Part shown: in pieces, positions 1 to 64,000 of the stretch | How the letters are laid out: each line of letters begins with the position of its first letter | How positions within the stretch are numbered: position 1 is the first letter of the stretch | Origin: Archaeoglobus neptunius | GTDB lineage: Archaea > Halobacteriota > Archaeoglobi > Archaeoglobales > Archaeoglobaceae | Assembly: GCF_016757965.1 (NCBI RefSeq) | Contig: NZ_JAEKIW010000010.1 | Span: forward strand, 1-64,000 | Direction: 5' to 3' | DNA length: 64,000 bases | Notes under the pieces: generated by a model | Told to the model about the DNA's origin: nothing | Seen by the model: only the letters and a program-made list of their open reading frames with translations | Database searches by the model: none | Made by a program: the position numbers and the translations under genes

Positions 1-84
1 CACAGCGGCTATTTCCTTTACTGGAGTCCCCTTGTCGAGTTGTCTGATTATCCATCTGATCTTCTTGTTCGTTAGCTTTCTCAC
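1..84 (-). CDS. Transposase, N-terminal fragment cut by window edge
   Basis: A 28-codon reading frame starts at a GTG at 84 and runs off the left edge of the window. It reads as a basic helix-turn-helix opening with the core KLTNKKIRWIIRQLDKG, the kind of N-terminus found in archaeal integrase-type (DDE) transposases. I infer that it is the DNA-binding end of an insertion-sequence transposase lying to the left. The in-frame sequence upstream of the GTG stays open for about 10 codons, so the start is not certain. Whether the gene is intact cannot be seen here. Confidence 0.5.
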   Translation of the reverse strand, partial: MRKLTNKKIRWIIRQLDKGTPVKEIAAV

Positions 85-215
85 AAGAGTTGGATGTTGG
101 GTTGTGAAATAATTTTGGGATACTACAACTCGAACCACGTATCAGAAGAAAAAGAGATAGACACGCATTAAATGCCGTCAGAACTTACCTGAGATTCCTT
201 GTGAAGACAGGGAGG

Positions 216-425
216 ATGAAAGCCTCGGAGGTTGAAGACTTCCGAGACGTAATTCCGAGCATAAGAACAAAAGCCAAGAGTGAAACGGAGAAAGCCATCA
301 CACCTGTGGAAATCGTGAAAGTCTTTCTTAACGACAATGCCTTTTCCGTGGAAGGTGTTCCGGCCGATGTTTACAGGATCATTGAATTCATGCAGGGAAC
401 TACAGGGCCAATGTTCAAGCTGTAA
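216..425 (+). CDS. Small hypothetical protein
   Basis: This is a 69-residue frame from an ATG at 216; an in-frame GTG at 201 is also possible. I do not recognise the family. The product is soluble and mixed-charge, with no membrane segment or metal motif. It lies between a transposase start and a HicBA pair, in a stretch whose opposite strand (371-613) is also open, so it could be a decayed or chance frame. The roughly 190 bases after it, up to the hicB start, show no other convincing gene. Confidence 0.3.
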   Translation: MKASEVEDFRDVIPSIRTKAKSETEKAITPVEIVKVFLNDNAFSVEGVPADVYRIIEFMQGTTGPMFKL

Positions 426-612
426 GGCTGTATTATGGCTTTCTGGATAAGTTCAGGGAGACTGTCCACATCCTGTGAGTTGAGATGGTTCAGTGCAGTA
501 AACACCAGAACTGAACCTGAATGACTCTCCTCACTCTTCCAGAAAACCCTCCATTTCACCCTTAGAACTGCTAAGGGTTTTGGTGCAAAACATTTTAAGG
601 TTTCAGACATCA

Positions 613-834
613 ATGGATGTTATGCAAACAATAAAGGAGATAATCTTTCTCGTTGAGGAGACCGATGATGGTTATATAGCCCAAGCTCTTGGACACTCAA
701 TATTCACCCAAGCAGATACTCTTGATGAGCTCAAAGAGATGGTAAAGGATGCTGTAGAATGCCATTTCGACGAAGAAGAGAGACCGAAGATAATCCGTCT
801 CCACATCGTCAGGCAAGAGGTCATAACCGTATGA
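613..834 (+). CDS. hicB: HicB-family antitoxin
   Basis: This 73-residue protein shows the HicB partial RNase H-like fold pattern: a first strand rich in I, F and V (EIIFLVEET), then GYIAQALG, then a helix DELKEMVKDAVECHF followed by a C-terminal strand. Family members bind and silence the HicA mRNA interferase and often repress their own promoter. The ATG at 613 gives the usual family start, although the frame is open further upstream. Its stop overlaps the start of the HicA-like gene by four bases (ATGA), which indicates translational coupling. No separate C-terminal DNA-binding domain is present, so this is the short form. Confidence 0.8.
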   Translation: MDVMQTIKEIIFLVEETDDGYIAQALGHSIFTQADTLDELKEMVKDAVECHFDEEERPKIIRLHIVRQEVITV

Positions 835-1073
835 AGCTTCCGAGAGACCTGAGCGGTGAGAAGCTTGCCAAGTTGCTGAGAAAATACGGTTATGAGGTTA
901 CGAGGCAGACAGGGAGCCACATTAGACTCACAACCACTTTGAAGGGAGAACATAACATAACAATACCCAGACACAAGGCTTTGAAGCCCGGAACTCTCAA
1001 CTCCATTCTTAAAGACGTTGCAGAACACCTCGGAATCGATAAAAGGAGGCTGATGGAGGAATTGTTTGGCTGA
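831..1073 (+). CDS. hicA: HicA-family toxin (mRNA interferase)
   Basis: The 80-residue product contains the HicA signature. The order is LLRKYGYEVTRQTGSHIRL with the conserved GSH histidine, then a strand ending IPRHK, then KPGTLNSILKDVAEHLGI. HicA proteins have a dsRNA-binding-like fold and cut mRNA; the GSH histidine is the catalytic residue in characterised members. The ATG at 831 overlaps the antitoxin stop. Gene order antitoxin then toxin is common in archaeal pairs. The pair sits between transposase remnants and a tRNA gene, which fits a mobile cassette. Longer upstream starts in this frame would overlap hicB and are unlikely. Confidence 0.85.
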   Translation: MKLPRDLSGEKLAKLLRKYGYEVTRQTGSHIRLTTTLKGEHNITIPRHKALKPGTLNSILKDVAEHLGIDKRRLMEELFG

Positions 1074-1204
1074 GTTTATCGTTACAACCCTTAAAGACTT
1101 CGTCAAAAATTCGCCACCGTTTAGTTAGACTTCTTTTTGTGGGTAAATTTCTGGAAATACAGTTCAGGCAGTATTTAGCAGTGCTAAAAAACGGAAAGAG
1201 GAGT

Positions 1205-1286
1205 GCGGGGGGAGGGATTCGAACCCTCGAACCCCTACGGGACGGGACCCTGAATCCCGCGCCTTTGTCCGCTCGGCAACCCCCGC
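1205..1286 (-). tRNA. tRNA-Leu (CAG)
   Basis: On the minus strand this 82-base gene folds as a class II tRNA. The seven-base acceptor stem GCGGGGG pairs with CCCCCGC. The anticodon arm has stem CGGGA/TCCCG around the loop TTCAGGG, which places anticodon CAG at positions 34-36. A long variable arm follows, then a T-arm with GGTTCGAATCC. No intron is visible and CCA is not encoded. A spurious open frame on the plus strand passes through it and should not be used to extend the following ABC gene upstream. Confidence 0.96.
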
Positions 1287-1366
1287 CTGAAGGTTCATCG
1301 CAAACTGGATTTATGAGGTTTGTGGTTTCCAAAAGTAATAAATTCCACCGGTTCTATGGCTCGGAA

Positions 1367-2245
1367 GTGAAGGCCGTTGAATGCAGGGATGTATGGATGG
1401 TTTACAGGACATTTATGGAGAGGGGAGTCACGGCACTCAAAGGTGTAAGTCTTGAGGTTGATGAAGGGGAGATTTTTGGCATTCTTGGCCCAAATGGGGC
1501 TGGAAAAACGACCCTTATATCTGTCCTTTCAACAATACTTATTCCCACCAAAGGTGAGGTCAGAATTGCGGGTATGGATGCATTCAAAAATACAAAAAAA
1601 GTTAGAGAGCGGATAAACATCTCCAGCGGTGTCAGGCTCCCGTGGGGCCTGAAAGTCTACGAGTGTCTTAGATTCTACTCTCTCTGCTACGGGATAACCG
1701 AGAAAAATGTAATTGAGAGGCTGATAGCAGAATTTGAGCTTGAAGAGCACAGGAACAAGAGGTTTGATGACCTCTCAGCAGGAAACAAACAAAAGCTGAA
1801 TCTGGCCAGAGCTTTTCTAAATGATCCGGATGTTGTTTTTCTGGATGAGCCGACAGCCAACCTTGATCCGGATATGGCAAAAAAGATCAGGGATATGATC
1901 CTGAGGATTCAGCAGGAGAAAAATGTTACCATAATCCTAACTACACACAATATGAGGGAAGCTGAGATGCTCTGTGATAGAATTGCATTTATCAAAGATG
2001 GCAGAATCATTGCAGTTGGCACCTCAGAGGAGCTAAAACGTCGCATCAGGGCTAGAGAACGGATAGTGGTAAAGTCTAAGAATGCTGATGTGGATTCGCA
2101 GGTATTTTATGTGGATGATGCTGAGAGGGAATTGCCCAGAGTGCTTCTCGAACTGGCAGGGAGGGGAATTGAGATTGAATCCGTCAAGGTGGAGGAGGTT
2201 ACCCTTGAAGACGTATTCATCGAGCTTGCTGAAGGTTCTCAGTGA
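1367..2245 (+). CDS. ABC-2 type transporter ATP-binding protein
   Basis: This 292-residue ATPase belongs to the DrrA/CcmA-like class that powers ABC-2 exporters. Walker A is GPNGAGKTT at 41-49. The ABC signature is LSAGNKQKL at 136-144. Walker B ends LDEP near 159-162, and the H-loop histidine lies in TTHNM. A C-terminal regulatory extension of about 70 residues follows. The GTG at 1367 starts just before the first conserved strand (AVECRDVW); longer starts would read through the tRNA-Leu gene. It overlaps the permease gene by 20 bases, so the two make one exporter. Substrate is unknown; drug, lipid or polysaccharide export are possibilities. Confidence 0.88.
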   Translation: MKAVECRDVWMVYRTFMERGVTALKGVSLEVDEGEIFGILGPNGAGKTTLISVLSTILIPTKGEVRIAGMDAFKNTKKVRERINISSGVRLPWGLKVYECLRFYSLCYGITEKNVIERLIAEFELEEHRNKRFDDLSAGNKQKLNLARAFLNDPDVVFLDEPTANLDPDMAKKIRDMILRIQQEKNVTIILTTHNMREAEMLCDRIAFIKDGRIIAVGTSEELKRRIRARERIVVKSKNADVDSQVFYVDDAERELPRVLLELAGRGIEIESVKVEEVTLEDVFIELAEGSQ

Positions 2246-3011
2246 GACGATCGCCTTTGCGTACAGGAATTATGCTGTGACCAAGAATGAGTTTTATGCG
2301 ATATTCGAAATGCTCTTCTGGCCGGTTGTCAGCTTAATTTCCGTTGGTCTGCTTGGAGAATTTCTCTACCTGTCTAAAAACGAAATTGCATTCATTATGA
2401 TCGGAGTCATTGCCCTGAGCGTCATTCAGATCATCCAGATCGACGTTACCTACGTTATGCTGCTTGATATGTGGAGCATGAGTTTGAAGTACATAATTGT
2501 GACACCCATGCCGTTCTACAGGATGGTAATAGGAGCGTGGCTTTTTGGGTCGATGAGAGGCCTTGTTTCATTGGTTCTGCTGGTCATACTCAGTGCGAGA
2601 CTGTTCGGCTTCACATTCTCGCTTCCATTACTGCCAGCCATTCTTTTTATTGCAGGAATGTTACTCAGTGCGATGCTGATCGGGATTTTCAATTGTGTTT
2701 TGATTCTCGTATTTGGGAGAAGGGCTGAGATTTTTGCATGGACTCTGACCGCTATTGTTATGCTTTTCTGCGGAATTTACTACCCTGTTTCAATTCTTCC
2801 GGAACCCTTCAAAACAGCCGGTCTTCTGATACCCATAACCCACTACCTGGAGTATTTCAGAACATTTTATGGCTTTCCATCAACTTTTCCAAATCCTTTC
2901 CTGATTGGAATTGCTGAAACAGTCGTCTATCTCGCAGTATTGTTAATAGTAGCTGAGTTAAGCATGAAAAGAGCGAGAAAAACCGGGCTGGTGCTTAAGC
3001 TCTCAGAGTGA
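2226..3011 (+). CDS. ABC-2 type transporter permease
   Basis: The 261-residue membrane protein has about six hydrophobic helices and the ABC-2 layout. A short amphipathic N-terminus (KVLSETIAFAYRNY) precedes the first helix near residue 30. A cluster of helices follows, with the family-typical YYPVSILPEPFK loop near 180-195. I chose the TTG at 2226 because it begins the conserved amphipathic stretch; in-frame sequence further upstream overlaps the ATPase and is not membrane-like. It is coupled to the ATPase before it by a 20-base overlap, and the two together form a simple exporter. Confidence 0.85.
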   Translation: MLKVLSETIAFAYRNYAVTKNEFYAIFEMLFWPVVSLISVGLLGEFLYLSKNEIAFIMIGVIALSVIQIIQIDVTYVMLLDMWSMSLKYIIVTPMPFYRMVIGAWLFGSMRGLVSLVLLVILSARLFGFTFSLPLLPAILFIAGMLLSAMLIGIFNCVLILVFGRRAEIFAWTLTAIVMLFCGIYYPVSILPEPFKTAGLLIPITHYLEYFRTFYGFPSTFPNPFLIGIAETVVYLAVLLIVAELSMKRARKTGLVLKLSE

Positions 3012-3053
3012 TACATCGAAAACATTTTAAATGCATTTTTTGAAAACCACCCA

Positions 3054-3638
3054 ATGAAATTCAAGTGCATTCTCTATACATGGGAGGACATTCATAGGCT
3101 GTGTCGAAAACTGTCAGAGGAGATAAGGAAGAGTGGGTTCGAACCGGACGTGGTTGTGGCGATAGCTAGGGGTGGATGGGTACCGGCAAGGATAGTCTGT
3201 GACTATCTCGACATCAAAGAACTTTACAGCGTTATGACCGAGCACTGGGGTGTGGCTACGAGAACTGGGGAGGCGAGGATAGTCCAGCCGTTGAACGTTG
3301 ATATACGTGGTAAAAAAGTTCTGATTGTCGATGACGTCGCAGATACCGGGGATACGATTAACATTGTCTCAAAGCATGTGAGAGAATACTCACCGGCAGA
3401 GCTAAAGGTTGCAGTTGTTGATTACAAGAAAACATCCAAGTACGTCCCAGACTTTTATGCTGCCAAGATGGAGGGGTGGAAGTGGATAGTGTACCCGTGG
3501 AGCATGAAGGAGGAGCTTAGAGATCTCATTAACAGAACCGGAGCCAAGACTGCCAAGGAGGCAGTGGTAGCTTTGAAGGAAGAATTCGATGTAGACGTTA
3601 GTGAGGATATTGTGAGAGATGTCCTCTCTGACTGTTAG
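3054..3638 (+). CDS. Purine phosphoribosyltransferase
   Basis: This 194-residue type I phosphoribosyltransferase carries the PRPP-binding motif VLIVDDVADTGDT at 89-101 and the pyrophosphate-loop element ARGG at 38-41. Such enzymes convert hypoxanthine, xanthine or guanine plus PRPP to the nucleotide. The next gene, adenine deaminase, overlaps it by 20 bases. Together they form a salvage route from adenine through hypoxanthine to IMP, which makes hypoxanthine/xanthine the likely substrate (inference). A TATA-like ATTTTAAATG lies about 25 bases before the ATG, so the transcript may be nearly leaderless. The C-terminal 40 residues are helical and do not match the core fold. Confidence 0.82.
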   Translation: MKFKCILYTWEDIHRLCRKLSEEIRKSGFEPDVVVAIARGGWVPARIVCDYLDIKELYSVMTEHWGVATRTGEARIVQPLNVDIRGKKVLIVDDVADTGDTINIVSKHVREYSPAELKVAVVDYKKTSKYVPDFYAAKMEGWKWIVYPWSMKEELRDLINRTGAKTAKEAVVALKEEFDVDVSEDIVRDVLSDC

Positions 3639-5307
3639 CAAGCTGCGGAGAGTTATTGAGGTCGCGAGGGGTGAGAGGAGAGCGGATCTTGTTATTAAAA
3701 ACGCTCAAATTGTGAACGTTATAACCGAGGAGATTCTGGAGGGGGACATTGCGATATGTGACGATCTGATTGCTGGTGTGGGAAGTTATTCCGGCATCAG
3801 GGAGATTAATGCGGACGGCCTTTTTGCAGTGCCGGGACTGATTGATGCGCACACACATATCGAGATGTCAATGCTGACAGTTTCTGAGTTTGCCAGAATA
3901 GTTGTACCAGCGGGAACAACCTGCGTTGTTGCCGATCCGCATGAAATTGCGAATGTTCTGGGGAGGAAAGGAGTTGAGTTGATGCTTGAAGAGGCAAAAA
4001 GGACACCTTTAAGGCTTTATTGCCAGGTCCCATCCAGCGTTCCGTCTTCACATCTTGAAACGTCGGGAGCTGAAATCAACGTTGAGGATGTGGTATATCT
4101 GCAAAAACTTGAAGGTGTGATAGGTCTGGCGGAAATGATGAATTTTCCGGGCGTAATCAATGCTGAAGAGGAAGTTCTTCAGAAAATCGTCTCATCGAGG
4201 AGAACTGTTGATGGACACGCTCCCGGTTTGAGAGGAAAAGAACTCAACGCCTACATCTCTGCCGGGATAGGTTCCGACCATGAATGCACCAGTCTTGAAG
4301 AGGCCGAGGAGAAGCTGAGGCTTGGGATGTGGGTTATGATACGAGAAGGATCTGCTGCCAGAAATCTGAATTCTCTAAAGGGAATAGCCGGGAACAGACA
4401 CACAATGCTTGTTACTGATGGCGACAGGAGCGTCAGAGACATTATCGAGCAGGGCTATCTTGACCACGTCTTTAGAAGGGCTGTTGAAGAGGGAATCGAT
4501 GAGATTAAAGCACTTCAGATGCTGACCATCAATCCTGCAGAATATTTCGGGATAAAAGCTGGAGCAATCACACCATCCAGGTATGCCGACATCATCCTCG
4601 TTGAGAATCTGAGGGAATTTAGAGTTAAGAGGGTAATTTCGGGTGGTAAAGAGCCGAAATTCGAGCATTTCAAGTATCCGGAATTTGCAAAAAATACCGT
4701 AAGGGCAAGTCGAGTAACCGAGGATGACTTGAGGATTTCCGGTACAGGTTATGCGAGAATTATAGAGGTTTACGATGGGGAGATAGTTACTGGGGAAAGC
4801 GTTGAACGTGTGGATGGGGTGGATGTTTCAAGAGACGTTCTCAAGGCAGTTGTTGTGGAAAGGCACAGGGGGAGTGGCCGGATAGGGAAAGCTTACGTGA
4901 GGGGGTTTGGATTCAAAAGAGGGGCTGTAGCGCAGACAATAGCTCACGATGCCCACAACATTGTGGCGGTAGGTGCGGAAGATAGGGATATTTGCACGGC
5001 GGTAAACAGGGTCATTGAGTTGCAGGGCGGGATAGTTGTCGTCGACGAGCACGTAAAGGCTGAACTGCCGTTACCTGTTGCAGGGATAATGAGTGATGAA
5101 AGAGCAGAGATCGTTGCAGAAAAACTTCAGATGGTGGAAGAGGCGATATGGAATCTGGGATGCGAACTCAGAAGCCCCATCATAACCCTTTCCTTCATAG
5201 CCCTCCCCGTAATTCCCAAGCTGAAGGTGACGGATTTGGGCCTAATAGATGTTGAAAAGTTTACCGTTGCTGAGGTATACAGTCGATCTCGGGCGAGTAC
5301 TTCTTGA
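3619..5307 (+). CDS. ade: Adenine deaminase
   Basis: This 562-residue amidohydrolase matches bacterial and archaeal adenine deaminase in length and order. An N-terminal composite sheet domain (LVIKNAQIVNV) is followed by the metal-binding HTH at 78-80 within DAHTHIEMS. Next come VADPHEI near 104-110, DGHAPGL at 198-204 and GSDHE at 219-222. A C-terminal domain has IAHDAHN and INRVIELQGG-type segments. It hydrolyses adenine to hypoxanthine and ammonia and needs Mn or Fe. The ATG at 3619 lies inside the end of the phosphoribosyltransferase gene. Its 3' end overlaps the convergent trmO gene by 47 bases, which is unusually long. Confidence 0.95.
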   Translation: MSSLTVSKLRRVIEVARGERRADLVIKNAQIVNVITEEILEGDIAICDDLIAGVGSYSGIREINADGLFAVPGLIDAHTHIEMSMLTVSEFARIVVPAGTTCVVADPHEIANVLGRKGVELMLEEAKRTPLRLYCQVPSSVPSSHLETSGAEINVEDVVYLQKLEGVIGLAEMMNFPGVINAEEEVLQKIVSSRRTVDGHAPGLRGKELNAYISAGIGSDHECTSLEEAEEKLRLGMWVMIREGSAARNLNSLKGIAGNRHTMLVTDGDRSVRDIIEQGYLDHVFRRAVEEGIDEIKALQMLTINPAEYFGIKAGAITPSRYADIILVENLREFRVKRVISGGKEPKFEHFKYPEFAKNTVRASRVTEDDLRISGTGYARIIEVYDGEIVTGESVERVDGVDVSRDVLKAVVVERHRGSGRIGKAYVRGFGFKRGAVAQTIAHDAHNIVAVGAEDRDICTAVNRVIELQGGIVVVDEHVKAELPLPVAGIMSDERAEIVAEKLQMVEEAIWNLGCELRSPIITLSFIALPVIPKLKVTDLGLIDVEKFTVAEVYSRSRASTS

Positions 5308-5674
5308 TGTCCAGCACCGGGGAGTTATTCAGGGCATCTAGCCATCTCACCACCAGGATGTTTTCCCTGATTTCGAGTATCTCCACAACGCACAGTCCAA
5401 CGGGATTTGGTCTGCTTGGCGATCTCGTTGAGAAAACTCCCCTCTCTTTCTTCTCTCCCGGAGGAACCACTTTAAGCTTTTCTCTACTCGCCCTGTCCAT
5501 CCAGTAAAGAACAATGGCGTATCTGCAGTTTTCAAGGCCATCAAGTCCATCCTTAAATTCACCATAGATGACTATCTCAGATATCCTATCGGAATACCTG
5601 CCCTGTCTGGGTGCGTCGCTCATACTTTTGTAGGGAGATCTTACGAATCCGATTGGCCTCAGGACGACCTGCAT
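5261..5674 (-). CDS. trmO: tRNA m6t6A37 methyltransferase TrmO-like (TsaA family)
   Basis: The 137-residue product has the TsaA/TrmO beta-barrel signature. It opens with LRPIGFVRSPY and contains the diagnostic RSPSRPNPVG at 84-93. TrmO proteins use SAM to N6-methylate threonylcarbamoyladenosine at tRNA position 37; archaeal members are less studied. The length equals the core domain without the C-terminal extension of the E. coli enzyme. It is convergent with ade and divergent from the nucleotidyltransferase gene at 5725, with a 50-base AT-rich gap for both promoters. Confidence 0.88.
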   Translation of the reverse strand: MQVVLRPIGFVRSPYKSMSDAPRQGRYSDRISEIVIYGEFKDGLDGLENCRYAIVLYWMDRASREKLKVVPPGEKKERGVFSTRSPSRPNPVGLCVVEILEIRENILVVRWLDALNNSPVLDIKKYSPEIDCIPQQR

Positions 5675-5724
5675 ACAGTCTCTCCACTCAAAAATTTTTT
5701 ATTCTTGCTGTCCAACAAGCTGTG

Positions 5725-6723
5725 ATGAAAACAATAATAATGGCGGGAGGCTACGCTACGAGGCTTTGGCCGATAACAAAAACAAAAGCGAAGCCTTTGC
5801 TTCCCATAGGGACGAAAAAGATAGTGGATGTTGTATATGAGAAAGTTTCAAAGTTTGATGCTGAAATTTTACTCTCCACAAACAAGAGATTTGAGGAGGA
5901 TTTTAGGAAATGGGCAGAGGGAAAGAACGTAAAAATTATTGTTGAGAACACTACAAGGGAGGAGGAGAAACTTGGTGCAGTTAGAGCGCTTGCGCAGATA
6001 GTGGAAAACATTGAAGATGATTTTCTGGTTATTGCTGGAGACAATATTTTCTCTTTCGATCTGGATCCTTTGATAGAGCTTTTCAACTCCAAGAAGAAGC
6101 CTGTAACAGCCCTGTATGATGTTGGCGATTTTGAACTGGCAAAGAGATACGGTGTGGCAGAAATTGAGGGAGGTATTGTCAAAAAGTTCTACGAAAAGCC
6201 GGAAAGGCCCCCGTCCACACTTGCAGGAATAGCCATTTACGTTTTCCCGTCGGAAGTTGCGGAGATTCTCCAGGAGTATGTTGGCAGCAATGAGATAAGC
6301 GATAATCTTGGAGACTTCCTCAGCCATCTCTGTCAGACCATGGATGTTTATGGCTATGCGTTTTCCAACGGCAACTGGTATGATGTTGGAAACCCCGACT
6401 CATACATCGAGGCATTCAAATTCTATACAGACAGCTACGTTGACGAGAACGTTGAGATCGCAAAAGCTGCAAAAATAATAGAACCCGTTGTTATTGAAAA
6501 AGATGTTGTTATAAGGGGGAGATCGATTATAGGACCTTATGCCTTCATCGGAGAGGGATGTGAGATAGATTCTTCCGACGTCAGTGAAAGCGTCGTTTTC
6601 TCAAAGACCGTATTAAAAAAAGTCAGACTCTGGAGGAGTATAATCGATGATGACTGTGAGATAAGGAATATCGAGCTTAGCGGATCCATAATCGGAGGTC
6701 ATGCAAGGATTCAGAGAGGATGA
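5725..6723 (+). CDS. Sugar-1-phosphate nucleotidyltransferase
   Basis: This 332-residue enzyme starts with the nucleotidyltransferase loop AGGYATRLWPIT (7-18), followed by KAKPLLPIG and a GDN metal site near residue 100. After about residue 240 there is a left-handed beta-helix region with isoleucine/valine hexapeptide-like repeats. It would make NDP-sugars from NTP and a sugar phosphate; substrate is not determined, with glucose-1-P or mannose-1-P candidates. The ATG at 5725 begins exactly at the conserved first strand, whereas the frame is open further upstream across the trmO start. The stop overlaps the radical SAM start (ATGA), so the two are co-translated. Confidence 0.85.
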   Translation: MKTIIMAGGYATRLWPITKTKAKPLLPIGTKKIVDVVYEKVSKFDAEILLSTNKRFEEDFRKWAEGKNVKIIVENTTREEEKLGAVRALAQIVENIEDDFLVIAGDNIFSFDLDPLIELFNSKKKPVTALYDVGDFELAKRYGVAEIEGGIVKKFYEKPERPPSTLAGIAIYVFPSEVAEILQEYVGSNEISDNLGDFLSHLCQTMDVYGYAFSNGNWYDVGNPDSYIEAFKFYTDSYVDENVEIAKAAKIIEPVVIEKDVVIRGRSIIGPYAFIGEGCEIDSSDVSESVVFSKTVLKKVRLWRSIIDDDCEIRNIELSGSIIGGHARIQRG

Positions 6724-8324
6724 GAGCTGCGATTATCGATGGGTACGTTGACGAGCCATCCTGTCTGGGAGTACCACCGTACATTTCTCCGTATCCACGC
6801 TACATTCATGGAATGCTGAAAGAACTGGGCTACAATCCCCTGTACATTACGATAGACAGCTTAAGGAAGAACTACAAACTGCAAAAGAATCTAAGGGGAT
6901 TTGATCTGGCAATCATTATTGCGGGCATTGCCGTTCCGGGCAAGTATATTGGTGGAAATCCGATGAGTAAAAAGGAGCTGTTCTCTGCAAATTTTGCTAG
7001 AAGGAACATTCTGGTTGGACCGATAACTCTCGAACTTTCGAGAAAAGAGAAGGAAATGCTAGCCGACTGCAATATTGAGGTCGTTGACTTTCCATTCGAA
7101 AAGAAGTTGGTTTCGCTGTTCGATGAGAGTGTTGAGTTTAGCATCGACAGGTTTGCAGTAGCCGGGGCTGATGTTGTCAGGCAGCATCCGGATTTTCCAA
7201 ATGTAATATGTGAGATTGAAACTTACAGGGGATGCTACTGGGGCAGATGCTCCTTCTGCATAGAAAGAATACACAGTTTATGGATCCGAGATCCAAGGTG
7301 GATTTTGAGGGAGATAAAAGCCCTTTACGATTCTGGAGTCAGATATTTCAGACTTGGGAGACAGACGGACTTCTTCACGTACCTGGCTGATTTCAGCAGG
7401 GAAATTCCGGTTCCAGATCCGGAGAGATTGAAAGGGTTTCACAGAGCGATCTGGAGACTCTGTCCCGGGATCAGAACCCTCCATCTCGACAACGTAAACC
7501 CGAAAACCATAGCTGAATATCCCGAGGAATCCAGAGAGATCGTGAAGACAGTAGTTCTGTATCAAACACCGGGGAATGTGGCTGCCATGGGTCTGGAGAG
7601 TGCAGATGAAAGAGTTATCAGGAAAAACTCGCTCTGCGCCTCACCTGAGGATGTGATGGAGGCAGTTGAGCTTGTCAACAGATACGGAAGATATCCAGGA
7701 TATAACGGCCTTCCTTATTTTCTGCCCGGTTTGAACTTCGTAATTGGGCTCAGGGGTGAGACAAAGGAGACGTTTGATGCAAACTATGAATTTCTTGAGG
7801 AACTTGTGGAGAAAGGCCTTTTGCTCAGGAGAATCAACATAAGACAGGTTAAGATATTTCCCGGAACACCGATGGAAAAAGAGGGTGGAAAAAGGCTCAG
7901 GAAGCACAGAAAATACTTTTTTGCGTTCAAACACAGGGTGAGGGAAAACATTGACAGACCAATGTTCAGAAAAATTCTCCCAAAGGGTAGAAAAATCACA
8001 GATTTGAGGGTGGAGGTGGAGGGTGAGAAGGTGAGCTATGCCAGACAGCTCGCAACATATCCGGTTCTCGTGGGCCTTATTGGGAGATACCCCGGAGGTA
8101 GTTTTGTTGACGCCAGAGTTGTTGACTACGGCCAGAGAAGTGTAACCGCCATTGAGGCAGGGCTTGATGTGAATGCAGCAACCGTGGAGCAGCTTGAGTA
8201 TGTGCTTGGAAAATTGAGCCGTGAGGTTTATATTCACAGACCCATTACTTCTGAAAGAGAGTTAGAGGAAATTGCAGGAAGGGAAGCACTCCTTTACTTC
8301 ACTGTGGGGGCTTGGAAAAATTAG
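6720..8324 (+). CDS. Radical SAM protein with C-terminal helix-hairpin-helix (COG1031 type)
   Basis: This 534-residue protein has an N-terminal Rossmann-like segment and a radical SAM core whose cluster motif is GCYWGRCSFC (C172, C177, C180). That is CX4CX2C rather than the canonical CX3CX2C. A TIM-barrel-type region follows, with MGLESADERV near 285-295 and a GLRGETKETFDANYEFLE element. The C-terminus has a helix-hairpin-helix (GLDVNAATVEQLEYVLG). The layout matches an uncharacterised archaeal family of Fe-S oxidoreductases; the HhH suggests a nucleic-acid substrate, perhaps RNA (inference). It is translationally coupled to the upstream nucleotidyltransferase. Confidence 0.8.
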   Translation: MRAAIIDGYVDEPSCLGVPPYISPYPRYIHGMLKELGYNPLYITIDSLRKNYKLQKNLRGFDLAIIIAGIAVPGKYIGGNPMSKKELFSANFARRNILVGPITLELSRKEKEMLADCNIEVVDFPFEKKLVSLFDESVEFSIDRFAVAGADVVRQHPDFPNVICEIETYRGCYWGRCSFCIERIHSLWIRDPRWILREIKALYDSGVRYFRLGRQTDFFTYLADFSREIPVPDPERLKGFHRAIWRLCPGIRTLHLDNVNPKTIAEYPEESREIVKTVVLYQTPGNVAAMGLESADERVIRKNSLCASPEDVMEAVELVNRYGRYPGYNGLPYFLPGLNFVIGLRGETKETFDANYEFLEELVEKGLLLRRINIRQVKIFPGTPMEKEGGKRLRKHRKYFFAFKHRVRENIDRPMFRKILPKGRKITDLRVEVEGEKVSYARQLATYPVLVGLIGRYPGGSFVDARVVDYGQRSVTAIEAGLDVNAATVEQLEYVLGKLSREVYIHRPITSERELEEIAGREALLYFTVGAWKN

Positions 8325-8435
8325 CAGTGTTGGACATTAAACCCTCAGCAGTGAATATGATTCAATTGTAAATAAAAAAAATGGTAAATGGAAAAAGCTT
8401 TAAACGGTGGGCTTTAGTAAATTACAGGTGGTTGA

Positions 8436-9662
8436 ATGAATATCTTCGAAAATCTTTTGAGCGTTGTCAATATATTTAAAAATAGGGATGTCTTAAGGCA
8501 TAGTTACAACCCAGAAAAGCTCCCGCACAGGGAAGAACAGATAAATCAACTGGCTTTGTTGCTCTCACCCCTGCTCAGGGGAGGCACTCCATCAAATATT
8601 TTTATCTATGGAAAAACAGGTACGGGAAAGACCGCTACAGTAAAATTTGTAGGGAGACAGCTTGAGGAGGCCAGTAAAAAGGCAAAACAGAATGTTGTTG
8701 TCCACTACATTAACTGCGAAATTGTTGATACTGCATATAGGGTTCTTGCAAGCATAGCGAGAAAATTCGGGAGCAACGTTCCCATGACCGGCTGGCCCAC
8801 CGATCAGGTTTATGACGAGGTGAAAAAGGTTCTTGAAAGGAAGAGGGCCAGAGTTCTTATAATTCTTGACGAGATAGATAAGCTGGTTAAGAAGGCAGAA
8901 GAGGCCCTTTATGGTCTGACAAGGATAAATTCGGAGCTCGAAAACTCCAGTATAAGTCTGATCGGCATTTCAAATAATCTCAAGTTCAAAAATTTCCTCG
9001 ATGCCAGAGTTTTAAGCTCGTTAAGTGAGGAGGAGATAGTTTTCCCTCCCTACAATGCGGGACAGCTTGAGGACATTCTCATGCAGAGAGCAAAAATGGC
9101 GTTCGAGGATGGTGTTCTGGAGGAGGGCGTGATACAACTGTGTGCGGCCTACGCTGCTCAGGAACATGGTGATGCCAGAAAAGCTCTGGATCTGCTCAGA
9201 GTAAGTGCTGAAATCGCTGAAAGGGAGCGGGATACAAAGGTAAGGGTTGAGCACGTGAAAAAGGCTCGAAGGAAAATTGAAACCGATTATGTGATTGAGA
9301 CGGTCAGAACCCTTCCGATACACAGCAAGATACTTCTTTACAGTATGGCTTTGATCTCAGAAACGAGCGAGAAGTTCACGACAGGAGAGGTGTACTGTGT
9401 TTACAAGAAGCTCTGCAACAGGGTGGGCGTGGATTCACTGACTCAGCGAAGGATCAGTGATCTGATATCAGAATTGGATATGCTCGGTGTTGTGAACTCA
9501 GTAATAATCTCAAAGGGAAGATATGGTAGAACAAGGGAAATGAAGCTCGAAACTGATGATAAAGCGCTGAGAAGGGTACTGGAAGAAGACTACAGATTGC
9601 AGTCTCTGAAAAATTATGAGGGTGAGCTGAGGAAGTTTGCAAGCCTGAAATTTTTTGAATAA
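8436..9662 (+). CDS. Orc1/Cdc6 replication initiator
   Basis: This 408-residue AAA+ protein has Walker A GKTGTGKT at 59-66 and Walker B with DEID at 145-148. Sensor 1 lies in LIGISNNLKF, sensor 2 in GDARKALDLL, and a C-terminal winged-helix domain spans about 305-395. Archaeal Orc1/Cdc6 proteins bind origin recognition boxes and load MCM. The gene stands alone; a TATA-like CTTTAAAC lies some 35 bases before the ATG. I looked for origin-recognition-box-like repeats in the short flanks and did not find a convincing set, so I make no origin call. Archaeoglobus-type genomes often carry more than one such gene. Confidence 0.93.
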   Translation: MNIFENLLSVVNIFKNRDVLRHSYNPEKLPHREEQINQLALLLSPLLRGGTPSNIFIYGKTGTGKTATVKFVGRQLEEASKKAKQNVVVHYINCEIVDTAYRVLASIARKFGSNVPMTGWPTDQVYDEVKKVLERKRARVLIILDEIDKLVKKAEEALYGLTRINSELENSSISLIGISNNLKFKNFLDARVLSSLSEEEIVFPPYNAGQLEDILMQRAKMAFEDGVLEEGVIQLCAAYAAQEHGDARKALDLLRVSAEIAERERDTKVRVEHVKKARRKIETDYVIETVRTLPIHSKILLYSMALISETSEKFTTGEVYCVYKKLCNRVGVDSLTQRRISDLISELDMLGVVNSVIISKGRYGRTREMKLETDDKALRRVLEEDYRLQSLKNYEGELRKFASLKFFE

Positions 9663-9702
9663 CGAAACATTTTTATCTCTTTTAATTAATCTTCATTCAC
9701 CC

Positions 9703-9764
9703 GGCGTGCCCGCCAGCCATGCGTCCTCTGATGGGTGATGAGGATTCCACTAGGCGGGCCACAC
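9703..9764 (+). ncRNA. H/ACA-type guide RNA candidate
   Basis: The sequence folds as an archaeal H/ACA sRNA. A lower stem pairs CCCGCC (9709-9714) with GGCGGG (9753-9758). An open pocket has AGCCATGCG on the 5' side and TTCCACTA on the 3' side. A short upper stem TCC/GGA is capped by a kink-turn-type element, CTGA (9728-9731), TGGG, TGATGA (9736-9741). An ACA box at 9761-9763 lies 16 bases beyond the upper stem, matching the 14-16 base rule for pseudouridylation guides. A TATA-like TTTTTATC lies about 30 bases upstream and a T-rich run follows. The exact ends and the target uridine are not determined. Confidence 0.72.
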
Positions 9765-9834
9765 TTTTTTGTGTTTTCCGAAAATTATTTCATGTATCTG
9801 TCTCGGCCAATTTAAATTGGGCCGCCAATCTTGA

Positions 9835-10346
9835 GTAGTCCCTTTCAAGAAAACCACCTATGCTGTGGACCCAAAAGAGAAGGATAAAGAGTCATTCCCT
9901 CACTGGGTTCCTCTCCACCCTGTGGTTGTTGAGTGGCTCAGTCCAGTTCTGAAGTTCCGCCATGTTCAGCCTCAGGCACCGGAGAACTCGGTATTTCCAT
10001 ACTGGAAGAAAGATCACTTACTCTCACCTTTTGTTGAGTGTAGCAAAACGGGAGTATATAAATTTGTTCAGTTTAACTTTTTTGCTTCACCCCCCTGCCT
10101 CGATATTATCCAGTTTCAAAACTAGTCTCGACCTTCCGTAGGGTCAGAACTTCTCTATATATGAACTCCTTGATTTCTGATAGTCAGGAAAGGCAATGGG
10201 TAATATTCCTCTTAGTCCCTTTCAAAATTACCAAAAAAGCTGACCTTCCACATTCAGGACAAGTTATAAAATCTAGTCAGCCTGTTAAACCTGGTCGTTC
10301 GAGAAATATTGATAATCCAAAACAGCCATTCACTTGGACTGAATGA
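9835..10346 (+). pseudogene. Decayed coding remnants, possibly of a mobile element
   Basis: No intact gene is visible here. One frame (9835-10125) contains the segment HWVPLHPVVVEWL, reminiscent of the IPLHP strand in tyrosine recombinases, but it has no ATG start (a GTG at 9865 is possible) and no catalytic residues. A second frame (10161-10346) contains PHSGQVIK followed by KPGRSRNIDNPKQPF, which could be a damaged zinc-ribbon and basic linker of a transposase. Both contain a VPFK segment encoded by the shared 13-mer TAGTCCCTTTCAA (9836-9848 and 10212-10224). I infer decayed mobile DNA; the family is not certain. Confidence 0.3.
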
Positions 10347-10379
10347 AAAAAGAGACACAAAGGCGGGGGTGTACTAAGC

Positions 10380-10387
10380 TTTATATA
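10380..10387 (+). promoter_or_regulatory. TATA box upstream of the 10440 gene
   Basis: TTTATATA lies about 53 bases before the ATG at 10440 and is preceded by a purine-rich stretch that could serve as BRE. It is the best A-box in this AT-rich segment and would give a leader of roughly 25-30 bases. Confidence 0.45.
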
Positions 10388-10439
10388 CTATGCCCCATAA
10401 GAGCCTATAGGAGTATAGCAAAATATTAATGGTGTCACT

Positions 10440-10955
10440 ATGAAAAGAGAAGATAAAAGATTGTTAAAGCTGGCAAAATTTGTAAAACTTTTAAAGGAGG
10501 CTAAAATTCATGATTTCAAAATAAAGTCATTTGAAAGTAGGCTAAGACTCCAAAAATACGTCTATATAGCCAAAGAATTGTTTGGAATGAGTCTAGACTA
10601 CCCGTTCAATTTATATTTAAGAGGTCCTTATTCTCCGACCTTAGCTGACGACTATTACAGACTTCCAACATTCGAAGGAGATTTGAGCAAAGTTAGATAC
10701 GGTAAAGAAAAATTCGAGAAGTTCAAGGAGTTCGTTAAAGATAAGACTTCAACCGAGTTAGAGATCATTGCAACAACACATTTTGTGTGGAAAAGCAATA
10801 AACATTTACTTAATTCGGGGACTTACTCCAAAGAGAGACTTGAGGAACTTGTAATCAGGAAAGTCCTTAATTTAAAAGGGGATTTAATTGTAGGATTTAA
10901 GAGACCCAGTGAAGATTTGGTGAGAGAGATCCTTAAAGAGATCCAAAACATCTAA
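10440..10955 (+). CDS. Uncharacterised YwgA/Panacea-like protein, possible antitoxin or regulator
   Basis: This 171-residue basic protein has a helical N-terminus with the segment RLRLQKYVYIAKELFG (about 36-51), then LYLRGPYSPTLADDYY (about 59-74). That pattern, a helix pair followed by an L-x-x-GPYS turn, resembles YwgA-like proteins and the SocA/Panacea (DUF4065) group often found in phage and toxin-antitoxin contexts. The assignment is by pattern only. It ends three bases before the convergent PIN-domain gene. Codon use is more AT-rich than in the flanking core genes, which suggests acquisition by transfer. Confidence 0.45.
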   Translation: MKREDKRLLKLAKFVKLLKEAKIHDFKIKSFESRLRLQKYVYIAKELFGMSLDYPFNLYLRGPYSPTLADDYYRLPTFEGDLSKVRYGKEKFEKFKEFVKDKTSTELEIIATTHFVWKSNKHLLNSGTYSKERLEELVIRKVLNLKGDLIVGFKRPSEDLVREILKEIQNI

Positions 10956-10958
10956 GTT

Positions 10959-11459
10959 TTACCCAACCTTTAGCGGATGCAATCGTTCTCCAGTACTTCG
11001 TAGATTTTCTTCAATCTCTTGCAGTAGAGCAGAATTAATTAAAACACTATCAAAAGTATATAATCTTACAGAGTTTTTGTCACATACCGCTTGGGCAAAT
11101 ATAACTGCGTCGGTAGGGTTGAGATAGTTCTCGATCTCTAAACACTTTTTGGCCATCATTAAAGCTTCTTTTGTTGCAGGTTTGATATCTGCACCTATTT
11201 TTTTAATTAGCTGTAATAAATTAGCGGTTTTGTCGTAAACTCCGTCAGTATTGTCCTTCTCTTTTTCAAATATCTTATTTATCACCTCGCCGATGACAAT
11301 AAACGGAATAACTATATTATATGGGACAGAACGTATTTCTTTGGCCACGTAGTATTTGTCCTTTTCTTTGTATATGTATGCAAGCAAGTAATCTGAATCT
11401 ACATACACTGTGGGTTGCTCAAGGTTCTTTTCTTTTTTCTTTCTCTTTTTCTTGGGCAC
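10959..11459 (-). CDS. PIN-domain ribonuclease (VapC-like)
   Basis: The 166-residue product has the four acidic positions of a PIN nuclease: D21/D23 in VYVDSDYLLAYI, E58 in VIGEVINK, D117 in NPTDAVIFAQAV and D137 in YTFDS. PIN toxins cut RNA with Mg or Mn. The first dozen residues are almost all lysine and arginine, which is unusual and could bind RNA. No VapB-type gene lies upstream on the same strand; the only neighbour is the convergent 10440 gene. It could be the toxin half of a non-canonical pair or an orphan. The promoter would lie in the AT-rich stretch after 11460. Confidence 0.75.
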   Translation of the reverse strand: MPKKKRKKKEKNLEQPTVYVDSDYLLAYIYKEKDKYYVAKEIRSVPYNIVIPFIVIGEVINKIFEKEKDNTDGVYDKTANLLQLIKKIGADIKPATKEALMMAKKCLEIENYLNPTDAVIFAQAVCDKNSVRLYTFDSVLINSALLQEIEENLRSTGERLHPLKVG

Positions 11460-11693
11460 ATAAAATCAGTTTCCATACTAATTATAAATTTTACCAATAT
11501 TGTAACACACTGCAAAACTCTCTATTAGCATGGTTTAGAAATATATGTATCAAATTAACACCTATTAATGGCAAAACTCATACAGAGAGGTCAAAGACCA
11601 CGGGGATATAATCCAGATCAGAATCTGGAGGGCACCAAAAGTTTCTGGAGTTCCTGTCCTACGTCCAGCACCCCTTAGCGGCCGAACTAAGGT
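11460..11693. other. Intergenic stretch between PIN gene and tRNA-Pro
   Basis: The first 110 bases are strongly AT-rich and should hold the promoter of the PIN gene. From about 11600 the sequence becomes more GC-rich and contains a perfect small palindrome, CCAGAT CAG AATCTGG is near-symmetric at 11605-11620, and a hairpin-capable CCCCTTAG/CTAAGGTGGGG just after the tRNA-Pro 3' end. No protein gene is supported here. An unrecognised small RNA is possible but I could not assign a class. Confidence 0.35.
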
Positions 11694-11765
11694 GGGGCCG
11701 CCGAGATTTGAACTCGGGTCACCGGCGCCCCAGGCCGAGAGGCTACCAGGCTACCCCACGGCCCC
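11694..11765 (-). tRNA. tRNA-Pro (GGG)
   Basis: On the minus strand the 72-base gene folds as a standard cloverleaf. The acceptor stem GGGGCCG pairs with CGGCCCC. The D-arm contains GTAGCCTGGTAG. The anticodon stem TCGGC/GCCGG encloses the loop CTGGGGC, giving anticodon GGG. The T-arm is CCGAG TTCAAAT CTCGG. No intron is visible and CCA is not encoded. Its 3' end faces the AT-rich accessory segment to the left, the usual side for tRNA-targeted integration. Confidence 0.95.
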
Positions 11766-11890
11766 TGCAAGTTAAATTAAACCGATGGTTTTAAAGGTTT
11801 TTGGCATTCTAAAAATCCGAAAGGTTTTGGGTGAATTCCGTAAATTATTTATGCGTAGATGGGAAAGCACTCTAAGACGGAGGTGACGTA

Positions 11891-12238
11891 ATGCCAGAAC
11901 TAGAGGTAAAGGGAAAGAAGCTCAGGCTTGACGAGGATGGTTTTCTGCAGGATTGGGAAGAATGGGATGAAGAGGTAGCAGAGGCTTTGGCAAAGGACAC
12001 CAGGTTCAGTCCGGCACCAATTGAGCTGACAGAGGAGCACTGGAAGATTATCAAATATCTGAGAGATTACTTTATAAAATATGGTGTTGCTCCACCTGTG
12101 AGAATGCTTGTAAAGCAGTGCAAGAAGGAAGTAAAACCTGACTGCAATCTGCAGTACATCTACAAGCTCTTCCCGCAGGGACCTGCAAAGGATGCCTGTA
12201 GAATTGCAGGCCTGCCAAAGCCAACCGGATGTGTCTAA
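11891..12238 (+). CDS. dsrC: Sulfur carrier DsrC
   Basis: This 115-residue DsrC has the family C-terminal arm with two redox cysteines, C103 and C114, ten residues apart (DACRIAGLPKPTGCV). It therefore belongs to the functional class and not to the TusE or RspA types. In dissimilatory sulfate reduction DsrC carries the sulfite-derived sulfur as a trisulfide between DsrAB and a membrane DsrMK-type reductase. The ATG follows GGAGGTGACGTA, a strong ribosome site. dsrAB are not in this window. The convergent neighbour is a CbiA/DsrN-like amidase, which may modify the siroheme used by DsrAB. Confidence 0.96.
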   Translation: MPELEVKGKKLRLDEDGFLQDWEEWDEEVAEALAKDTRFSPAPIELTEEHWKIIKYLRDYFIKYGVAPPVRMLVKQCKKEVKPDCNLQYIYKLFPQGPAKDACRIAGLPKPTGCV

Positions 12239-13596
12239 TCTCTTCTATATTTTTTAGCCTGCTGAACAAATCTTTTTGCCAGGCTCCTGTCTGAGAGAAA
12301 GTGTACGTGAATGTAGTTTCCCATAACGTTTTTTACCATTATTCCGTCTCTTTTTCCGTCTATACCGAAACCCCTCTTCACAGCAAATGCAAAATCTGCT
12401 TTTCCGGTAAGAATCGCCTTGGAATAGTGAAACTCGTGCCCGACGACTTTTCTCCCCCGTGTGGTTATTGGGTTACTCTTTACTGCACTGTAAACGGAGT
12501 AACCCTGTGCCTGAAATTTCTTGAACATTACTGTTTTTAGTGGTAGAAATCCGACCATTTCGTACTCTGCACTTCCCGTATCTATTTTTTCTCCCAGATA
12601 CATCAACCCACCGCACTCGGCATATACCGGTCTTCCGGAATCACAGAAACTGTAAATTTCGTCTCTCAGTCTTCTGTTCCTCTCTAACTGTTCCGCAAAC
12701 ACTTCTGGAAAGCCACCACCAATGTAAAGCGCATCCACATCTGGTAGCCTTCTATCTCTAATGGAGTCAATGGTGACGATTTCGGCGTATCTCGAAAGCT
12801 GGTCCAGATTATCCTGATAGTAGAAAGAGAAAACTTCATCCCTCAGCACACCTATTTTAATCCCACTTTTTTTATCTTTCTCTTCAAAAAGTTTCACATC
12901 GATTGGAGGCGCCTTGTAGGCGAGATCAACAATCTTTTCCACGTCAACATGTTCTTCAATAATCCTAGCAACATTGTCAATTAATTCATCAAAATCTCCT
13001 CTCTCGTATGCGGTAACGAGACCGAGATGTCTGTATGGCATCCTGATATCTTTCCTTGGGATCACTCCGTAAACTCTAACTTTGGCGAGCTTTTCCACAG
13101 CCTTTCTAACCTTACCTGCATGCCTGTCACTCCCCACCCTGTTGAGAATTACACCTTTCAGATCTACTTCTGGATCAAAGACTTTGTATCCGAGAATTAT
13201 GGCTGCTGAGGTCCTGTTCAGCCTTTCCACATTTGCAACAAGCAGAACAGGGGCTCTGAGGATCTTACTGACTTCTGCCACACTTCCCCTTTCACTTACA
13301 GCGTCTGAAGAGTCGTAGAGTCCGGTTTTACCCTCAATTACGGCTATGTCAGCCCCCTTAAAGTTTCTGACAAAAGTTTCCAGCAGGGCGTCTCTGCTCA
13401 GCATGAAACTGTCAAGGTTTCTCGAATATCTCCCGGTGGCGAGGTGGTGAAAGCCAGGATCGATGAAGTCAGGACCAACTTTGTAGGGCTGAACTGTGTA
13501 ACCTTTGTTCACCAGAACCCTCATTAAACCAATTGCGACCATCGTTTTTCCGACTTTACTGCTTGTTCCTGCGATTACGACCCTTGGGACCTCCAT
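12235..13596 (-). CDS. Cobyrinate a,c-diamide synthase family (CbiA/CfbB/DsrN-like)
   Basis: This 453-residue protein has the CbiA layout. An ATP-binding dethiobiotin-synthetase-like domain with P-loop GTSSKVGKT at 10-18 is followed by a class I glutaminase domain with the nucleophile in AECGG (C328) and a late conserved HEFHYS. CbiA amidates cobyrinate or cobalt-sirohydrochlorin; CfbB acts on Ni-sirohydrochlorin; DsrN is the homologue linked to siroheme amidation in sulfur metabolism. Because the neighbour is dsrC, a DsrN role is attractive, but a cobalamin role cannot be excluded. An in-frame GTG 15 bases upstream is an alternative start. It overlaps the dsrC 3' end by four bases. Confidence 0.87.
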   Translation of the reverse strand: MEVPRVVIAGTSSKVGKTMVAIGLMRVLVNKGYTVQPYKVGPDFIDPGFHHLATGRYSRNLDSFMLSRDALLETFVRNFKGADIAVIEGKTGLYDSSDAVSERGSVAEVSKILRAPVLLVANVERLNRTSAAIILGYKVFDPEVDLKGVILNRVGSDRHAGKVRKAVEKLAKVRVYGVIPRKDIRMPYRHLGLVTAYERGDFDELIDNVARIIEEHVDVEKIVDLAYKAPPIDVKLFEEKDKKSGIKIGVLRDEVFSFYYQDNLDQLSRYAEIVTIDSIRDRRLPDVDALYIGGGFPEVFAEQLERNRRLRDEIYSFCDSGRPVYAECGGLMYLGEKIDTGSAEYEMVGFLPLKTVMFKKFQAQGYSVYSAVKSNPITTRGRKVVGHEFHYSKAILTGKADFAFAVKRGFGIDGKRDGIMVKNVMGNYIHVHFLSDRSLAKRFVQQAKKYRRD

Positions 13597-13670
13597 TGAT
13601 GAAATTTTCACTTCGGAAATTTATCTTTTTACAGAAAAGCTTAAATTAAGCTGCGTGGTTTAGTTTTAGC

Positions 13671-13937
13671 ATGGACGAATTTGAGTACATTATGATGGAG
13701 GATGAGGATGAAGAGGTTGAAGGCGAGGACGAAGTAAAGCTTGCCGAGATATATAAACTCGCAACGAAGCTTTTAAAGCTGCTGGATGACATTAAAAGCT
13801 TTGAACTGAGGGAATCTGCATCTTTAATGCTCATAAGAGAGATTGTGGGAGATGATAAAGTTCTTGTGGGTCTTGCGACAAAGATGCTTCAGGATATGAG
13901 TTATGGATTTGAAGATGATGAAAGCTATGTCAGTTAA
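13671..13937 (+). CDS. Small acidic hypothetical protein
   Basis: This 88-residue protein has a very acidic N-terminus (MEDEDEEVEGEDE) followed by two or three predicted helices with leucines in heptad-like spacing (LATKLLKLLDDIKSF). I do not recognise a family. A TATA-like CTTAAATTAA lies about 28 bases before the ATG. It converges on the flippase-like gene with an eight-base overlap. The helical part may mediate dimerisation; nothing indicates catalysis. Confidence 0.6.
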   Translation: MDEFEYIMMEDEDEEVEGEDEVKLAEIYKLATKLLKLLDDIKSFELRESASLMLIREIVGDDKVLVGLATKMLQDMSYGFEDDESYVS

Positions 13938-14949
13938 AACTCCTCTTTTTTAAAATTCTCGATTTTATAATGCTGTAGTTGACAAACAGCGCCCCGAAAA
14001 ATATGTTAGTGTGGTATGTGATGAGTCTCCAGAGAGCAACAAGTATCCCCAGAATGTTCGTGTCGACGAAGTTTGAGTAAAGGTAGGCCATGCTAACCTC
14101 TGCAATTCCGCTGCTGCCGGGTGTCAGGGGTATAAGGGAAACTATGACGATTATAAGCTGGGCAGTGTAGGAAAAGAGGTAATAAGGGTCATAGCCAAGC
14201 GAAATCAGTATGAATGAGGGCACCATAAAACCGGCAGACCATAGAATAAGGGTGATGACGTAAAGCACAAAGATGCTACTCAGAGAATTGGAGAGCATTT
14301 TTATTGTAGCTTCCCTGAACCTCCTAAGCTCCCGTGAAAAAGCATTTGAGTATTTTTCTGCCTTTTTTTCATTAAACTTTCGGACAAGCCTGTAAAGGAC
14401 GTCTGCGAATTTTTCAATACTGCTTTCGTTCCTCAAAACCCTGAAGAGAGCGTAAAGAAAAACCAGAAGGAGAGAAATGAATATCACAGCGATTTTAAAA
14501 CCAAAGCTGGTTGAAAATCCTGTGATAATCAGGAAAACCGGCAGTGCTGTTGAAAAGTACATCGAGTCGAGAACCCTCTCTGCAAGAACAATGAAGGCTG
14601 AGGTACCAACATCAACCCCCCGATCAGACAGCATCTTCACCCTGACCGGCTCTCCACCTGCGGAGGAGGGGGTTATTGCAGCCGTAAACATGCTGGCCAT
14701 CGTTACCTCCACGGAATACGTGAACGCAATGCTGTACCCAAGATATTTTGAAAGAAGCTGAAGCCTGAATGCCCATAGAATCCAGAACAGGACCTGCATA
14801 AAGAAGGCGAGCAGGAGGTATCTCCAGTCAGCCCGCTTTATTACACTCCATGTTATCTCGGTTTCGGTATATTTGAAAATGATCGCAGTAACTACCACGC
14901 TTACCAGAATTCCTATCATCGCCGCTCTTGCACTTGAACCGCTACTCAA
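13930..14949 (-). CDS. UPF0104 / LPG-synthase-like membrane protein (COG0392)
   Basis: This 339-residue polytopic protein has about eight membrane helices. It carries the family hallmark TPSSAGGEPVRVKML near residues 93-107 and a late motif LTPGSSGIAEV. The family includes the transmembrane part of MprF and related putative lipid flippases; archaeal members are uncharacterised but may move lipid-linked intermediates. The first codon is a TTG closely preceded by GGGGGGAGAGG; an ATG 33 bases downstream is the alternative. It is divergent from the FAD-enzyme/glycosyltransferase operon, a context that fits an envelope role. Confidence 0.82.
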   Translation of the reverse strand: MSSGSSARAAMIGILVSVVVTAIIFKYTETEITWSVIKRADWRYLLLAFFMQVLFWILWAFRLQLLSKYLGYSIAFTYSVEVTMASMFTAAITPSSAGGEPVRVKMLSDRGVDVGTSAFIVLAERVLDSMYFSTALPVFLIITGFSTSFGFKIAVIFISLLLVFLYALFRVLRNESSIEKFADVLYRLVRKFNEKKAEKYSNAFSRELRRFREATIKMLSNSLSSIFVLYVITLILWSAGFMVPSFILISLGYDPYYLFSYTAQLIIVIVSLIPLTPGSSGIAEVSMAYLYSNFVDTNILGILVALWRLITYHTNIFFGALFVNYSIIKSRILKKRSFN

Positions 14950-15041
14950 CCTCTCCCCCCGTCTTGTCCAGCCTTGCGTTTAAGACACTTATTATTATCG
15001 CTACCAAACAGATTTAAATCAGAAGGAAGCTCGTGCTGATA

Positions 15042-16304
15042 ATGGTCAGGTTTGGCATAGTTGGCGGAGGTCTGTCTGGACTGGCAGTTGGAAACTTTCT
15101 GAGAAACTCGATGGTATTTGAAGCGGAAAAAAATGCTGGAGGGTTGCTGAGGAGTGAAAATATTGGAGGATACACATTTGATACCGGAGGATCGCATATA
15201 ATTTTTTCAAAGAGCAGTGATGTGCTGTCCGAGCTTTTGACACTTATCGGAGACTACGTGGAGCACAGGCGGAGGACCTTTATTTATTACAATAATAAAT
15301 TTATTAAATATCCTTTTGAAAATGGTATTTCAATGCTGCCAAAGCAGGACAGGTTTGAGATATTGAAGGACTTTGTTGAAAATCTCTTGAAAGAGAAAAA
15401 ACAGCCTGAAAATCTTCTCGAGTGGTTTTACTTCGTTTTTGGGAGAGAAATAACTGACAGATATCTCAGACCATACAACGAGAAGATCTGGAAAAGAAAT
15501 CTTGAGGAAATCTCTCTTGAGTGGGTGGGAGGGAGAGTTCCAAACCCGCCGATTGAGGATATTTTAAAATCGGCTGTCGGAATAGAAACAGAGGGTTACA
15601 TCCATCAGCTCAGATTCTTCTATCCTCTTTACGGGGGAATAGAGACAATTGCCAGAAAACTTTCCGAAAGGGTCGAACTGAGGACAGAGGAGGCTGTGGG
15701 AAGGATCAGCAGCTCTGATGGTAAGCTGTACGTTGCCACCGACAGGGGTGATTATGAGTTTGATAAGGTTGTTTACACCGCCCCCCTTACAGATCTTCCG
15801 AGAATAATGGATTGCAAAGAGATCAGGGAAGATCTGAAGTCTCTGGATTACAATTCTCTGACCGTGGTTGGTATCGGAGTTAGGGGCAGGGTTCCCAACT
15901 ATCACTGGCTTTATTTCCCGCAGTCTGAAATTTTATTCCACAGGGTTGCATTTCTTAGCAACTACAGCCCTTCAATGGCTCCTGCAGGGTGTTCTACCAT
16001 TATAGCCGAGATATCTAGAAAACCCGGAGAGAAACTGAAAAGAGTCTGTGATCGCGTTATCGACGACCTGCGAGAGGTTGGTTTTGAGTTCAACGTGGAG
16101 GTTTGCGGGCAGTGGGACTGGGAGCACGCTTATGTTGTTTACAATCACGACTATAGGAAGGCTGTAAGCAGGATCAGGAGCTTTCTTCTCAGAAGGGGTG
16201 TAATCCCGTTTGGAAGGTTTGGCGGATGGGAGTACCTGAACATGGATGCCGTTTTCGGCAAAGCAAGGGATCTGGCGTTGAAGGTGGAGAAGGGAATGAT
16301 ATGA
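15042..16304 (+). CDS. FAD-dependent amine oxidase/UDP-galactopyranose mutase-like protein
   Basis: This 420-residue flavoprotein begins with the dinucleotide-binding motif GIVGGGLSGLAVG and continues with an FxAEKNAGG-type strand and GYTFDTGGSHIIF, as in protoporphyrinogen oxidase and UDP-galactopyranose mutase relatives. The C-terminus holds the second FAD contact, GRFGGWEYLNMD. It is co-translated with the following glycosyltransferase (ATGA overlap), so a sugar-nucleotide or polyprenyl substrate is more likely than a porphyrin (inference). A TATA-like GATTTAAATC lies about 30 bases upstream. An ATG three codons earlier is also available. Confidence 0.75.
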   Translation: MVRFGIVGGGLSGLAVGNFLRNSMVFEAEKNAGGLLRSENIGGYTFDTGGSHIIFSKSSDVLSELLTLIGDYVEHRRRTFIYYNNKFIKYPFENGISMLPKQDRFEILKDFVENLLKEKKQPENLLEWFYFVFGREITDRYLRPYNEKIWKRNLEEISLEWVGGRVPNPPIEDILKSAVGIETEGYIHQLRFFYPLYGGIETIARKLSERVELRTEEAVGRISSSDGKLYVATDRGDYEFDKVVYTAPLTDLPRIMDCKEIREDLKSLDYNSLTVVGIGVRGRVPNYHWLYFPQSEILFHRVAFLSNYSPSMAPAGCSTIIAEISRKPGEKLKRVCDRVIDDLREVGFEFNVEVCGQWDWEHAYVVYNHDYRKAVSRIRSFLLRRGVIPFGRFGGWEYLNMDAVFGKARDLALKVEKGMI

Positions 16305-17233
16305 AGACTCTGGTTGTGATACTGAACAAGGATAACGCAGAGGGATTGAAAGCCTGCGTCGACTCGCTGATCAGCCAAACGGTTAGGATTTGCGAGGATT
16401 TTGACGTTCTTGTTCTGGATGGGGGCTCAAGTGATCTCTCTGAAGAAGTGGTAAGGGAACTGTCGCTTCCGTGTGTAATCTTTAAAGTTCAGGAGAGACT
16501 TGGGGGGACGGGTTATGCGAGAGTGGAGGCATGTGATTACGCTTTGAAACGGGGCTATGATGTGGTGATATGGGGGGATTCGGAGAACGTGTATTTTCCT
16601 GATTATGTGGAAAAAATGCTTGAAGCTTTGAAATCAGCCGATGCGGTTGGTGGAAAGCCTGTTGTGAGAGGTGGATTTTTTGCCCACGCCTTTGCCTGGT
16701 ATCATGCAATTCACGCAATAATACCCCGTCTGGTAGAAAAGCACATACCGGGCAACAACAAGGCAGAGAGGGTGGAGGTATTCAGAACAGTAATGTACCC
16801 TGAAAGCAGGAGGGCGGAGGATTATGGTTTCTCGCTGGTTCTGATGAAAAGGGGAATAAAACTCAGACAGAAGCTTGCCGATGCTCGAGTATTCGTATCT
16901 CTGCCGGAAAGCTGGAGGGGAATTTTTGCGTGGCAGAGAGCAAGGGCTATAGGAGCGAGTGAAGCGGCCCATGAAGCGGGAGTATTTCCTGCGGATGGTC
17001 TTATCTGGATGCCTGCCCTTATTCCATTTTTCATTCTTCCGGTCTTTCCGCTGCTTTCCCTTCTGCTCATCTCCTTCGTGTTTATTTTCTCACTTTTCAT
17101 TTTTTACAGATCTCGGGATTATCTGGAGAGTCCGAAAAAAAGATACTTCTTTGCACCCTTCGTTGGAATTCTCATTCATTCCGCATACACATTTATCTCA
17201 CTGCTCCACTACATCAAACTGAAAATATTTTAA
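16301..17233 (+). CDS. Family 2 glycosyltransferase with C-terminal membrane helices
   Basis: This 310-residue protein has a GT-A fold. The N-terminal VVILNKDNAEGLKACV is followed by LDGGSSDLS and a metal site VIWGDSENVYFPDY near residues 87-100. Two or three membrane helices occur after about residue 235. It probably transfers a sugar to a lipid carrier or envelope polymer at the inner membrane face. Its ATG overlaps the stop of the FAD enzyme. The FtsZ-like gene follows after 23 bases and is probably in the same transcript. Confidence 0.83.
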   Translation: MKTLVVILNKDNAEGLKACVDSLISQTVRICEDFDVLVLDGGSSDLSEEVVRELSLPCVIFKVQERLGGTGYARVEACDYALKRGYDVVIWGDSENVYFPDYVEKMLEALKSADAVGGKPVVRGGFFAHAFAWYHAIHAIIPRLVEKHIPGNNKAERVEVFRTVMYPESRRAEDYGFSLVLMKRGIKLRQKLADARVFVSLPESWRGIFAWQRARAIGASEAAHEAGVFPADGLIWMPALIPFFILPVFPLLSLLLISFVFIFSLFIFYRSRDYLESPKKRYFFAPFVGILIHSAYTFISLLHYIKLKIF

Positions 17234-17256
17234 ACTTTTTCGGGAAGGTAAATCAA

Positions 17257-18189
17257 ATGAGGCTACTGACAATCGGTACTGGACTCAGAGGGGCAAAGAT
17301 CGTCGAGCTTTTGAACAAAAAAGGTGTTAAAGTAAATAGAGTTCCACTGTTTAAGTGTTTTGCAGTTTTGAATAATGAAGAACATCTTAAAAGCATTTCT
17401 CTACGTGATGAGAGAAAGTACTATGTGCACGGGCTTAGGGGGGACGTAAGCGGATTTGTAAACTCGATTACTTCTCTGTACGAGATTTTTGAGGGAAGTC
17501 TTGTTATAACATCTCTTGAAGATGATTTCGGATTTTTGACTTCGGTGGAGATTTGCGAGAAGCTGAAAAATGTTACTGAGGATACAGTGATCTCCCTTGC
17601 TCTTGTTCCTCAACTGGACACATCGAGCATTGGCGAGATTAAAAAGAGAATCAGAGGTTTAAGAGAGGCATCCGACATTCTGATTCTGTTCGAGGGTGGT
17701 GTTGGAGTTGAGAGGAAGATCCTTGAGGTAATGAATCTGGTTGCCCTTGCGGGGGAAATAGATCTGAAAAAAAGGATGGCAGGGGAGGTGGTTGTTGATA
17801 CCTCGGATGTTTTCAACGCTTTAAAGAGTGATGGATTTGCAATAGCTGGGATAGCGGAGAGAAAAATACCTTTCAGTATCAGAAACATTCTGTTCAAGAA
17901 AGAAAGCGAATTGAAAGCCCAGAGAACGAAAAGGATGATCGAGCTTACTGAAGAGGCTCTTAATAATGTAAGCATAAACGGCGATATTGAAAACTCCAAG
18001 TCGGCTCTGCTTCTTTTTGCCGGAAAGCCTGATGAGATAACGATGGAAGGGCTGTATACTTCAATTAGCATGATTGAGAACATAAACAGGGACATAATTG
18101 TGAGGTATGGAGATTATCCCATACCCGGCTCAAGAAAACTTTCAGCCGTGCTCGTTTTTTCAGGCATCAGGAAGTTCAAGTTTGCCTGA
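17257..18189 (+). CDS. Degenerate FtsZ/tubulin-superfamily protein
   Basis: This 310-residue protein follows the FtsZ order. A T1-like loop GTGLRG lies at 7-12 and a T7-like segment VVDTSDV at 179-185 corresponds to NLDFADV. The C-terminal half has NNVSINGDIENSKSALLLFAGKP split over 236-257, matching the FtsZ segment ending in ALVNITGG. The T4 position, normally GGGTGTG, reads SLEDDFGF (86-93), so the tubulin GTP signature is lost. I infer a non-canonical or inactive paralogue, perhaps related to the FtsZl groups proposed for membrane remodelling. It follows a glycosyltransferase and overlaps the convergent truA gene by 14 bases. Confidence 0.62.
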   Translation: MRLLTIGTGLRGAKIVELLNKKGVKVNRVPLFKCFAVLNNEEHLKSISLRDERKYYVHGLRGDVSGFVNSITSLYEIFEGSLVITSLEDDFGFLTSVEICEKLKNVTEDTVISLALVPQLDTSSIGEIKKRIRGLREASDILILFEGGVGVERKILEVMNLVALAGEIDLKKRMAGEVVVDTSDVFNALKSDGFAIAGIAERKIPFSIRNILFKKESELKAQRTKRMIELTEEALNNVSINGDIENSKSALLLFAGKPDEITMEGLYTSISMIENINRDIIVRYGDYPIPGSRKLSAVLVFSGIRKFKFA

Positions 18190-18961
18190 ACATCGAGAAA
18201 AGCTTGAAAAGAGTACCGTGATATATCAACCTCTTTTCTATTCTGGAATGGAGGGTTTTCAGTGCATAGTCGTCAATTTCGAATTCAACATCGTCGTACT
18301 TGACATCCTTAAGAATCAGTCCGTATGGTGGGGCCGGTTCAACCCTCTCTTTGTACTTTTCGGGGTTCAGCAGGTCTTTAAACCAGTCTATGCTTCTGTG
18401 CTGTTTCCCCACCTCCATTATGGCAGTAACAATGCATCTGACCATGTTCCACGTGAAAGCGTTACCCTCTATCTCGAAAATTATGAACTCCTTATCCGCT
18501 CGAATATCGGCCGAATATATTTCCCTAACACAGCTTTCGCCCTCACCAAACTTCTTGGTGAAGTTGGAAAAGTCGTGAACTCCAAGAAGTTCCTTAACGG
18601 CCTTTCTCATGCTTGATATGTCGTAACCCGATCCGTACATTATGTAGGTGTATACACGGCTTCTGGCACGTCTCGGATCGAAATTGTCTGGAATCTTTGC
18701 CCACGCCCATGAGGTAATGTCCTCTGGAAGTTCGGAGTTCAGAATTCTTGGGAATATCTTTTCCTCCGAATTGAATGCTATGACCTGCCCGTATGCGTGA
18801 ACGCCTGTGTCGGTCCTTCCGGCACTTCTCAACCTTGGATTCTCGATTCCAAGTTTTTTCAGAGCCTTTAGTATCTCCCCTTCCACCGTTCTCTGGTTGG
18901 GCTGATACTGGCTTCCGTGAAAGTTCTCTCCAAAGTAGGCGATTTTGAATGCGAATCTCAT
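18176..18961 (-). CDS. truA: tRNA pseudouridine synthase A
   Basis: This 261-residue TruA has the catalytic motif RSAGRTDTGVHA with the nucleophilic aspartate at 51. It also has the RVYTYIMYG strand and the late NAFTWNMVRCIV segment typical of the family. It isomerises uridines 38-40 of the tRNA anticodon arm. The length matches archaeal TruA. The ATG overlaps the stop of the small upstream gene, giving a two-gene operon that continues upstream toward gap. Confidence 0.95.
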   Translation of the reverse strand: MRFAFKIAYFGENFHGSQYQPNQRTVEGEILKALKKLGIENPRLRSAGRTDTGVHAYGQVIAFNSEEKIFPRILNSELPEDITSWAWAKIPDNFDPRRARSRVYTYIMYGSGYDISSMRKAVKELLGVHDFSNFTKKFGEGESCVREIYSADIRADKEFIIFEIEGNAFTWNMVRCIVTAIMEVGKQHRSIDWFKDLLNPEKYKERVEPAPPYGLILKDVKYDDVEFEIDDYALKTLHSRIEKRLIYHGTLFKLFSMFRQT

Positions 18962-19281
18962 GTTTGCAATTCCCGACCTATGAGTGAGGATACGAATTCG
19001 TTCAGGGCAGACATTTTCTTCTGCAAAATTTCTCTAACATGCCTCTGACCCTGATACAGGCCCACCGCAGTGCCCACAATGAACAGAAACTCCAGGTCAT
19101 CAAGCTGGTATTTTTCCTTGATGGCCAGCAGATCGTTGACCCTGCTTTCAGGCAGTCCATCGATTGTCGGCTCCTCCTCTTTCTGTTCGAGAAACCTTTC
19201 GTCAACACTCCATTTTGTTTTCAGCTCTTCAAATGCATCCCACAGAATTGATTTTCTCGTCTGCACGTCCATGGTTTTCAT
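18958..19281 (-). CDS. Hypothetical protein upstream of truA
   Basis: This 107-residue soluble, helix-rich protein has no motif I recognise. I chose the ATG at 19281; the open frame extends two codons further to a TTG, and a second ATG lies three codons in. It is translationally coupled to truA by a four-base overlap and lies 12 bases after gap, so the three genes probably share a transcript. A central hydrophobic segment (LEFLFIVGTAVGLYQG) is too short and polar at its ends to be a confident membrane helix. Confidence 0.6.
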   Translation of the reverse strand: MKTMDVQTRKSILWDAFEELKTKWSVDERFLEQKEEEPTIDGLPESRVNDLLAIKEKYQLDDLEFLFIVGTAVGLYQGQRHVREILQKKMSALNEFVSSLIGRELQT

Positions 19282-19293
19282 TATCAAAAAATT

Positions 19294-20316
19294 TTAAAAA
19301 GCTTTCTGAATCTTCAGCGTTTCGTTCGTTTTCTTTATGCTCTCCTCTCTACTTGCAAGGTCAAACATGGCCCGGATGGCGTCGATATTTTCGGGTACAA
19401 CAATAGCTTCCTGATGCACTGCCTGCGTGACAAAGAGGTCGCTCCCGTCAATCCCTATGGATTCTCTCCATACCACATTCTCGAACAGGTCATATCTCAT
19501 TCTGAGTTCTCTGGCAAGCTCCGTTACCTTGGCTGTTGAGGTAAATCCGTCTCCGGCAGAGAGCAGCATAATTCTTGGCTCCTGATCAAGTGCACTTACG
19601 ACATCTTCCACCTTTGCGTCCTCCTTAAGCTCAATGGAGAGTGAGTGGACGTGCATCAGTGTTGTTGGAAGCTTGAAGGCTGTTGTTACTATATCCACAT
19701 CTGGGAGAACAGTTTTAACGTCAGGCCCGTGGTGGGATGGAATCGAAACCGGATCTGGCATTATGCCATTAACGAGTCCTTTTTTGTCCTCCTTTGGATC
19801 AACGACCCTCCTAAGCATGGTGGCCCTTATTCTCCCTATCCTGAAGTTCTCCTTAATCGTGTAGATCAATCTGGTCAGTCCGGTCGTGTTGCAGCTTACG
19901 ACTCTCACATAATTCTTTCCCACGGCCTCATCGTAGTTGGCGAGTGCATTGAATGAAACCTCGGCAACATCTTTTTTCTCCCCTCCCTGAAATATTGCTT
20001 TGATTCCAGCTTTTTCGTAGTATCTTGCTTTGTTCTCTGCACCCACCTTGCTGGGGCTGCAATCGACTATTATATCCGCTTTTGAGATCAGATCCTCTAT
20101 TGTTCCCTGAATTTCAATCCCGGCCTCATCAAATAAAGCGACATTTTCAGGTTTGGCAACATAAAGGGGGTACCTCTTCGCTGCAAGCCTCGCCTCAAAG
20201 TCCGGGCGGGTTTTCGTCACTCCCACAACTTCCATGTCATCCTGAAGGCTCACCGCATCAGCCACTCTCTTCCCAATTGTTCCGTAACCATTTATCGCCA
20301 CCTTAACCTTCATCAT
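19294..20316 (-). CDS. gap: Glyceraldehyde-3-phosphate dehydrogenase, archaeal type
   Basis: This 340-residue enzyme has the Rossmann motif NGYGTIGKRV at 9-18 and the archaeal nucleophile region SCNTTGLTRL with C142. It also has the archaeal PDPVSIPSHHGPD segment. It interconverts glyceraldehyde-3-phosphate and 1,3-bisphosphoglycerate with NAD(P). In this organism the role is probably gluconeogenic. GGAGGG precedes the paired ATG codons. The start overlaps the end of the CooT-like gene by 14 bases. Confidence 0.96.
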   Translation of the reverse strand: MMKVKVAINGYGTIGKRVADAVSLQDDMEVVGVTKTRPDFEARLAAKRYPLYVAKPENVALFDEAGIEIQGTIEDLISKADIIVDCSPSKVGAENKARYYEKAGIKAIFQGGEKKDVAEVSFNALANYDEAVGKNYVRVVSCNTTGLTRLIYTIKENFRIGRIRATMLRRVVDPKEDKKGLVNGIMPDPVSIPSHHGPDVKTVLPDVDIVTTAFKLPTTLMHVHSLSIELKEDAKVEDVVSALDQEPRIMLLSAGDGFTSTAKVTELARELRMRYDLFENVVWRESIGIDGSDLFVTQAVHQEAIVVPENIDAIRAMFDLASREESIKKTNETLKIQKAF

Positions 20317-20494
20317 ATCCCTCCAGGATTATTTTGTGCCCGACAAGGTCCATCTCAACAACTCTGCCTTTAACCTCTCTGTAATCTCCAAGTATGTCCC
20401 ACATTTTTATCTTTTCCCCATCAACCACAACCCTCACAACATCTTCCATCACGGGATTCTCACTCCCTGTCAGAAATACCTTCGACTCACACAT
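20303..20494 (-). CDS. CooT-family small protein
   Basis: This 63-residue protein begins MCESKVFL and consists of a short beta barrel with VEMDLVGHKIILE at the end, matching the CooT family. The conserved cysteine at position 2 binds Ni(II) in characterised CooT. The frame is open far upstream, but only the ATG at 20494 places the cysteine at the required position. It is co-transcribed with gap. A CooC-like ATPase gene lies 8 kb away, so a role in Ni handling for CO dehydrogenase is reasonable (inference). Some archaeal relatives are annotated as RNA-binding, without proof. Confidence 0.68.
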   Translation of the reverse strand: MCESKVFLTGSENPVMEDVVRVVVDGEKIKMWDILGDYREVKGRVVEMDLVGHKIILEGYDEG

Positions 20495-20558
20495 GATGAG
20501 AACTTTGCTGCAAGATATTTCTGACTTCCCCTCAAAAGTTAAATTCCGGTAAAATGTC

Positions 20559-22151
20559 ATGCTTGCTGTGCTAAAAATTGCAAGGTTTGAGGTTAAAAAG
20601 TCAGGGAAAAGGTATGGGAGGGGCAGTGCCACTCTCATCCTGATAGCCATCATCCTGTCGGCTTCGATGAGTTATCTGTCTGTTCTGACTGGTGTAGATT
20701 CGGATCGCGGGATTTACACTGTGAATGTTGCCGTCGAAAAAGGTTCCTTCAGCTATTCCGCAAAACCAGACGTTTTGCTGAAGGGAAACGCAGTGTTTGT
20801 AACCAGCAGCGACAGAAGTCTTGCTGCGGCAGATGAGCTGATAGGTTATCTCAAGGATAAATACAGAAAGGAGATCGAGGAGAGGTATGGGGAGCTGGCG
20901 CATCCTGTTAGGGTAAACGTCATTTATCTGCATCCGGCAAAGGTTTCGGGTAAAATCGAGGAAACGTCGCAAACTGCATCAAAACCTGCAAATACCCCGC
21001 CACCCACCACCACCGCTGCCGCACCAACCACCGTGACAGAAACCACACTCACCGTACCCACTTTACCCACACCCACCACCGGGAAAAACCTCAGAAACTA
21101 TGTTCCTCCGCAGGATATCAGGACACCAAGTCTTGTGGACAGAATGGTGATGGCGTTCCTGTTTGTAATCCCCTCCTACTTTGCCGTTCAGGTTTTCTCA
21201 TCGTCGCTTCTTGAGGACAAGATGTTGAGAAGACTGGAGGTTTTGCTTTCAGTCACAAGCAGGGTCGACCTGCTTGCCGGCAAAATTCTTCCATATCTGC
21301 TGATTTCCATCATTTCAGCAATTGCGGTCTCGGTTTACTTTAAAAGCTATGCCGCCTTCATCTTTGCCCTTCCGGTTGTCTTTCTCCTCTTCTCTGCCCA
21401 GGCGTTTGCTGTTATGATTTCGAGAACCTACAGGGAGGCAACATTTCTGCTTCTCGTTGTTTCTCTTCTCATTACAATCTATGCGTTTATCCCTGCAGTC
21501 TTCTCCAGTGCCATACCACTATCAAAGATTTCACCAATTACCCTGTTGATCGCATACATTCATAATGGGAGCGTTAATTTAATAGATGCGGCAATTTCCT
21601 TTGCCCATTTTGGAGTAATGGCGGTTATGCTGCTTTACTTCACAATGAAAGCCTTCAGCCCGGATATCGCTCAGGGCAAACAGATATTTCAGAAGCTCGT
21701 GGAGATTTCGAAGCTTAGCGTTACAAGTGACGCAAGGGCTTTCACCTTCGCTTTTCTGTCAATCTCCTTCGCATTCATGGCTGAGCTATTTGCCATATTA
21801 ACAGTTTTTATCCTTCCCCGCCAGCTCATGGTTCCGGCGCTTCTGCTGTGCGTCGCTTTTGTTGAAGAATTCATCAAGGGGTTGATTGTGTTTTCCAGTT
21901 TGCATTACAGGAGGGCAATTGCCACTGCTCTCGGATTTTTTGCCGGAGAAAAAATCCTCGTGGTGCTCAACGTTCTGAGAGATTACAGCATTGCATTTCT
22001 TGGCCAGTATCTTGTTCTTCCACTGATCCTCCATGTGATCACTGTGCTTGTTATCGTGCTAACTGCCCGCAGAGGGTATTTCAGGGCTCTTGGTCTTGCA
22101 GCAGCGATTCACTTTGTCTATGATTATGCGGTGGTGGTGCTTCTTGCTTGA
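20559..22151 (+). CDS. ABC-2 permease (NatB-like) fused to PrsW/CPBP-like membrane protease
   Basis: This 530-residue protein has three parts. Residues 1-180 hold one membrane helix and an external domain ending in a Thr/Pro-rich linker (about 137-176). Residues 190-365 form an ABC-2/NatB-type permease helix bundle. Residues 395-530 form a second bundle with EEFIK at 436-440, FFAGEK near 460-465, H492 and H518 in AAIHFVYDY, the glutamate-histidine set of PrsW-type intramembrane proteases. The next gene is another ABC-2 permease overlapping it by eight bases. No ATPase gene is adjacent. The fusion suggests that transport or assembly is linked to membrane proteolysis. Confidence 0.72.
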   Translation: MLAVLKIARFEVKKSGKRYGRGSATLILIAIILSASMSYLSVLTGVDSDRGIYTVNVAVEKGSFSYSAKPDVLLKGNAVFVTSSDRSLAAADELIGYLKDKYRKEIEERYGELAHPVRVNVIYLHPAKVSGKIEETSQTASKPANTPPPTTTAAAPTTVTETTLTVPTLPTPTTGKNLRNYVPPQDIRTPSLVDRMVMAFLFVIPSYFAVQVFSSSLLEDKMLRRLEVLLSVTSRVDLLAGKILPYLLISIISAIAVSVYFKSYAAFIFALPVVFLLFSAQAFAVMISRTYREATFLLLVVSLLITIYAFIPAVFSSAIPLSKISPITLLIAYIHNGSVNLIDAAISFAHFGVMAVMLLYFTMKAFSPDIAQGKQIFQKLVEISKLSVTSDARAFTFAFLSISFAFMAELFAILTVFILPRQLMVPALLLCVAFVEEFIKGLIVFSSLHYRRAIATALGFFAGEKILVVLNVLRDYSIAFLGQYLVLPLILHVITVLVIVLTARRGYFRALGLAAAIHFVYDYAVVVLLA

Positions 22152-23139
22152 AATCGTTCTCAAAGACCTGAAGCTGATGTTTAGGGAAAGAACCTTTGTG
22201 AGTATTGTCTTTCTGCTGGTATTCGTGGCCAGCATTTCGTCTGTGATAACCTTTGGGTTGATAATGCTTTACAATCCGGAATACCTGGGTTATGAGGGAA
22301 AAGCCAAAGTGGCAGTCGTTGGTGAATGCTCTCTGGGCGACTGCTACGATGAGAAAACAGCAATGGAACTGTTCAGAGAGGGCAAGGTGGATGCCGTACT
22401 CATCTTTTCAGAAACTGGTAGGATGAAATACGTTGATGTGGTAGTCCCAGACGACGAGATAAAGGCCATGCAGGTTCTGACATATGTTAAAAAACTGCTA
22501 GTCAAGTATGAGGAAGAGCTGAGGAGTAAATTGGGGGTGCCCAACCTGCAAATAAAGGCGTATTACAATGGAAGGGAGATAAAAGTCCCTTCGGGATCCT
22601 CTACGGTTTTCAAGTTCATTTATTTGATTCTCATCCCGCTGCTATCTGTAACAACGGCTGTGGTGGCAGCGGGAATGACCATAGATTCTGTTTGCGAGGA
22701 AATACAAATGGGGTCTCTGGAAGTTCTGCTGTCCACACCTCTCTCACCTTTCAGGATCTCCATTGCTAAGGTTCTGTCACCGGTTATATTCTCGGCAGGG
22801 CTCATCATCCTGTGGCTCTCTCTGTTATCTCTGAACGGCGTTGAGATTCACGATCCCGTTGCCGCTTTTTTGATTTCGCTATCGATAACCGCATTTTTCA
22901 TTGCAGCAGGGTACATCATGGCGGCAAAGTTGAAGGATAGGGAGAGAACGCAACTGTTTTTCTCCATCATCACCGCAGGCGCTCTCCCCCTAATGGTTAC
23001 CAAGGCAGCAAGTCCCGCTGTAATGGTTGGAAGGGCTGCTGCAGGGTCGACATTCAACGTACCGATAGCAGCGGGCTTCGCTTTCGTCTCATTCGTGATC
23101 CTTGCAATTTCTCCATTTATAGCGAGAATGGACAGATGA
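22144..23139 (+). CDS. ABC-2 type permease, NatB-like
   Basis: This protein of about 331 residues has one N-terminal membrane helix near 15-38, an external domain to about 165, and a block of five helices to the end. It contains the NatB-like segment SVCEEIQMGSLEVLLSTPLSP near 193-213. I chose the TTG at 22144, which begins the amphipathic LEIVLKDLKLMFRERT stretch and overlaps the previous gene by eight bases; ATGs further upstream are possible but would lie deep inside that gene. It probably forms a heterodimer with the upstream permease-protease fusion, using an ATPase encoded elsewhere. Confidence 0.75.
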   Translation: MLEIVLKDLKLMFRERTFVSIVFLLVFVASISSVITFGLIMLYNPEYLGYEGKAKVAVVGECSLGDCYDEKTAMELFREGKVDAVLIFSETGRMKYVDVVVPDDEIKAMQVLTYVKKLLVKYEEELRSKLGVPNLQIKAYYNGREIKVPSGSSTVFKFIYLILIPLLSVTTAVVAAGMTIDSVCEEIQMGSLEVLLSTPLSPFRISIAKVLSPVIFSAGLIILWLSLLSLNGVEIHDPVAAFLISLSITAFFIAAGYIMAAKLKDRERTQLFFSIITAGALPLMVTKAASPAVMVGRAAAGSTFNVPIAAGFAFVSFVILAISPFIARMDR

Positions 23140-23168
23140 TAACAGGGGTCGGCAATGGATTTAAAAAT

Positions 23169-24191
23169 TTAGTAGGGGGTCGCCCAGCTTTCATCATCCT
23201 TGTAGACTTTCTCGTCTATTATCATTTTTCCCTCAACCAGGGGCTTCGGATCTCTTACAGCCTCAATTCTGTAAAGGCTGGACTTGTACCAGTTGTGATC
23301 AACCTTTACATTAAGCTGCTTCACTATCGGGAGCTTTTCCTGGAACCTGAAAAAGTTCTTCTCATCCTCCGGATAGACATTGAACTTTCTTCTTATATCC
23401 GTGATTATGAATCCCATTTCGTGGATCATACTCTGTATCTCGTACCATTTCTGGCGGGAGGCTTCGAGGGTGGTTATTCCAAAATAGGCCGAACACCCAA
23501 CACCTTTCAGTGTTGAAACTCCTCTTGAGAGAAAGAGTTTCAGTCCGGGTATGGTTTCAACAGGATCTGTGACAAAAACGTCGAATTTTTTGCGGAGGTT
23601 TTCAGGAAAGGCCTGCTGCACATCGTAAACGAAAGCCTCAACGTTCAGGGAATACTCTTCAGCCGTTCTGTTTATGAAATCGATCAGTCTCTCGTCTATA
23701 TCTACCACCACTACTCTCTCAGGCATTCCCGTTAGGGCAGATGCTATGCTGAACAGGTCATCATCACCCACAACGAAAATGCTCCCGTTCAGGTCTCCTC
23801 TCTCGTAGACGAATTCAACCCTTCTTATAACCCCTTCCGGGCTGATGAACCCCTGATCATATATCTCGACGGTTTCTGGCCTGCTTTTTGCTATTTCTCT
23901 GTACTTTTCAAGTATCTGATAAAAATACTGGTTTATCTCATAGCCTGTTCCATCGCATCTTTCACATTTTAACTCTCCGGCATATGTGAGTCTTTCGTTC
24001 TCCGCCTCTTCTTTTCCCGCCTCGGTTAAAGAGACTGTCCCTCCGTTTATCTCAATGAACCCACTGCTTCTCAGATTGTTGAGAATTTCAAAAAATTCCC
24101 TTAGAGAAGCGTCCTGAGAGTCAATAAGCTCGTAAACACTGACCTCTCCTCCCAGAAGTTTCTGGAATATCTGCCTCTCGATTCTGTCCAC
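23169..24191 (-). CDS. bpsA: N4-bis(aminopropyl)spermidine synthase
   Basis: This 340-residue enzyme matches the branched-chain polyamine synthase BpsA. An N-terminal winged-helix-like region is followed by a zinc-binding CERC (76-79), then a Rossmann methyltransferase-like core with GDDD at 142-145 and VTDPVETIPGLKLFLSRG. The enzyme adds aminopropyl groups from decarboxylated SAM to N4 of spermidine, giving branched polyamines that protect nucleic acids at high temperature. It lies four bases after speD, which supplies decarboxylated SAM, so the pair forms a complete module. Confidence 0.93.
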   Translation of the reverse strand: MDRIERQIFQKLLGGEVSVYELIDSQDASLREFFEILNNLRSSGFIEINGGTVSLTEAGKEEAENERLTYAGELKCERCDGTGYEINQYFYQILEKYREIAKSRPETVEIYDQGFISPEGVIRRVEFVYERGDLNGSIFVVGDDDLFSIASALTGMPERVVVVDIDERLIDFINRTAEEYSLNVEAFVYDVQQAFPENLRKKFDVFVTDPVETIPGLKLFLSRGVSTLKGVGCSAYFGITTLEASRQKWYEIQSMIHEMGFIITDIRRKFNVYPEDEKNFFRFQEKLPIVKQLNVKVDHNWYKSSLYRIEAVRDPKPLVEGKMIIDEKVYKDDESWATPY

Positions 24192-24195
24192 TTTA

Positions 24196-24534
24196 TCAAC
24201 CCCTGTCGAGAACGTAATGGCGATATGATTCCGGTTTGAACCTCTCTAGGAACAGTTTAAAAGCTTTCTCTACCTTGCTCGTGTCGCCACACGTGAAGAT
24301 ATCAAGATTCACAAGCCCGTATTCGGGCCATGTGTGAAGAGAAACGTGACTTTCGGCAATCAAGACGATCCCCGTAACGCCGTGGGGATTGAACTGTTTG
24401 TAAATGCTGCCCACTTTGGTCAGTTCAGCCTGCTCCACCACCTCCTCGACAATGGAGCGTACTACCTCCTCCTTTGCGATAAGCTCCTCCTTCACCCCAT
24501 ATAGTTCTGCGATAATATGCCGACCGACTATCAT
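24196..24534 (-). CDS. speD: S-adenosylmethionine decarboxylase proenzyme
   Basis: This 112-residue class 1B proenzyme has the autocleavage site AESHVSLHTWPE, in which the serine becomes the pyruvoyl group (E61/S62). The late DIFTCGD cysteine (C82) is the proton donor. Related archaeal enzymes can instead decarboxylate arginine, but the adjacency to bpsA supports SAM. Starts at GTG 24543 and ATG 24540 are also in frame; the ATG at 24534 fits the usual short N-terminus before GRHIIAELYG and has GGAGGG nine bases upstream. A second ribosome site and an out-of-frame ATG lie just before it. Confidence 0.9.
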   Translation of the reverse strand: MIVGRHIIAELYGVKEELIAKEEVVRSIVEEVVEQAELTKVGSIYKQFNPHGVTGIVLIAESHVSLHTWPEYGLVNLDIFTCGDTSKVEKAFKLFLERFKPESYRHYVLDRG

Positions 24535-24550
24535 CGCCATCACCCTCCAT
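24425..24550 (-). other. Out-of-frame upstream ORF overlapping the speD start
   Basis: An ATG at 24550 is preceded by GGAGGTGATAAAA, the best ribosome site in this leader. It opens a 41-codon frame beginning MEGDGDDS that runs into speD in a different frame and stops at 24425. Translation here would compete with initiation at speD a few bases downstream, so the frame could be a regulatory leader rather than a protein gene. Whether it is translated is unknown. Confidence 0.35.
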
Positions 24551-24604
24551 TTTTATCACCTCCTGACCGGAATATCCTAATTTAGAGCGTTTTCCTCAGT
24601 ATAT

Positions 24605-24656
24605 GCCAGATTCTGTCAGACCCACTCTAAATATAACGAACTTACACGAATCTGGC
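24605..24656. promoter_or_regulatory. Inverted repeat around a TATA-like element upstream of speD-bpsA
   Basis: GCCAGATTC at 24605-24613 and its perfect complement GAATCTGGC at 24648-24656 flank an AT-rich core that reads TTATATTT on the speD strand. The arrangement looks like an operator around a promoter about 80 bases upstream of speD. The same nonamer occurs twice upstream of the VanZ-like gene near 56.6 kb. The rest of the 24544-24860 gap holds only AT-rich sequence with no further gene that I can support. Confidence 0.4.
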
Positions 24657-24860
24657 TGAAAAGAATTACTGGTGGATTGACTTTTAAATTTTTCGATGAT
24701 TTTAAAGAGTTTTCAAAGGTGAAAAATCGATCTGAAAAGGTATGATTAAGCTGTTTTTAAAAATTTCAGATAGATTTTAATCAGTTTCACTCTAAAGAGT
24801 TGTTTTATCTTCTTTTAAGTCCACTCGGGAGAAAAATATGTATTTTTTTTCAAGATAATA

Positions 24861-26282
24861 TTAGTAGGTCTTGGCAAGGGCAGCCAGTCTACCTCTGCCA
24901 CCACAAATGATGCAGTTCCCCTCGGCATCCTCTTCGATCCACTCCGGCAACTCCTCGAACCAGCCAAGAAGACTTCCACCAGCTTCCTCTACAGTATGGC
25001 CGCATTCAGCATTGTTGCACAGGTGAAAAACAGCAACTCCAGTGCCCACCCACATCCTGACCTCCTCAGCAGATCTGGCAAATTTTATCTTTTCGCTCAT
25101 GTTCTGCGCAGCTCTTTCAAAAAGTCTTTGCTTAAGTTTCTCTGCCCACATCCTGACGGTTTCCTCATTTATCTCCGAAATGGGGATCTCAAATTTTTTC
25201 TTCTCGTCCCTAAACGATACAACTGCAGTACCCTTTTCTGCATCTCTCGGCCCTATTTCAATCCTTACGGGCACTCCCCTCAATTCCCACTTGTAGTATT
25301 TTGCTCCCGGCCTTTCTTCGCCGTCGTCCAGTACAACTCTGAAGGAACTTAGGCTCTCCTGTACTTTTTTACATGCCTCCATAACAGCCTCTTCCCTGCC
25401 CTTGTACAGTATCGGTATTATTACGATTTGTACGGGTGCCACTTCGAAGGGCAGAATCAGTCCGAGGTCATCCCCATGAACGCTTATCAACGCTGCAATG
25501 CATCTCTCGGATATACCGTAGCACGTCTGATGGGCGTAGTGGTGTTCTCCGTTTGGAGCCTCGTACTTTATATCAAATGTTCTGGCGAAGTTATCCGCCA
25601 GATGATGAACGGTTCCAATTTGAAGGGTTTTGCCGTCTGGCATTATCGTGTCAAAGGCAATGGTGTATGCGGCACCCGGAAATTTGTCCCATTCCGGGCG
25701 GCGTATGATCATGTGTGGTATTGCGAGAAACTCGTAAAACTCCTTGTAAAACCCTATGGCCTTTTTTACATGTTCTGCAGCATCATCAAAGTCTTTGTGG
25801 ACTGTATGCGCCTCCTTGAAAGATGTAATTTCTCTGAGCCTTATAAGAGGTCGTGTGTGCTTGGTTTCGTATCTGAAGGTGTTTACTATCTGGTAGATTT
25901 TCAGGGGCAGATCAGCGTGGTTTCTCACCCAGAGCCTGAACATTGGATACATTGCTGTTTCGCTTGTGGGTCTCAGAGCAAGCTTCACGTCCAGCGGCGT
26001 TAGACCACCGTGGGTAATCCAGTACACCTCATCTTCAAACCCTTTGATATGCTCGCCCTCTTTACCAAGCTCCGTTTCGGGAATCAGAGCGGGAAAGTAA
26101 ACCTCATCATGTTCTCTGTCCATGATCTCTCTGAGCTTTGAGTAGACAAGCTGTCTTATTTTAAAACCGAACGGAAACCACACATAAAGTCCCTTCACCG
26201 GGTATCTGACATCCATGATCTCTGCAGTCTGAATGACCTCGTGGTACCATTCTGAGAAGTTCTCCTTTGAGGGAAGGCTCAT
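24861..26282 (-). CDS. proS: Prolyl-tRNA synthetase, archaeal/eukaryotic type
   Basis: This 473-residue class II synthetase begins [15 protein letters not shown]. It has motif 2 around [31 protein letters not shown] before it, the anticodon-binding domain after about residue 280, and a C-terminal zinc-binding domain with CNNAECGH and CIICGG. It charges tRNA-Pro with proline. The frame is open 15 codons further upstream to a TTG, but the ATG at 26282 gives the conserved N-terminus. There is no clear ribosome site; an AT-rich element about 25 bases upstream suggests a near-leaderless transcript. Confidence 0.96.
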
Positions 26283-26332
26283 CAGAATTGGGAAGGGGAT
26301 GCAATATTTTTGTTTTTCGATATCCAAAAAAT

Positions 26333-26953
26333 TTATGAGGTATCTATCTCAACCGAGTTCTGGAGTTCGTTGTACTTCCTGACGGTGGCGATATTCCTCA
26401 TCATGTACGCCAGGTCGCCCTGCAGTTTAAGCTTGCCCTGCATGATCATCATGGTCGGATCGAGTTTCTTGAAGACCATCTCCTTGAAGGCCGCATAACT
26501 CCCGCTGAGCTTGAACCGCGCATCGTCCTTCTCCCCCGGAGCCACCGGCTCGGCCGCTCTCATTTCACCGTGCCAGAAGTCCAGCCAGATGTAAACAGAC
26601 GCACCCTTCACGTCATCGGCAGTCAGATCTGCAACTTTGGCAGCCAGATTCTCATAGTCAAGGGACTCGGGGTCCACATCATCGTCCAGCGAGAGACCGA
26701 GCTTTGACAGGAGATCTTCAAGTGGAGAACCCTTGTACTTTGTCCTCCTGTCTTTTGGCAGGGTGTAGATCATCGAGAGAAAACCTTTCAGAACCTTTGG
26801 TTTCTGGAAGTCCTTCAGGGCCTCTTCGTCCATCTCTATAACAATAAGATAGTCCCCCTCCCAGTTTGCAGCAACCTTCTTGTATTCCTCATCGCTGTTC
26901 ACGGCCTTCTTAACTTCATCCAACCACTCTTTGGACGGAAAAACAACTGCCAT
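26333..26953 (-). CDS. SCP-2 sterol-transfer domain protein
   Basis: This 206-residue protein opens [19 protein letters not shown] and ends with the SCP-2 hallmark [19 protein letters not shown] near 163-182. SCP-2 domains have a hydrophobic tunnel that binds lipids or fatty acyl chains. Archaeal members are uncharacterised; Archaeoglobus degrades fatty acids and alkanes, so a lipid-carrier role is plausible (inference). It lies 50 bases upstream of proS on the same strand. Its own promoter would lie in the 84-base gap shared with the divergent radical SAM gene. Confidence 0.8.
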
Positions 26954-27037
26954 GTTAAATGATTCACAGAAAACGTATTTTAAATTTTTGCAATTTCGTG
27001 TCAGGGTAGTTTAAATAACCCCTCACTTACACTCTAT

Positions 27038-28444
27038 GTGGAATTCAACCCCTTTGTCAAGAAGTACCGAAAGGGAATGAGGAGAGTGGCCTTAGTCTAT
27101 CCGAACAGGTACGTGGGTGGTATAGCCAACACCGGGTTGCAGTACATCTACGCTAAAATTAACGAGCTCGATGCCGTCTGTGAACGCTTCTATTCTGACG
27201 TCTTTGACGGTCTAAGAAGTGTTGAAACAGCAACCCCCCTGTCCGAGTTCGATGTTGCCCTCTTCAGCCTTCAGTACGAGACAGACTACTTCAAAGCCGT
27301 GGAGATCTCAAGGAATTTCAGGGGTCTGAAGATTGCGGGCGGTCCATGCGTTATGGAGAACCCGAAACCCCTGTTGAGGTACTTTGACGCCTTCTTTATC
27401 GGGGAGGTTGAGGGACACGTTGAGGAAATCCTAAACGCGAAAGATGTGGAGGATCTACAGGGTCTGCCGGGCATTTACACCGGAAGGGAAGAAAGTGTTA
27501 GGAGGGTTTATGCAAAGCTGGGAAAGCACATGCAGAGGGAGATAATAGGTTACGGGGCGTATGGACGATGCTTTCTGCTCGAAATAGGTAGAGGCTGCAT
27601 CAGGAGATGTAGATTTTGCATAGTGAGGCAGATCTACTTCCCACCCAGATGGAGGAAGAGGGAAATGCTTCCGGAGGTTGGTGAGGATAAGGTGGCGATA
27701 ATCGCCCCCTCCCCATCCGACCATCCGGAGTTCAGGGAAATACTCCAGCAGTACGTTGATGAGGGAAAGGAAGTTTCACCATCGAGCATAAGGGCCGACA
27801 CACTCGACGAGGAGCTCGTCGATCTTCTCAAGCTTGCCGGAGTTAAAACCCTTACAATCGCCCCCGAGGCAGCATCGCCAGAGTTGCAGGAGATTCTGAA
27901 CAAGGGTATAGATGCTGAGGATGTGTATCATGCTGCGGAGCTTGCGAGGGGTAGATTCGACAAGATAAAATTATACTATATGATAGGATTACCGGGGGAA
28001 AATTTCTCGGACGTGGAAGCTATAGTCGAGCAGGCAGTGAAGGTGAAGGGGTACGTGAGGAAGGTTGAGGTGTCCGTCAACCCCCTCGTTCCGAAACCCC
28101 ACACGCCAATGCAGTGGCTGCCCTTTGGTGGGAAAGAAAACGTAAAGGAAGGTATAAACGAGCTGCGGAAAAAACTGAGTTTAATTGCCGAGAGGTGCAG
28201 AAAAGCCGGAATTGAGACAGACGTTTCAGGGGTGAGGGAGTTTATCCTCCAGACCATACTTTCCAGAGGGGATGAGGATGTGGTAGAGGTTATGGAAGGG
28301 GCCGGTTACAGAAGGTTTGGAAAGTATCTCGAAGCCATTGACGTGAGCTCTGAGCTCCCGTGGGACTTCATAGACCATGGATACAGGAAGAGTTCGCTTT
28401 TGAGAGAGTATGAAAAAATCTTTAATCACTCGACCCAAGATTGA
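27038..28444 (+). CDS. B12-binding-like radical SAM protein
   Basis: This 468-residue protein has an N-terminal Rossmann-like region (VALVYPNRYVGG, then FDVALFSLQYETDYF) of the B12-binding type, then the cluster motif GCIRRCRFC with C187, C191 and C194 (canonical CX3CX2C). A TIM-barrel core includes TIAPEAASPELQEILNKGI and YYMIGLPGE. The family resembles archaeal COG1032 enzymes with unknown substrates. The start is a GTG at 27038; an ATG two bases earlier is out of frame. The CooC-like gene follows after three bases, so they are probably one operon with a DUF166 gene. Confidence 0.8.
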   Translation: MEFNPFVKKYRKGMRRVALVYPNRYVGGIANTGLQYIYAKINELDAVCERFYSDVFDGLRSVETATPLSEFDVALFSLQYETDYFKAVEISRNFRGLKIAGGPCVMENPKPLLRYFDAFFIGEVEGHVEEILNAKDVEDLQGLPGIYTGREESVRRVYAKLGKHMQREIIGYGAYGRCFLLEIGRGCIRRCRFCIVRQIYFPPRWRKREMLPEVGEDKVAIIAPSPSDHPEFREILQQYVDEGKEVSPSSIRADTLDEELVDLLKLAGVKTLTIAPEAASPELQEILNKGIDAEDVYHAAELARGRFDKIKLYYMIGLPGENFSDVEAIVEQAVKVKGYVRKVEVSVNPLVPKPHTPMQWLPFGGKENVKEGINELRKKLSLIAERCRKAGIETDVSGVREFILQTILSRGDEDVVEVMEGAGYRRFGKYLEAIDVSSELPWDFIDHGYRKSSLLREYEKIFNHSTQD

Positions 28445-28447
28445 ACG

Positions 28448-29194
28448 ATGAAGATAGCGATCTCGGGTAAGGGTGGTGTCGGAAAGACCACACTTGCGGC
28501 AATGCTTGCCCATCTTTTCGCCCGGGATGGGTACAGGGTAACTGCGATAGACTGTGATGCTGACATCAATCTTCCATCGGCACTGGGCATCATCGAAAAG
28601 CCAAAACCACTCTCAGAGTTACATGAAATCATTGAAAAAAGGGTTGTAGGTCCAATGGGGATGTACAAGTTGAATCCAAAGGTTGACGACGTCTTTGAGG
28701 AGCATTCAGTTTACAACGAAGATGGGGTACGTGTTCTGGTACTTGGAACGATTGAAAAAGGTGGAGAGGGGTGTTTCTGTCCGGAAAATGCCTTTCTAAG
28801 GGCGATTCTCAGACATGCCATATTCAAGCAGAAGGATGTTCTGATTCTGGATATGGAGGCAGGAATAGAGCATCTGGGTAGAGGAACGGCCAGGGGTGTT
28901 GATGTGCTTGTTGCAGTTATTGAGCCCGGAACCAGGGCCGTTGAGACACTTGAGAGAATTGAGAGGTTGGGGAAGGATATTGGAATTGAGAAAATAGCCG
29001 TGGTTGTGAACAAGTTCATCGAATCGGAAAAGGCCAGAGAGCTTGTGTCCAGGATAAGATATCCAATTCTGGGGTTCATCCCTTACAGTGAGTGTTTTGT
29101 AAAGGCGGATCTGGAAAATTTACCGCCGTATAAGGTCTGCGATACAGCGCCATTTGAGGAAATCAAAAGGAAGATTGAGGCGATGGTAGAATGA
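28448..29194 (+). CDS. CooC-like nickel/CODH maturation ATPase
   Basis: This 248-residue P-loop ATPase has the deviant Walker A GKGGVGKTT at 7-15, DCDADINLPSALG, and a GCFC pair (C109, C111) corresponding to the CXC of CooC. CooC proteins use ATP to insert Ni into carbon monoxide dehydrogenase and bind metal at the dimer interface through that CXC. Archaeoglobus oxidises acetyl groups through CO dehydrogenase/acetyl-CoA synthase, which makes this role fitting. It is sandwiched between a radical SAM gene and a DUF166 gene with close spacing and a four-base overlap. Confidence 0.82.
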   Translation: MKIAISGKGGVGKTTLAAMLAHLFARDGYRVTAIDCDADINLPSALGIIEKPKPLSELHEIIEKRVVGPMGMYKLNPKVDDVFEEHSVYNEDGVRVLVLGTIEKGGEGCFCPENAFLRAILRHAIFKQKDVLILDMEAGIEHLGRGTARGVDVLVAVIEPGTRAVETLERIERLGKDIGIEKIAVVVNKFIESEKARELVSRIRYPILGFIPYSECFVKADLENLPPYKVCDTAPFEEIKRKIEAMVE

Positions 29195-29835
29195 AACTCG
29201 GTGTGGTGGTGAGAAAAGGGCAGAGAAAGGACGATATTAAAATGTTTTCGAGATTTTTCGACCTGGCTGTTTACGAAATTCCTGCGGATCTTCCGGAGCT
29301 AATTGAAGAGCCCGAGAAAGTCATAAAGCTTCCGGATTATTTTGATGTGAACATGATCGTATCGTATGCTGCTCATCCTGATGTGAATCTTGAACTCATA
29401 AGGCAAGCTGCGGAAAGGGGGATTGGACTGATAGTCTTTTCTGGTGGAGCGAGGGGGGGAGCCTACAGGCAGCTTAAGGAGGAGGGAGAGAGAAGAGGAG
29501 TGAGAGTTGTTTGGGAGGAGATATGCTGTGCAACGCCAAAAATTGACGATCAAAAGTATGCTGAATTCTTTGAGCATTTTGGCAGCCCTGAAATGGAGAT
29601 TGTGGCGGAGAATGGGATAATTAAGGACGTGAAGGTTAAGAGATCGGCCTTTTGCGGGGCCACATACTTTGTAGCCGAGAAAATAAAGGGACTGAGCGTA
29701 GAGGAGGCGCCCACGAAGGCCGGTTACTTCACCCAGATCTTTCCGTGTCTGGCCCCCAGGGGTTTGGAAGGTGGCATTCACAAGGCTGCGAGGGCACACA
29801 AAAGGGCTGTGGAGAGAGCCATTGAGGGAAAATGA
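29191..29835 (+). CDS. DUF166 family protein
   Basis: This 214-residue protein matches the archaeal DUF166 group, sometimes misannotated as thymidylate synthase. Conserved cysteines occur in EEICCATPKI, SAFCGATYF and IFPCLAPRG, spaced as if to bind an Fe-S cluster or metal. A Rossmann-like N-terminus contains YAAHPDVNLELI and LIVFSGGARGG. The function is unknown. The ATG overlaps the CooC-like gene by four bases, so a part in metal or CODH maturation is a reasonable guess from context. Confidence 0.75.
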   Translation: MKLGVVVRKGQRKDDIKMFSRFFDLAVYEIPADLPELIEEPEKVIKLPDYFDVNMIVSYAAHPDVNLELIRQAAERGIGLIVFSGGARGGAYRQLKEEGERRGVRVVWEEICCATPKIDDQKYAEFFEHFGSPEMEIVAENGIIKDVKVKRSAFCGATYFVAEKIKGLSVEEAPTKAGYFTQIFPCLAPRGLEGGIHKAARAHKRAVERAIEGK

Positions 29836-29864
29836 ACACTGAAAAATTTAGATAGATTTATTTT

Positions 29865-32450
29865 CTAGAGTTCGATAAAAACAACACTGTTCTTCGTCTC
29901 CAGCATCTCCACTTCTCTCCCCTCAATGCTCCTCTCAACCTCTATATCAAACCATTCGGCTTTTATTTCTACATTTTCACCATCCAGAGATACTATGATC
30001 TTTCCTTCCCTTATGAATCTTTCCTTTTCCCCGTCAGTCAGCCCTTCAACAGCCTCTACAACTTTTCTTGCTTTGCCCCTGAACATTGGACCTAAAATGG
30101 CAAACTTGGGCTTAAGCTTCCTGACCCTGTCCCTGACCTCCGGCATCTCGCTCACGACCTCAACTGTGGAGTTCGTGGCCCCTTCAATGTCCCTCGTGTC
30201 GATGCCTTCATAGTTTGTAAACAAAACAAGCCTCTTCAATGGAGCGTTGAGGGCTATCCCCCTGTCATGCTTGTACTTTCTCACTGCTGAAACGATCTCC
30301 TTTATCTCCTCTCCGATTTTCTCTGCCTCCTCGTCGATCAGCGTTTCGTCAACAACGGGGTAGCTCTGGAGGTGCACACTTCCCTCCCTGAACCTGCTCC
30401 AGCACTCCTCTGCCAGGAACGGTGTGATTGGAGCAAGCAACCTCGTCAGCACGTCTAGAGCGTAGTAAAGCACGAACTTCGCAGCCCTCTTTTCCTCTTC
30501 GTTACCAGAATACAGTCTGTTTTTCACGATTTCGAGATAATTGTCGGCATATTCGTACCATGTGAACGTCCTGATTGCCTTAATGGCTTCATCGAATCTG
30601 TAGCTGTCCATATATCCTCTTACCTCTCCCACCAGTTTGTTGAGTTTGGAGAGTATCCACCTGTCTGCATCTCTCAGAAGTTCTCTGTCTTTGTCACTGG
30701 GTCTGTAGTCTGCAATATGCATCAGGGTGAACCTCGTTATGCTCCAGAACTTCTGCTGAAATCTGCTTGCGGCTACAACATCCTTCCAGGTGAATATGAT
30801 GTCATCCCCGATCACACCACTGGCAGCCCACTGTCTCAGCGCATCCACCCCGTACTTTTCAACAACCTCTTCAGGCGCTATGACATTTCCCAGACTTTTA
30901 CTCATCTTTCTGCCATCCTCACCGAAAACCATGCCATTGATGACGATCTCGTACCATGGTATCTGATTTTCCAGAGCAATGGACCTCAGAATGGTGTAAA
31001 ATGCCCAGGTTCTTATTATGTCGTGTCCCTGAGGACGGAGGTGAGTCGGATACTCCCTGAGATCGGGCCAGCCGCATATCATGAGAGATGAAATGCTGGA
31101 GTCCATCCACGTGTCAAGAACGTCAGTCTCCCCCCTGAAATCGGTTGATCCGCACCTGGGGCATGGTTCTGGTGGCTGAACAGCCGTGGGGTCCACTGGC
31201 AGCCACTCCTCTTTTGCAACGATCGTTTCACCGCAGTTGTTGCAGTACCACACGGGAATGGGGGTGGCGAATATCCTCTGCCTGCTTATCACCCAGTCCC
31301 ACTCCATCGACTCGACCCAGCTTTCCAGCCTTGAGAGCATGTGTTCGGGAACCCATCTGACCTTTCTCGCCGCCTCCAGAATCTTCTCCTTTTCAACCTT
31401 CACAAACCACTGTTCTGCAGGAATTATCTCCACAGGTGTTTTACATCTCCAGCAGACTCCGACACTGTGGTTTATTTCAACCTGTTTTAGCAATCTTCCC
31501 TCTTTCTTCAGATCCTCAAGAATAGCTTCTCTTGCCTCAGATATGGTCATTCCGGCATATTTTCCAGCTTTTTCATTCATTTTTCCGTCCTTACCAACAA
31601 TGTTTCTCAGTTCAAGTTTGTGTTTCTTCCACCACTTCACGTCCTGTCTGTCTCCAAACGTGCAGATCATCACAACTCCCGTTCCGAACTCTGGGTCCAC
31701 CTCTTCGTCCGTGATTACCTCTGCAAGGTAATCTGTTGTTGGCACCCTTACTTTCTTACCGACTATCTTTTTGTTTCTCTCATCATCCGGGTGAACAGCG
31801 ATAGCCACACATGCCGGGATCAGTTCGGGCCTCGTTGTGGCGATAATGACGTCTTCGTCAAATTTTATATAGTTCAGTTTTGTTTTACCCTTCGTGTACT
31901 CGATCTCGGCCAGGGCAATCGTCGTCTCGCATCTCGGACAGAAAACAACGGGATGATGACCTCTGTAGATCAGTCCTTTGTTGTACATTCTCACGAACGA
32001 AAGCTGGGTTTTTGAGTAGTATTCTGGATACATGGTGATGTACTCCTTGCTCCAGTCTATGCTGAAACCCATTCTTCTCGCCGTCTCCCTCATCTTCTCT
32101 ATGTTCTTTTCCGTGAACTCCACACACAGCCTTTTGAATTCATCCCTGGGTATGTCTCCCTTCTTGATTCCGTGGAGCTCTTCAACCTTTACCTCGGTTG
32201 GCAGTCCGTGGCAGTCCCAGCCCTGCGGGAACATAACCTCATAACCATTCATTCTCCTGTATCTTGCTATGAAGTCTATAATGCACCAGTTTAATGCATG
32301 ACCCAGATGGAAAGAACCTGTCGGATATGGGGGAGGAGTGTCTATAATATAATGTGGTTTTTTGGAGTTCCAGTCAAATCGGTACATCTCGTCCTTCCAG
32401 AGACTCAGCCATTTTTTCTCAACTTCCTGAGCGTTGTAGCCCTTCTCCAT
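29865..32450 (-). CDS. valS: Valyl-tRNA synthetase
   Basis: This 861-residue class I synthetase has HIGH-type [15 protein letters not shown] at the start, an editing domain inserted before about residue 360, CNNCGE and CPRCGS zinc ligands near 405-435, and the KMSKS motif in [10 protein letters not shown]. It charges tRNA-Val. The ATG at 32450 follows GGAGGTAA. No C-terminal coiled coil of the bacterial kind is obvious. It is flanked by a convergent DUF166 gene and, upstream on the same strand, an FAH-family gene. Confidence 0.97.
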
Positions 32451-32511
32451 TTACCTCCGCACCTCCTGGTCAGGTTTTGAACTTGTGAAATATAATTTTT
32501 GCTCACAGGTT

Positions 32512-33261
32512 TCAGCACTCACAGCGGATTTGCCTGTCGATTTTTAGCACGAAATTCCTGAGAACTCCGATTTTTTCGATTTCCACTTCGACAACGTCTC
32601 CGCTTTTCAGCATCCCAACTCCAGCCGGGGTACCGGTGGCTATGACGTCCCCCGCTCTGAGCGTCATTATCGAGGATATGTATTCCACGAGCTGAAAAAC
32701 ATCGAATATGAGGTTTGATGTGTTCGATTTCTGCACGACATTTCCGTTAACCCTCGTCTGAATTCCCAGCTTTTTCGGGTTTACCTCGGCAATGTAGGGG
32801 CCGAGCGGGGCAAAAGTATCGAAACCCTTCGCTCTTGTCCACTGACCATCCTTTGCCTGCAGGTCTCTTGCAGTAACGTCATTAAAGCAGGTGTACCCCA
32901 GGATATAGTCCTCTGCCTCGCTTTCAGAGACGTTTTTGCAGTCCTCGGCGATAACGACTGCAAGTTCTCCCTCGTAGTCCACTCTCTGGGACTGGTTGGG
33001 CAGGATTATGCAGTCTTCGTGACCGATAACGGAAGAGGGAGGCTTCATGAATAAAATTGGCTCTTCCGGAACGGGCATATTCAGCTCCTCTGCATGATCA
33101 ATGTAATTAAGCCCCACAGCGACTATTTTGGTTGGCTCTACCGGAGGCAGGAACTTTACAGATGAGAGCGGTATTTCGTAGGAGTCGAAAAAGATAAATC
33201 CATCCGAAATATCAAATCTGCCTTCGTAAATTCTACCGTTTGCAACGAACCTGCCGATCAT
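32512..33261 (-). CDS. Fumarylacetoacetate hydrolase family enzyme
   Basis: This 249-residue protein has the FAH fold hallmarks: KIVAVGLNYIDHAEE, FMKPPSSVIG, the metal-binding DYEGELAVVI, GYTCFNDVTARDLQ and GDVIATGTPAGVG near the end. The family includes hydratases, decarboxylases and acylpyruvases that act on small keto acids with Mg; the substrate here is unknown. The ATG at 33261 follows GAGGAGATG; the frame is open 13 codons further but without conserved sequence. It lies upstream of valS. Confidence 0.88.
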   Translation of the reverse strand: MIGRFVANGRIYEGRFDISDGFIFFDSYEIPLSSVKFLPPVEPTKIVAVGLNYIDHAEELNMPVPEEPILFMKPPSSVIGHEDCIILPNQSQRVDYEGELAVVIAEDCKNVSESEAEDYILGYTCFNDVTARDLQAKDGQWTRAKGFDTFAPLGPYIAEVNPKKLGIQTRVNGNVVQKSNTSNLIFDVFQLVEYISSIMTLRAGDVIATGTPAGVGMLKSGDVVEVEIEKIGVLRNFVLKIDRQIRCEC

Positions 33262-33409
33262 CTTAACATCTCCTCTGAGCTTTCTCAAATGTTCCTGCAA
33301 TTCTCATTATTGTTCCGGCATTAACAGTGGTGTCGACGCCAGGACCATTTCGATGTTTCATAGTCTAAGATTCCCATAACGCTAAAAATCTTTACCCCGA
33401 GTACAGGGT

Positions 33410-34441
33410 ATGCTACTCATAAAAACCCAGAGAGGGATGGAATACGTTGCAGCATCCTACATTAGAGAAGCTCTTGGAGATGTGAAGATGGAGATAAGGC
33501 CCTCAGGCTTCCTCGGTCTGATCATTCTTTACAGCGACTTGGCAGAAAAAATTGATGGAATTCCTGAGATTGAAACAATCATACCGATTAAGGTGGAATG
33601 CAGTGCTGAACTCGATGAAATACTTTCAAAGGCAGAGATCATTGCTGAAGAGCTCAAAGGGGCAAGGACATTTGCCATCAGAACAAAGAGAAGGGGAACA
33701 CATAACTTCACGAGTCTCGATGTAAATCTGGACCTGGGAGACAGGATCAGAGAGCTTACAGGCTGTGAGGTGGACTTAAATTTTCCGGATAAGGCTGTGT
33801 ACGTTGAGATCATTGGAAAAAGGGCTTTTATTGGAGTAATCAACGGAGAGGAAGAACGTAAAAAGTACACACCTGAAAAATTTGATTCAAGAAAGCTTTT
33901 CGGTAAAATAAGTTTCATCCAGATGCCATACCTTGAAGATACAAAGGCCGCACTTGAGATTGGAGAGAGAATAGGTAGAGCTGCACAGGCTTTTGAAATT
34001 AAAGAGCTTATTTTGGCCCCCTATGATTATGTAAACGCATTTGAGCTTGAGTATTTTATAAAGGGGGTGAGAAGGGGGCAGATTGCAAGATATAAGGTTC
34101 AGGAGAAGGCCTATGCAAGAGAGGTAAGGAAGGTGCCGGTATTTGTGAGGGATCTCTATCAGGTGGCAAGGGACAAGAGAAGAAGGAGGAATATCCTCAT
34201 AGTTACCGATCCAACAGGTAGGCAGCTTTCGGAGGTAAAAGAGGAGATTGTAAGAAAAATGAAGTTTGCGGATGAGATTGTTGTTTTTGCTGGAAGCAGA
34301 AAAGGCATACCGAAAGGTATCTTTCGACTTGCAGACTTTGTTGTTGATTTAACTCCCTACATAACCTTTGCCACCGAGCAGACAATACCCGTCACACTTT
34401 CCGCCCTGCTGACTGTGGTTGAAGAGGAGGAAGGCTCTTGA
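33410..34441 (+). CDS. THUMP plus SPOUT-type RNA methyltransferase-like protein (COG1818)
   Basis: This 343-residue protein has an N-terminal THUMP-type RNA-binding region (AIRTKRRGTHNFTSLDVN and FPDKAVYVEIIGKRAFIGV near 85-145). A C-terminal part fits a SPOUT-like fold (RRNILIVTDPTGRQLSEVK, GSRKGIPKG, ADFVVDLTPYITFATEQT). It is probably an RNA-modifying or RNA-binding enzyme, perhaps for tRNA or rRNA; the catalytic role is not established for the family. The ATG at 33410 lies about 25 bases after an AT-rich element. Confidence 0.78.
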   Translation: MLLIKTQRGMEYVAASYIREALGDVKMEIRPSGFLGLIILYSDLAEKIDGIPEIETIIPIKVECSAELDEILSKAEIIAEELKGARTFAIRTKRRGTHNFTSLDVNLDLGDRIRELTGCEVDLNFPDKAVYVEIIGKRAFIGVINGEEERKKYTPEKFDSRKLFGKISFIQMPYLEDTKAALEIGERIGRAAQAFEIKELILAPYDYVNAFELEYFIKGVRRGQIARYKVQEKAYAREVRKVPVFVRDLYQVARDKRRRRNILIVTDPTGRQLSEVKEEIVRKMKFADEIVVFAGSRKGIPKGIFRLADFVVDLTPYITFATEQTIPVTLSALLTVVEEEEGS

Positions 34442-34547
34442 CACTCTGGAGAGCGGGTGAGGATTTATGCCATTCATCATAATGGCTGTCATCACTTCTC
34501 AGATTGGAGGGAAAGAGCTTTATATTTCTTGAATATCTGCTACTGCT

Positions 34548-34994
34548 GTGAAGGTTGCTCTTGGGGGAACTTTCGAGCCTCTGCATGAGGGACACAAAAA
34601 ACTGATAGATGTGGCAGTAAAGCTTGGGGGGAAGGAGATAACAATTGGAATAACAAGTGACAGGATGGCAAGAGCGAGAATGAGGAGTGTTTTGCCCTTC
34701 TCAATCAGAGCCGAAAATGTGAGGAGATATGTGAAGAAAAAATACGGTTTTGAGCCTGAAATTGTGAAAATTACCAATCCGTACGGAAAAACTCTTGAGG
34801 TCGACTTTGAGTATCTTGTGGTATCTCCTGAAACCTACGAAACGGCGTTGAAAATAAACGAAAAAAGGGCGGAGATGGGAAAGAGGAAAATCACAATTGT
34901 GAGGGTCGACTGGGTGATGGCTGAGGATGGCAGACCGATCTCATCCACAAGGATTAAGAGGGGAGAGATCGACAGATATGGCGGAGTTATCTGA
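34548..34994 (+). CDS. coaD: Phosphopantetheine adenylyltransferase, archaeal type
   Basis: This 148-residue nucleotidyltransferase has the T/HxGH motif as HEGH at 13-16 in GGTFEPLHEGH and the late ISSTRI motif near 131-136. It joins ATP and 4'-phosphopantetheine to dephospho-CoA. The GTG at 34548 begins the conserved first strand. The product lacks the bacterial C-terminus. CoaBC and pantoate kinase genes occur 13 kb downstream, so three steps of CoA synthesis are in this window. Confidence 0.92.
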   Translation: MKVALGGTFEPLHEGHKKLIDVAVKLGGKEITIGITSDRMARARMRSVLPFSIRAENVRRYVKKKYGFEPEIVKITNPYGKTLEVDFEYLVVSPETYETALKINEKRAEMGKRKITIVRVDWVMAEDGRPISSTRIKRGEIDRYGGVI

Positions 34995-35010
34995 ATTTGC
35001 GTTTTTTAAA

Positions 35011-35601
35011 CTACACGATCCACACTCTCCTTCCCTCCTCCACAAATATCTGCCTCGCAGCAATTTTGGCAAGCAGATCGCCGATTCTCTCAACGTGTCT
35101 CGCAGTTAAAGCTGCATTGACATCGCAGTGGTGTTCGATTTCCTCCATTGCCTCAACGTATATCGCATCTATTATGTTGTCTAGCTCAATCATCCTGTCT
35201 CTTAAACCGCTGGTATCGTCGTACCCTCTCCTGACCGTATTAAACATCTCTTTCAGGTGTTTTTCAGCCTCAAAAATGATGGTTGGAAGTTTACACTCGT
35301 ACAGCGATACCTCCTGAGCGAGATCAGCGATCCTCTCGTAGGATGACGAGATCCTCATCATACTGATTGCAAATCTCAGATCTCTCGCAACTGGCTGAAA
35401 TAGAGCTATGAAAGTCGTACAGGCGTAGTTTATATCGGTATCAAGAACGTCTGTCTGCTGTTCAATTTTGGATATCTCCCTTACGACTCTCTTGTTGCCG
35501 TTCATAGCTTCAAAAGCAAGTTTCACACTCCTTTCAGCAAGCTCGTGCATAACGAGAATATCATTTTTTATGGCCGTTTCCTTCTCTATCAACCTCTTCA
35601 T
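35011..35601 (-). CDS. phoU: PhoU-family phosphate regulator
   Basis: This 196-residue helical protein is a single PhoU domain repeat pair. The E/DXXXD metal-binding pattern is visible in segments such as [15 protein letters not shown] and [13 protein letters not shown]. PhoU dampens uptake by the Pst transporter. It overlaps pstB by four bases and ends the pstSCAB-phoU operon. GGGGAGGATAGG precedes the ATG. Confidence 0.92.
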
Positions 35602-36344
35602 CCTATCCTCCCCGTAAGGTATCTTTCCGTAAGTTCTTTCTCTGGTTTTTCGAAAACTTTCTCGGTTTTTCCAACCTCTATCAGCTCACCCATATACAGA
35701 AAGGCGACGTAATCACTTATTCTCGCAGCCTGAGAGGGAGAGTGAGTTACGATTACGACGGTGTACTCTTTTTTGAGTTCGTATATCAAATCCTCGATTT
35801 TTTCAGTGGCTATTGGGTCGAGGTTTGCTGTCGGCTCATCCATCAAAAGCACTTCCGGTTTTAAAGCCAGAGCCCTCGCAATGCACAGCCTTTGCTGCTG
35901 TCCACCACTCAGGTTCGTTGGAAAATCGTAGAGTCTGTCTTTTACCTCATCCCAGAGTGCCGCCTTCTCCAGTGCCCACACAACCCTCTCCTTCAGCTTC
36001 GATCTGGGTATTCCGTTCAGTCTGAGTCCGACAGCTACATTCTCGTAAATGTTTAGATGCGGGAACGGATTTACCTGCTGAAAAACCATGCCCACACGCC
36101 TTCGGACATCTATCGGGTTCATTGAAAAAACACTCTTCCCGTAAAGCTTTATATCTCCCTCGATCCTTACGCTGTCCTGCAACTCGAGAAGCCTATTTAT
36201 AGCTCTAAGAAGCGTTGACTTTCCGCATCCGCTCGGACCCATTATAGCAAAAACAACATTTTCCGGAATGCGGAAATTTACGGATTTTATCACATGGTTT
36301 CTACCGTAATAAATATTAAGATTGCGGATCTCTATGGCGCTCAC
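35598..36344 (-). CDS. pstB: Phosphate ABC transporter ATP-binding protein
   Basis: This 248-residue ATPase has Walker [10 protein letters not shown] at 36-44, the signature LSGGQQQRL and Walker [14 protein letters not shown]. It drives phosphate import with PstCA and PstS. The GTG at 36344 begins the conserved [13 protein letters not shown]; the frame is open 27 codons further into pstA without conserved sequence. It overlaps pstA by four bases. Confidence 0.96.
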
Positions 36345-37177
36345 ATCCTCACCTCCCTTATTCTCAGCCTGATAGGAATGAATATTGTCAGAAAGATCAG
36401 CATCAAAACGAATGCTGCCCCCCATGCGATCTGGTGATAATTCTCGTAGGGCTGCTGTACAAGATTGTAGATGAGTAGAGGTATCGCTCCAATTGGTCTG
36501 TCAAGTCCGGTGAAATACGTTCTGCTTGCTCCTCCGGCGGTAAAGAGTAGTGGTGCAGTCTCTCCAGCAACCTTGGCCATGCCGATAAGAACACCAGTCA
36601 GCACACCTTTTCTCGCCATTTTGATCAGAATTCTGAAAACGACTTTGAATCTGGTGAGTCCCAGAGCGAAAGCAGCTTCCCTATAAGCGAAAGGTAATCC
36701 TCTCATCGCCTCCTCAGTCGAAATCGCTACATAGGGCATCATAACGATCGCAAGCGCAAAGGCTCCTGCAATTACGGAGTAACTTCCGAGCGGTATTACC
36801 ACAACCTGCATAACGAACAGTCCTACGAGTATGGTTGGAAATTCAAGCATTATCTGAAGTAGAACCTTGGTGGCCCTTCCGATCAGACTGTCGGGATATT
36901 CTGCTGCATAAACGCCGACCATAATTGCAATGGGTAGCCCTATTAAGGATGACAGAAAAACAAGCAAAAACGTGCCGAGTATAGCTGGTCCAATCCCTCC
37001 GAGACCATCCGATGGAGATGCAAGAGTCCCCGTCAGAAATCCAATCCCACCCTCAAGCAAAACCGGCAATCCGTGGAGAGTTACGCTTAGCAGGATGTGG
37101 AACAGAGGGAATACCGTAAGAACTGAGAGAACGGCCACCGTCACGAGGAATATCTTTTCCTTCAGAAGCCTATTCAT
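36341..37177 (-). CDS. pstA: Phosphate ABC transporter permease
   Basis: This 278-residue membrane protein has six predicted helices and the MetI-type EAA loop [20 protein letters not shown]. It forms the PstCA channel for phosphate import. It overlaps pstC by eight bases and pstB by four, so the order in the operon is pstS-pstC-pstA-pstB-phoU. Confidence 0.94.
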
Positions 37178-38078
37178 ATCTGCCCCTCCTTAGAATGTAA
37201 ATTCCCAGAATGTTTACGGCCAGACCAACAAAGAATAGGGAGAGACCGGCAGCGAACAGTGCCGAGACCATATAGCGGTATATGAAAGCATTTCCAAATT
37301 GATTTGCGATAAGGGAGGAGATAGTGTAGCCGGGTGCAAAAATGCTCGGATGGATGTTAAAGGTGTTTCCAACGACGAGACTCACAGCCACAGTCTCTCC
37401 TATTGCCCTTCCAAAACCCAAGGTAATTCCTGCAACTATTGCGGGTTTAATGTAGGACAGCAGAATTTTCGTGGCCTCATACTTTGTCGCTCCCACTGCA
37501 AAAGCAGCCTCCCTGTACTTGAATGGTATCATCCGATATGCTTCTCTGATTATTGAGGATGAGAATGGCGTGACCATAATTCCGAGCAACACACCGGCGG
37601 AAAGGAAGCTGTAACCTGAAACAGGCTCGAAGGAGAAAAGGGGTATGAACGAAAGATGCTCGTAGAGAGGATACATTACGTAATCCTTCAAGAAGGGAAC
37701 GAGTACAAAAGCGCCCCAGATGCCGTAAATTATCGTGGGCAATCCGGCCATGATATCTGTTGCGATTATGAACCACTCTTTCAGCTTTTTTGGAGCGTAA
37801 TCTATTACAAATACAGCAAAGGAGATGGATAACGGTAGAGAAATTAGAATGGCAATTATGGATGTGTAGATACTGCCATACAGAGCTGCAAGAACTCCGT
37901 AAAATTCCTTGTCGGGTTCTTCCGCTGCAATCCATTTATTTGTTGTGTATATTGCCACCCCCTCCTTCTGGAATATCTGGATGGAGTTCGTAAAGTAAAC
38001 GAGTAGCATTAACAGGAAAATTCCGAAGATCAGAGCTGAAAAAGAAAGTAGGGAAATTTTAAATCTGTCCACTTTCAT
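37170..38078 (-). CDS. pstC: Phosphate ABC transporter permease
   Basis: This 302-residue protein has six membrane helices, an extra external loop after the first one, and the EAA loop KYREAAFAVGATKYEATKI. It pairs with PstA. The start codon overlaps the pstS stop by one base. The conserved GRAIGETVAVSLVVGN segment lies near residue 225. Confidence 0.94.
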   Translation of the reverse strand: MKVDRFKISLLSFSALIFGIFLLMLLVYFTNSIQIFQKEGVAIYTTNKWIAAEEPDKEFYGVLAALYGSIYTSIIAILISLPLSISFAVFVIDYAPKKLKEWFIIATDIMAGLPTIIYGIWGAFVLVPFLKDYVMYPLYEHLSFIPLFSFEPVSGYSFLSAGVLLGIMVTPFSSSIIREAYRMIPFKYREAAFAVGATKYEATKILLSYIKPAIVAGITLGFGRAIGETVAVSLVVGNTFNIHPSIFAPGYTISSLIANQFGNAFIYRYMVSALFAAGLSLFFVGLAVNILGIYILRRGRYE

Positions 38079-39145
38079 TACTCGCCCCCACTCAAGTTCA
38101 TCTCTTTTATAAGTTTGGCAGCCAGCTCTGTCGGAAGTCCAACATACCCCTGAACGATGTTCTCATCTTTCTGTCCCTCCGTTAGGATCCATCTGACGAA
38201 ATTTTTGACAGCCCTATCCTTCGCTTCATCGGCATAGTGTGACCATATGATCATGTGGCTGAAAGCAACGATCGGATAAGCGTTCTCTCCGTCGACGTTG
38301 AGGAATGACTTAATGTCCTCCCTGTATCCCTCTGCCGGTGCTGGAACGTAGATTTTAGTTGCTGCAGCCTTTATCGTTTCGGGTGTTGCCTTAACGAACT
38401 TTCCGGCTTTATTTTTTATTGCTACCGTCTTCAGATTTTCTTTGTAAACGTATGCAAGCTCTGTATAGCATATTGAGTATGGACTGCTTTTCAATGCCGC
38501 CACAACTCCCTGATTTCCTTTCCCTCCTACACCTCTGCCGAGTTCATCCACAGGCCAGCTTACGCTCTTTCCGGCTCCGACTTTCTCCTTCCACTCTTCG
38601 CTTACAAGGCTCAGGTATGTTGTGAAAATCTGTGTGGTACCACTGCTGTCACTTCTGTGAATAACCACTATTTTTTCATGCGGCAGTTTGACATTCGGGT
38701 TCAGTTCTTTTATCCTCGCATCGTCCCAGTATTCTATTTTGCCCATGAAAATATCTGCAAGCGTTTTTCCATCGAGTTTCAGCTCATCAATCCCCGGAAT
38801 GTTGTAGGCTACAACAACAGCTCCGATTATTATCGGAAATTGCAGTGGCTGACCACTTTTTTCAAGTTCTTTCCACAGACTCTCTTTCAGGGGAGGATCG
38901 CTGCATGCAAAATCAACAAGTCTCTGTTTGAAGTCGTTCTGTCCACCTCCGCTGCCCTTACCGATGTACTCTATTTTAACATCCGGATTGTTGGAGGTGT
39001 AGGAATCTATCCACTTCTCAACCTGCGGTTGCGGGAAAGTTGCGCCACTTCCACTGATTACAGTTTCCATCTTTTGGTTATGCTCAGCACTGCATCCAAG
39101 CAGGAGAGTGGCTGCTACTATGCACAGCACCAGTATCCTTTTCAT
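38078..39145 (-). CDS. pstS: Phosphate-binding lipoprotein
   Basis: This 355-residue solute-binding protein has a signal ending in the lipobox LLLGCSAEH, with C18 as the expected lipidated residue. Phosphate contacts are visible in SGSGATFPQPQVEKW, GKGSGGGQNDF and HRSDSSGTTQIF. It captures phosphate outside the membrane for PstCAB. It is the first gene of the operon, and its promoter region holds the inverted repeat described at 39182-39232. Confidence 0.95.
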   Translation of the reverse strand: MKRILVLCIVAATLLLGCSAEHNQKMETVISGSGATFPQPQVEKWIDSYTSNNPDVKIEYIGKGSGGGQNDFKQRLVDFACSDPPLKESLWKELEKSGQPLQFPIIIGAVVVAYNIPGIDELKLDGKTLADIFMGKIEYWDDARIKELNPNVKLPHEKIVVIHRSDSSGTTQIFTTYLSLVSEEWKEKVGAGKSVSWPVDELGRGVGGKGNQGVVAALKSSPYSICYTELAYVYKENLKTVAIKNKAGKFVKATPETIKAAATKIYVPAPAEGYREDIKSFLNVDGENAYPIVAFSHMIIWSHYADEAKDRAVKNFVRWILTEGQKDENIVQGYVGLPTELAAKLIKEMNLSGGE

Positions 39146-39181
39146 GATCTCTATTTTGGCCGGTTGAATATAGATTTTGTC

Positions 39182-39232
39182 TAATTAGAATATAGTTTAT
39201 GTATACAATCATTGATGTATATATTCTAATTA
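39182..39232. promoter_or_regulatory. Perfect inverted repeat between pstS and the AbrB-PhoU regulator gene
   Basis: TAATTAGAATATA (39182-39194) and its exact complement TATATTCTAATTA (39220-39232) are separated by 25 bases in the divergent intergenic region. Each arm contains an A/T-rich element and lies 30-50 bases from a start codon, so the repeats could be operator sites that also overlap the promoters. The likely ligand is the divergently encoded AbrB-PhoU protein (inference). ACGATATATACACC at 39241-39254 is the probable A-box of that gene. Confidence 0.6.
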
Positions 39233-39272
39233 CAGAACAAACGATATATACACCTTTGCAGAGACACGGGAT

Positions 39273-40232
39273 GTGAGGGTCGAGACAAGGAAGATTTACA
39301 GAAGTGGTAAAAGCAGCTACATAATCACGCTGCCAAAGGAATGGGTCGAAGGATTGGGTGTGAAGGAGGGTGAAGTACTATTTCTCGAAATAAAGGATGA
39401 CTCCATTTGCATCAGGCCAAAAGATGGAGAAAGACGCTTGAGAGCCATGATTGATGATGAGACATCCAGTTTCGATCACCTTGTGAGACTTATAATTTCC
39501 TACTACCTCGGCGGTTATGATTCCATATTCGTAAAAGTTCACAGCGATGAGCAGAGGAGGGCTGTGGCCTATGCGATGGACTTACTGATTGGTGCGGAGA
39601 TTATGGAAGATACGGGCAGCGATGTCATCGTAGAGGTTTTTCTCGACCTGAACAGATTCGAAATCTATTCAATTATTGAAAGACTCTTCAACATAGTTCT
39701 CAGCATGCTGAAGGACTTTGAAATGGTTTTGGAAAACAGAAGCGGGGAGATATGCAGTTCGATAATGGTAAGGGAGAACGAGGTTGACAAACTGCATTTC
39801 CTGGCTTTAAGGCTGTTAAACCATCTGGGAGGAAGGGGAAGGATCTCTACCATGGATGCCACCAACTACAGAAGTGTTGTGAGAACCATAGAGAGGATAT
39901 CCGACCACATAAGTCACATGAGCGAAGCAATGCTGAACATCGAAACGAACCATCCTGAAATTTCCCCGGAGGTAAAGATTGCACGGGACATCCTCAGAAG
40001 GGCTATGGTTGCGTTTTTTAAAAAAGATAGACATCTGGCCGAGGAAGTTCTGGAGAGTGCAGGAGATTTCACAAACAAAATTTTGAAATTTTATGAAAAT
40101 ATACTCAATCTGGACGTGGTTGCCATAATGAACATAAAGACCGTGCTGGATAGTCTCATAAGAGTGGCAAGCTACTCCGCTGATATCGCCGAGATTGCCA
40201 TTAACATGAGCGTTTACGAAAGGCATCCGTGA
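39273..40232 (+). CDS. AbrB/SpoVT-PhoU phosphate uptake regulator
   Basis: This 319-residue protein joins an N-terminal SpoVT/AbrB swapped-hairpin DNA-binding domain (VETRKIYRSGKSSYIITLPKEW spans 2-24) to tandem PhoU helical repeats. The second repeat contains RTIERISDHISHMSEA. The fusion is typical of archaeal phosphate regulators. It is divergent from pstS across a perfect inverted repeat, so it probably represses or activates both promoters according to phosphate. The start is a GTG at 39273; the ATG two bases earlier is out of frame and stops at once. Confidence 0.9.
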   Translation: MRVETRKIYRSGKSSYIITLPKEWVEGLGVKEGEVLFLEIKDDSICIRPKDGERRLRAMIDDETSSFDHLVRLIISYYLGGYDSIFVKVHSDEQRRAVAYAMDLLIGAEIMEDTGSDVIVEVFLDLNRFEIYSIIERLFNIVLSMLKDFEMVLENRSGEICSSIMVRENEVDKLHFLALRLLNHLGGRGRISTMDATNYRSVVRTIERISDHISHMSEAMLNIETNHPEISPEVKIARDILRRAMVAFFKKDRHLAEEVLESAGDFTNKILKFYENILNLDVVAIMNIKTVLDSLIRVASYSADIAEIAINMSVYERHP

Positions 40233-40325
40233 TTATCTGACCCGGGGTCATAAATGGCTGTTGGTGAAGAATAAAAATAAAAAGATTTAAATCACACCTA
40301 CAACGATTCTCTTTCAGGTGATAGC

Positions 40326-41219
40326 ATGAAGGTGAATGGTGTAGAAGTTGAGGAAACTTTTGCTGAGGCGTTTGACATAAAAATTGCGAGGGTTTTGATT
40401 ACGGGCTACGACTATTACTGGGCGTGGGTAGCTGCAAACGAGGCAACCGGTTTTGGAACTTCGGTTATTATGTGTCCTGCCGAGGCCGGAATTGAGCTTA
40501 AGGTTAAGCCGTCAGAAACACCCGATGGCAGGCCGGGATACTATGTTCAGATATGCCACATGAGCAAGAAGGGACTGGAAGAGCAGCTTCTGGCGAGGAT
40601 TGGACAGTGTGTGCTCACAGCTCCAACCGCAGCGGTCTTCAACGGTCTGCCGGATGCTGAGGAGAAGTTTGATACGGGATTCAAGCTCAAGTTCTTTGCT
40701 GACGGATACGAGAGGGAAGTTGACGTGGGTGGAAGGAAATGCTGGGCCGTTCCGATGATGGAGGGTGATTTCATAATTGAGAACGACATCGGATACACCA
40801 ACGGAATTGCAGGTGGAAACTTCTTCATCATGGCCGAAACCCAGCCTTCTGCTCTTGCAGCAGCAAAGGCTGCTGTTGATGCAATCAGCGATGTAGAGGG
40901 TGTAATCACTCCGTTCCCCGGCGGTATTGTCGCTTCTGGCTCAAAAGTTGGCGCCAACAAGTACAAGTTCTTAAGAGCATCGACAAACGAGAAGTTTGCT
41001 CCGAGCATCAGAGATAAGGTGGAGGGAACACAGATTCCGGAGGGTGTGAAGGCTGTATATGAAATTGTTATAAACGGCCTTAACGTGGAGGCAATCAGAG
41101 AGGCCACCAAAGTTGGAATCCTCGCTGCTACAAAGATTCCTGGTGTCGTCAAAATCACTGCCGGAAACTACGGTGGAAAGCTTGGCAAGCACATAATAAA
41201 CCTGAACGAACTCTTCTAA
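40326..41219 (+). CDS. ftr: Formylmethanofuran:tetrahydromethanopterin formyltransferase
   Basis: This 297-residue enzyme matches archaeal Ftr over its full length, with the conserved start FAEAFDIKIARVLITG, then GTSVIMCPAEAGIE, and the C-terminal GNYGGKLGKH. It transfers the formyl group between methanofuran and tetrahydromethanopterin. In Archaeoglobus it works in the oxidative direction, from formyl-H4MPT to formylmethanofuran. A TATA-like GATTTAAATC (40284-40293) and an AGGTGAT ribosome site precede the ATG. The Fwd subunit genes that handle the product lie 5-12 kb downstream. Confidence 0.97.
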   Translation: MKVNGVEVEETFAEAFDIKIARVLITGYDYYWAWVAANEATGFGTSVIMCPAEAGIELKVKPSETPDGRPGYYVQICHMSKKGLEEQLLARIGQCVLTAPTAAVFNGLPDAEEKFDTGFKLKFFADGYEREVDVGGRKCWAVPMMEGDFIIENDIGYTNGIAGGNFFIMAETQPSALAAAKAAVDAISDVEGVITPFPGGIVASGSKVGANKYKFLRASTNEKFAPSIRDKVEGTQIPEGVKAVYEIVINGLNVEAIREATKVGILAATKIPGVVKITAGNYGGKLGKHIINLNELF

Positions 41220-41229
41220 CTTTATTTTT

Positions 41230-41961
41230 ATGCCCAGAACGATTCTCACAATTTCTGGTCTCGATCCCTGCGGTGGTGCAGGGATTCATGCAGATATAAA
41301 GACTGCGAGGGCAATTGGCCTCCATTCGGCATCCGTGATTACCGCTCTTACTGTCCAGAATACCTGTGCGGCAAAGTCCGTTTATCCTGTGGACTCAGGG
41401 GTGATAAGGGAGCAGATAAGAGACGTTCTGGATGATATTGGAATTGATTGTATCAAAATTGGCCTAGTTCCATCGCTGGATGTTGCGGAGGCAATATCTA
41501 ATGAAATTGAGAAGCTGGAGGTCCCAAAGGTTCTCGATCCCGTCGTCTTTGCAGGTGCTGGTGGAAAGCTGGGTGAAAGGGATGCTTATGTACATTTGCT
41601 GAGGTATGTGGATCTCGTAACTCCCAATCTATCCGAGGCAAGGATTATTACCAGTGCCAGAAGTCCAGAGGAGCTGGCTTTGACCATTTTCAGGAATTAT
41701 GGATGTAACGTTGTCATAACCGGTGGGGAGATGAACGGGAAGGATATTATTTGTGAGAATGGAAGGATATATACTGTTACGGCCGAATTCTCGCCGGTAA
41801 ACATCCACGGCACCGGGTGTGTTTACAGCACCTCCCTGGCGTGTTATCTTGGAATGGGTTATGGCATCGAGGATGCGGTAAGGAAAGCGAGAGTTTTTGT
41901 TCTGGAGAGTGTGAAAAAGGCTTTGAGGCCGGGAAAGTGTTTTCCAGTAGTAAACCCTTAG
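41230..41961 (+). CDS. thiD: Hydroxymethylpyrimidine (phosphate) kinase
   Basis: This 243-residue ribokinase-family protein has ISGLDPCGGAGIHADIKT at the start and the anion-hole motif HGTGCVYSTSLA near 196-207. It phosphorylates hydroxymethylpyrimidine and its monophosphate in thiamine synthesis. It lacks the C-terminal ThiN domain found in many archaeal ThiD proteins, so ThiN must be separate or replaced. It follows ftr by 10 bases and converges on the GPN GTPase gene with a four-base overlap. Confidence 0.92.
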   Translation: MPRTILTISGLDPCGGAGIHADIKTARAIGLHSASVITALTVQNTCAAKSVYPVDSGVIREQIRDVLDDIGIDCIKIGLVPSLDVAEAISNEIEKLEVPKVLDPVVFAGAGGKLGERDAYVHLLRYVDLVTPNLSEARIITSARSPEELALTIFRNYGCNVVITGGEMNGKDIICENGRIYTVTAEFSPVNIHGTGCVYSTSLACYLGMGYGIEDAVRKARVFVLESVKKALRPGKCFPVVNP

Positions 41962-42722
41962 AAAAGAATCCTCTCGAGGTCATCGCCTCCGTAAAATATT
42001 TCCTGTATGGCGTCGTATATGTCCTCGATTCCGTAGCCGGTTACTGCAGAAACTGGAATCAGGGGACGGAAAAATCCGGCTTCCCTCAGCATTAAAAATA
42101 GCTCGAGATTCAGAGTTTTCCTTTCGAGATTCAGACTGTCGTAGAGGCTTTCGGGATCCTGACTCCACTCCACCACTCTTTCGAGTTCACCCTCTGTAAG
42201 AATATCGGCCTTTGAAAGGGCCAGTACTTGCGGGATTTCAAGTCTGAAAATTGCTGAAGATGCCATGAAAAGAATTGAAAGGAATCCTGATGGTGTTTTT
42301 GAAACAACGGGGTCGAAAAGGTACACCATAACACTCCTTTCGGGGTTGAGGGCATTGATGAGGATCCTGCTGCTCTCCCTCAGGGTGAAAAGCTCAAGCT
42401 GTCCTGGAGTATCGATTATAACATACTCGGAAGAGGAAAGCTCTATCTCCTCCTTTATGTCATCCACAAGCGTTGAAACGAGATCCGCCCCTATGATCTG
42501 TGCCCCATTGGGCCCTACGTTGTACCTGTTCATTATGTCCTCCAGTGTAAACCATTCTCTGACGTCGAGATCAGCCGAATACGGCACGAAATCCGCCCCG
42601 GGATCCAGATTTACAACATAGTGGTCGAGTTTTTTCAAATCAAACCACTCTGCCAGCGCTTTAGTCAGATAGGTTTTTCCAGAACCTGCTGTTCCGGTTA
42701 CGTATATGAACACCTGATCCAT
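41958..42722 (-). CDS. GPN-loop GTPase
   Basis: This 254-residue GTPase has the P-loop GTAGSGKT at 10-17, the GPN loop within VGPNGAQ near 69-75, DTPGQLELF as switch II, and SKAD for base recognition. Archaeal and eukaryotic GPN proteins are dimeric; the eukaryotic ones help assemble RNA polymerase II, while the archaeal role is unknown. It follows the small cysteine protein gene by seven bases on the same strand. Confidence 0.92.
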   Translation of the reverse strand: MDQVFIYVTGTAGSGKTYLTKALAEWFDLKKLDHYVVNLDPGADFVPYSADLDVREWFTLEDIMNRYNVGPNGAQIIGADLVSTLVDDIKEEIELSSSEYVIIDTPGQLELFTLRESSRILINALNPERSVMVYLFDPVVSKTPSGFLSILFMASSAIFRLEIPQVLALSKADILTEGELERVVEWSQDPESLYDSLNLERKTLNLELFLMLREAGFFRPLIPVSAVTGYGIEDIYDAIQEIFYGGDDLERILF

Positions 42723-42729
42723 GACTGCA

Positions 42730-42966
42730 TTACGTGTTTGGACTCAAAACTTCTACCCTGAACTTCGTCCTTAACCCTTGCATGTACCTTTTGGCGTCAA
42801 CAATAAAAGGGCAGTAGTTGGGGCATCCAGTCCCCTTCACTCCCTGGATTTTACACGATGTGGTGTTCGAACACTCGAGAACCTCAATCTTGGTATCGTT
42901 GATGTAGACAACCGCAGAGTGTCTTCTGTTCCTAATCTCGAGAATGGCATTTTTTGAGGACATCAT
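42730..42966 (-). CDS. Small four-cysteine protein of unknown function
   Basis: This 78-residue protein has cysteines at 32, 38, 48 and 52 in the arrangement ECSNTTSC ... GTGCPNYCPF, which could bind zinc or an Fe-S cluster. A basic N-terminal strand region precedes them. I do not recognise the family. It is probably co-transcribed with the GPN GTPase; the first gene of that operon appears to be this one, with an AT-rich promoter region between 42967 and 43033. Confidence 0.65.
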   Translation of the reverse strand: MMSSKNAILEIRNRRHSAVVYINDTKIEVLECSNTTSCKIQGVKGTGCPNYCPFIVDAKRYMQGLRTKFRVEVLSPNT

Positions 42967-43033
42967 TGATTAATCGTTTCGTTCTTATTTAAAAAATTTC
43001 TGGTTTTTCTTCGTATTTACGTAAAAATTTTTA

Positions 43034-43513
43034 CTATTTATAGTAATTTGGTCTTAGCTTCTCGTATGTTTCCTCAAGTGCTTCGGGAATTATCTGCACA
43101 TCTGCAAGCACGGGCATGAAGGAGGTATCTCCGTTCCATCTCGGAACTACATGGATGTGAAGATGCTCGGCTATTCCCGCTCCTGCAACTTTCCCGATAT
43201 TGACACCTATGTTGAATCCGTCCGGATTCATGGCCTTTTTTATCGCCCCAATGGAAAGATTAACGAGCTTCATAGCCTCAATAAGCTCTTCGTCGAGCAT
43301 GTCTTCGGTTGAGGAAATATGGCGGTAGGGACATATCATTACATGCCCTGGATTGTACGGATTTCTGTTCATAATTACGTAGCATGTTTTTCCTCTGTAC
43401 AGTATCAGATTCTCCTCGTCTCTGTCCTCTTCTGGGGCTTTGCAGAACACACACTCTCTGGGCTTGGGTGCGAGAATGTATCTGATTCTCCATGGGGCAA
43501 AGATTCTCTCCAT
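43034..43513 (-). CDS. HIT-family hydrolase/phosphorylase
   Basis: This 159-residue protein has the histidine triad HLHIHVVPRW near 117-126, GFNIGVNIGKVAGAGI before it, and an N-terminal CVFC pair that may join a zinc site with H residues. The family hydrolyses or phosphorolyses dinucleoside polyphosphates and AMP conjugates; the length and CXXC suggest an Ap4A-phosphorylase or galT-related branch. It is divergent from the DsbA-like gene with a 71-base gap. Confidence 0.9.
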   Translation of the reverse strand: MERIFAPWRIRYILAPKPRECVFCKAPEEDRDEENLILYRGKTCYVIMNRNPYNPGHVMICPYRHISSTEDMLDEELIEAMKLVNLSIGAIKKAMNPDGFNIGVNIGKVAGAGIAEHLHIHVVPRWNGDTSFMPVLADVQIIPEALEETYEKLRPNYYK

Positions 43514-43584
43514 GCATCCCTGTACTCGGAGCAGGTATAAGTTTTTTTGTTTGTGCTTAACTATTTATACCCCAAAGTGCGGGA

Positions 43585-44484
43585 ATGTTCATGAGAGACC
43601 TAGTCATAGGTATCGTTCTGGGCATCATAGTCGGAGCGATAGCTGTTTACGCTGTAACATCTATGGCACCATCAGGCGAAGAGTTCTGCTCTGCCAATAC
43701 TCAGGTTCTTGATCAGAAAACCATCGAGAGTGTAACGGCAAAACTGAATAACATCGTTCATAAAAACAATCCCGATGTTAACGTCAGGATTTCAGATTAC
43801 AAACCTTATGGGGAGCTTTACCTCGTAAACATCGAGTTCTACAACGAAAAGGGGGTTATCGAGCATTATAAGATGTACCTCACAGCCAACGGGTCGTTGC
43901 TTTTTACCAATCCGATAAATTTGACTAGAGTAAGTGAAAAGCCTCAGGAGGAGCAGAGAATCAATGTCAGTGTTGATGATGACCCGTATAGGGGTGCTAA
44001 AAATGCAAAGGTTGTGATTGTTGAGTTCTCAGATTACGCTTGCCCCTACTGTGCAAAGTTTGCAACTGAGGTTGAACCGAAAATTCTGGAGAATTTTGGA
44101 GACAAAGTAAAGATCGTATTCAGAGACTTTCCGATTCACGGAAACACTTCCTACTTTGCTGCAGAAGCGGCAAACTGTGCCGGCGAGCAGGGTAAGTACT
44201 GGGAGTTCCACGACCTGCTTTTCAAGAACCAGCGTGAATGGATGTCGAACCATTCAAAGATCTACGACTATGCGAAACAGCTCGGTCTGAATGTTTCGGC
44301 CTTCAGGGCCTGTGTTGAATCGGGGAAGTACAGGGAGGAGATCAGCAAGGATTATAAGGATGGAGTTAGCTACGGGGTTACCGGCACTCCAACATTCTTC
44401 ATCAACGGGAAAAAGTATGTTGGGTACAAGCCGTACGAAGAGTTTGCAAAGCTGATAGAGCAGGAACTTCAGAAAACAAGTTAG
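43585..44484 (+). CDS. Membrane-anchored DsbA-like thioredoxin-fold protein
   Basis: This 299-residue protein has one N-terminal membrane anchor (residues 5-26), a linker domain to about 125, then a DsbA-type thioredoxin fold with the active site CPYC at 153-156 and cis-proline in GVTGTPTFFING. Conserved cysteines at about 192 and 237 may form a second disulfide. It is expected outside the membrane, making or exchanging disulfides in surface proteins. The ArsC-like gene follows in the same direction after 29 bases. Confidence 0.9.
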   Translation: MFMRDLVIGIVLGIIVGAIAVYAVTSMAPSGEEFCSANTQVLDQKTIESVTAKLNNIVHKNNPDVNVRISDYKPYGELYLVNIEFYNEKGVIEHYKMYLTANGSLLFTNPINLTRVSEKPQEEQRINVSVDDDPYRGAKNAKVVIVEFSDYACPYCAKFATEVEPKILENFGDKVKIVFRDFPIHGNTSYFAAEAANCAGEQGKYWEFHDLLFKNQREWMSNHSKIYDYAKQLGLNVSAFRACVESGKYREEISKDYKDGVSYGVTGTPTFFINGKKYVGYKPYEEFAKLIEQELQKTS

Positions 44485-44519
44485 TTTTTTATCTTTTTTG
44501 TGCTTTCCTGGAGATGAAT

Positions 44520-44909
44520 ATGAAAAAAGTTCTGTTTGTCTGCATTCACAACACGGCAAGGAGTGTGATTGCTGAGACCCTGTTCAACTCTCTGGCAGAG
44601 GCATGGAGAGCGGAGAGTGCAGGTATTGAGAAAGCGGAAAAGGTTGATGAGAAGGTTGCTGAGCTCTTGAGGGAGAAGGGACTGGTGGCAAAGGAGAAGC
44701 CCAGAACACTCGATGAAATCAGCCTCGACGAGTTCGATTTGATAGTTGCGGTCTGCGAAGAAGGCAGTTGCATTGTGGTGCCGGGCAGAGAGATTGAGAG
44801 ATGGTATATTGAGAATCCGGCTGGAAAGGATGATGAAACATACAGAAGAGTATTCGCTGAAATTGAGGAAATGGTCAGACAGCTTGTGGAAAGGCTGGAG
44901 GGCAATTAA
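44520..44909 (+). CDS. Arsenate reductase/LMW phosphatase family protein (ArsC-like)
   Basis: This 129-residue protein starts with the phosphate loop CIHNTARS (C8 to R14). Two further cysteines, C79 and C84 in AVCEEGSC, match the three-cysteine relay of thioredoxin-coupled ArsC. It would reduce arsenate to arsenite, or act as a low-molecular-weight phosphatase. The ATG at 44520 follows GGAGATGAAT; an ATG six bases earlier is the alternative. The neighbouring DsbA-like protein faces the other side of the membrane and is unlikely to be its partner. Confidence 0.83.
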   Translation: MKKVLFVCIHNTARSVIAETLFNSLAEAWRAESAGIEKAEKVDEKVAELLREKGLVAKEKPRTLDEISLDEFDLIVAVCEEGSCIVVPGREIERWYIENPAGKDDETYRRVFAEIEEMVRQLVERLEGN

Positions 44910-44939
44910 ATTTATTTATTTTCGTAACATTCTGTCTTC

Positions 44940-46172
44940 ATGAATCTGAGGGATGCCATTGATCACGCAAAACCCGAGATTATAGATGATGAGATAGGGC
45001 ATGATGAAATAATTTCCTTTCTCAGGAAAAGGGGACTGGACAATAAACCGGTAATTCTCAATGTGGAGGGCAAAAAAGTTGCGAAAAATTTTGTGGCTTC
45101 AAGAGAGCTACTTGGAAGGTATCTTGGTGTGGATGCATACAACATTGCTAGAGAGCTGGCTGAAGTTGAGAGGAAAGGGGCCAAGGTTGAAATTGTAGAC
45201 TTTTCAGAGCTTGATGTGGGGAAAACCGAAGTTAACCTTTACGACTTGCCGGTGTTAAAGTACTTTCCCCGGGATGGTGGCAGGTACATAACTGCCGGAG
45301 TCGTTATAGCCAGGTCTGGAGAGACGTATAATGCAAGCATTCACAGAATGATGGTTCTTGACGAAACTTCGGTTGCAACAAGGCTTGTTCCACCAAGACA
45401 CACGTATCTTCTGTGGAAAGAAGCTGTGGAGAGAGGAGAAGAACTTGAGGTTGCTGTTGTGATAGGGGTACACCCTTTGTTTCTTTTCGCCTCTGCGACA
45501 AGACTTCCTGAGGGAGAGGAGTTCAGCTATGCCTCCAGGCTTATGGGCGGGCTCAGACTTTACAGGAAGGACAATTTATTGGTTCCGGATTCGGAGATCA
45601 TTCTCTTTGGCAGAATAACGGCTGAAAGGGTTAGGGAGGGACCTTTTGTTGACATTACCGGCACGTACGACAGGATCAGGGATGAGCCAAAGCTGGTTTT
45701 CGATGAGATGTACGTTAAGGAGGATTTCATTTACTATTCCATAACACCGGGAGGGCGGGAGCATCAGATGCTGATGGGTGTGCCGTATGAACCGGTCATA
45801 TACAAGTTCGTCTCAAATGTTTGCAAGGTTAAAAACGTCATCACCACTCCGGGAAGCTGCCACTACTTCCACTCGGTTGTTCAGATCGAAAAAAGGTCGG
45901 AAGGTGATGCCAAGAATGCAATAATGGCCGCACTGGCAGCAAATCCGAGTATGAAGGGTGTTATCGTTGTTGATGATGATATCGACATCCTGAGCTACGA
46001 GGATGTTGAATTTGCAGTAGCTACGAGATTTCAGCCCGATAGAGATTTTGTTGTGGTCAGCGGGGCGAGAGGGAGCAGTCTCGACCCGTCAGCAGGTAAG
46101 ACAACTTCAAAGTGGGGCATCGATGCTACCAAGCCGATCGGTAGGGAAGATGAATTCAGGAGGATAATTTAA
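44940..46172 (+). CDS. UbiD-family decarboxylase (possible anhydromevalonate phosphate decarboxylase)
   Basis: This 410-residue protein has the UbiD layout, with SIHRMMVLDETSVATR in the prenylated-FMN domain and a late SSLDPSAG. The catalytic Glu-Arg-Glu set is likely in the R..LPEGEEF and DEMYVKEDF region. Archaeal UbiD proteins of this length include the anhydromevalonate phosphate decarboxylase of the archaeal mevalonate pathway, which needs a UbiX partner; that specific role is an inference. No ubiX gene lies within the window. The polyferredoxin gene follows after 35 bases. Confidence 0.8.
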   Translation: MNLRDAIDHAKPEIIDDEIGHDEIISFLRKRGLDNKPVILNVEGKKVAKNFVASRELLGRYLGVDAYNIARELAEVERKGAKVEIVDFSELDVGKTEVNLYDLPVLKYFPRDGGRYITAGVVIARSGETYNASIHRMMVLDETSVATRLVPPRHTYLLWKEAVERGEELEVAVVIGVHPLFLFASATRLPEGEEFSYASRLMGGLRLYRKDNLLVPDSEIILFGRITAERVREGPFVDITGTYDRIRDEPKLVFDEMYVKEDFIYYSITPGGREHQMLMGVPYEPVIYKFVSNVCKVKNVITTPGSCHYFHSVVQIEKRSEGDAKNAIMAALAANPSMKGVIVVDDDIDILSYEDVEFAVATRFQPDRDFVVVSGARGSSLDPSAGKTTSKWGIDATKPIGREDEFRRII

Positions 46173-46207
46173 TTAAAGTGGGTGAGGAGTAAAGAAAAGG
46201 TGGGGCA

Positions 46208-47524
46208 ATGGAGGTGGAAAGAGACCTCGAGATGCTTGAGGATGGAAGGTTTAGGTACATACAGAGGGCTGAGGGTGAAGTAAGAGAGCTTGTCTATGAC
46301 TACAAATGGTGCAATGGGTGTGGAATCTGCGTTTACGCCTGCCCGGTCAATGCGATAGAGCTCGGCCCGGTTCATGATATTGCATTGGGACTCGACATGC
46401 CGCCTGTCATAATCGACCACCTGAAATGTGCTTATTGCGGCATCTGCTATTCGTTCTGCCCATTTAATGCTTACGAATTCTATATAGGTGGGGAGAGAGT
46501 GGAGAAGTCAAAGTTAACACTCTCTCCGGTTATGTACACTTACAAGTATGAAACCTGCAGGGAGTGCACACTATGTTATAAGGCATGTCCGACGAAGGCC
46601 ATCACGAGGAAGGTTTTCATAACCCGTCAGCAAATTGAGGAGAAGAATGTGGATATGGATGGCAGTGTGGAGATTGACAGGGATAAGTGCAATCTCTGCG
46701 GAATTTGTGCCGAGTTTTGCGAAGTTTTCAGCATGGTGGAGAAGGAACCAACTCCTGAAGACGTTATGCCGTATACGGACATACTGATCGACGAGGAGAA
46801 GTGTGATTACTGCAAACTCTGCGAGGAGGTCTGTCCTGAAGAGGCCATAAAGGTTGAGGGTAAAAGGGTCTCTTTCCAGCTTCCGGAGAAAATTGCTGAA
46901 ATAAGTGTAAATCAGGATATCTGCTCGCATTGTGGCTATTGTGAAGAGGTATGCCCGTACGATGCGGCAAAAACCATTAAGCCAATAGATGGAAAGCTCG
47001 AGCTTTTCGAAGCAAGAATGGCGAGATGCGACCCTGTAGGCTGCGCAGCATGCATTCTCGTCTGCAAGCACAATAAAGTGTGGTACGTTTCGAAGGATAG
47101 GGGGAGAGTTCACTTTAACGACAAGTTCTGCATTTACTGCGGGGCCTGTGAGAATGCCTGTCCGTACGATTTAATAAGGGTCTACAGATACAGCTACTTT
47201 ACCAAAGAGGTCGCTACCGATGCTCCATGGAGGGAGGCATGGGAAGAAGCCGTGACGAGAATTGTTGAGAAGGAGAGGGTGGAAGAGCCATTCAAGTTCT
47301 TCGTTGAGGAGACTGAAATTGAGGTGGAGGAAGAAGAGGCAGCGGTTCCGGCAGTGGATGAGAAAAGACTGAAAGTTCTGGAGGAGAAGGTGTCAAAAAT
47401 TGAGGACATTTTAAAAAAGGCGAGATACAGAAGGGCGATTGAGAGTGGGGATGTGGATATATTCGTGAGAGGTGTTAAGCGTGCATCTGGAAAGGATAAG
47501 GGGAAAGAGAAGCAGAAAACTTGA
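46208..47524 (+). CDS. fwdF: Polyferredoxin, FwdF-like formylmethanofuran dehydrogenase subunit
   Basis: This 438-residue protein contains eight [4Fe-4S] motifs in four pairs: CNGCGICVYACP, CAYCGICYSFCP, CRECTLCYKACP, CNLCGICAEFCE, CDYCKLCEEVCP, CSHCGYCEEVCP, CDPVGCAACILVCK and CIYCGACENACP. The seventh has an enlarged first spacing. About 90 C-terminal residues are acidic, then basic, and helical. Eight clusters in this order match FwdF, which wires the formylmethanofuran dehydrogenase core. Other Fwd genes lie at 51.2-53.3 kb. The 3' end overlaps coaBC by about 50 bases. Confidence 0.84.
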   Translation: MEVERDLEMLEDGRFRYIQRAEGEVRELVYDYKWCNGCGICVYACPVNAIELGPVHDIALGLDMPPVIIDHLKCAYCGICYSFCPFNAYEFYIGGERVEKSKLTLSPVMYTYKYETCRECTLCYKACPTKAITRKVFITRQQIEEKNVDMDGSVEIDRDKCNLCGICAEFCEVFSMVEKEPTPEDVMPYTDILIDEEKCDYCKLCEEVCPEEAIKVEGKRVSFQLPEKIAEISVNQDICSHCGYCEEVCPYDAAKTIKPIDGKLELFEARMARCDPVGCAACILVCKHNKVWYVSKDRGRVHFNDKFCIYCGACENACPYDLIRVYRYSYFTKEVATDAPWREAWEEAVTRIVEKERVEEPFKFFVEETEIEVEEEEAAVPAVDEKRLKVLEEKVSKIEDILKKARYRRAIESGDVDIFVRGVKRASGKDKGKEKQKT

Positions 47525-48686
47525 AGGAAAGAAGGTGGTACTTGGAGTTACGGGCAGTATAGCTGCTGTCGAGTGTGTTAAGCTTGCAAGAGAGCTGATA
47601 AGAAGGGGGGCTGACGTTACTGCCGTTATGAGCAAGGCGGCAAAAAAGATCATTCATCCATACTCGCTGGAATTTGCAACAGGTAAGAAAGTTATTACAG
47701 AAATTACTGGCAGTATTGAGCACGTCAACCTTCTTGGGGTTGACGGTGAGGCAGATCTGTATCTGATAGCTCCCGCTACGGCCAACACTCTGTCCAAGAT
47801 TGCTCAGGGAATAGACGACACACCCGTAACAACCTTTGCAACAACCGCCCTGGGTTCGGGAAAGCCAATCATCATCGTTCCGGCGATGCACGAGGCGATG
47901 ATGCGGAACAGAGCCGTTCTTGAAAATCTCCAGAAGCTCGTAAACATGGGCGTGGAATTCGTTCAGCCCAGGGTCGAGGAAGGGAAGGCAAAGTTCCCTG
48001 ATATCGAGACAATCTGCCTCCATGTGGAGAGGGAGCTTTATCCGAAAGAATTCAGTGGAAAGAGGGTTATAGTTACCTCTGGTCCGACCTATGAGCAGTT
48101 GGACCCGATAAGGTTTATCAGCAATAGAAGCTCCGGAAGGATGGGAAAGGAGATAGCACTCGAACTCTGGAGAAGGGGGGCGGATGTTGTTTACATAACC
48201 TCAAAACTGACGGGTCTGAGACTTCCGCTGTTCAGAGAGGTATTCGTCTGGTCGGTTGATGATATGATGAACGCTGTTTTGCGGGAAATTGAGAGCGGAT
48301 GTGACCTCTTCGTCTCTGCGGCTGCGGCATCAGACTTTACAGCGGAGATGGAGGAAAGGAAGATTAAGACGGCTCCCGAACTTGTACTCAGGCTTAAAGA
48401 AACTCCAAAAATAATAAAGGAAGTTAGGAAGGTTTACAAAGGAGACATAATAGGGTTTAAGGCAGAGACGGGGTTGAGTGACGAAGAGCTCCTCAGGGTT
48501 GCGATGGAAAAAATGGAGTGCGACAAACTCTCAATGGTCGTTGCAAATGATGTGCTGGAGAGAGGTATGGGTACTGAGGACACCAGAGTACTTATCTTAA
48601 CAGAAAAAAGACAGGATTGGGTTGAAGGACACAAGCTCGGTGTTGCGGAGAAGATAGTTCAGGCATATATTGAAGATTGCCTATGA
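47472..48686 (+). CDS. coaBC: Phosphopantothenoylcysteine decarboxylase/phosphopantothenate-cysteine ligase
   Basis: This 404-residue bifunctional enzyme has a CoaC flavoprotein part (VVLGVTGSIAAVECVKLA, PATANTLSKIAQG, PAMHEAMMRN) and a CoaB part from about residue 195 (VTSGPTYEQLDPIRFISN, SAAAASDF). CoaB adds cysteine to phosphopantothenate, and CoaC then decarboxylates the product to phosphopantetheine. The start is uncertain; the GTG at 47472 overlaps fwdF by 53 bases and other GTG or TTG codons follow. Its stop overlaps the pantoate kinase ATG. Confidence 0.95.
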   Translation: MLSVHLERIRGKRSRKLEGKKVVLGVTGSIAAVECVKLARELIRRGADVTAVMSKAAKKIIHPYSLEFATGKKVITEITGSIEHVNLLGVDGEADLYLIAPATANTLSKIAQGIDDTPVTTFATTALGSGKPIIIVPAMHEAMMRNRAVLENLQKLVNMGVEFVQPRVEEGKAKFPDIETICLHVERELYPKEFSGKRVIVTSGPTYEQLDPIRFISNRSSGRMGKEIALELWRRGADVVYITSKLTGLRLPLFREVFVWSVDDMMNAVLREIESGCDLFVSAAAASDFTAEMEERKIKTAPELVLRLKETPKIIKEVRKVYKGDIIGFKAETGLSDEELLRVAMEKMECDKLSMVVANDVLERGMGTEDTRVLILTEKRQDWVEGHKLGVAEKIVQAYIEDCL

Positions 48687-49471
48687 TTTTTGTCCCCGCC
48701 AGCATAACCTGTATTTTTTCTCCTCAGGTTTCGGACAGCCCGAGAAACTCGGGCAGCATCGGTGTTGGATTTACAGTAAATCTCGGTGTAAAAGCATACA
48801 AATCGGAAAAAACAAGAATAAACGGTGAGGATTGGAGCTTTCCTACAATAGATTATGTTGTGGAGAGGGCAGGACTCGAGGGTGCCGATATCACTGCTGA
48901 CCTGCCATTTGGATGCGGGTTCGGAATGAGCGGAGCGGCAGCTCTGGCAACTGCTGTTCTGTCCGGCATCCCTTACATACAGGCTGCTGATCTTGCTCAT
49001 GAAGCGGAGGTGCTGAATCTCACCGGACTTGGAGATGTGGTTACCCAGACCTTTGGTGGCATTGTGGTCAGGAAAAACGCTGCCTGTCCATCGCTTGCGA
49101 GTATAGAGAGATTCTGCTTTGATGCCATTCTTGATTTCGTTGTAATGGGTGAGATCTCCACGAGAGACATCATTTCTGATGATATTCACAGGAAAAAGAT
49201 CGGTGAGTCCGGTAAAAAGTGGGTGAAGGAGTTTCTGAAGAGACCCACTCTCGAGAACCTGTTTTCATGCTCCAGAAACTTTGCTTCTGAGACGGGATTG
49301 CTGGATTGTGTATCTGATGCTGTCGAGGCAGTGGAGAGCTCGGGTGGGATGGCAGGGATGGTGATGCTTGGGAAGACGGTTTTCGCAGTTAACGGTTTTG
49401 AGGCCCTCAAAGAGTTTGGAGAACCTTTTAAGGCAAAACTGGATGGTTGCGGTGTGAGGAGGATTAAATGA
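48683..49471 (+). CDS. Pantoate kinase (archaeal GHMP kinase)
   Basis: This 262-residue GHMP kinase starts MIFVPASITCIFSPQ and has the phosphate-binding motif LPFGCGFGMSGAAAL near 73-87. A C-terminal segment, SGGMAGMVMLGKTVFAV, completes the fold. Archaeal pantoate kinase phosphorylates pantoate before condensation with beta-alanine, replacing bacterial pantothenate synthetase-kinase order. The ATG overlaps the coaBC stop by four bases, which strongly supports the assignment to CoA synthesis. Confidence 0.92.
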   Translation: MIFVPASITCIFSPQVSDSPRNSGSIGVGFTVNLGVKAYKSEKTRINGEDWSFPTIDYVVERAGLEGADITADLPFGCGFGMSGAAALATAVLSGIPYIQAADLAHEAEVLNLTGLGDVVTQTFGGIVVRKNAACPSLASIERFCFDAILDFVVMGEISTRDIISDDIHRKKIGESGKKWVKEFLKRPTLENLFSCSRNFASETGLLDCVSDAVEAVESSGGMAGMVMLGKTVFAVNGFEALKEFGEPFKAKLDGCGVRRIK

Positions 49472-50238
49472 GGAACAGGATAGGAGTTGCTGCAGTTCAG
49501 TGCAGAATTGGAGATCTTGACAGTGCTTCCAGAGTTGCAGAAATTGCGGTAGAGAATGGAGCAGAGATCCTGCTGTTTCCCGAATACTTTTCTTACGCCA
49601 CACTTTCACTCGAAACGCTTGAAGAAACACTCAAATTTCTGAAGAGCATCAGTTCTGAATTTGGAGTAGTTGCTTCTGGAAACGGGGTTGTTGATGATGG
49701 GGGATATAGAAACAGATCGTATCTCTACGACGACGGAGAGCTTGTGGGCTGGCAGGACAAGATTCATCCCACAAGGGTGGAGAGGCAGCTTGGAATTTTG
49801 AGCGGGACGAAACTGGAGGTTTTTGAAGTTAGAGATGTGAGAATCAGCACACTGGTGTGTGCCGACATCCTCTATCCTGAACTCTGTAGAGTAGCAGCAC
49901 TCAAAGGCGTTGAAATTGTTCTGAATCCTGTAGTGTCATTCAAACGCTCAGAGCTTCCCGGAACGGAGTACAGATACTGTCTCTATTTCACACGCTCATT
50001 TGACAACGCCTATGCCATAGTAAAGGCGGGCGGATTCGGAAGAACCTTTACCGGAAGTGAGGCTGTTGGAAGAAGCCTGATCTCAACGTTTGACGGAATT
50101 ATTGCGAAATACAAAAATGAGCAGGATGAGGAGGCTGTCGTGGGCGATGTGGAGCTTGACAGGATAAGGGAGTACAAGGAAATAAACTACTCCCTGACAG
50201 ACAGGAACGTCAAAGCGTATGAGGACTTGCTGAGCTGA
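49468..50238 (+). CDS. Carbon-nitrogen hydrolase (nitrilase superfamily)
   Basis: This 256-residue protein has the Glu-Lys-Cys triad of nitrilases: E39 in LLFPEY, K98 in WQDKIHP and C131 in STLVCADILYPE. It hydrolyses an amide or nitrile; substrate is unknown. It is coupled to the pantoate kinase gene by a four-base overlap, so a substrate linked to pantothenate or beta-alanine supply is possible (inference). Length is typical of the omega-amidase-like branch. Confidence 0.88.
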   Translation: MRNRIGVAAVQCRIGDLDSASRVAEIAVENGAEILLFPEYFSYATLSLETLEETLKFLKSISSEFGVVASGNGVVDDGGYRNRSYLYDDGELVGWQDKIHPTRVERQLGILSGTKLEVFEVRDVRISTLVCADILYPELCRVAALKGVEIVLNPVVSFKRSELPGTEYRYCLYFTRSFDNAYAIVKAGGFGRTFTGSEAVGRSLISTFDGIIAKYKNEQDEEAVVGDVELDRIREYKEINYSLTDRNVKAYEDLLS

Positions 50239-50274
50239 CGAAAAATTTTTATCATACTTGATAGCAAACTATTC

Positions 50275-51171
50275 ATGGTTGTTGTTAGCAATGGTATTCT
50301 CACATCGAGGTACGTGAGGCTTTTAAGGCCTGTTGCCTGGTTCTGCTTTCTTCTACCTTATGCTGCGGGTTTCATGTTTGGAGTAACACCGGAAACGAAC
50401 TGTTTTAATGTTCTTTTCGGCTTTGCATCCTTTGCATTCTGGATGAGCTTCAGCTTTACCATTAACGCCCTTTATGACAGAGAAGTTGACCGCCTTCATG
50501 ATGGAAGAGTTAAGGACATGAACCTGTCAGTACAGCCGCTAGTCACAGGTGAGATTTCGGTGAGGGAAGCAAAAATTCTATGTGCTGTGTTTCTCGCCCT
50601 TTCTCTGATGTTTGCGTCTCTCATCAACGCTGACTTCTTCTCTGCCATGCTTGGAGCGAATTTGATTGGTTATGTTTATTCGGCTCCACCCCGATTTAAG
50701 GCATTGCCCCTGACTGATGTGATATGCAACGCTCTGGCAGCGGTACTTGTTTTCCATGCGGGGCTGAGTATCGGGAATTCAGACGTTCCTCTGGCTGTGT
50801 ATCCGGCAGCATTCTTTCTTGCCGCTACTTTCTATATTCCCACTGCTGTATCTGACTACGAATTCGATAAAAATGCTGGATTGAGAAATACACCTGTCTT
50901 TTTCGGACCCGACAGGGTTCTCAGGTCTCTGTATCCTCTTTCGGCAATAACAGCAGCTATCTGGGCATACATACCATTTGTTACACAGAAAATAGAGATA
51001 AAGATCGTTTCTCAGCTTATAATTTTATACACGGTGGCCTTCACAGCGGTTGTTAACTCCAGATGGGATGGCAGAAAGCTGAACGTGACGCCTCATCTTA
51101 TCCTGACCCCGTTTGGGATGATATCTGCCCTCCTCATTGCAAACGGATTTGCGGTGATGATGGGAGGATAG
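50275..51171 (+). CDS. UbiA-family prenyltransferase
   Basis: This 298-residue membrane protein has about eight helices and the two aspartate-rich motifs NALYDREVDRLHD (near 63-75) and SDYEFDKNAG (near 198-207) that bind prenyl diphosphate with Mg. Archaeal relatives make digeranylgeranylglyceryl phosphate, menaquinone or other prenylated lipids; which applies here is open. An AT-rich element 15-25 bases upstream suggests its own promoter with a short leader. Confidence 0.87.
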   Translation: MVVVSNGILTSRYVRLLRPVAWFCFLLPYAAGFMFGVTPETNCFNVLFGFASFAFWMSFSFTINALYDREVDRLHDGRVKDMNLSVQPLVTGEISVREAKILCAVFLALSLMFASLINADFFSAMLGANLIGYVYSAPPRFKALPLTDVICNALAAVLVFHAGLSIGNSDVPLAVYPAAFFLAATFYIPTAVSDYEFDKNAGLRNTPVFFGPDRVLRSLYPLSAITAAIWAYIPFVTQKIEIKIVSQLIILYTVAFTAVVNSRWDGRKLNVTPHLILTPFGMISALLIANGFAVMMGG

Positions 51172-51234
51172 GGGGATTGGTTTGAAAGATAAAAACAGCA
51201 AAAGAATTTAATCTTTAGAAATGTATCTTTTTTC

Positions 51235-51705
51235 ATGGCGCTAAATCCGATGGATATTTACAAGCTTCTTCCAAAAACGAACTGCAAAAAATGTGGGGAA
51301 GCAACATGCATGAGCTTCGCATTCAAAATTCTGAACAGGGAGAAAAAGCTTGAAGAATGCATTCCGCTTTACGAGGACAAAAAGTACGAGAGGCAGAGAA
51401 AGAAGCTGGAGGAGATGCTAAAACCTTTGGAAGAGGCAACTGAGACCGGGCTCATTGTGGACGAGAGTCTGTGCGTAGGTTGTGGAAACTGTGTCGTTGT
51501 CTGCCCAGTTCATGTTGAGAAGGATCCGAAGGGGGCTGCAGTTGGGAGTGGAATAACGATTGACGATCCAATACTCAGGGTCGAGGATGGAGTTGTAAAG
51601 GTTGTGAACATGCAGGCATGCAGGAGATACGGTAAGAACAGGGTCTTGTGTGTTGTCTGCAGGGAGAACTGTCCGACAGATGCAATAAGATTTCTGGAGG
51701 GATGA
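51235..51705 (+). CDS. fwdG: FwdG-like ferredoxin with N-terminal FeS domain
   Basis: This 156-residue protein joins two Fe-S parts. Residues 10-45 form the four-cysteine domain found in the corrinoid Fe-S protein gamma subunit and in RnfB (C17, C20, C25, C42 in NCKKCGEATCMSF). Residues 78-156 hold a ferredoxin with CVGCGNCVVVCP and CVVCRENCP. Two bases separate it from fwdB, so it probably feeds electrons to or from the formylmethanofuran dehydrogenase. The FeS addition is unlike standard FwdG. Confidence 0.78.
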   Translation: MALNPMDIYKLLPKTNCKKCGEATCMSFAFKILNREKKLEECIPLYEDKKYERQRKKLEEMLKPLEEATETGLIVDESLCVGCGNCVVVCPVHVEKDPKGAAVGSGITIDDPILRVEDGVVKVVNMQACRRYGKNRVLCVVCRENCPTDAIRFLEG

Positions 51706-51707
51706 TT

Positions 51708-52901
51708 ATGATATGTCCGGGTTGTTCGTGTCTTTGTGATGATATTCAGATTAAGAATGGCAGGATTTTCCATGCCTGCAGGAGGGGGGAGGAGATCTTT
51801 TCCAGATACGGTGAGAACAGGGCCAGGGCGCTGGTTGATGGTAGAGAGGTTGATGTCGATACGGCGATAGAGAAGGCAGTCGAAATTCTCAAAGATGCCG
51901 AGAATCCTGCAATTTACGGATTGGATACAACTGTCATGGAGGTACAGGAAATTGCGGTTGATGTTGCGGAGAAACTGAATGGCTACATAGATGATAACTC
52001 ATCCTTCTGCCTTGGTGAGCTTGTTGAGGCTGTTTTGAAGGGAGATGTACCAACAACGACACTTGACGAGGTCAGGGACAACGCCTATGTTATTGTTTAC
52101 TGGGGGGCAAACCCCTTCCACAGCCTTCCGAGGCACATGTCGAGGTACAGCTACTATCCGAGAGGAGCGAAAAGGCCGCGCGGCTATGAGGAGGACAGGT
52201 ATCTGGTTGTTGTTGACGTAAGAAGGAGTGAAACTGCGAAACTGGCAAAGAAGAATGCAAAATACATCCAGGTTGATAACGACGAGGAGCTCGTGGAGTC
52301 CTTCATGAGGGTTGTTGATGGCAAGGCGGCCAAATACGCAAAGGAAGCGGGAGTAATAATTAACGAGATGAAAAAGGCAGATTTCAATGTTATCCTCGGT
52401 GGACTCGGATTGAAATATGGACTCAGGGATCTGAACAGATTTGTGGAGTTGGTGAGGAAACTGAACGAGGTGGCAAAGGTTTACTTCATTCCTGCTGGCT
52501 TCCATGCAAATATGAGGGGGTTCAACGAAACCCTCTTTGAGAGGACAGGAGCTGTAAACAAATACAGCTTCAGGGATGGCAAGAGCGACAAAGAATTTGC
52601 TTTCACAGAACTCCTGAGGAACGATCGGGTTGATGCAGCTCTCATCGTCGGAACCGACCCCGTATACTCCCTGCCGTACGAGATTTCTGCAAAACTCGGC
52701 AAAATCAAGACTGTGGTCGTCGATCCAAGGATGAGCTTCACTGCCAGAGTTGCTGATGTCGTCATACCATCGGCCGTTTCTGGAATAGAGATGAGTGGAA
52801 CTATGGTAAGGAGTGATGGTGTGAGGATTAAGCTTGAAGCGATGGAAGAGAGAGAGATAAACGACCTCTACATTTTCAGGAAGATTAGGGAGGGATTGTG
52901 A
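51708..52901 (+). CDS. fwdB: Formylmethanofuran dehydrogenase subunit B
   Basis: This 397-residue molybdopterin-family subunit has an N-terminal [4Fe-4S] cluster motif CPGCSCLCDD and a candidate metal-ligand cysteine C101 in SSFCLGEL. No selenocysteine codon is used. Pterin contacts are seen in YWGANPFHSLPRH and VGTDPVYSLPYE. It reduces CO2 or oxidises the formyl group at a W or Mo centre together with FwdD. The ATG at 51708 has GGAGGG six bases upstream; an ATG two codons earlier is possible. Confidence 0.93.
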   Translation: MICPGCSCLCDDIQIKNGRIFHACRRGEEIFSRYGENRARALVDGREVDVDTAIEKAVEILKDAENPAIYGLDTTVMEVQEIAVDVAEKLNGYIDDNSSFCLGELVEAVLKGDVPTTTLDEVRDNAYVIVYWGANPFHSLPRHMSRYSYYPRGAKRPRGYEEDRYLVVVDVRRSETAKLAKKNAKYIQVDNDEELVESFMRVVDGKAAKYAKEAGVIINEMKKADFNVILGGLGLKYGLRDLNRFVELVRKLNEVAKVYFIPAGFHANMRGFNETLFERTGAVNKYSFRDGKSDKEFAFTELLRNDRVDAALIVGTDPVYSLPYEISAKLGKIKTVVVDPRMSFTARVADVVIPSAVSGIEMSGTMVRSDGVRIKLEAMEEREINDLYIFRKIREGL

Positions 52902-53260
52902 TGATGCGTTTTTCCAAGTTTCTGAAAGTTGAGGCCGAAATCGTTGTTGCAAGGCAGTCACTGGTAATGGATGAAACAAAAAAGTCTGTAGAGCCGGTAA
53001 TTTTCTTCCATCCAGAGTTTGCCAAGAGGAGCGGAGTGAAAGAAGGGGATGTGGTTGAAGTTGAGGCCAACAGCAGGGTTGTGAGGCTAAAGGCAAAAAT
53101 TTCAGAAAACGCTCCTGAGAATGGTGCCATTATCCCGAACGGCATATTTGCAAGCTATCTGGCAAGCTTTGATGGCTTCAAGAAGTTCAAGGCAAACATA
53201 GAGGTGACTGAGGGTGAGCCGAGCAGTGTTGAAGAGATACTCGGCAAGATAAAATCCTAA
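52901..53260 (+). CDS. fwdD: Formylmethanofuran dehydrogenase subunit D
   Basis: This 119-residue protein is a molybdopterin-dinucleotide-binding domain with EPVIFFHPEFAKRSGVKEGDVVEVEA and a later AIIPNGIFAS. It completes the FwdB active site. The ATG at 52901 overlaps the fwdB stop by one base; a GTG one codon earlier is also in frame. Subunits A and C are not in this window and must be encoded elsewhere. Confidence 0.92.
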   Translation: MMRFSKFLKVEAEIVVARQSLVMDETKKSVEPVIFFHPEFAKRSGVKEGDVVEVEANSRVVRLKAKISENAPENGAIIPNGIFASYLASFDGFKKFKANIEVTEGEPSSVEEILGKIKS

Positions 53261-53307
53261 TTTTTTTCTACAAAAAATTTAAGTGCTTGGTCAGTTAAGG
53301 TGGGATT

Positions 53308-54405
53308 ATGATAAATAAGATTCCAATATCTAAACCATTTATAGATGATGAGGAAATCGAAGGAGTTGTGAACGTCCTTAAATCCGGCATGATTGCTCAG
53401 GGTGATGTTGTCAGAGAGTTTGAGGAAAAGTTCTCCGGTTATATCGGTTCTGATTTCGCCGTTGCGGTGAGTAACGGAACAGTTGCGCTTGACGTTGCTC
53501 TAAAGGCATGGGGTATTGGCGAGGGGGATGAAGTGATAACCACGCCGTTTACCTTCATAGCAACATCCAATTCTATTTTATTTCAGAAAGCCAAGCCCGT
53601 TTTTGCGGACATTGAAGCGGACACCTATAACATAAACCCTGATGACGTGCTGGAAAAGATATCCCCGAAGACGAAGGCGATAATAGGGGTACATTTATTT
53701 GGTCATCCCTTTGACGTTAAGGCTATAATGGACATCTGTGAGGATCACGATTTGATTCTTATCGAGGATTCTGCACAGGCTCACGGGGCGGAGTTCAGGG
53801 GCAAAAAGGTAGGAAGCTTTGGAACCGGATGTTTTTCTTTCTATGCAACGAAAAACATAACCACTGGGGAGGGAGGGATGATTACAACTTCAGACAAAAA
53901 AATTGCAGAAAAATGCAGACTGCTACGCAGTCATGGCGAGGCTTCCAAGTACAATCATCTCCTTCTCGGTTACAATTTCAGAATGACCAATATTCAGGCA
54001 GCAATCGGTCTGGCACAGCTTGAAAAGCTGGACAGGTTAAACGAAATGCGAAGAAGGAATGCGGAGTTTCTGAACAGGAACATCAAAGTAGAGGGACTGG
54101 TAAAACCGGTGGAAATGAAGGGAATGAAGCATGTTTATCACCAGTATGTTGTAAGGGTGGAAGAGGAATTTCCAATGAAGAGAGATGAATTTGCAGAGTT
54201 TTTGACGAGTAAAGGTATTGGAAATGCAGTCCACTACCCGGCTCCCATCTACAAGCAACCACTCTACATTAAGCTCGGATTCGGGGATGTGAGATGTCCT
54301 GTCGCTGAGGAGGTTTCATCCAGGGTTCTGAGCCTGCCAGTCCATCCCGGAGTCGGTGAAGAACAGCTCAGGTATATTGCGGAAACAATCAACTCAGTTT
54401 CTTGA
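53308..54405 (+). CDS. DegT/DnrJ/EryC1/StrS sugar aminotransferase
   Basis: This 365-residue PLP enzyme has the family start IPISKPFIDDEEIEGV, a cofactor loop SNGTVALDVALKA and the Schiff-base lysine K182 in SFYATKNITTGEGG. It transfers an amino group to a keto-sugar nucleotide. Together with the UDP-sugar dehydrogenase and GlcNAc-1-P transferase that follow, it opens a surface-glycan operon. TATA-like AAAAATTTAAG lies about 30 bases before the ATG. Confidence 0.92.
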   Translation: MINKIPISKPFIDDEEIEGVVNVLKSGMIAQGDVVREFEEKFSGYIGSDFAVAVSNGTVALDVALKAWGIGEGDEVITTPFTFIATSNSILFQKAKPVFADIEADTYNINPDDVLEKISPKTKAIIGVHLFGHPFDVKAIMDICEDHDLILIEDSAQAHGAEFRGKKVGSFGTGCFSFYATKNITTGEGGMITTSDKKIAEKCRLLRSHGEASKYNHLLLGYNFRMTNIQAAIGLAQLEKLDRLNEMRRRNAEFLNRNIKVEGLVKPVEMKGMKHVYHQYVVRVEEEFPMKRDEFAEFLTSKGIGNAVHYPAPIYKQPLYIKLGFGDVRCPVAEEVSSRVLSLPVHPGVGEEQLRYIAETINSVS

Positions 54406-54414
54406 GGTGGTGGT

Positions 54415-55587
54415 ATGGTGATGGCTTCAGTGATCGGGCTGGGAAAGGCTGGATTGCCGCTGGCTGCAACGATAGCCGAGAGCGGGATAAAGGTGGTCGG
54501 GATTGACGTCGATGAAGAGAAATGCAGGATGATAAATCAGGGAATGAATCCGATTCCAGAGGAGAAAGGTTTGGACGAACTGATAAAAAAGCACGGGGGT
54601 AAAAACCTGATAGCCACCACAGATTACTGGGATGCAGAACGGTGCAATCTTTTCATAGTTATTGTGCCGCTCTTCGTTGATTCACTCCATAATCCAGACT
54701 TTTCGATCATGGAATCGGCTTTCAGGTCCGTTGGGAGAGTGATAAAGGAAGGTGACGTGGTGGTGCTGGAGACCACCGTCCCGCCTCTGACAACCGAAAC
54801 CATCGTCAGGAGATGGCTGGAAGAGGAAAGCGGATTGAAACTTGGCCAGTTTTACCTTGCGCACTCTCCAGAAAGGATAATGACGGGATACAGTTTATCC
54901 AGACTCAGAGAGTTTCCGAAAGTAATCGGAGGTGTGGACAGAAAGAGTGGAGAAATGGCGTACGATCTGTATAAGAAGTTCATTCCCAATCTCCATCTGG
55001 TCTCCAATGCGAGAACAGCGGAATTCATAAAGGTGATCGAAGGCTGTTACAGAGATGTGAATATCGCTCTGGCGAATGAGCTTCTTAAGATAGCAGAGGA
55101 AATCGGTGTTGACTTTTACGAGGCCAGGAAATATGCAAATCACGAGTACTGCCACATCCACCTACCATCGACGGGAGTGGGGGGACACTGTATTCCTGTG
55201 TATCCATGGTTTTTAATTAAGGAGATGGAGAAGAGAGAAAAATTTGAAAAGGCCAGACTGCTGAGAACCGCCAGAGAGGTAAATGACGAGATGATTGATT
55301 ACTGGATAGAGAAGCTGGTTCTGGAGTGTTTGAAGGTTGATAAGCCATTGAGCGAAGTGAAAATCTGCATCAGGGGTATTACATTCAGGGAGGGTGTTAA
55401 GGAAACGTATCACAGCAGGGCTCTGGCCATAGTTCAGCGTTTGAGAGAAAAGGGTCTGAATGTCGGGGCTTTTGACGAGATGTTCAGTCCGAAGGAGCTG
55501 GAAGAAATGGGAATTTCTCCTATGAAACCCGAGGATGCTGATATTGTATTCGATACATTCAATCTGAAATTTCATACGAGGGCGTAA
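54415..55587 (+). CDS. UDP-sugar (N-acetylmannosamine-type) dehydrogenase
   Basis: This 390-residue enzyme has the NAD motif GLGKAGLPLA at 8-17 and the catalytic cysteine C259 in GVGGHCIPVYP. AHSPERIMTGYS and EFIKVIEGCYRDVN match the nucleotide-sugar 6-dehydrogenase family. It oxidises a UDP-sugar to the uronate, possibly UDP-ManNAc or UDP-Glc. It lies nine bases after the aminotransferase gene, and the third gene of the operon starts three bases after its stop. Confidence 0.92.
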   Translation: MVMASVIGLGKAGLPLAATIAESGIKVVGIDVDEEKCRMINQGMNPIPEEKGLDELIKKHGGKNLIATTDYWDAERCNLFIVIVPLFVDSLHNPDFSIMESAFRSVGRVIKEGDVVVLETTVPPLTTETIVRRWLEEESGLKLGQFYLAHSPERIMTGYSLSRLREFPKVIGGVDRKSGEMAYDLYKKFIPNLHLVSNARTAEFIKVIEGCYRDVNIALANELLKIAEEIGVDFYEARKYANHEYCHIHLPSTGVGGHCIPVYPWFLIKEMEKREKFEKARLLRTAREVNDEMIDYWIEKLVLECLKVDKPLSEVKICIRGITFREGVKETYHSRALAIVQRLREKGLNVGAFDEMFSPKELEEMGISPMKPEDADIVFDTFNLKFHTRA

Positions 55588-55590
55588 AGC

Positions 55591-56586
55591 ATGGAGAATT
55601 CGGGAGTTTACCTGCTGATTGCGATTTCTTTCTTACTCTCCGTTATCGTGGTTTCGGCGCAAATAAGGAAGTTCAGAAAAGTTGGACTGCTTGCTCCGGA
55701 TTACTATAAACCAGATTTGAGAAAGGTACCAACGGGTGGTGGCATTTCGATACTCATTGTCCTGTCTGCAGTCTTTTCTCTTGTTTACATCTTAAACAGT
55801 TTCTGGAGCAACTCCATTTTACCCCCAATAACCCGGCTTGACTGGAAGGCATTGATTGTAATATGTTTTTTCGGACTTTTTGGGCTGCTCGATGACTATG
55901 CGGATGTTGGGAGAATAACGAAGATAATTTTGACGTTCTCCTTCTCTCTGCCCCTTGCAATTGAGGTTAGTACCGGCAGCATATTTCTGCCATATCTCGG
56001 CCTGGTATTCCTTGGAATCTTTTACTGGCTGATCGTCATTCCAATGTATATAATGGTTACTTCAAACCTCGTTAACATGCATTCTGGATTCAACGGGATG
56101 GCAGTTGGCCTTACGTCGATAATTATCGCTTTTTTACTGATTAAATCAATTTTATCCGGTCGTGATACTGTTTTTACACTTGCAACAATGCTGGGGGTGT
56201 TGCTGGGATTGCTGTGGTACAACAGATATCCGTCGAGGATATTTGAGGGTAATGTCGGGGCTCTATCAATGGGTGCGGCCATTGGAGCCAGCATCGTAGC
56301 TAACGGATTTCTGGTGTCAGGCTTTATTATGCTTGTACCCCACGTGGTTAATTTTTTGATGTACGTTTACTGGAGGCTGATGCGGAAGCTGCATCCGGAA
56401 GACCCAAGATGGGAATCTGTAAAATTTGGGAAAGTGCGGGAGGATGGAACGATTGAGGTACCGAACTCCCTCACCCTTAAATGGGTGCTGCCACATCGAT
56501 TTAGAATGAAAGAATGGCAGATCGTGCTGGCTATGTATTCCCTGACATTCATTTTTTGCATTTTTGGTCTGTTTGTTGATTACTGA
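55591..56586 (+). CDS. GlcNAc-1-phosphate transferase family (GPT/AglH-like)
   Basis: This 331-residue protein has about ten membrane helices and the polyprenyl-phosphate sugar-1-P transferase motifs: KVPTGGGI, LLDDYADVGR, NLVNMHSGFNGMAVG and FEGNVGALSMGAA. It attaches a sugar-1-phosphate to a dolichyl phosphate, the first step of lipid-linked glycan assembly for N-glycosylation. The eukaryote-like GPT type is common in archaea. It forms an operon with the two upstream genes. Confidence 0.92.
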   Translation: MENSGVYLLIAISFLLSVIVVSAQIRKFRKVGLLAPDYYKPDLRKVPTGGGISILIVLSAVFSLVYILNSFWSNSILPPITRLDWKALIVICFFGLFGLLDDYADVGRITKIILTFSFSLPLAIEVSTGSIFLPYLGLVFLGIFYWLIVIPMYIMVTSNLVNMHSGFNGMAVGLTSIIIAFLLIKSILSGRDTVFTLATMLGVLLGLLWYNRYPSRIFEGNVGALSMGAAIGASIVANGFLVSGFIMLVPHVVNFLMYVYWRLMRKLHPEDPRWESVKFGKVREDGTIEVPNSLTLKWVLPHRFRMKEWQIVLAMYSLTFIFCIFGLFVDY

Positions 56587-56619
56587 TCCAACACTCACTA
56601 AGCTTGTCTCCCCATTCAA

Positions 56620-56639
56620 GCCAGATTCCTGCCAGATTC
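56620..56639. repeat. Tandem GCCAGATTC motifs upstream of the VanZ-like gene
   Basis: GCCAGATTC occurs twice (56620-56628 and 56631-56639) in the 115-base gap, about 35 bases upstream of the TTTTTATATTTT A-box of the next gene. The same nonamer forms the inverted repeat upstream of speD. A regulatory site is plausible. Confidence 0.4.
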
Positions 56640-56701
56640 TGCAGAGTGATCCACTCCAAAACCTGCGGTAGATTTTTATATTTTCTTTGAAGGTATATGT
56701 T

Positions 56702-57142
56702 ATGGCCAAAAAGTACCTGTTTGTGATTGTATCTTTTATATATGCAGTTATGATATTCTATCTGTCTTCGATTTCTTCTCCTCCAAACCCCGTTCCTTCG
56801 AGCCTCTTTTTGTTTTTGCACCGGAAAATGGTTGAATTGGGTGTCGAGTTTCTGGGCATTCCTTTTTATTTTGTGTATCGCTATCCCGACAAGTTCGCTC
56901 ATATGATGCTGTACATGGGATTCGGTCTCGTTCTCAACCCGGCCATAAGATCGACCGTGGGGAGGCAACCGGAGCTGCTTTCGATCATAATCGGTGCGAT
57001 TTATGGAGCAAGCGATGAGTACCACCAGAGTTTTGTTCCGTACAGGTCTGCAAGCACGTCTGATTTAATGGCAGATGTGGCTGGACTGGTTCTGTCGCAA
57101 ATCCTGCTGATAGCTGTGGGGAGACTGAGGGTGGCAAAATGA
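56702..57142 (+). CDS. VanZ-like membrane protein
   Basis: This 146-residue protein has four membrane helices and the VanZ signature GASDEYHQSFVPYRSAS followed by DLMADVAG. VanZ-family proteins are linked to cell-envelope functions, and bacterial exosortase loci often include one. The ATG at 56702 follows an A-box by only about 20 bases, so the message is probably leaderless. Its stop overlaps the start of the DUF1616-like gene. Confidence 0.85.
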   Translation: MAKKYLFVIVSFIYAVMIFYLSSISSPPNPVPSSLFLFLHRKMVELGVEFLGIPFYFVYRYPDKFAHMMLYMGFGLVLNPAIRSTVGRQPELLSIIIGAIYGASDEYHQSFVPYRSASTSDLMADVAGLVLSQILLIAVGRLRVAK

Positions 57143-57459
57143 TTTTGCAGTTTTTCAGAATAGTTTTTGGATTGGCATTTCTGTTTTTCGTTCCGGGCTT
57201 TGCCTTCAGCCTCATACTGTTTCCAAAAAAGGAAGATTTGACCTTGACGATGAGATTGGGACTTTCAGGAGCCTTAAGCGTTGTATTCGATGTGCTGGTT
57301 ACTCTATTCATCGATCTGGTTTTGCACATACCCACAACCCCTGTGAATATACTTGTGGCTCTCCTGACCTTCACTATGATCTGCCTGGCTGTTTGGAGAC
57401 TGGAAATCTTGATTCTCACGAGAAAACATCAGGAAGGAGAGCCTCTAATCCAGAAATGA
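57139..57459 (+). CDS. DUF1616-like membrane protein, N-terminal half
   Basis: This 106-residue protein has three or four membrane helices with the DUF1616 opening: RIVFGLAFLFFVPGFAFSLILFP, shown here as the span 7-29, then LGLSGALSVVFD. Full-length DUF1616 proteins continue with another helix and an external beta domain; here the frame ends after the helices. A gene encoding what looks like the missing C-terminal half lies on the opposite strand, overlapping by 31 bases. It is coupled to the VanZ-like gene by a four-base overlap. Confidence 0.7.
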   Translation: MILQFFRIVFGLAFLFFVPGFAFSLILFPKKEDLTLTMRLGLSGALSVVFDVLVTLFIDLVLHIPTTPVNILVALLTFTMICLAVWRLEILILTRKHQEGEPLIQK

Positions 57460-57869
57460 GCTTCGTACGTATCTTTGCCCACTTCAACAACAACACTCAC
57501 TTTTGCGGGTAGTTTTACGTTCTTCGGGATGGTGACGGATTCCAGCTCCTCGAAAGTTTCCCCTCTTTTTATTTTAACCTGTTTGGACTTTATAAGCTTA
57601 CCATTCAAAAAAATGCTGATCTTGTAAACCTCATCTCTTGTTTCGTGACTGACAATTCCGTATCTGAATGTAATCTCTTTTGGCAAATCTGAAACATTTA
57701 TGTAGTTGGTGTAGCTGTCGGGGTAGATGTAGACTGCAGAGTAAGACTCCTGAAGGCTTGACCAGATCAGAAAAGCTGCTATGGCCACCCCCACGATCAT
57801 GGCCACCATCGCACTTTTCTGGATGATGCCGTCATAAGCCTCATCGGTCTCACTGCCTCCCTGCTCCAT
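57429..57869 (-). CDS. DUF1616-like C-terminal half: one helix plus external beta domain
   Basis: This 146-residue protein has a cytoplasmic start, one membrane helix (about 19-39) and an external beta-rich domain beginning IYPDSYTNY with FRYGIVSHETRDEVYKI and a final HFWIRG. This matches the C-terminal part of DUF1616 proteins, which resembles an immunoglobulin-like domain. It is convergent with the N-terminal half. The two products could associate in the membrane. The gene lies 72 bases downstream of the vWA surface protein gene on the same strand. Confidence 0.66.
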   Translation of the reverse strand: MEQGGSETDEAYDGIIQKSAMVAMIVGVAIAAFLIWSSLQESYSAVYIYPDSYTNYINVSDLPKEITFRYGIVSHETRDEVYKISIFLNGKLIKSKQVKIKRGETFEELESVTIPKNVKLPAKVSVVVEVGKDTYEAHFWIRGSPS

Positions 57870-57941
57870 GACCTGATTGTAATTTTATACAATATATTTG
57901 TTTTCCGCCATTACAGACAAAAAAATGGATAAAAAATATTT

Positions 57942-58793
57942 TTACTTTCTCCTTAGCAGCACTACCGCTCCGAACAGTCCGAGAGCAGCTACTGCTATTG
58001 GTGAAAACTCAGGGACTGATGGCGGTACGTTGTACTCGTTGTTGTCCTGCGGCGATGAGCACCCCGGATCGTTGGGATAGTCAATAAGCCCGTCCCCATC
58101 GTTGTCGATACCATCATTACATTGGGTGGTGACATTTTGCAGTGCCTGTGTACAGTTGTTTAGTATTATGTTCAGTGTACCGGTCGGATCGCTGTTGAAA
58201 TCGGCGAGATTCACCTGAGTCCCACCTGTCGCAACCAGTCCGGCAACACCGTTGGGAGTACCGTAGTCATTCTGAGCTGATCCCCACTGTGGATCAAATA
58301 TTCCGATGAAGTAGGCAGGTACGGAATCAAGTGCATTTACGGCATCGGTCTTGTTGTTGACTCCCGGATCCGCATCTTCGTCGGTGATCAGTATAACACA
58401 GGAAGCAACACCCCTCAAACCCAAAGCAGTCTGATTCGTTGCGAGCACGATTGCATCAAAACCCGGCTGATATCCGCCTGTGGGAACAATACTATCAAGG
58501 CAATTCGTGAATGTCGTACTGTCATCTGTTAGCTGACATACCACACGCGGATTATTTGGATTTGGACTGAAGGTTGCACCGAATCCCACCAGACCAACCT
58601 TAAAATCTCCATGCGACTGGAGGTAGTTGAAAATATACCCTACGTTATTCTTTACTGCGGTTATTTCATCGCCCATACTTCCTGATTCGTCTATAACAAA
58701 CACCACATCACCCTGTAACTGCTGGGCAATTGCGTTTCCCATCGAAATCAGCAGAGCTACCGCAGCAACCAGTAAGAGTCCGCTTACTTTAAT
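57942..58793 (-). CDS. vWA-domain surface protein with PEF-CTERM sorting signal
   Basis: The protein has a vWA domain with MIDAS VIDESGSMG and LITDEDAD. A calcium-binding-type DNDGDGLIDYPNDPGC repeat follows, and the C-terminus is a PEF-CTERM signal: VPEFSPIAV, a hydrophobic helix and LLRRK. The first ATG in frame (58742) would leave it without an export signal. The frame upstream reads KVSGLLLVAAVALLIS and ends AIAQQ, a classic signal peptide. It opens at ATT (58793), placed three bases after GGGGGGTGAT; no ATG, GTG or TTG exists before the upstream stop. I therefore propose ATT as start, giving 283 residues. Confidence 0.8.
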   Translation of the reverse strand: MKVSGLLLVAAVALLISMGNAIAQQLQGDVVFVIDESGSMGDEITAVKNNVGYIFNYLQSHGDFKVGLVGFGATFSPNPNNPRVVCQLTDDSTTFTNCLDSIVPTGGYQPGFDAIVLATNQTALGLRGVASCVILITDEDADPGVNNKTDAVNALDSVPAYFIGIFDPQWGSAQNDYGTPNGVAGLVATGGTQVNLADFNSDPTGTLNIILNNCTQALQNVTTQCNDGIDNDGDGLIDYPNDPGCSSPQDNNEYNVPPSVPEFSPIAVAALGLFGAVVLLRRK

Positions 58794-58870
58794 AGTATCA
58801 CCCCCTTACTGTTTACGATTATTCATAACAAAACAAGATATATAAATATTTCCTTTAATTATAAAATTAT

Positions 58871-58903
58871 AATTGTTATAGTTGTTGTACTTGTTACTAT
58901 AAT
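58871..58903. promoter_or_regulatory. TTGTTA-repeat motif, copy A
   Basis: Three TTGTT(A/G) units at nine-base spacing (AATTGTTATAGTTGTTGTAC, then TTGTTACTATAAT at 58891-58903) lie between the divergent vWA and BshC-like genes. A closely similar array occurs upstream of the second PEF-CTERM gene. A-box-like GGAAATATTTATATATC on the minus strand (58838-58854) would serve the vWA gene. Confidence 0.45.
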
Positions 58904-58991
58904 GAATTTCCCTTCCGGATCGAATTCAATCTCCATTAGTTAACTATAAATATTACAGAAAAATAAACAATAGAAGATTGGTGAAGGGTGA

Positions 58992-60410
58992 ATGAATTGG
59001 GATGAGATTTTGAGAATCATTGGCAGGAATAAAATTAAAGACAGTGAAAATATGGACCCTGTTGTCAGATGTGCGAAAAAGTTTCACAGGCATGCGCGCA
59101 TCGAAATGCCAGAAATTGATGGGGATGCGGTTGTGGAAACCGGGCATCAGCCCAACTTCCTTCCTCATCCGGGAACGTTCAAAAAAGCCTTCCTGGCCAG
59201 TTTTCTGGAGTCCGTCGGTGGAGTTATATCCTTATTTGGAATATATGACTACAATCCGGCAACGGCGAAGCTGCTGTATCAGAACAGGGTTCCCGACATC
59301 AGCAAAAACGGATTCAGGAAAATCGGGTTTAAGCTGAGTAAAAAAGACACCTTGAAGAGATTTGATCAGCTAGAGAAACCACCGAAGGAGGAATGGCGCA
59401 GAGAGATTGCAAAGATTGAGGAAATTTACGACAACGTTGACTGGATAGCAGGTGAAATGGAGAAAAGCTACAGGTTGGGAAAGAATTTTGCAGATGTGAA
59501 TGCAATCCTTTTTGCGAGAATATGCCACCACCTTGGTTTTGACAACGTCCTGTATTTTAAATACTCCGACCTCCAGAAGAATGGAGTTTTTTTAAACGAG
59601 TGGCTGGAAATCTCAGGAGATGTGAGCGAGTATAACCAGATCTACAATGCCGCAGTTATCAAAAAAAGAATTTCTGATGGAAAAATTAACGATTTGACTC
59701 TTGCCCCCTTCTGGTACCTCTGTGACTGTGGAGGCAATGCTCCGGTTTACCATAAAACCGTTTTCACGGCAAAATGTCCAGTCTGCAAAGCAACCCATGA
59801 GTTCCACAGCATTGAAGAGGTTTTTGCCCGATTGTCCCCGAGAGCGGTATTTCGAAACCTCCTGTTTGCGAAGGGGCTTGGTACCTCGCTGTTCATCTCT
59901 GGAAGTGGCGGTAGCCTGAGGTATGGACAGATTTCCAATGAAATGTACGCAAAGTTCGGAATAGACAGGCCGCTGGTGGTGTACTGGAAAAGCAAGGACT
60001 ATTATCTGTCTCCGATCCGCAGAAAGGTAATCACGGAGATTTCAAAACTGTACGGGAACGACTTTTTCGAGATCGATGTAATGAAAAAAAGACTGGAATG
60101 GTTCCATGGGTTGAAGTCAGATAGAAGATTTATGGGATATTACCTGTATTCCCATACCCTGCTTCAGATCGCTGCGAAGGTCTTTTCTCTCGATTACTCA
60201 ATGGTTGATCTTCTGGCCAGCGCCGGTATCGATGAAATCGTGAGAAAATGGAAGGAATCGCTGGAGAATGCCAGCATTAACCTGAATGAATTCTGTTCCG
60301 TAACTTCGGATGTGGATTTTGGGTGTCTGAGTTACCACCGTCGGATAATGGAGCTGGTTGAGGAAAGTAAGGTTTCAGATCCTGCAAATTTGCTGGGTGA
60401 TGGGAGATGA
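58992..60410 (+). CDS. BshC-like protein with inserted zinc ribbon
   Basis: This 472-residue protein resembles BshC, the cysteine-adding enzyme of bacillithiol synthesis. Near residues 49-72 it has VVETGHQPNFLPHPGTFKKAF, of which TGHQ plus the following G and K match the BshC TGQQ/TGHQ region; LFGIYDYN then sits where BshC has its WxxxEDHD-like strand. Near 242-262 it has a CDCGG ... CPVCK zinc-ribbon pair not usual in BshC. Similarity is by pattern and may only mean a shared Rossmann-type core. The following gene is a PIG-L deacetylase, overlapping by four bases, as expected for a BshB partner. Confidence 0.55.
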   Translation: MNWDEILRIIGRNKIKDSENMDPVVRCAKKFHRHARIEMPEIDGDAVVETGHQPNFLPHPGTFKKAFLASFLESVGGVISLFGIYDYNPATAKLLYQNRVPDISKNGFRKIGFKLSKKDTLKRFDQLEKPPKEEWRREIAKIEEIYDNVDWIAGEMEKSYRLGKNFADVNAILFARICHHLGFDNVLYFKYSDLQKNGVFLNEWLEISGDVSEYNQIYNAAVIKKRISDGKINDLTLAPFWYLCDCGGNAPVYHKTVFTAKCPVCKATHEFHSIEEVFARLSPRAVFRNLLFAKGLGTSLFISGSGGSLRYGQISNEMYAKFGIDRPLVVYWKSKDYYLSPIRRKVITEISKLYGNDFFEIDVMKKRLEWFHGLKSDRRFMGYYLYSHTLLQIAAKVFSLDYSMVDLLASAGIDEIVRKWKESLENASINLNEFCSVTSDVDFGCLSYHRRIMELVEESKVSDPANLLGDGR

Positions 60411-61030
60411 GGAGAGTACTGGTCCTGAGTCCGCATACAGATGACGGAGAGCTTGGTTGTGGTGGGAGTATAGCGAGATTTGTCGAGGAGGGTGTGGAGG
60501 TGTACTACGTGGCCCTCTCAGCATGTGAGAAATCCGTACCTGAGGAGTTTCCGCCAGATATTTTGAAGAGAGAGGTTAGAGAGGCGACTAAGATCCTGGG
60601 AGTCGACAGTTCAAATTTACTCCTTTATGATTTTGAAGTAAGGGAATATCCCATACTGAGACAAAAGATCCTGGACACCCTCATTGAGATAAGGGAGGAG
60701 GTGAAGCCTGACTGGGTGTTTGCACCATCATCCTTCGATACCCACCAGGACCACAAGGTCACGAGAGAGGAAACTTTGAGGGCGTTCAAAAAATACACCA
60801 TTCTCGGTTACGAGCAACCTTGGAACAACATAACCTTCAACACGACGTGCTTTATCAAACTTGAAGAAAGACATGTGGATAAAAAAATAGAGGCTCTGGA
60901 ATGCTACGAATCGCAGAGAGACAAGGCTTACATTGGAGAAAAGTTCATTAGAAGTTTGACGAGGACCAGAGGGGTGCAGATCGATGCAGAATACGCCGAG
61001 GCATTCGAGGTAATTCGCTGGATAATCTGA
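60407..61030 (+). CDS. PIG-L/LmbE-family deacetylase
   Basis: This 207-residue protein has the zinc-binding motif SPHTDDGELGCGG (H10, D12/D13) and the second site THQDHK (H113, H116). PIG-L enzymes remove the acetyl group from N-acetylglucosamine conjugates, including GlcNAc-malate (BshB), GlcNAc-inositol (MshB) and GlcNAc-PI. Its ATG overlaps the stop of the BshC-like gene, so both act in one pathway. The archaeosortase gene follows after 37 bases. Substrate could be a thiol precursor or a glycan. Confidence 0.85.
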   Translation: MRRVLVLSPHTDDGELGCGGSIARFVEEGVEVYYVALSACEKSVPEEFPPDILKREVREATKILGVDSSNLLLYDFEVREYPILRQKILDTLIEIREEVKPDWVFAPSSFDTHQDHKVTREETLRAFKKYTILGYEQPWNNITFNTTCFIKLEERHVDKKIEALECYESQRDKAYIGEKFIRSLTRTRGVQIDAEYAEAFEVIRWII

Positions 61031-61067
61031 TGCAAAGAATTTTATAATGTTTTAATAAAGAAGTTGT

Positions 61068-61892
61068 GTGGTTCAAAAGAAAAAAGGTCTGGCATTAGTT
61101 CTGGTGGCGTTATTTCTGGTTGCCGCATTTATCGAACTTAGCTACGGTTCTGTGTATTTTGGTCTGGTTTTCTTCGCTTTGATTGTGGTTTTTCTTTACC
61201 TGCTCACAAAACAGAGCGGAAGAAAAGAAATTAAATCGTCGAAGCTCCAGATTCTTTTTGGTGTACTCTTAATTCTTCTTGTTGTGGTTTACAATATTTA
61301 CAGAAATTCGGAATTTCAGACACTGGACTCGATGGTGATGTTACTGGGCTTCTCTCTGATAATCTCAAATCTACGTCGATTTGCAGAGATTGGCAGATTT
61401 TCTGTTTATTTTTCCTTCACATTCCTCTTTTTTTACACCATTCTTTTCCTCATACCCGAGAATATTGGATTTGATCTGCCGTACTACTACGGCCACTATT
61501 TTGTTACGCTACCTGTGGTCACTCTAATGCAGAAAATTGGGTACAATGTTAGCATCCCGGCGATGAGACTGATTGAGGTGTGTGGTGTGGAGGAAACGGT
61601 GCTGAAAATTGATCTTGCGTGTTTTGGATGGTACTCGCTGATTTTAATAGTAAGTCTGGTTTTTGCCTATTCCGAGACAATTGAGAAGATACGGACAAAG
61701 AAATTGCTGACGATCTTGGTAATGCTTGTTCTGGCATCGTATTTTGCCAACCTTTTGAGAGTGGCGATTCTTGTCCATCTGGCCTATTTTTACGGCGTTG
61801 GAACGATGATGGAAGTTCACTCTCATCTTGGCTGGATACTTTTTGCCATTTTTCTTTTACCTGTGGCCTTTTTCCTCCTGAATAGAAACTGA
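61068..61892 (+). CDS. artC: Archaeosortase C (PEF-CTERM-type transpeptidase)
   Basis: This 274-residue membrane protein has about eight helices and the exosortase/archaeosortase catalytic set: cysteine C185 in IDLACFGWYSLI, arginine R231 in FANLLRVAILV and histidine H251/H253 in EVHSHLGW. Archaeosortases cleave C-terminal sorting signals and join the protein to a lipid. Two proteins with PEF-CTERM signals flank it at 58 and 62 kb, which defines the ArtC type. The start is a GTG at 61068 before a lysine-rich opening. It probably shares a transcript with the PIG-L gene. Confidence 0.88.
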   Translation: MVQKKKGLALVLVALFLVAAFIELSYGSVYFGLVFFALIVVFLYLLTKQSGRKEIKSSKLQILFGVLLILLVVVYNIYRNSEFQTLDSMVMLLGFSLIISNLRRFAEIGRFSVYFSFTFLFFYTILFLIPENIGFDLPYYYGHYFVTLPVVTLMQKIGYNVSIPAMRLIEVCGVEETVLKIDLACFGWYSLILIVSLVFAYSETIEKIRTKKLLTILVMLVLASYFANLLRVAILVHLAYFYGVGTMMEVHSHLGWILFAIFLLPVAFFLLNRN

Positions 61893-61911
61893 TTTCTACG
61901 ATTTTCATAAT

Positions 61912-61967
61912 AATTGTTATTCGATTATTGTAACTGTTGTAAGTATAATTGTAATTGTTAGTATAAT
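61912..61967 (+). promoter_or_regulatory. TTGTTA-repeat motif, copy B
   Basis: This array contains AATTGTTAT, ATTGTAACTGTTGTAAG and TTGTAATTGTTAGTATAAT, ending in TTGTTAGTATAAT (61955-61967), one base different from the 13-mer in copy A. It lies about 70 bases upstream of the second PEF-CTERM gene, with a probable A-box ATTTATAC near 61993-62000 between them. Confidence 0.45.
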
Positions 61968-62034
61968 AATAATTTTATTAAATAGGAAAATTATTTATAC
62001 TCTTAAGTAACTATTAATGTTGAGGGGATGTAAA

Positions 62035-62937
62035 ATGAAAGTATTGAAATCGACAGTTCTGTCGATAGTGATAGGAATACTAATGGCGATAACCCCCACT
62101 CTTGCCGTTGACGTTTCTGTTGACGGTGATCTGAGTGATTGGGGATTATCCCAGATTTTGACAGACGATTGGAGCAACAAAACCACATGGATTCCAACAG
62201 TGGATGGTATCAGCTTCTTTGTGGAGGACAATCAGGACCCTGCAAACAGCGCAGCGATAAACTACAACGCTTCTTACACAGGAGTGCACATTTACGGCAA
62301 TACGACCTGGCAGGCACCCTACCGTGAACCGTTGCTGGTTGGGAACAGAGCGGAACCCTATGGTGGACCATCTGGAAAGTTTGGAGAAAAATTTGACATC
62401 GAGGCAATGTACGTTGCGGAGAACAGTTCACACATTTTCGTACTCATAATAACCTCTACTGCTACCGCCATGGGAGATCTGGCGCTTGATTTTGGGCCTG
62501 GCGGAGGGTATGGTTACGAGTATGCCGTGAATTTCCACAGATCGGGAGATACTGAAGGGGTTCTTGGTGGAGTTTATATGACCCCTACAAAGAACGACTG
62601 GACGAAACCGAGCCCGTTCCCGGAGAACGTGCCCGATAAGATCAATTTCTCAAGTGTTGATCCAATGAGCTATCTGTGTGTTGCGCAGATCAGCCTTACT
62701 GATCTGGGTGTGGATGATTTTGGCAGATCGAACTATGCATTTGAAGTGGCGATTCCGAAGAACTGTGTTGGAAACCCGGATCTGCCTGAAAAGCCGTCAA
62801 CTGCTTTGAATAGATTCTGGATAACCGAGTACTGCGGAAATGATTCCGGACCAAGTATACCAGAGTTCATTTCGATTCTGATACCTGCAGGTATTCTTCT
62901 TGGTTCTGTGTATTATTTCACAAGGAGAGAAAGGTAA
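62035..62937 (+). CDS. PEF-CTERM surface protein
   Basis: This 300-residue protein has a signal peptide (KVLKSTVLSIVIGILMA, cleavage near TLA/VDVS), an external beta-rich domain that starts VDGDLSDWG, like carbohydrate-binding DOMON-type or surface domains, and several NXS/T sites. It ends with IPEFISILI, a hydrophobic helix and TRRER, a PEF-CTERM sorting signal for the adjacent archaeosortase. The ATG at 62035 follows GAGGGGATGTAAA; an open frame six codons longer is not needed. Function of the external domain is unknown. Confidence 0.85.
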   Translation: MKVLKSTVLSIVIGILMAITPTLAVDVSVDGDLSDWGLSQILTDDWSNKTTWIPTVDGISFFVEDNQDPANSAAINYNASYTGVHIYGNTTWQAPYREPLLVGNRAEPYGGPSGKFGEKFDIEAMYVAENSSHIFVLIITSTATAMGDLALDFGPGGGYGYEYAVNFHRSGDTEGVLGGVYMTPTKNDWTKPSPFPENVPDKINFSSVDPMSYLCVAQISLTDLGVDDFGRSNYAFEVAIPKNCVGNPDLPEKPSTALNRFWITEYCGNDSGPSIPEFISILIPAGILLGSVYYFTRRER

Positions 62938-62977
62938 AATTAAATTTTAAATTATTTTATTTTTAAGGTTGAAAAAT

Positions 62978-64000
62978 ATGAAGATAATGGTTGATGTGGG
63001 GCATCCCGGACATGTCCACTTTTACAGAAATCCAGTAGCGAATTGGAAAAGAAACGGTCATGAGGTCCTTGTTGTTGCGAGGGATAAGGATCTCACCGTT
63101 AGCTTACTGAACTCGTTTGGTATCGAACATGTCAAAATAGGTGAGAGTAAAAATGGACTCATTGGTAAGGGTCTGGACATGATTGCCAAGGACTTGAAGC
63201 TCCTCAAAATTGCCAGAAAGTTCAAACCGGATATTCTTACCGGTATTTTCAGTCCGTACATATCTCAGGTCGGCTCGCTGATAAACAGACCTTCGGTGAT
63301 ATTCAACGATACTGAGATGGTGAGGTACAGCCAGCTCGTCACCACATTTGCTTCGGTGATATGCACGCCCAGATGCTTTCGTGGGAATGTGAGAAAGAAC
63401 ATCAGATATGACGGCTACCAGGAACTGGCGTATTTGCATCCGAATTATTTCGAACCTGACAGGTCAGTTTTGGAGGATCTTGGCATTGATGGTGAAAGAT
63501 ATATCGTGATGAGACTCATCTCCTGGAGTGCGTATCATGATTCCGGTCTCAAGGGGCTGGATTACAAGCAATTGCTTGAGACAGTAAAACACTTTGAGAA
63601 ATATGGCAGGGTGTTCATAACTTCCGAGAGGGAAATTAACGGCCCTCTGAAGAGGCATCTCCTGAAAGTTTCCCCGGAGAAAATACATTCCGTTCTCCAC
63701 CATGCCGATCTTTATTTTGGGGAGGGTGGCACGATGGCTGTCGAGTCTGCGTTGCTGGGCACACCGGCAATTCATGTCGAGTCCGATAAAAGCGGGAGAC
63801 CAACCGGTGAGACGAGCGGAAACTTTGTTGAGCTCAGGGACAGGTACGATCTCCTTTTCTTTTACGCCGACCACGATACAGCGGTTGAAAAGGCTACAGA
63901 ATTGCTTGAATCCGATAATACAAAGAGAGAGTGGCAGAAAAAGAGGGAGAAATTGATAAGAGATAAGGTTGATGTTGCGGAATGGGTAACGCAGTTTGTT
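62978..64000 (+). CDS. DUF354-family glycosyltransferase-like protein, truncated by window end
   Basis: The frame opens at an ATG at 62978 and runs past the right edge, giving 341 residues so far. It starts IMVDVGHPGHVHFYRN, the DUF354 signature, and has FGEGGTMAVESALLGTPAIHV in a late position, a GT-B-type nucleotide-sugar-binding element. DUF354 proteins are common in archaeal surface-polysaccharide clusters and are thought to be glycosyltransferases or epimerase-like enzymes. The gap to the PEF-CTERM gene is only 40 AT-rich bases. Confidence 0.85.
   Translation, partial: MKIMVDVGHPGHVHFYRNPVANWKRNGHEVLVVARDKDLTVSLLNSFGIEHVKIGESKNGLIGKGLDMIAKDLKLLKIARKFKPDILTGIFSPYISQVGSLINRPSVIFNDTEMVRYSQLVTTFASVICTPRCFRGNVRKNIRYDGYQELAYLHPNYFEPDRSVLEDLGIDGERYIVMRLISWSAYHDSGLKGLDYKQLLETVKHFEKYGRVFITSEREINGPLKRHLLKVSPEKIHSVLHHADLYFGEGGTMAVESALLGTPAIHVESDKSGRPTGETSGNFVELRDRYDLLFFYADHDTAVEKATELLESDNTKREWQKKREKLIRDKVDVAEWVTQFV

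Follow-up and report, generated by a model that had tools for sequence, protein, structure and literature searches.

Within the window (the whole 64,000-nucleotide stretch of Archaeoglobus neptunius DNA analysed here), a gene for a BshC-like protein and one for a PIG-L-type deacetylase lie immediately upstream of an archaeosortase gene. What would a pair of enzymes of the types that finish bacillithiol synthesis do in such a place? The first-pass annotation had left two answers standing: a thiol made from GlcNAc-malate, or an amino-sugar acylation step preparing the lipid or glycan used by the archaeosortase.

A coupled gene pair upstream of archaeosortase C

The three genes at the centre of the locus are as follows.

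58992..60410, + strand: BshC-like candidate ligase with a class-I-synthetase fold and a zinc ribbon (472 aa; assigned by AF2, Foldseek and hhalign)
60407..61030, + strand: PIG-L-type N-deacetylase (207 aa) with the metal-site motifs PHTDD and HQDH (PF02585, E 2.3e-20)
61068..61892, + strand: archaeosortase C, divergent subgroup (TIGR03762, 154.6 bits, cut-off 100)

Both reading frames of the pair were found at exactly the positions first annotated, with the translational coupling that had been proposed: their start-stop overlap is an ATGA of 4 bases (60407-60410). The archaeosortase C call downstream of the pair likewise held. The deacetylase belongs to the PIG-L family by score (73.9 bits against a PF02585 gathering score of 28.2) and by its metal-site motifs, and reaches 68.7 bits with the BshB1 model TIGR04001, below the cut-off of 182.5. 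Since PIG-L is the direct same-strand neighbour of the ligase gene (-166 to +29 nt) in 22 of the 26 loci examined, their adjacency goes beyond chance. A search for repeats around the pair found none of note.

The BshC-like protein has a class I synthetase fold

The 472-aa protein is invisible to sequence libraries, having no match at E<=1 in Pfam and NCBIfam and none in a single-sequence search of the PDB. Structure prediction, however, bore out its resemblance to BshC. The AF2 model (pLDDT 91.2, pTM 0.90) has as its top PDB match in Foldseek 4wbd, the Bacillus subtilis BshC (E 2.1e-13, TM 0.60/0.53), followed by the class I LysRS 1irx (E 6e-8) and then by other class I synthetases. In line with this, hhalign aligned the family profile (12 members, with relatives from the same phylum) co-linearly over its full length with four BshC sequences, at a probability of 95-96% and E values of about 3e-9 to 1e-8, each for a single pairwise comparison. 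The B. subtilis sequence used here is identical to 4wbd over residues 1-539, and the remaining three were taken from plasmid records. A profile search of the PDB (hmmsearch) gave only weak zinc-ribbon matches, to DPH3/Kti11 (E 0.12). Three elements of the protein can be placed on the DNA.

59139..59186, + strand: TGHQPNFLPHPGTFKK motif, residues 50-65, equivalent of the BshC GGQQ and class I HIGH region
59721..59786, + strand: zinc ribbon CxC...CxxC (C244, C246, C262, C265), its four cysteines invariant in 12/12 aligned members
59901..59924, + strand: GSGGSLRY motif, residues 304-311, equivalent of BshC GPGEINYW (hhalign)

Residues H52, Q53, P54, P58, G61 and K65 of the TGHQPNFLPHPGTFKK motif are invariant across the family, as are G304, G307 and Y311 of the GSGGSLRY motif. 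The former aligns with BshC GGQQ in hhalign and with the LysRS-I TGISPSGHIHLG in a weak profile comparison (probability 13%, E 2e-3), in which the HIGH-like region, the ribbon and a GG motif also follow the same order as in LysRS-I. The zinc ribbon may thus be an inherited class I feature and no insertion peculiar to one protein, as far as so weak an alignment can suggest. It had previously been taken as an unusual insertion hinting at a different substrate, a reading that we no longer favour: because the ribbon is fixed in the family and aligns, if weakly, with that of class I LysRS, it is by itself no sign of a different substrate.

With BshC (PF10079, PDB 4WBD) the family shares a full-length co-linear fold, a PIG-L deacetylase partner and the landmarks GxQ...K, R, GxG..Y and G..P. 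It differs in having HQPN for GGQQ and GSGGxxYG for GPGExxYW, so that the BshC active-region motifs (GGQQ, GPGExxYW) are missing from the 472-aa protein, and further in its zinc ribbon, its shorter helical C-terminus, the lack of a PF10079 match, the lack of BshA and its location in a surface-glycan/archaeosortase cluster. As GPGE and W of BshC are replaced by GSGG and G, the substrate or the mechanism may differ. Class I LysRS (1IRX), the second-best structural match, shares the zinc ribbon and the HIGH-like motif in matching order, but a separate, true class I LysRS is encoded in 12/12 genomes tested, that of A. neptunius included.

The pair is embedded in a surface-glycan cluster

The pair is flanked in the window by further genes for sugar and membrane functions.

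53308..54405, + strand: DegT sugar aminotransferase (PF01041, E 5e-129); a cluster member in only 4 loci
54415..55587, + strand: nucleotide-sugar dehydrogenase (TIGR03026, above cut-off); a cluster member in only 4 loci
55591..56586, + strand: MraY/WecA-like polyprenyl-phosphate glycosyl-1-phosphate transferase (PF00953, E 2.6e-24); in 14 loci
56702..57142, + strand: VanZ-like membrane protein (PF04892, E 2e-12; NF037970, above cut-off)
57139..57459, + strand: DUF1616-domain small membrane protein (PF07760, E 4e-11); adjoins the ligase gene in many other loci
57942..58742, - strand: VWA protein with the PEF-type C-terminus VPEFSPIAVAALGLFGAVVLLRRK (VWA, E 7e-12)
62017..62937, + strand: cluster protein c8 with the PEF-type C-terminus IPEFISILIPAGILLGSVYYFTRRER; in 12 loci, with no curated-family match
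62969..64000, running past the window edge, + strand: DUF354 glycosyltransferase-like protein (PF04007, E 6e-22; window coordinates are positions in locus L028 plus 49999); in 17 loci

In most lineages the MraY/WecA-like transferase, the VanZ-like and DUF1616 proteins, the pair, the archaeosortase, the PEF-tailed protein and DUF354 occur together, and the same cluster also holds a CapK-like AMP ligase, a NodB-type deacetylase, FemAB proteins, a hexapeptide acyltransferase and a flippase-like membrane protein, the last named by eye from its sequence and free of library matches. The NodB-type deacetylase scores 81 bits (E 5e-23) with the VimE model NF053580, below its cut-off of 440, and the FemAB protein 50 bits (E 2e-13) with TIGR03019, below its cut-off of 260. 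The cluster around the pair is, in most lineages, a surface-glycan pathway. The exception is one lineage, f4, in which the pair has other neighbours, a few sugar genes included, and the exosortase-family gene lies elsewhere (about 78 kb from the pair in genomes G040 and G067); two ligase paralogues of this lineage have no adjacent PIG-L gene.

Some neighbouring genes may be recorded here. Just upstream of the sugar genes, window positions 51235-53260 encode a ferredoxin-like protein and proteins resembling formylmethanofuran dehydrogenase subunits. In four loci (L063, L064, L066 and L069) genes for very large proteins, of 1474-1938 aa in the complete copies, are divergently oriented upstream of the glycosyltransferase of their lineage; the copy in L063 was seen to contain PKD domains. 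The second, PIG-L-free ligase copies of lineage f4 lie at L026:3-1658 and L027:7331-9220; a profile search placed a TAG within the frame of one f4 second copy, and some such copies may therefore be decaying or over-extended.

Distribution of the family and its link to an archaeosortase subtype

A family search of 394 genomes of the phylum returned a match in 28 of them, including a WbqC gene (in genome G202, see below) and a fragment at a contig end (in G260). The family is patchy even within the source genus (4/8 genomes, the present one included), and searches of plasmids, phages and viral contigs yielded no member of it. Of the carrier genomes 26/28 have an exosortase-family gene, as do 17/17 of those of good quality, a count made among carriers. 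This bears on the refuting condition named beforehand, a pair that occurs widely without artC or BshA: an exosortase-family gene is nearly always there, although lineage f4 keeps the pair far away from it.

The archaeosortase C itself has a cysteine in CFGW, an arginine in LLRVAI and a histidine in HSHLG. Protein c8 and the VWA protein are its probable substrates, judging by their visible C-terminal tails, which combine PEF, a hydrophobic stretch and basic residues. TIGR03024 gave 15.3 and 17.1 bits on the VWA protein, the best in the genome and both below the cut-off of 23; the model proved too insensitive for counting PEF-CTERM proteins. A second, weak exosortase-family gene occurs elsewhere in the same genome (contig C6:117813-118454).

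The ligase is tied to one type of archaeosortase. Among genomes with a divergent ArtC (108-161 bits) 12/13 have the ligase, against 1/38 of those with a classic ArtC (240-446 bits; Fisher p 1e-9, shared ancestry ignored). The two groups also stand apart in the ArtC tree, with support of 93/93 for the ligase-linked group; as other forks of this tree are open or modestly supported and one row, L114, is very long, we use only the two-group split.

WbqC in classic archaeosortase clusters

Classic ArtC clusters keep the PIG-L, FemAB, DUF354, NodB-like and hexapeptide genes without a BshC-like gene, and 15 of them carry WbqC (PF08889), mostly next to PIG-L or one gene away from it. Across the phylum, 15/36 WbqC genes lie <=15 kb from ArtC and 21/36 lie away from it. 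WbqC proteins were the top outside matches of the BshC-like family profile among 922 proteins, and the two family alignments match over 149 columns (E 8e-8), so WbqC is detectably homologous to the N-terminal half of the ligase. They share an HQPN(F/Y)xPYxG motif and a place near PIG-L in ArtC clusters, but WbqC is only about 230 aa long and lacks both the zinc ribbon and the C-terminal domain. The homology is seen at profile level only, the BshC-like protein having no match to PF08889 in Pfam. No significant match was obtained when the WbqC profile was compared directly with BshC or LysRS, and since the best PDB match of a WbqC model has an E of 0.014, and several of its top matches are class I TyrRS or ThiF-type proteins, its structural likeness is suggestive only. 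Through the ligase, the uncharacterised WbqC family is connected with the BshC/class I synthetase fold. A search for WbqC as a glycine transferase found nothing in the literature covered.

The weak match in G202, considered as a broken BshC-like gene, was rejected, as it is an intact WbqC gene. This genome, of the same family (loci L071:9211-9915 and L086:686-2327), has a divergent ArtC with PIG-L (86% identical) on one contig, and a BshC-like gene was not found in it. Its WbqC gene is on a different contig, flanked by the DUF354 and NodB genes, at the place that the CapK-like gene takes in relatives, so WbqC does not in every case stand in the position of the ligase.

In five classic clusters (L078, L103, L104, L106 and L110) a formyltransferase gene sits between WbqC and PIG-L, hinting at N-formyl or N-formylaminoacyl sugars. 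Near ArtC in two classic loci (L078:4656-7133 and L080:11076-13793), a DUF1616-like part is found within larger proteins of about 770-905 aa.

An N-aminoacyl amino sugar as the probable product

BshB and MshB are PIG-L-type deacetylases. In the BshB/BshC and MshB/MshC pairs, a deacetylase and a ligase together put cysteine on glucosamine (PMC4360819). MshC, the mechanism of which has been described (PMC2922099), is likewise a class-I-synthetase-like ligase, and it too follows a deacetylase in acting on glucosamine; it differs in deriving from CysRS, and the likeness is drawn from the literature. A second precedent comes from the type IX system of Porphyromonas gingivalis, for which it is proposed that VimE deacetylates a sugar and VimA then makes of it an N-seryl sugar, which becomes the linking sugar of type IX cargo (PMC7468200); exosortase acceptors have been speculated to be amino-acid-modified sugars in the same work (PMC7468200). 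Here too a proposed deacetylation followed by N-aminoacylation would stand beside a sortase-type system, and NodB (VimE-like) and FemAB (VimA-like) genes are also present in the archaeal cluster. The differences are that VimA is a GNAT/FemAB transferase, that the archaeosortase is another enzyme type than PorU and that the archaeal linking sugar is putative. Given the pairings of BshB with BshC and MshB with MshC, together with the VimE/VimA precedent, an N-aminoacyl amino sugar is the most likely product.

We therefore consider, with a probability of roughly 0.55 and by analogy with these systems, that the product of the module is an N-aminoacyl amino sugar belonging to the cell-surface glycan. 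PIG-L would deacetylate an N-acetylated amino sugar, probably in a polyprenyl-linked or nucleotide-linked precursor supplied by the neighbouring glycosyltransferases; the BshC-like ligase would then activate an amino acid and couple it to the freed sugar amine, and the product would be part of the glycan and no free thiol. The likely role of this sugar would be that of an acceptor, or linking sugar, for archaeosortase C, which would attach to it proteins cleaved at a PEF-type C-terminus. The fold, the coupling of the two genes, the conserved cluster, its link to archaeosortases and the place of WbqC beside PIG-L in other ArtC clusters are observed; the reaction, which amino acid and which sugar take part in it, and delivery to the archaeosortase are inferred, and cysteine is not implied as the amino acid coupled. 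Genomic context thus supports the earlier suggestion of an amino-sugar acylation step for the archaeosortase glycan or lipid. The cluster FemAB proteins could be the linking-sugar aminoacyltransferases, with the BshC-like enzyme having another task, and the formyltransferase genes between WbqC and PIG-L make N-formylation another possible fate of the amine.

It is highly improbable that the pair finishes a bacillithiol-like cysteinyl-glucosamine thiol in the cytoplasm, even though the two enzyme types are those of BshB and BshC and homologues of BshC and BshA have been reported in some archaea, mainly Asgard (PMC7278568). The pair is embedded in a glycan/archaeosortase cluster in most lineages and is too patchy within its genus for a housekeeping thiol; moreover, BshA (TIGR03999) was above its cut-off in 0/24 carrier genomes and PF10079 had no match in the genomes of 31 relatives, on which grounds bacillithiol synthesis, and with it the annotated route from GlcNAc-malate, was rejected. 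A misleading pointer towards bacillithiol in these archaea is thereby removed. The protein might instead be no amino-acid ligase but a repurposed nucleotide-binding fold used to transfer some other acyl group or to modify the lipid of the glycan, which we regard as unlikely: no KMSKS-type motif is evident, the GPGE/W residues of BshC are changed, and BshC ligase activity itself had never been shown in vitro as of 2015 (PMC4360819), but both the coupling to PIG-L, for which BshB and MshB are parallels, and the closest matches in structure, BshC and class I LysRS, point to amino-acid chemistry.

A closer competitor, though still a doubtful one, is that the pair N-acylates, with an amino acid or another acyl group, a sugar of an exopolysaccharide or S-layer glycan and that ArtC is merely co-located in an envelope cluster. 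Such decoration would fit the f4 pair with no archaeosortase nearby, the 21/36 WbqC genes away from ArtC and the many glycan enzymes of the cluster; the linkage to two types of exosortase-family genes across several families, and the correspondence of ligase type with ArtC subtype, speak against it. To return to the N-aminoacyl amino sugar, a more specific version can be put forward tentatively: ArtC might join PEF-CTERM proteins to this sugar on a polyprenyl-linked glycan, the acceptor being made by PIG-L and an interchangeable class-I-synthetase-like ligase, the zinc-ribbon BshC-like protein with divergent ArtC and WbqC with classic ArtC. On this view WbqC would be a widespread and minimal amino-acid:amino-sugar ligase.

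To our knowledge, it has not been established to what archaeosortase C or the exosortases join their substrate proteins, and a search for archaeosortase together with PIG-L found nothing in the literature covered. A ligase and a deacetylase tied to an archaeosortase subtype provide a specific candidate acceptor, the N-aminoacyl amino sugar, and a probable chemistry for a family that has no model in Pfam or NCBIfam.
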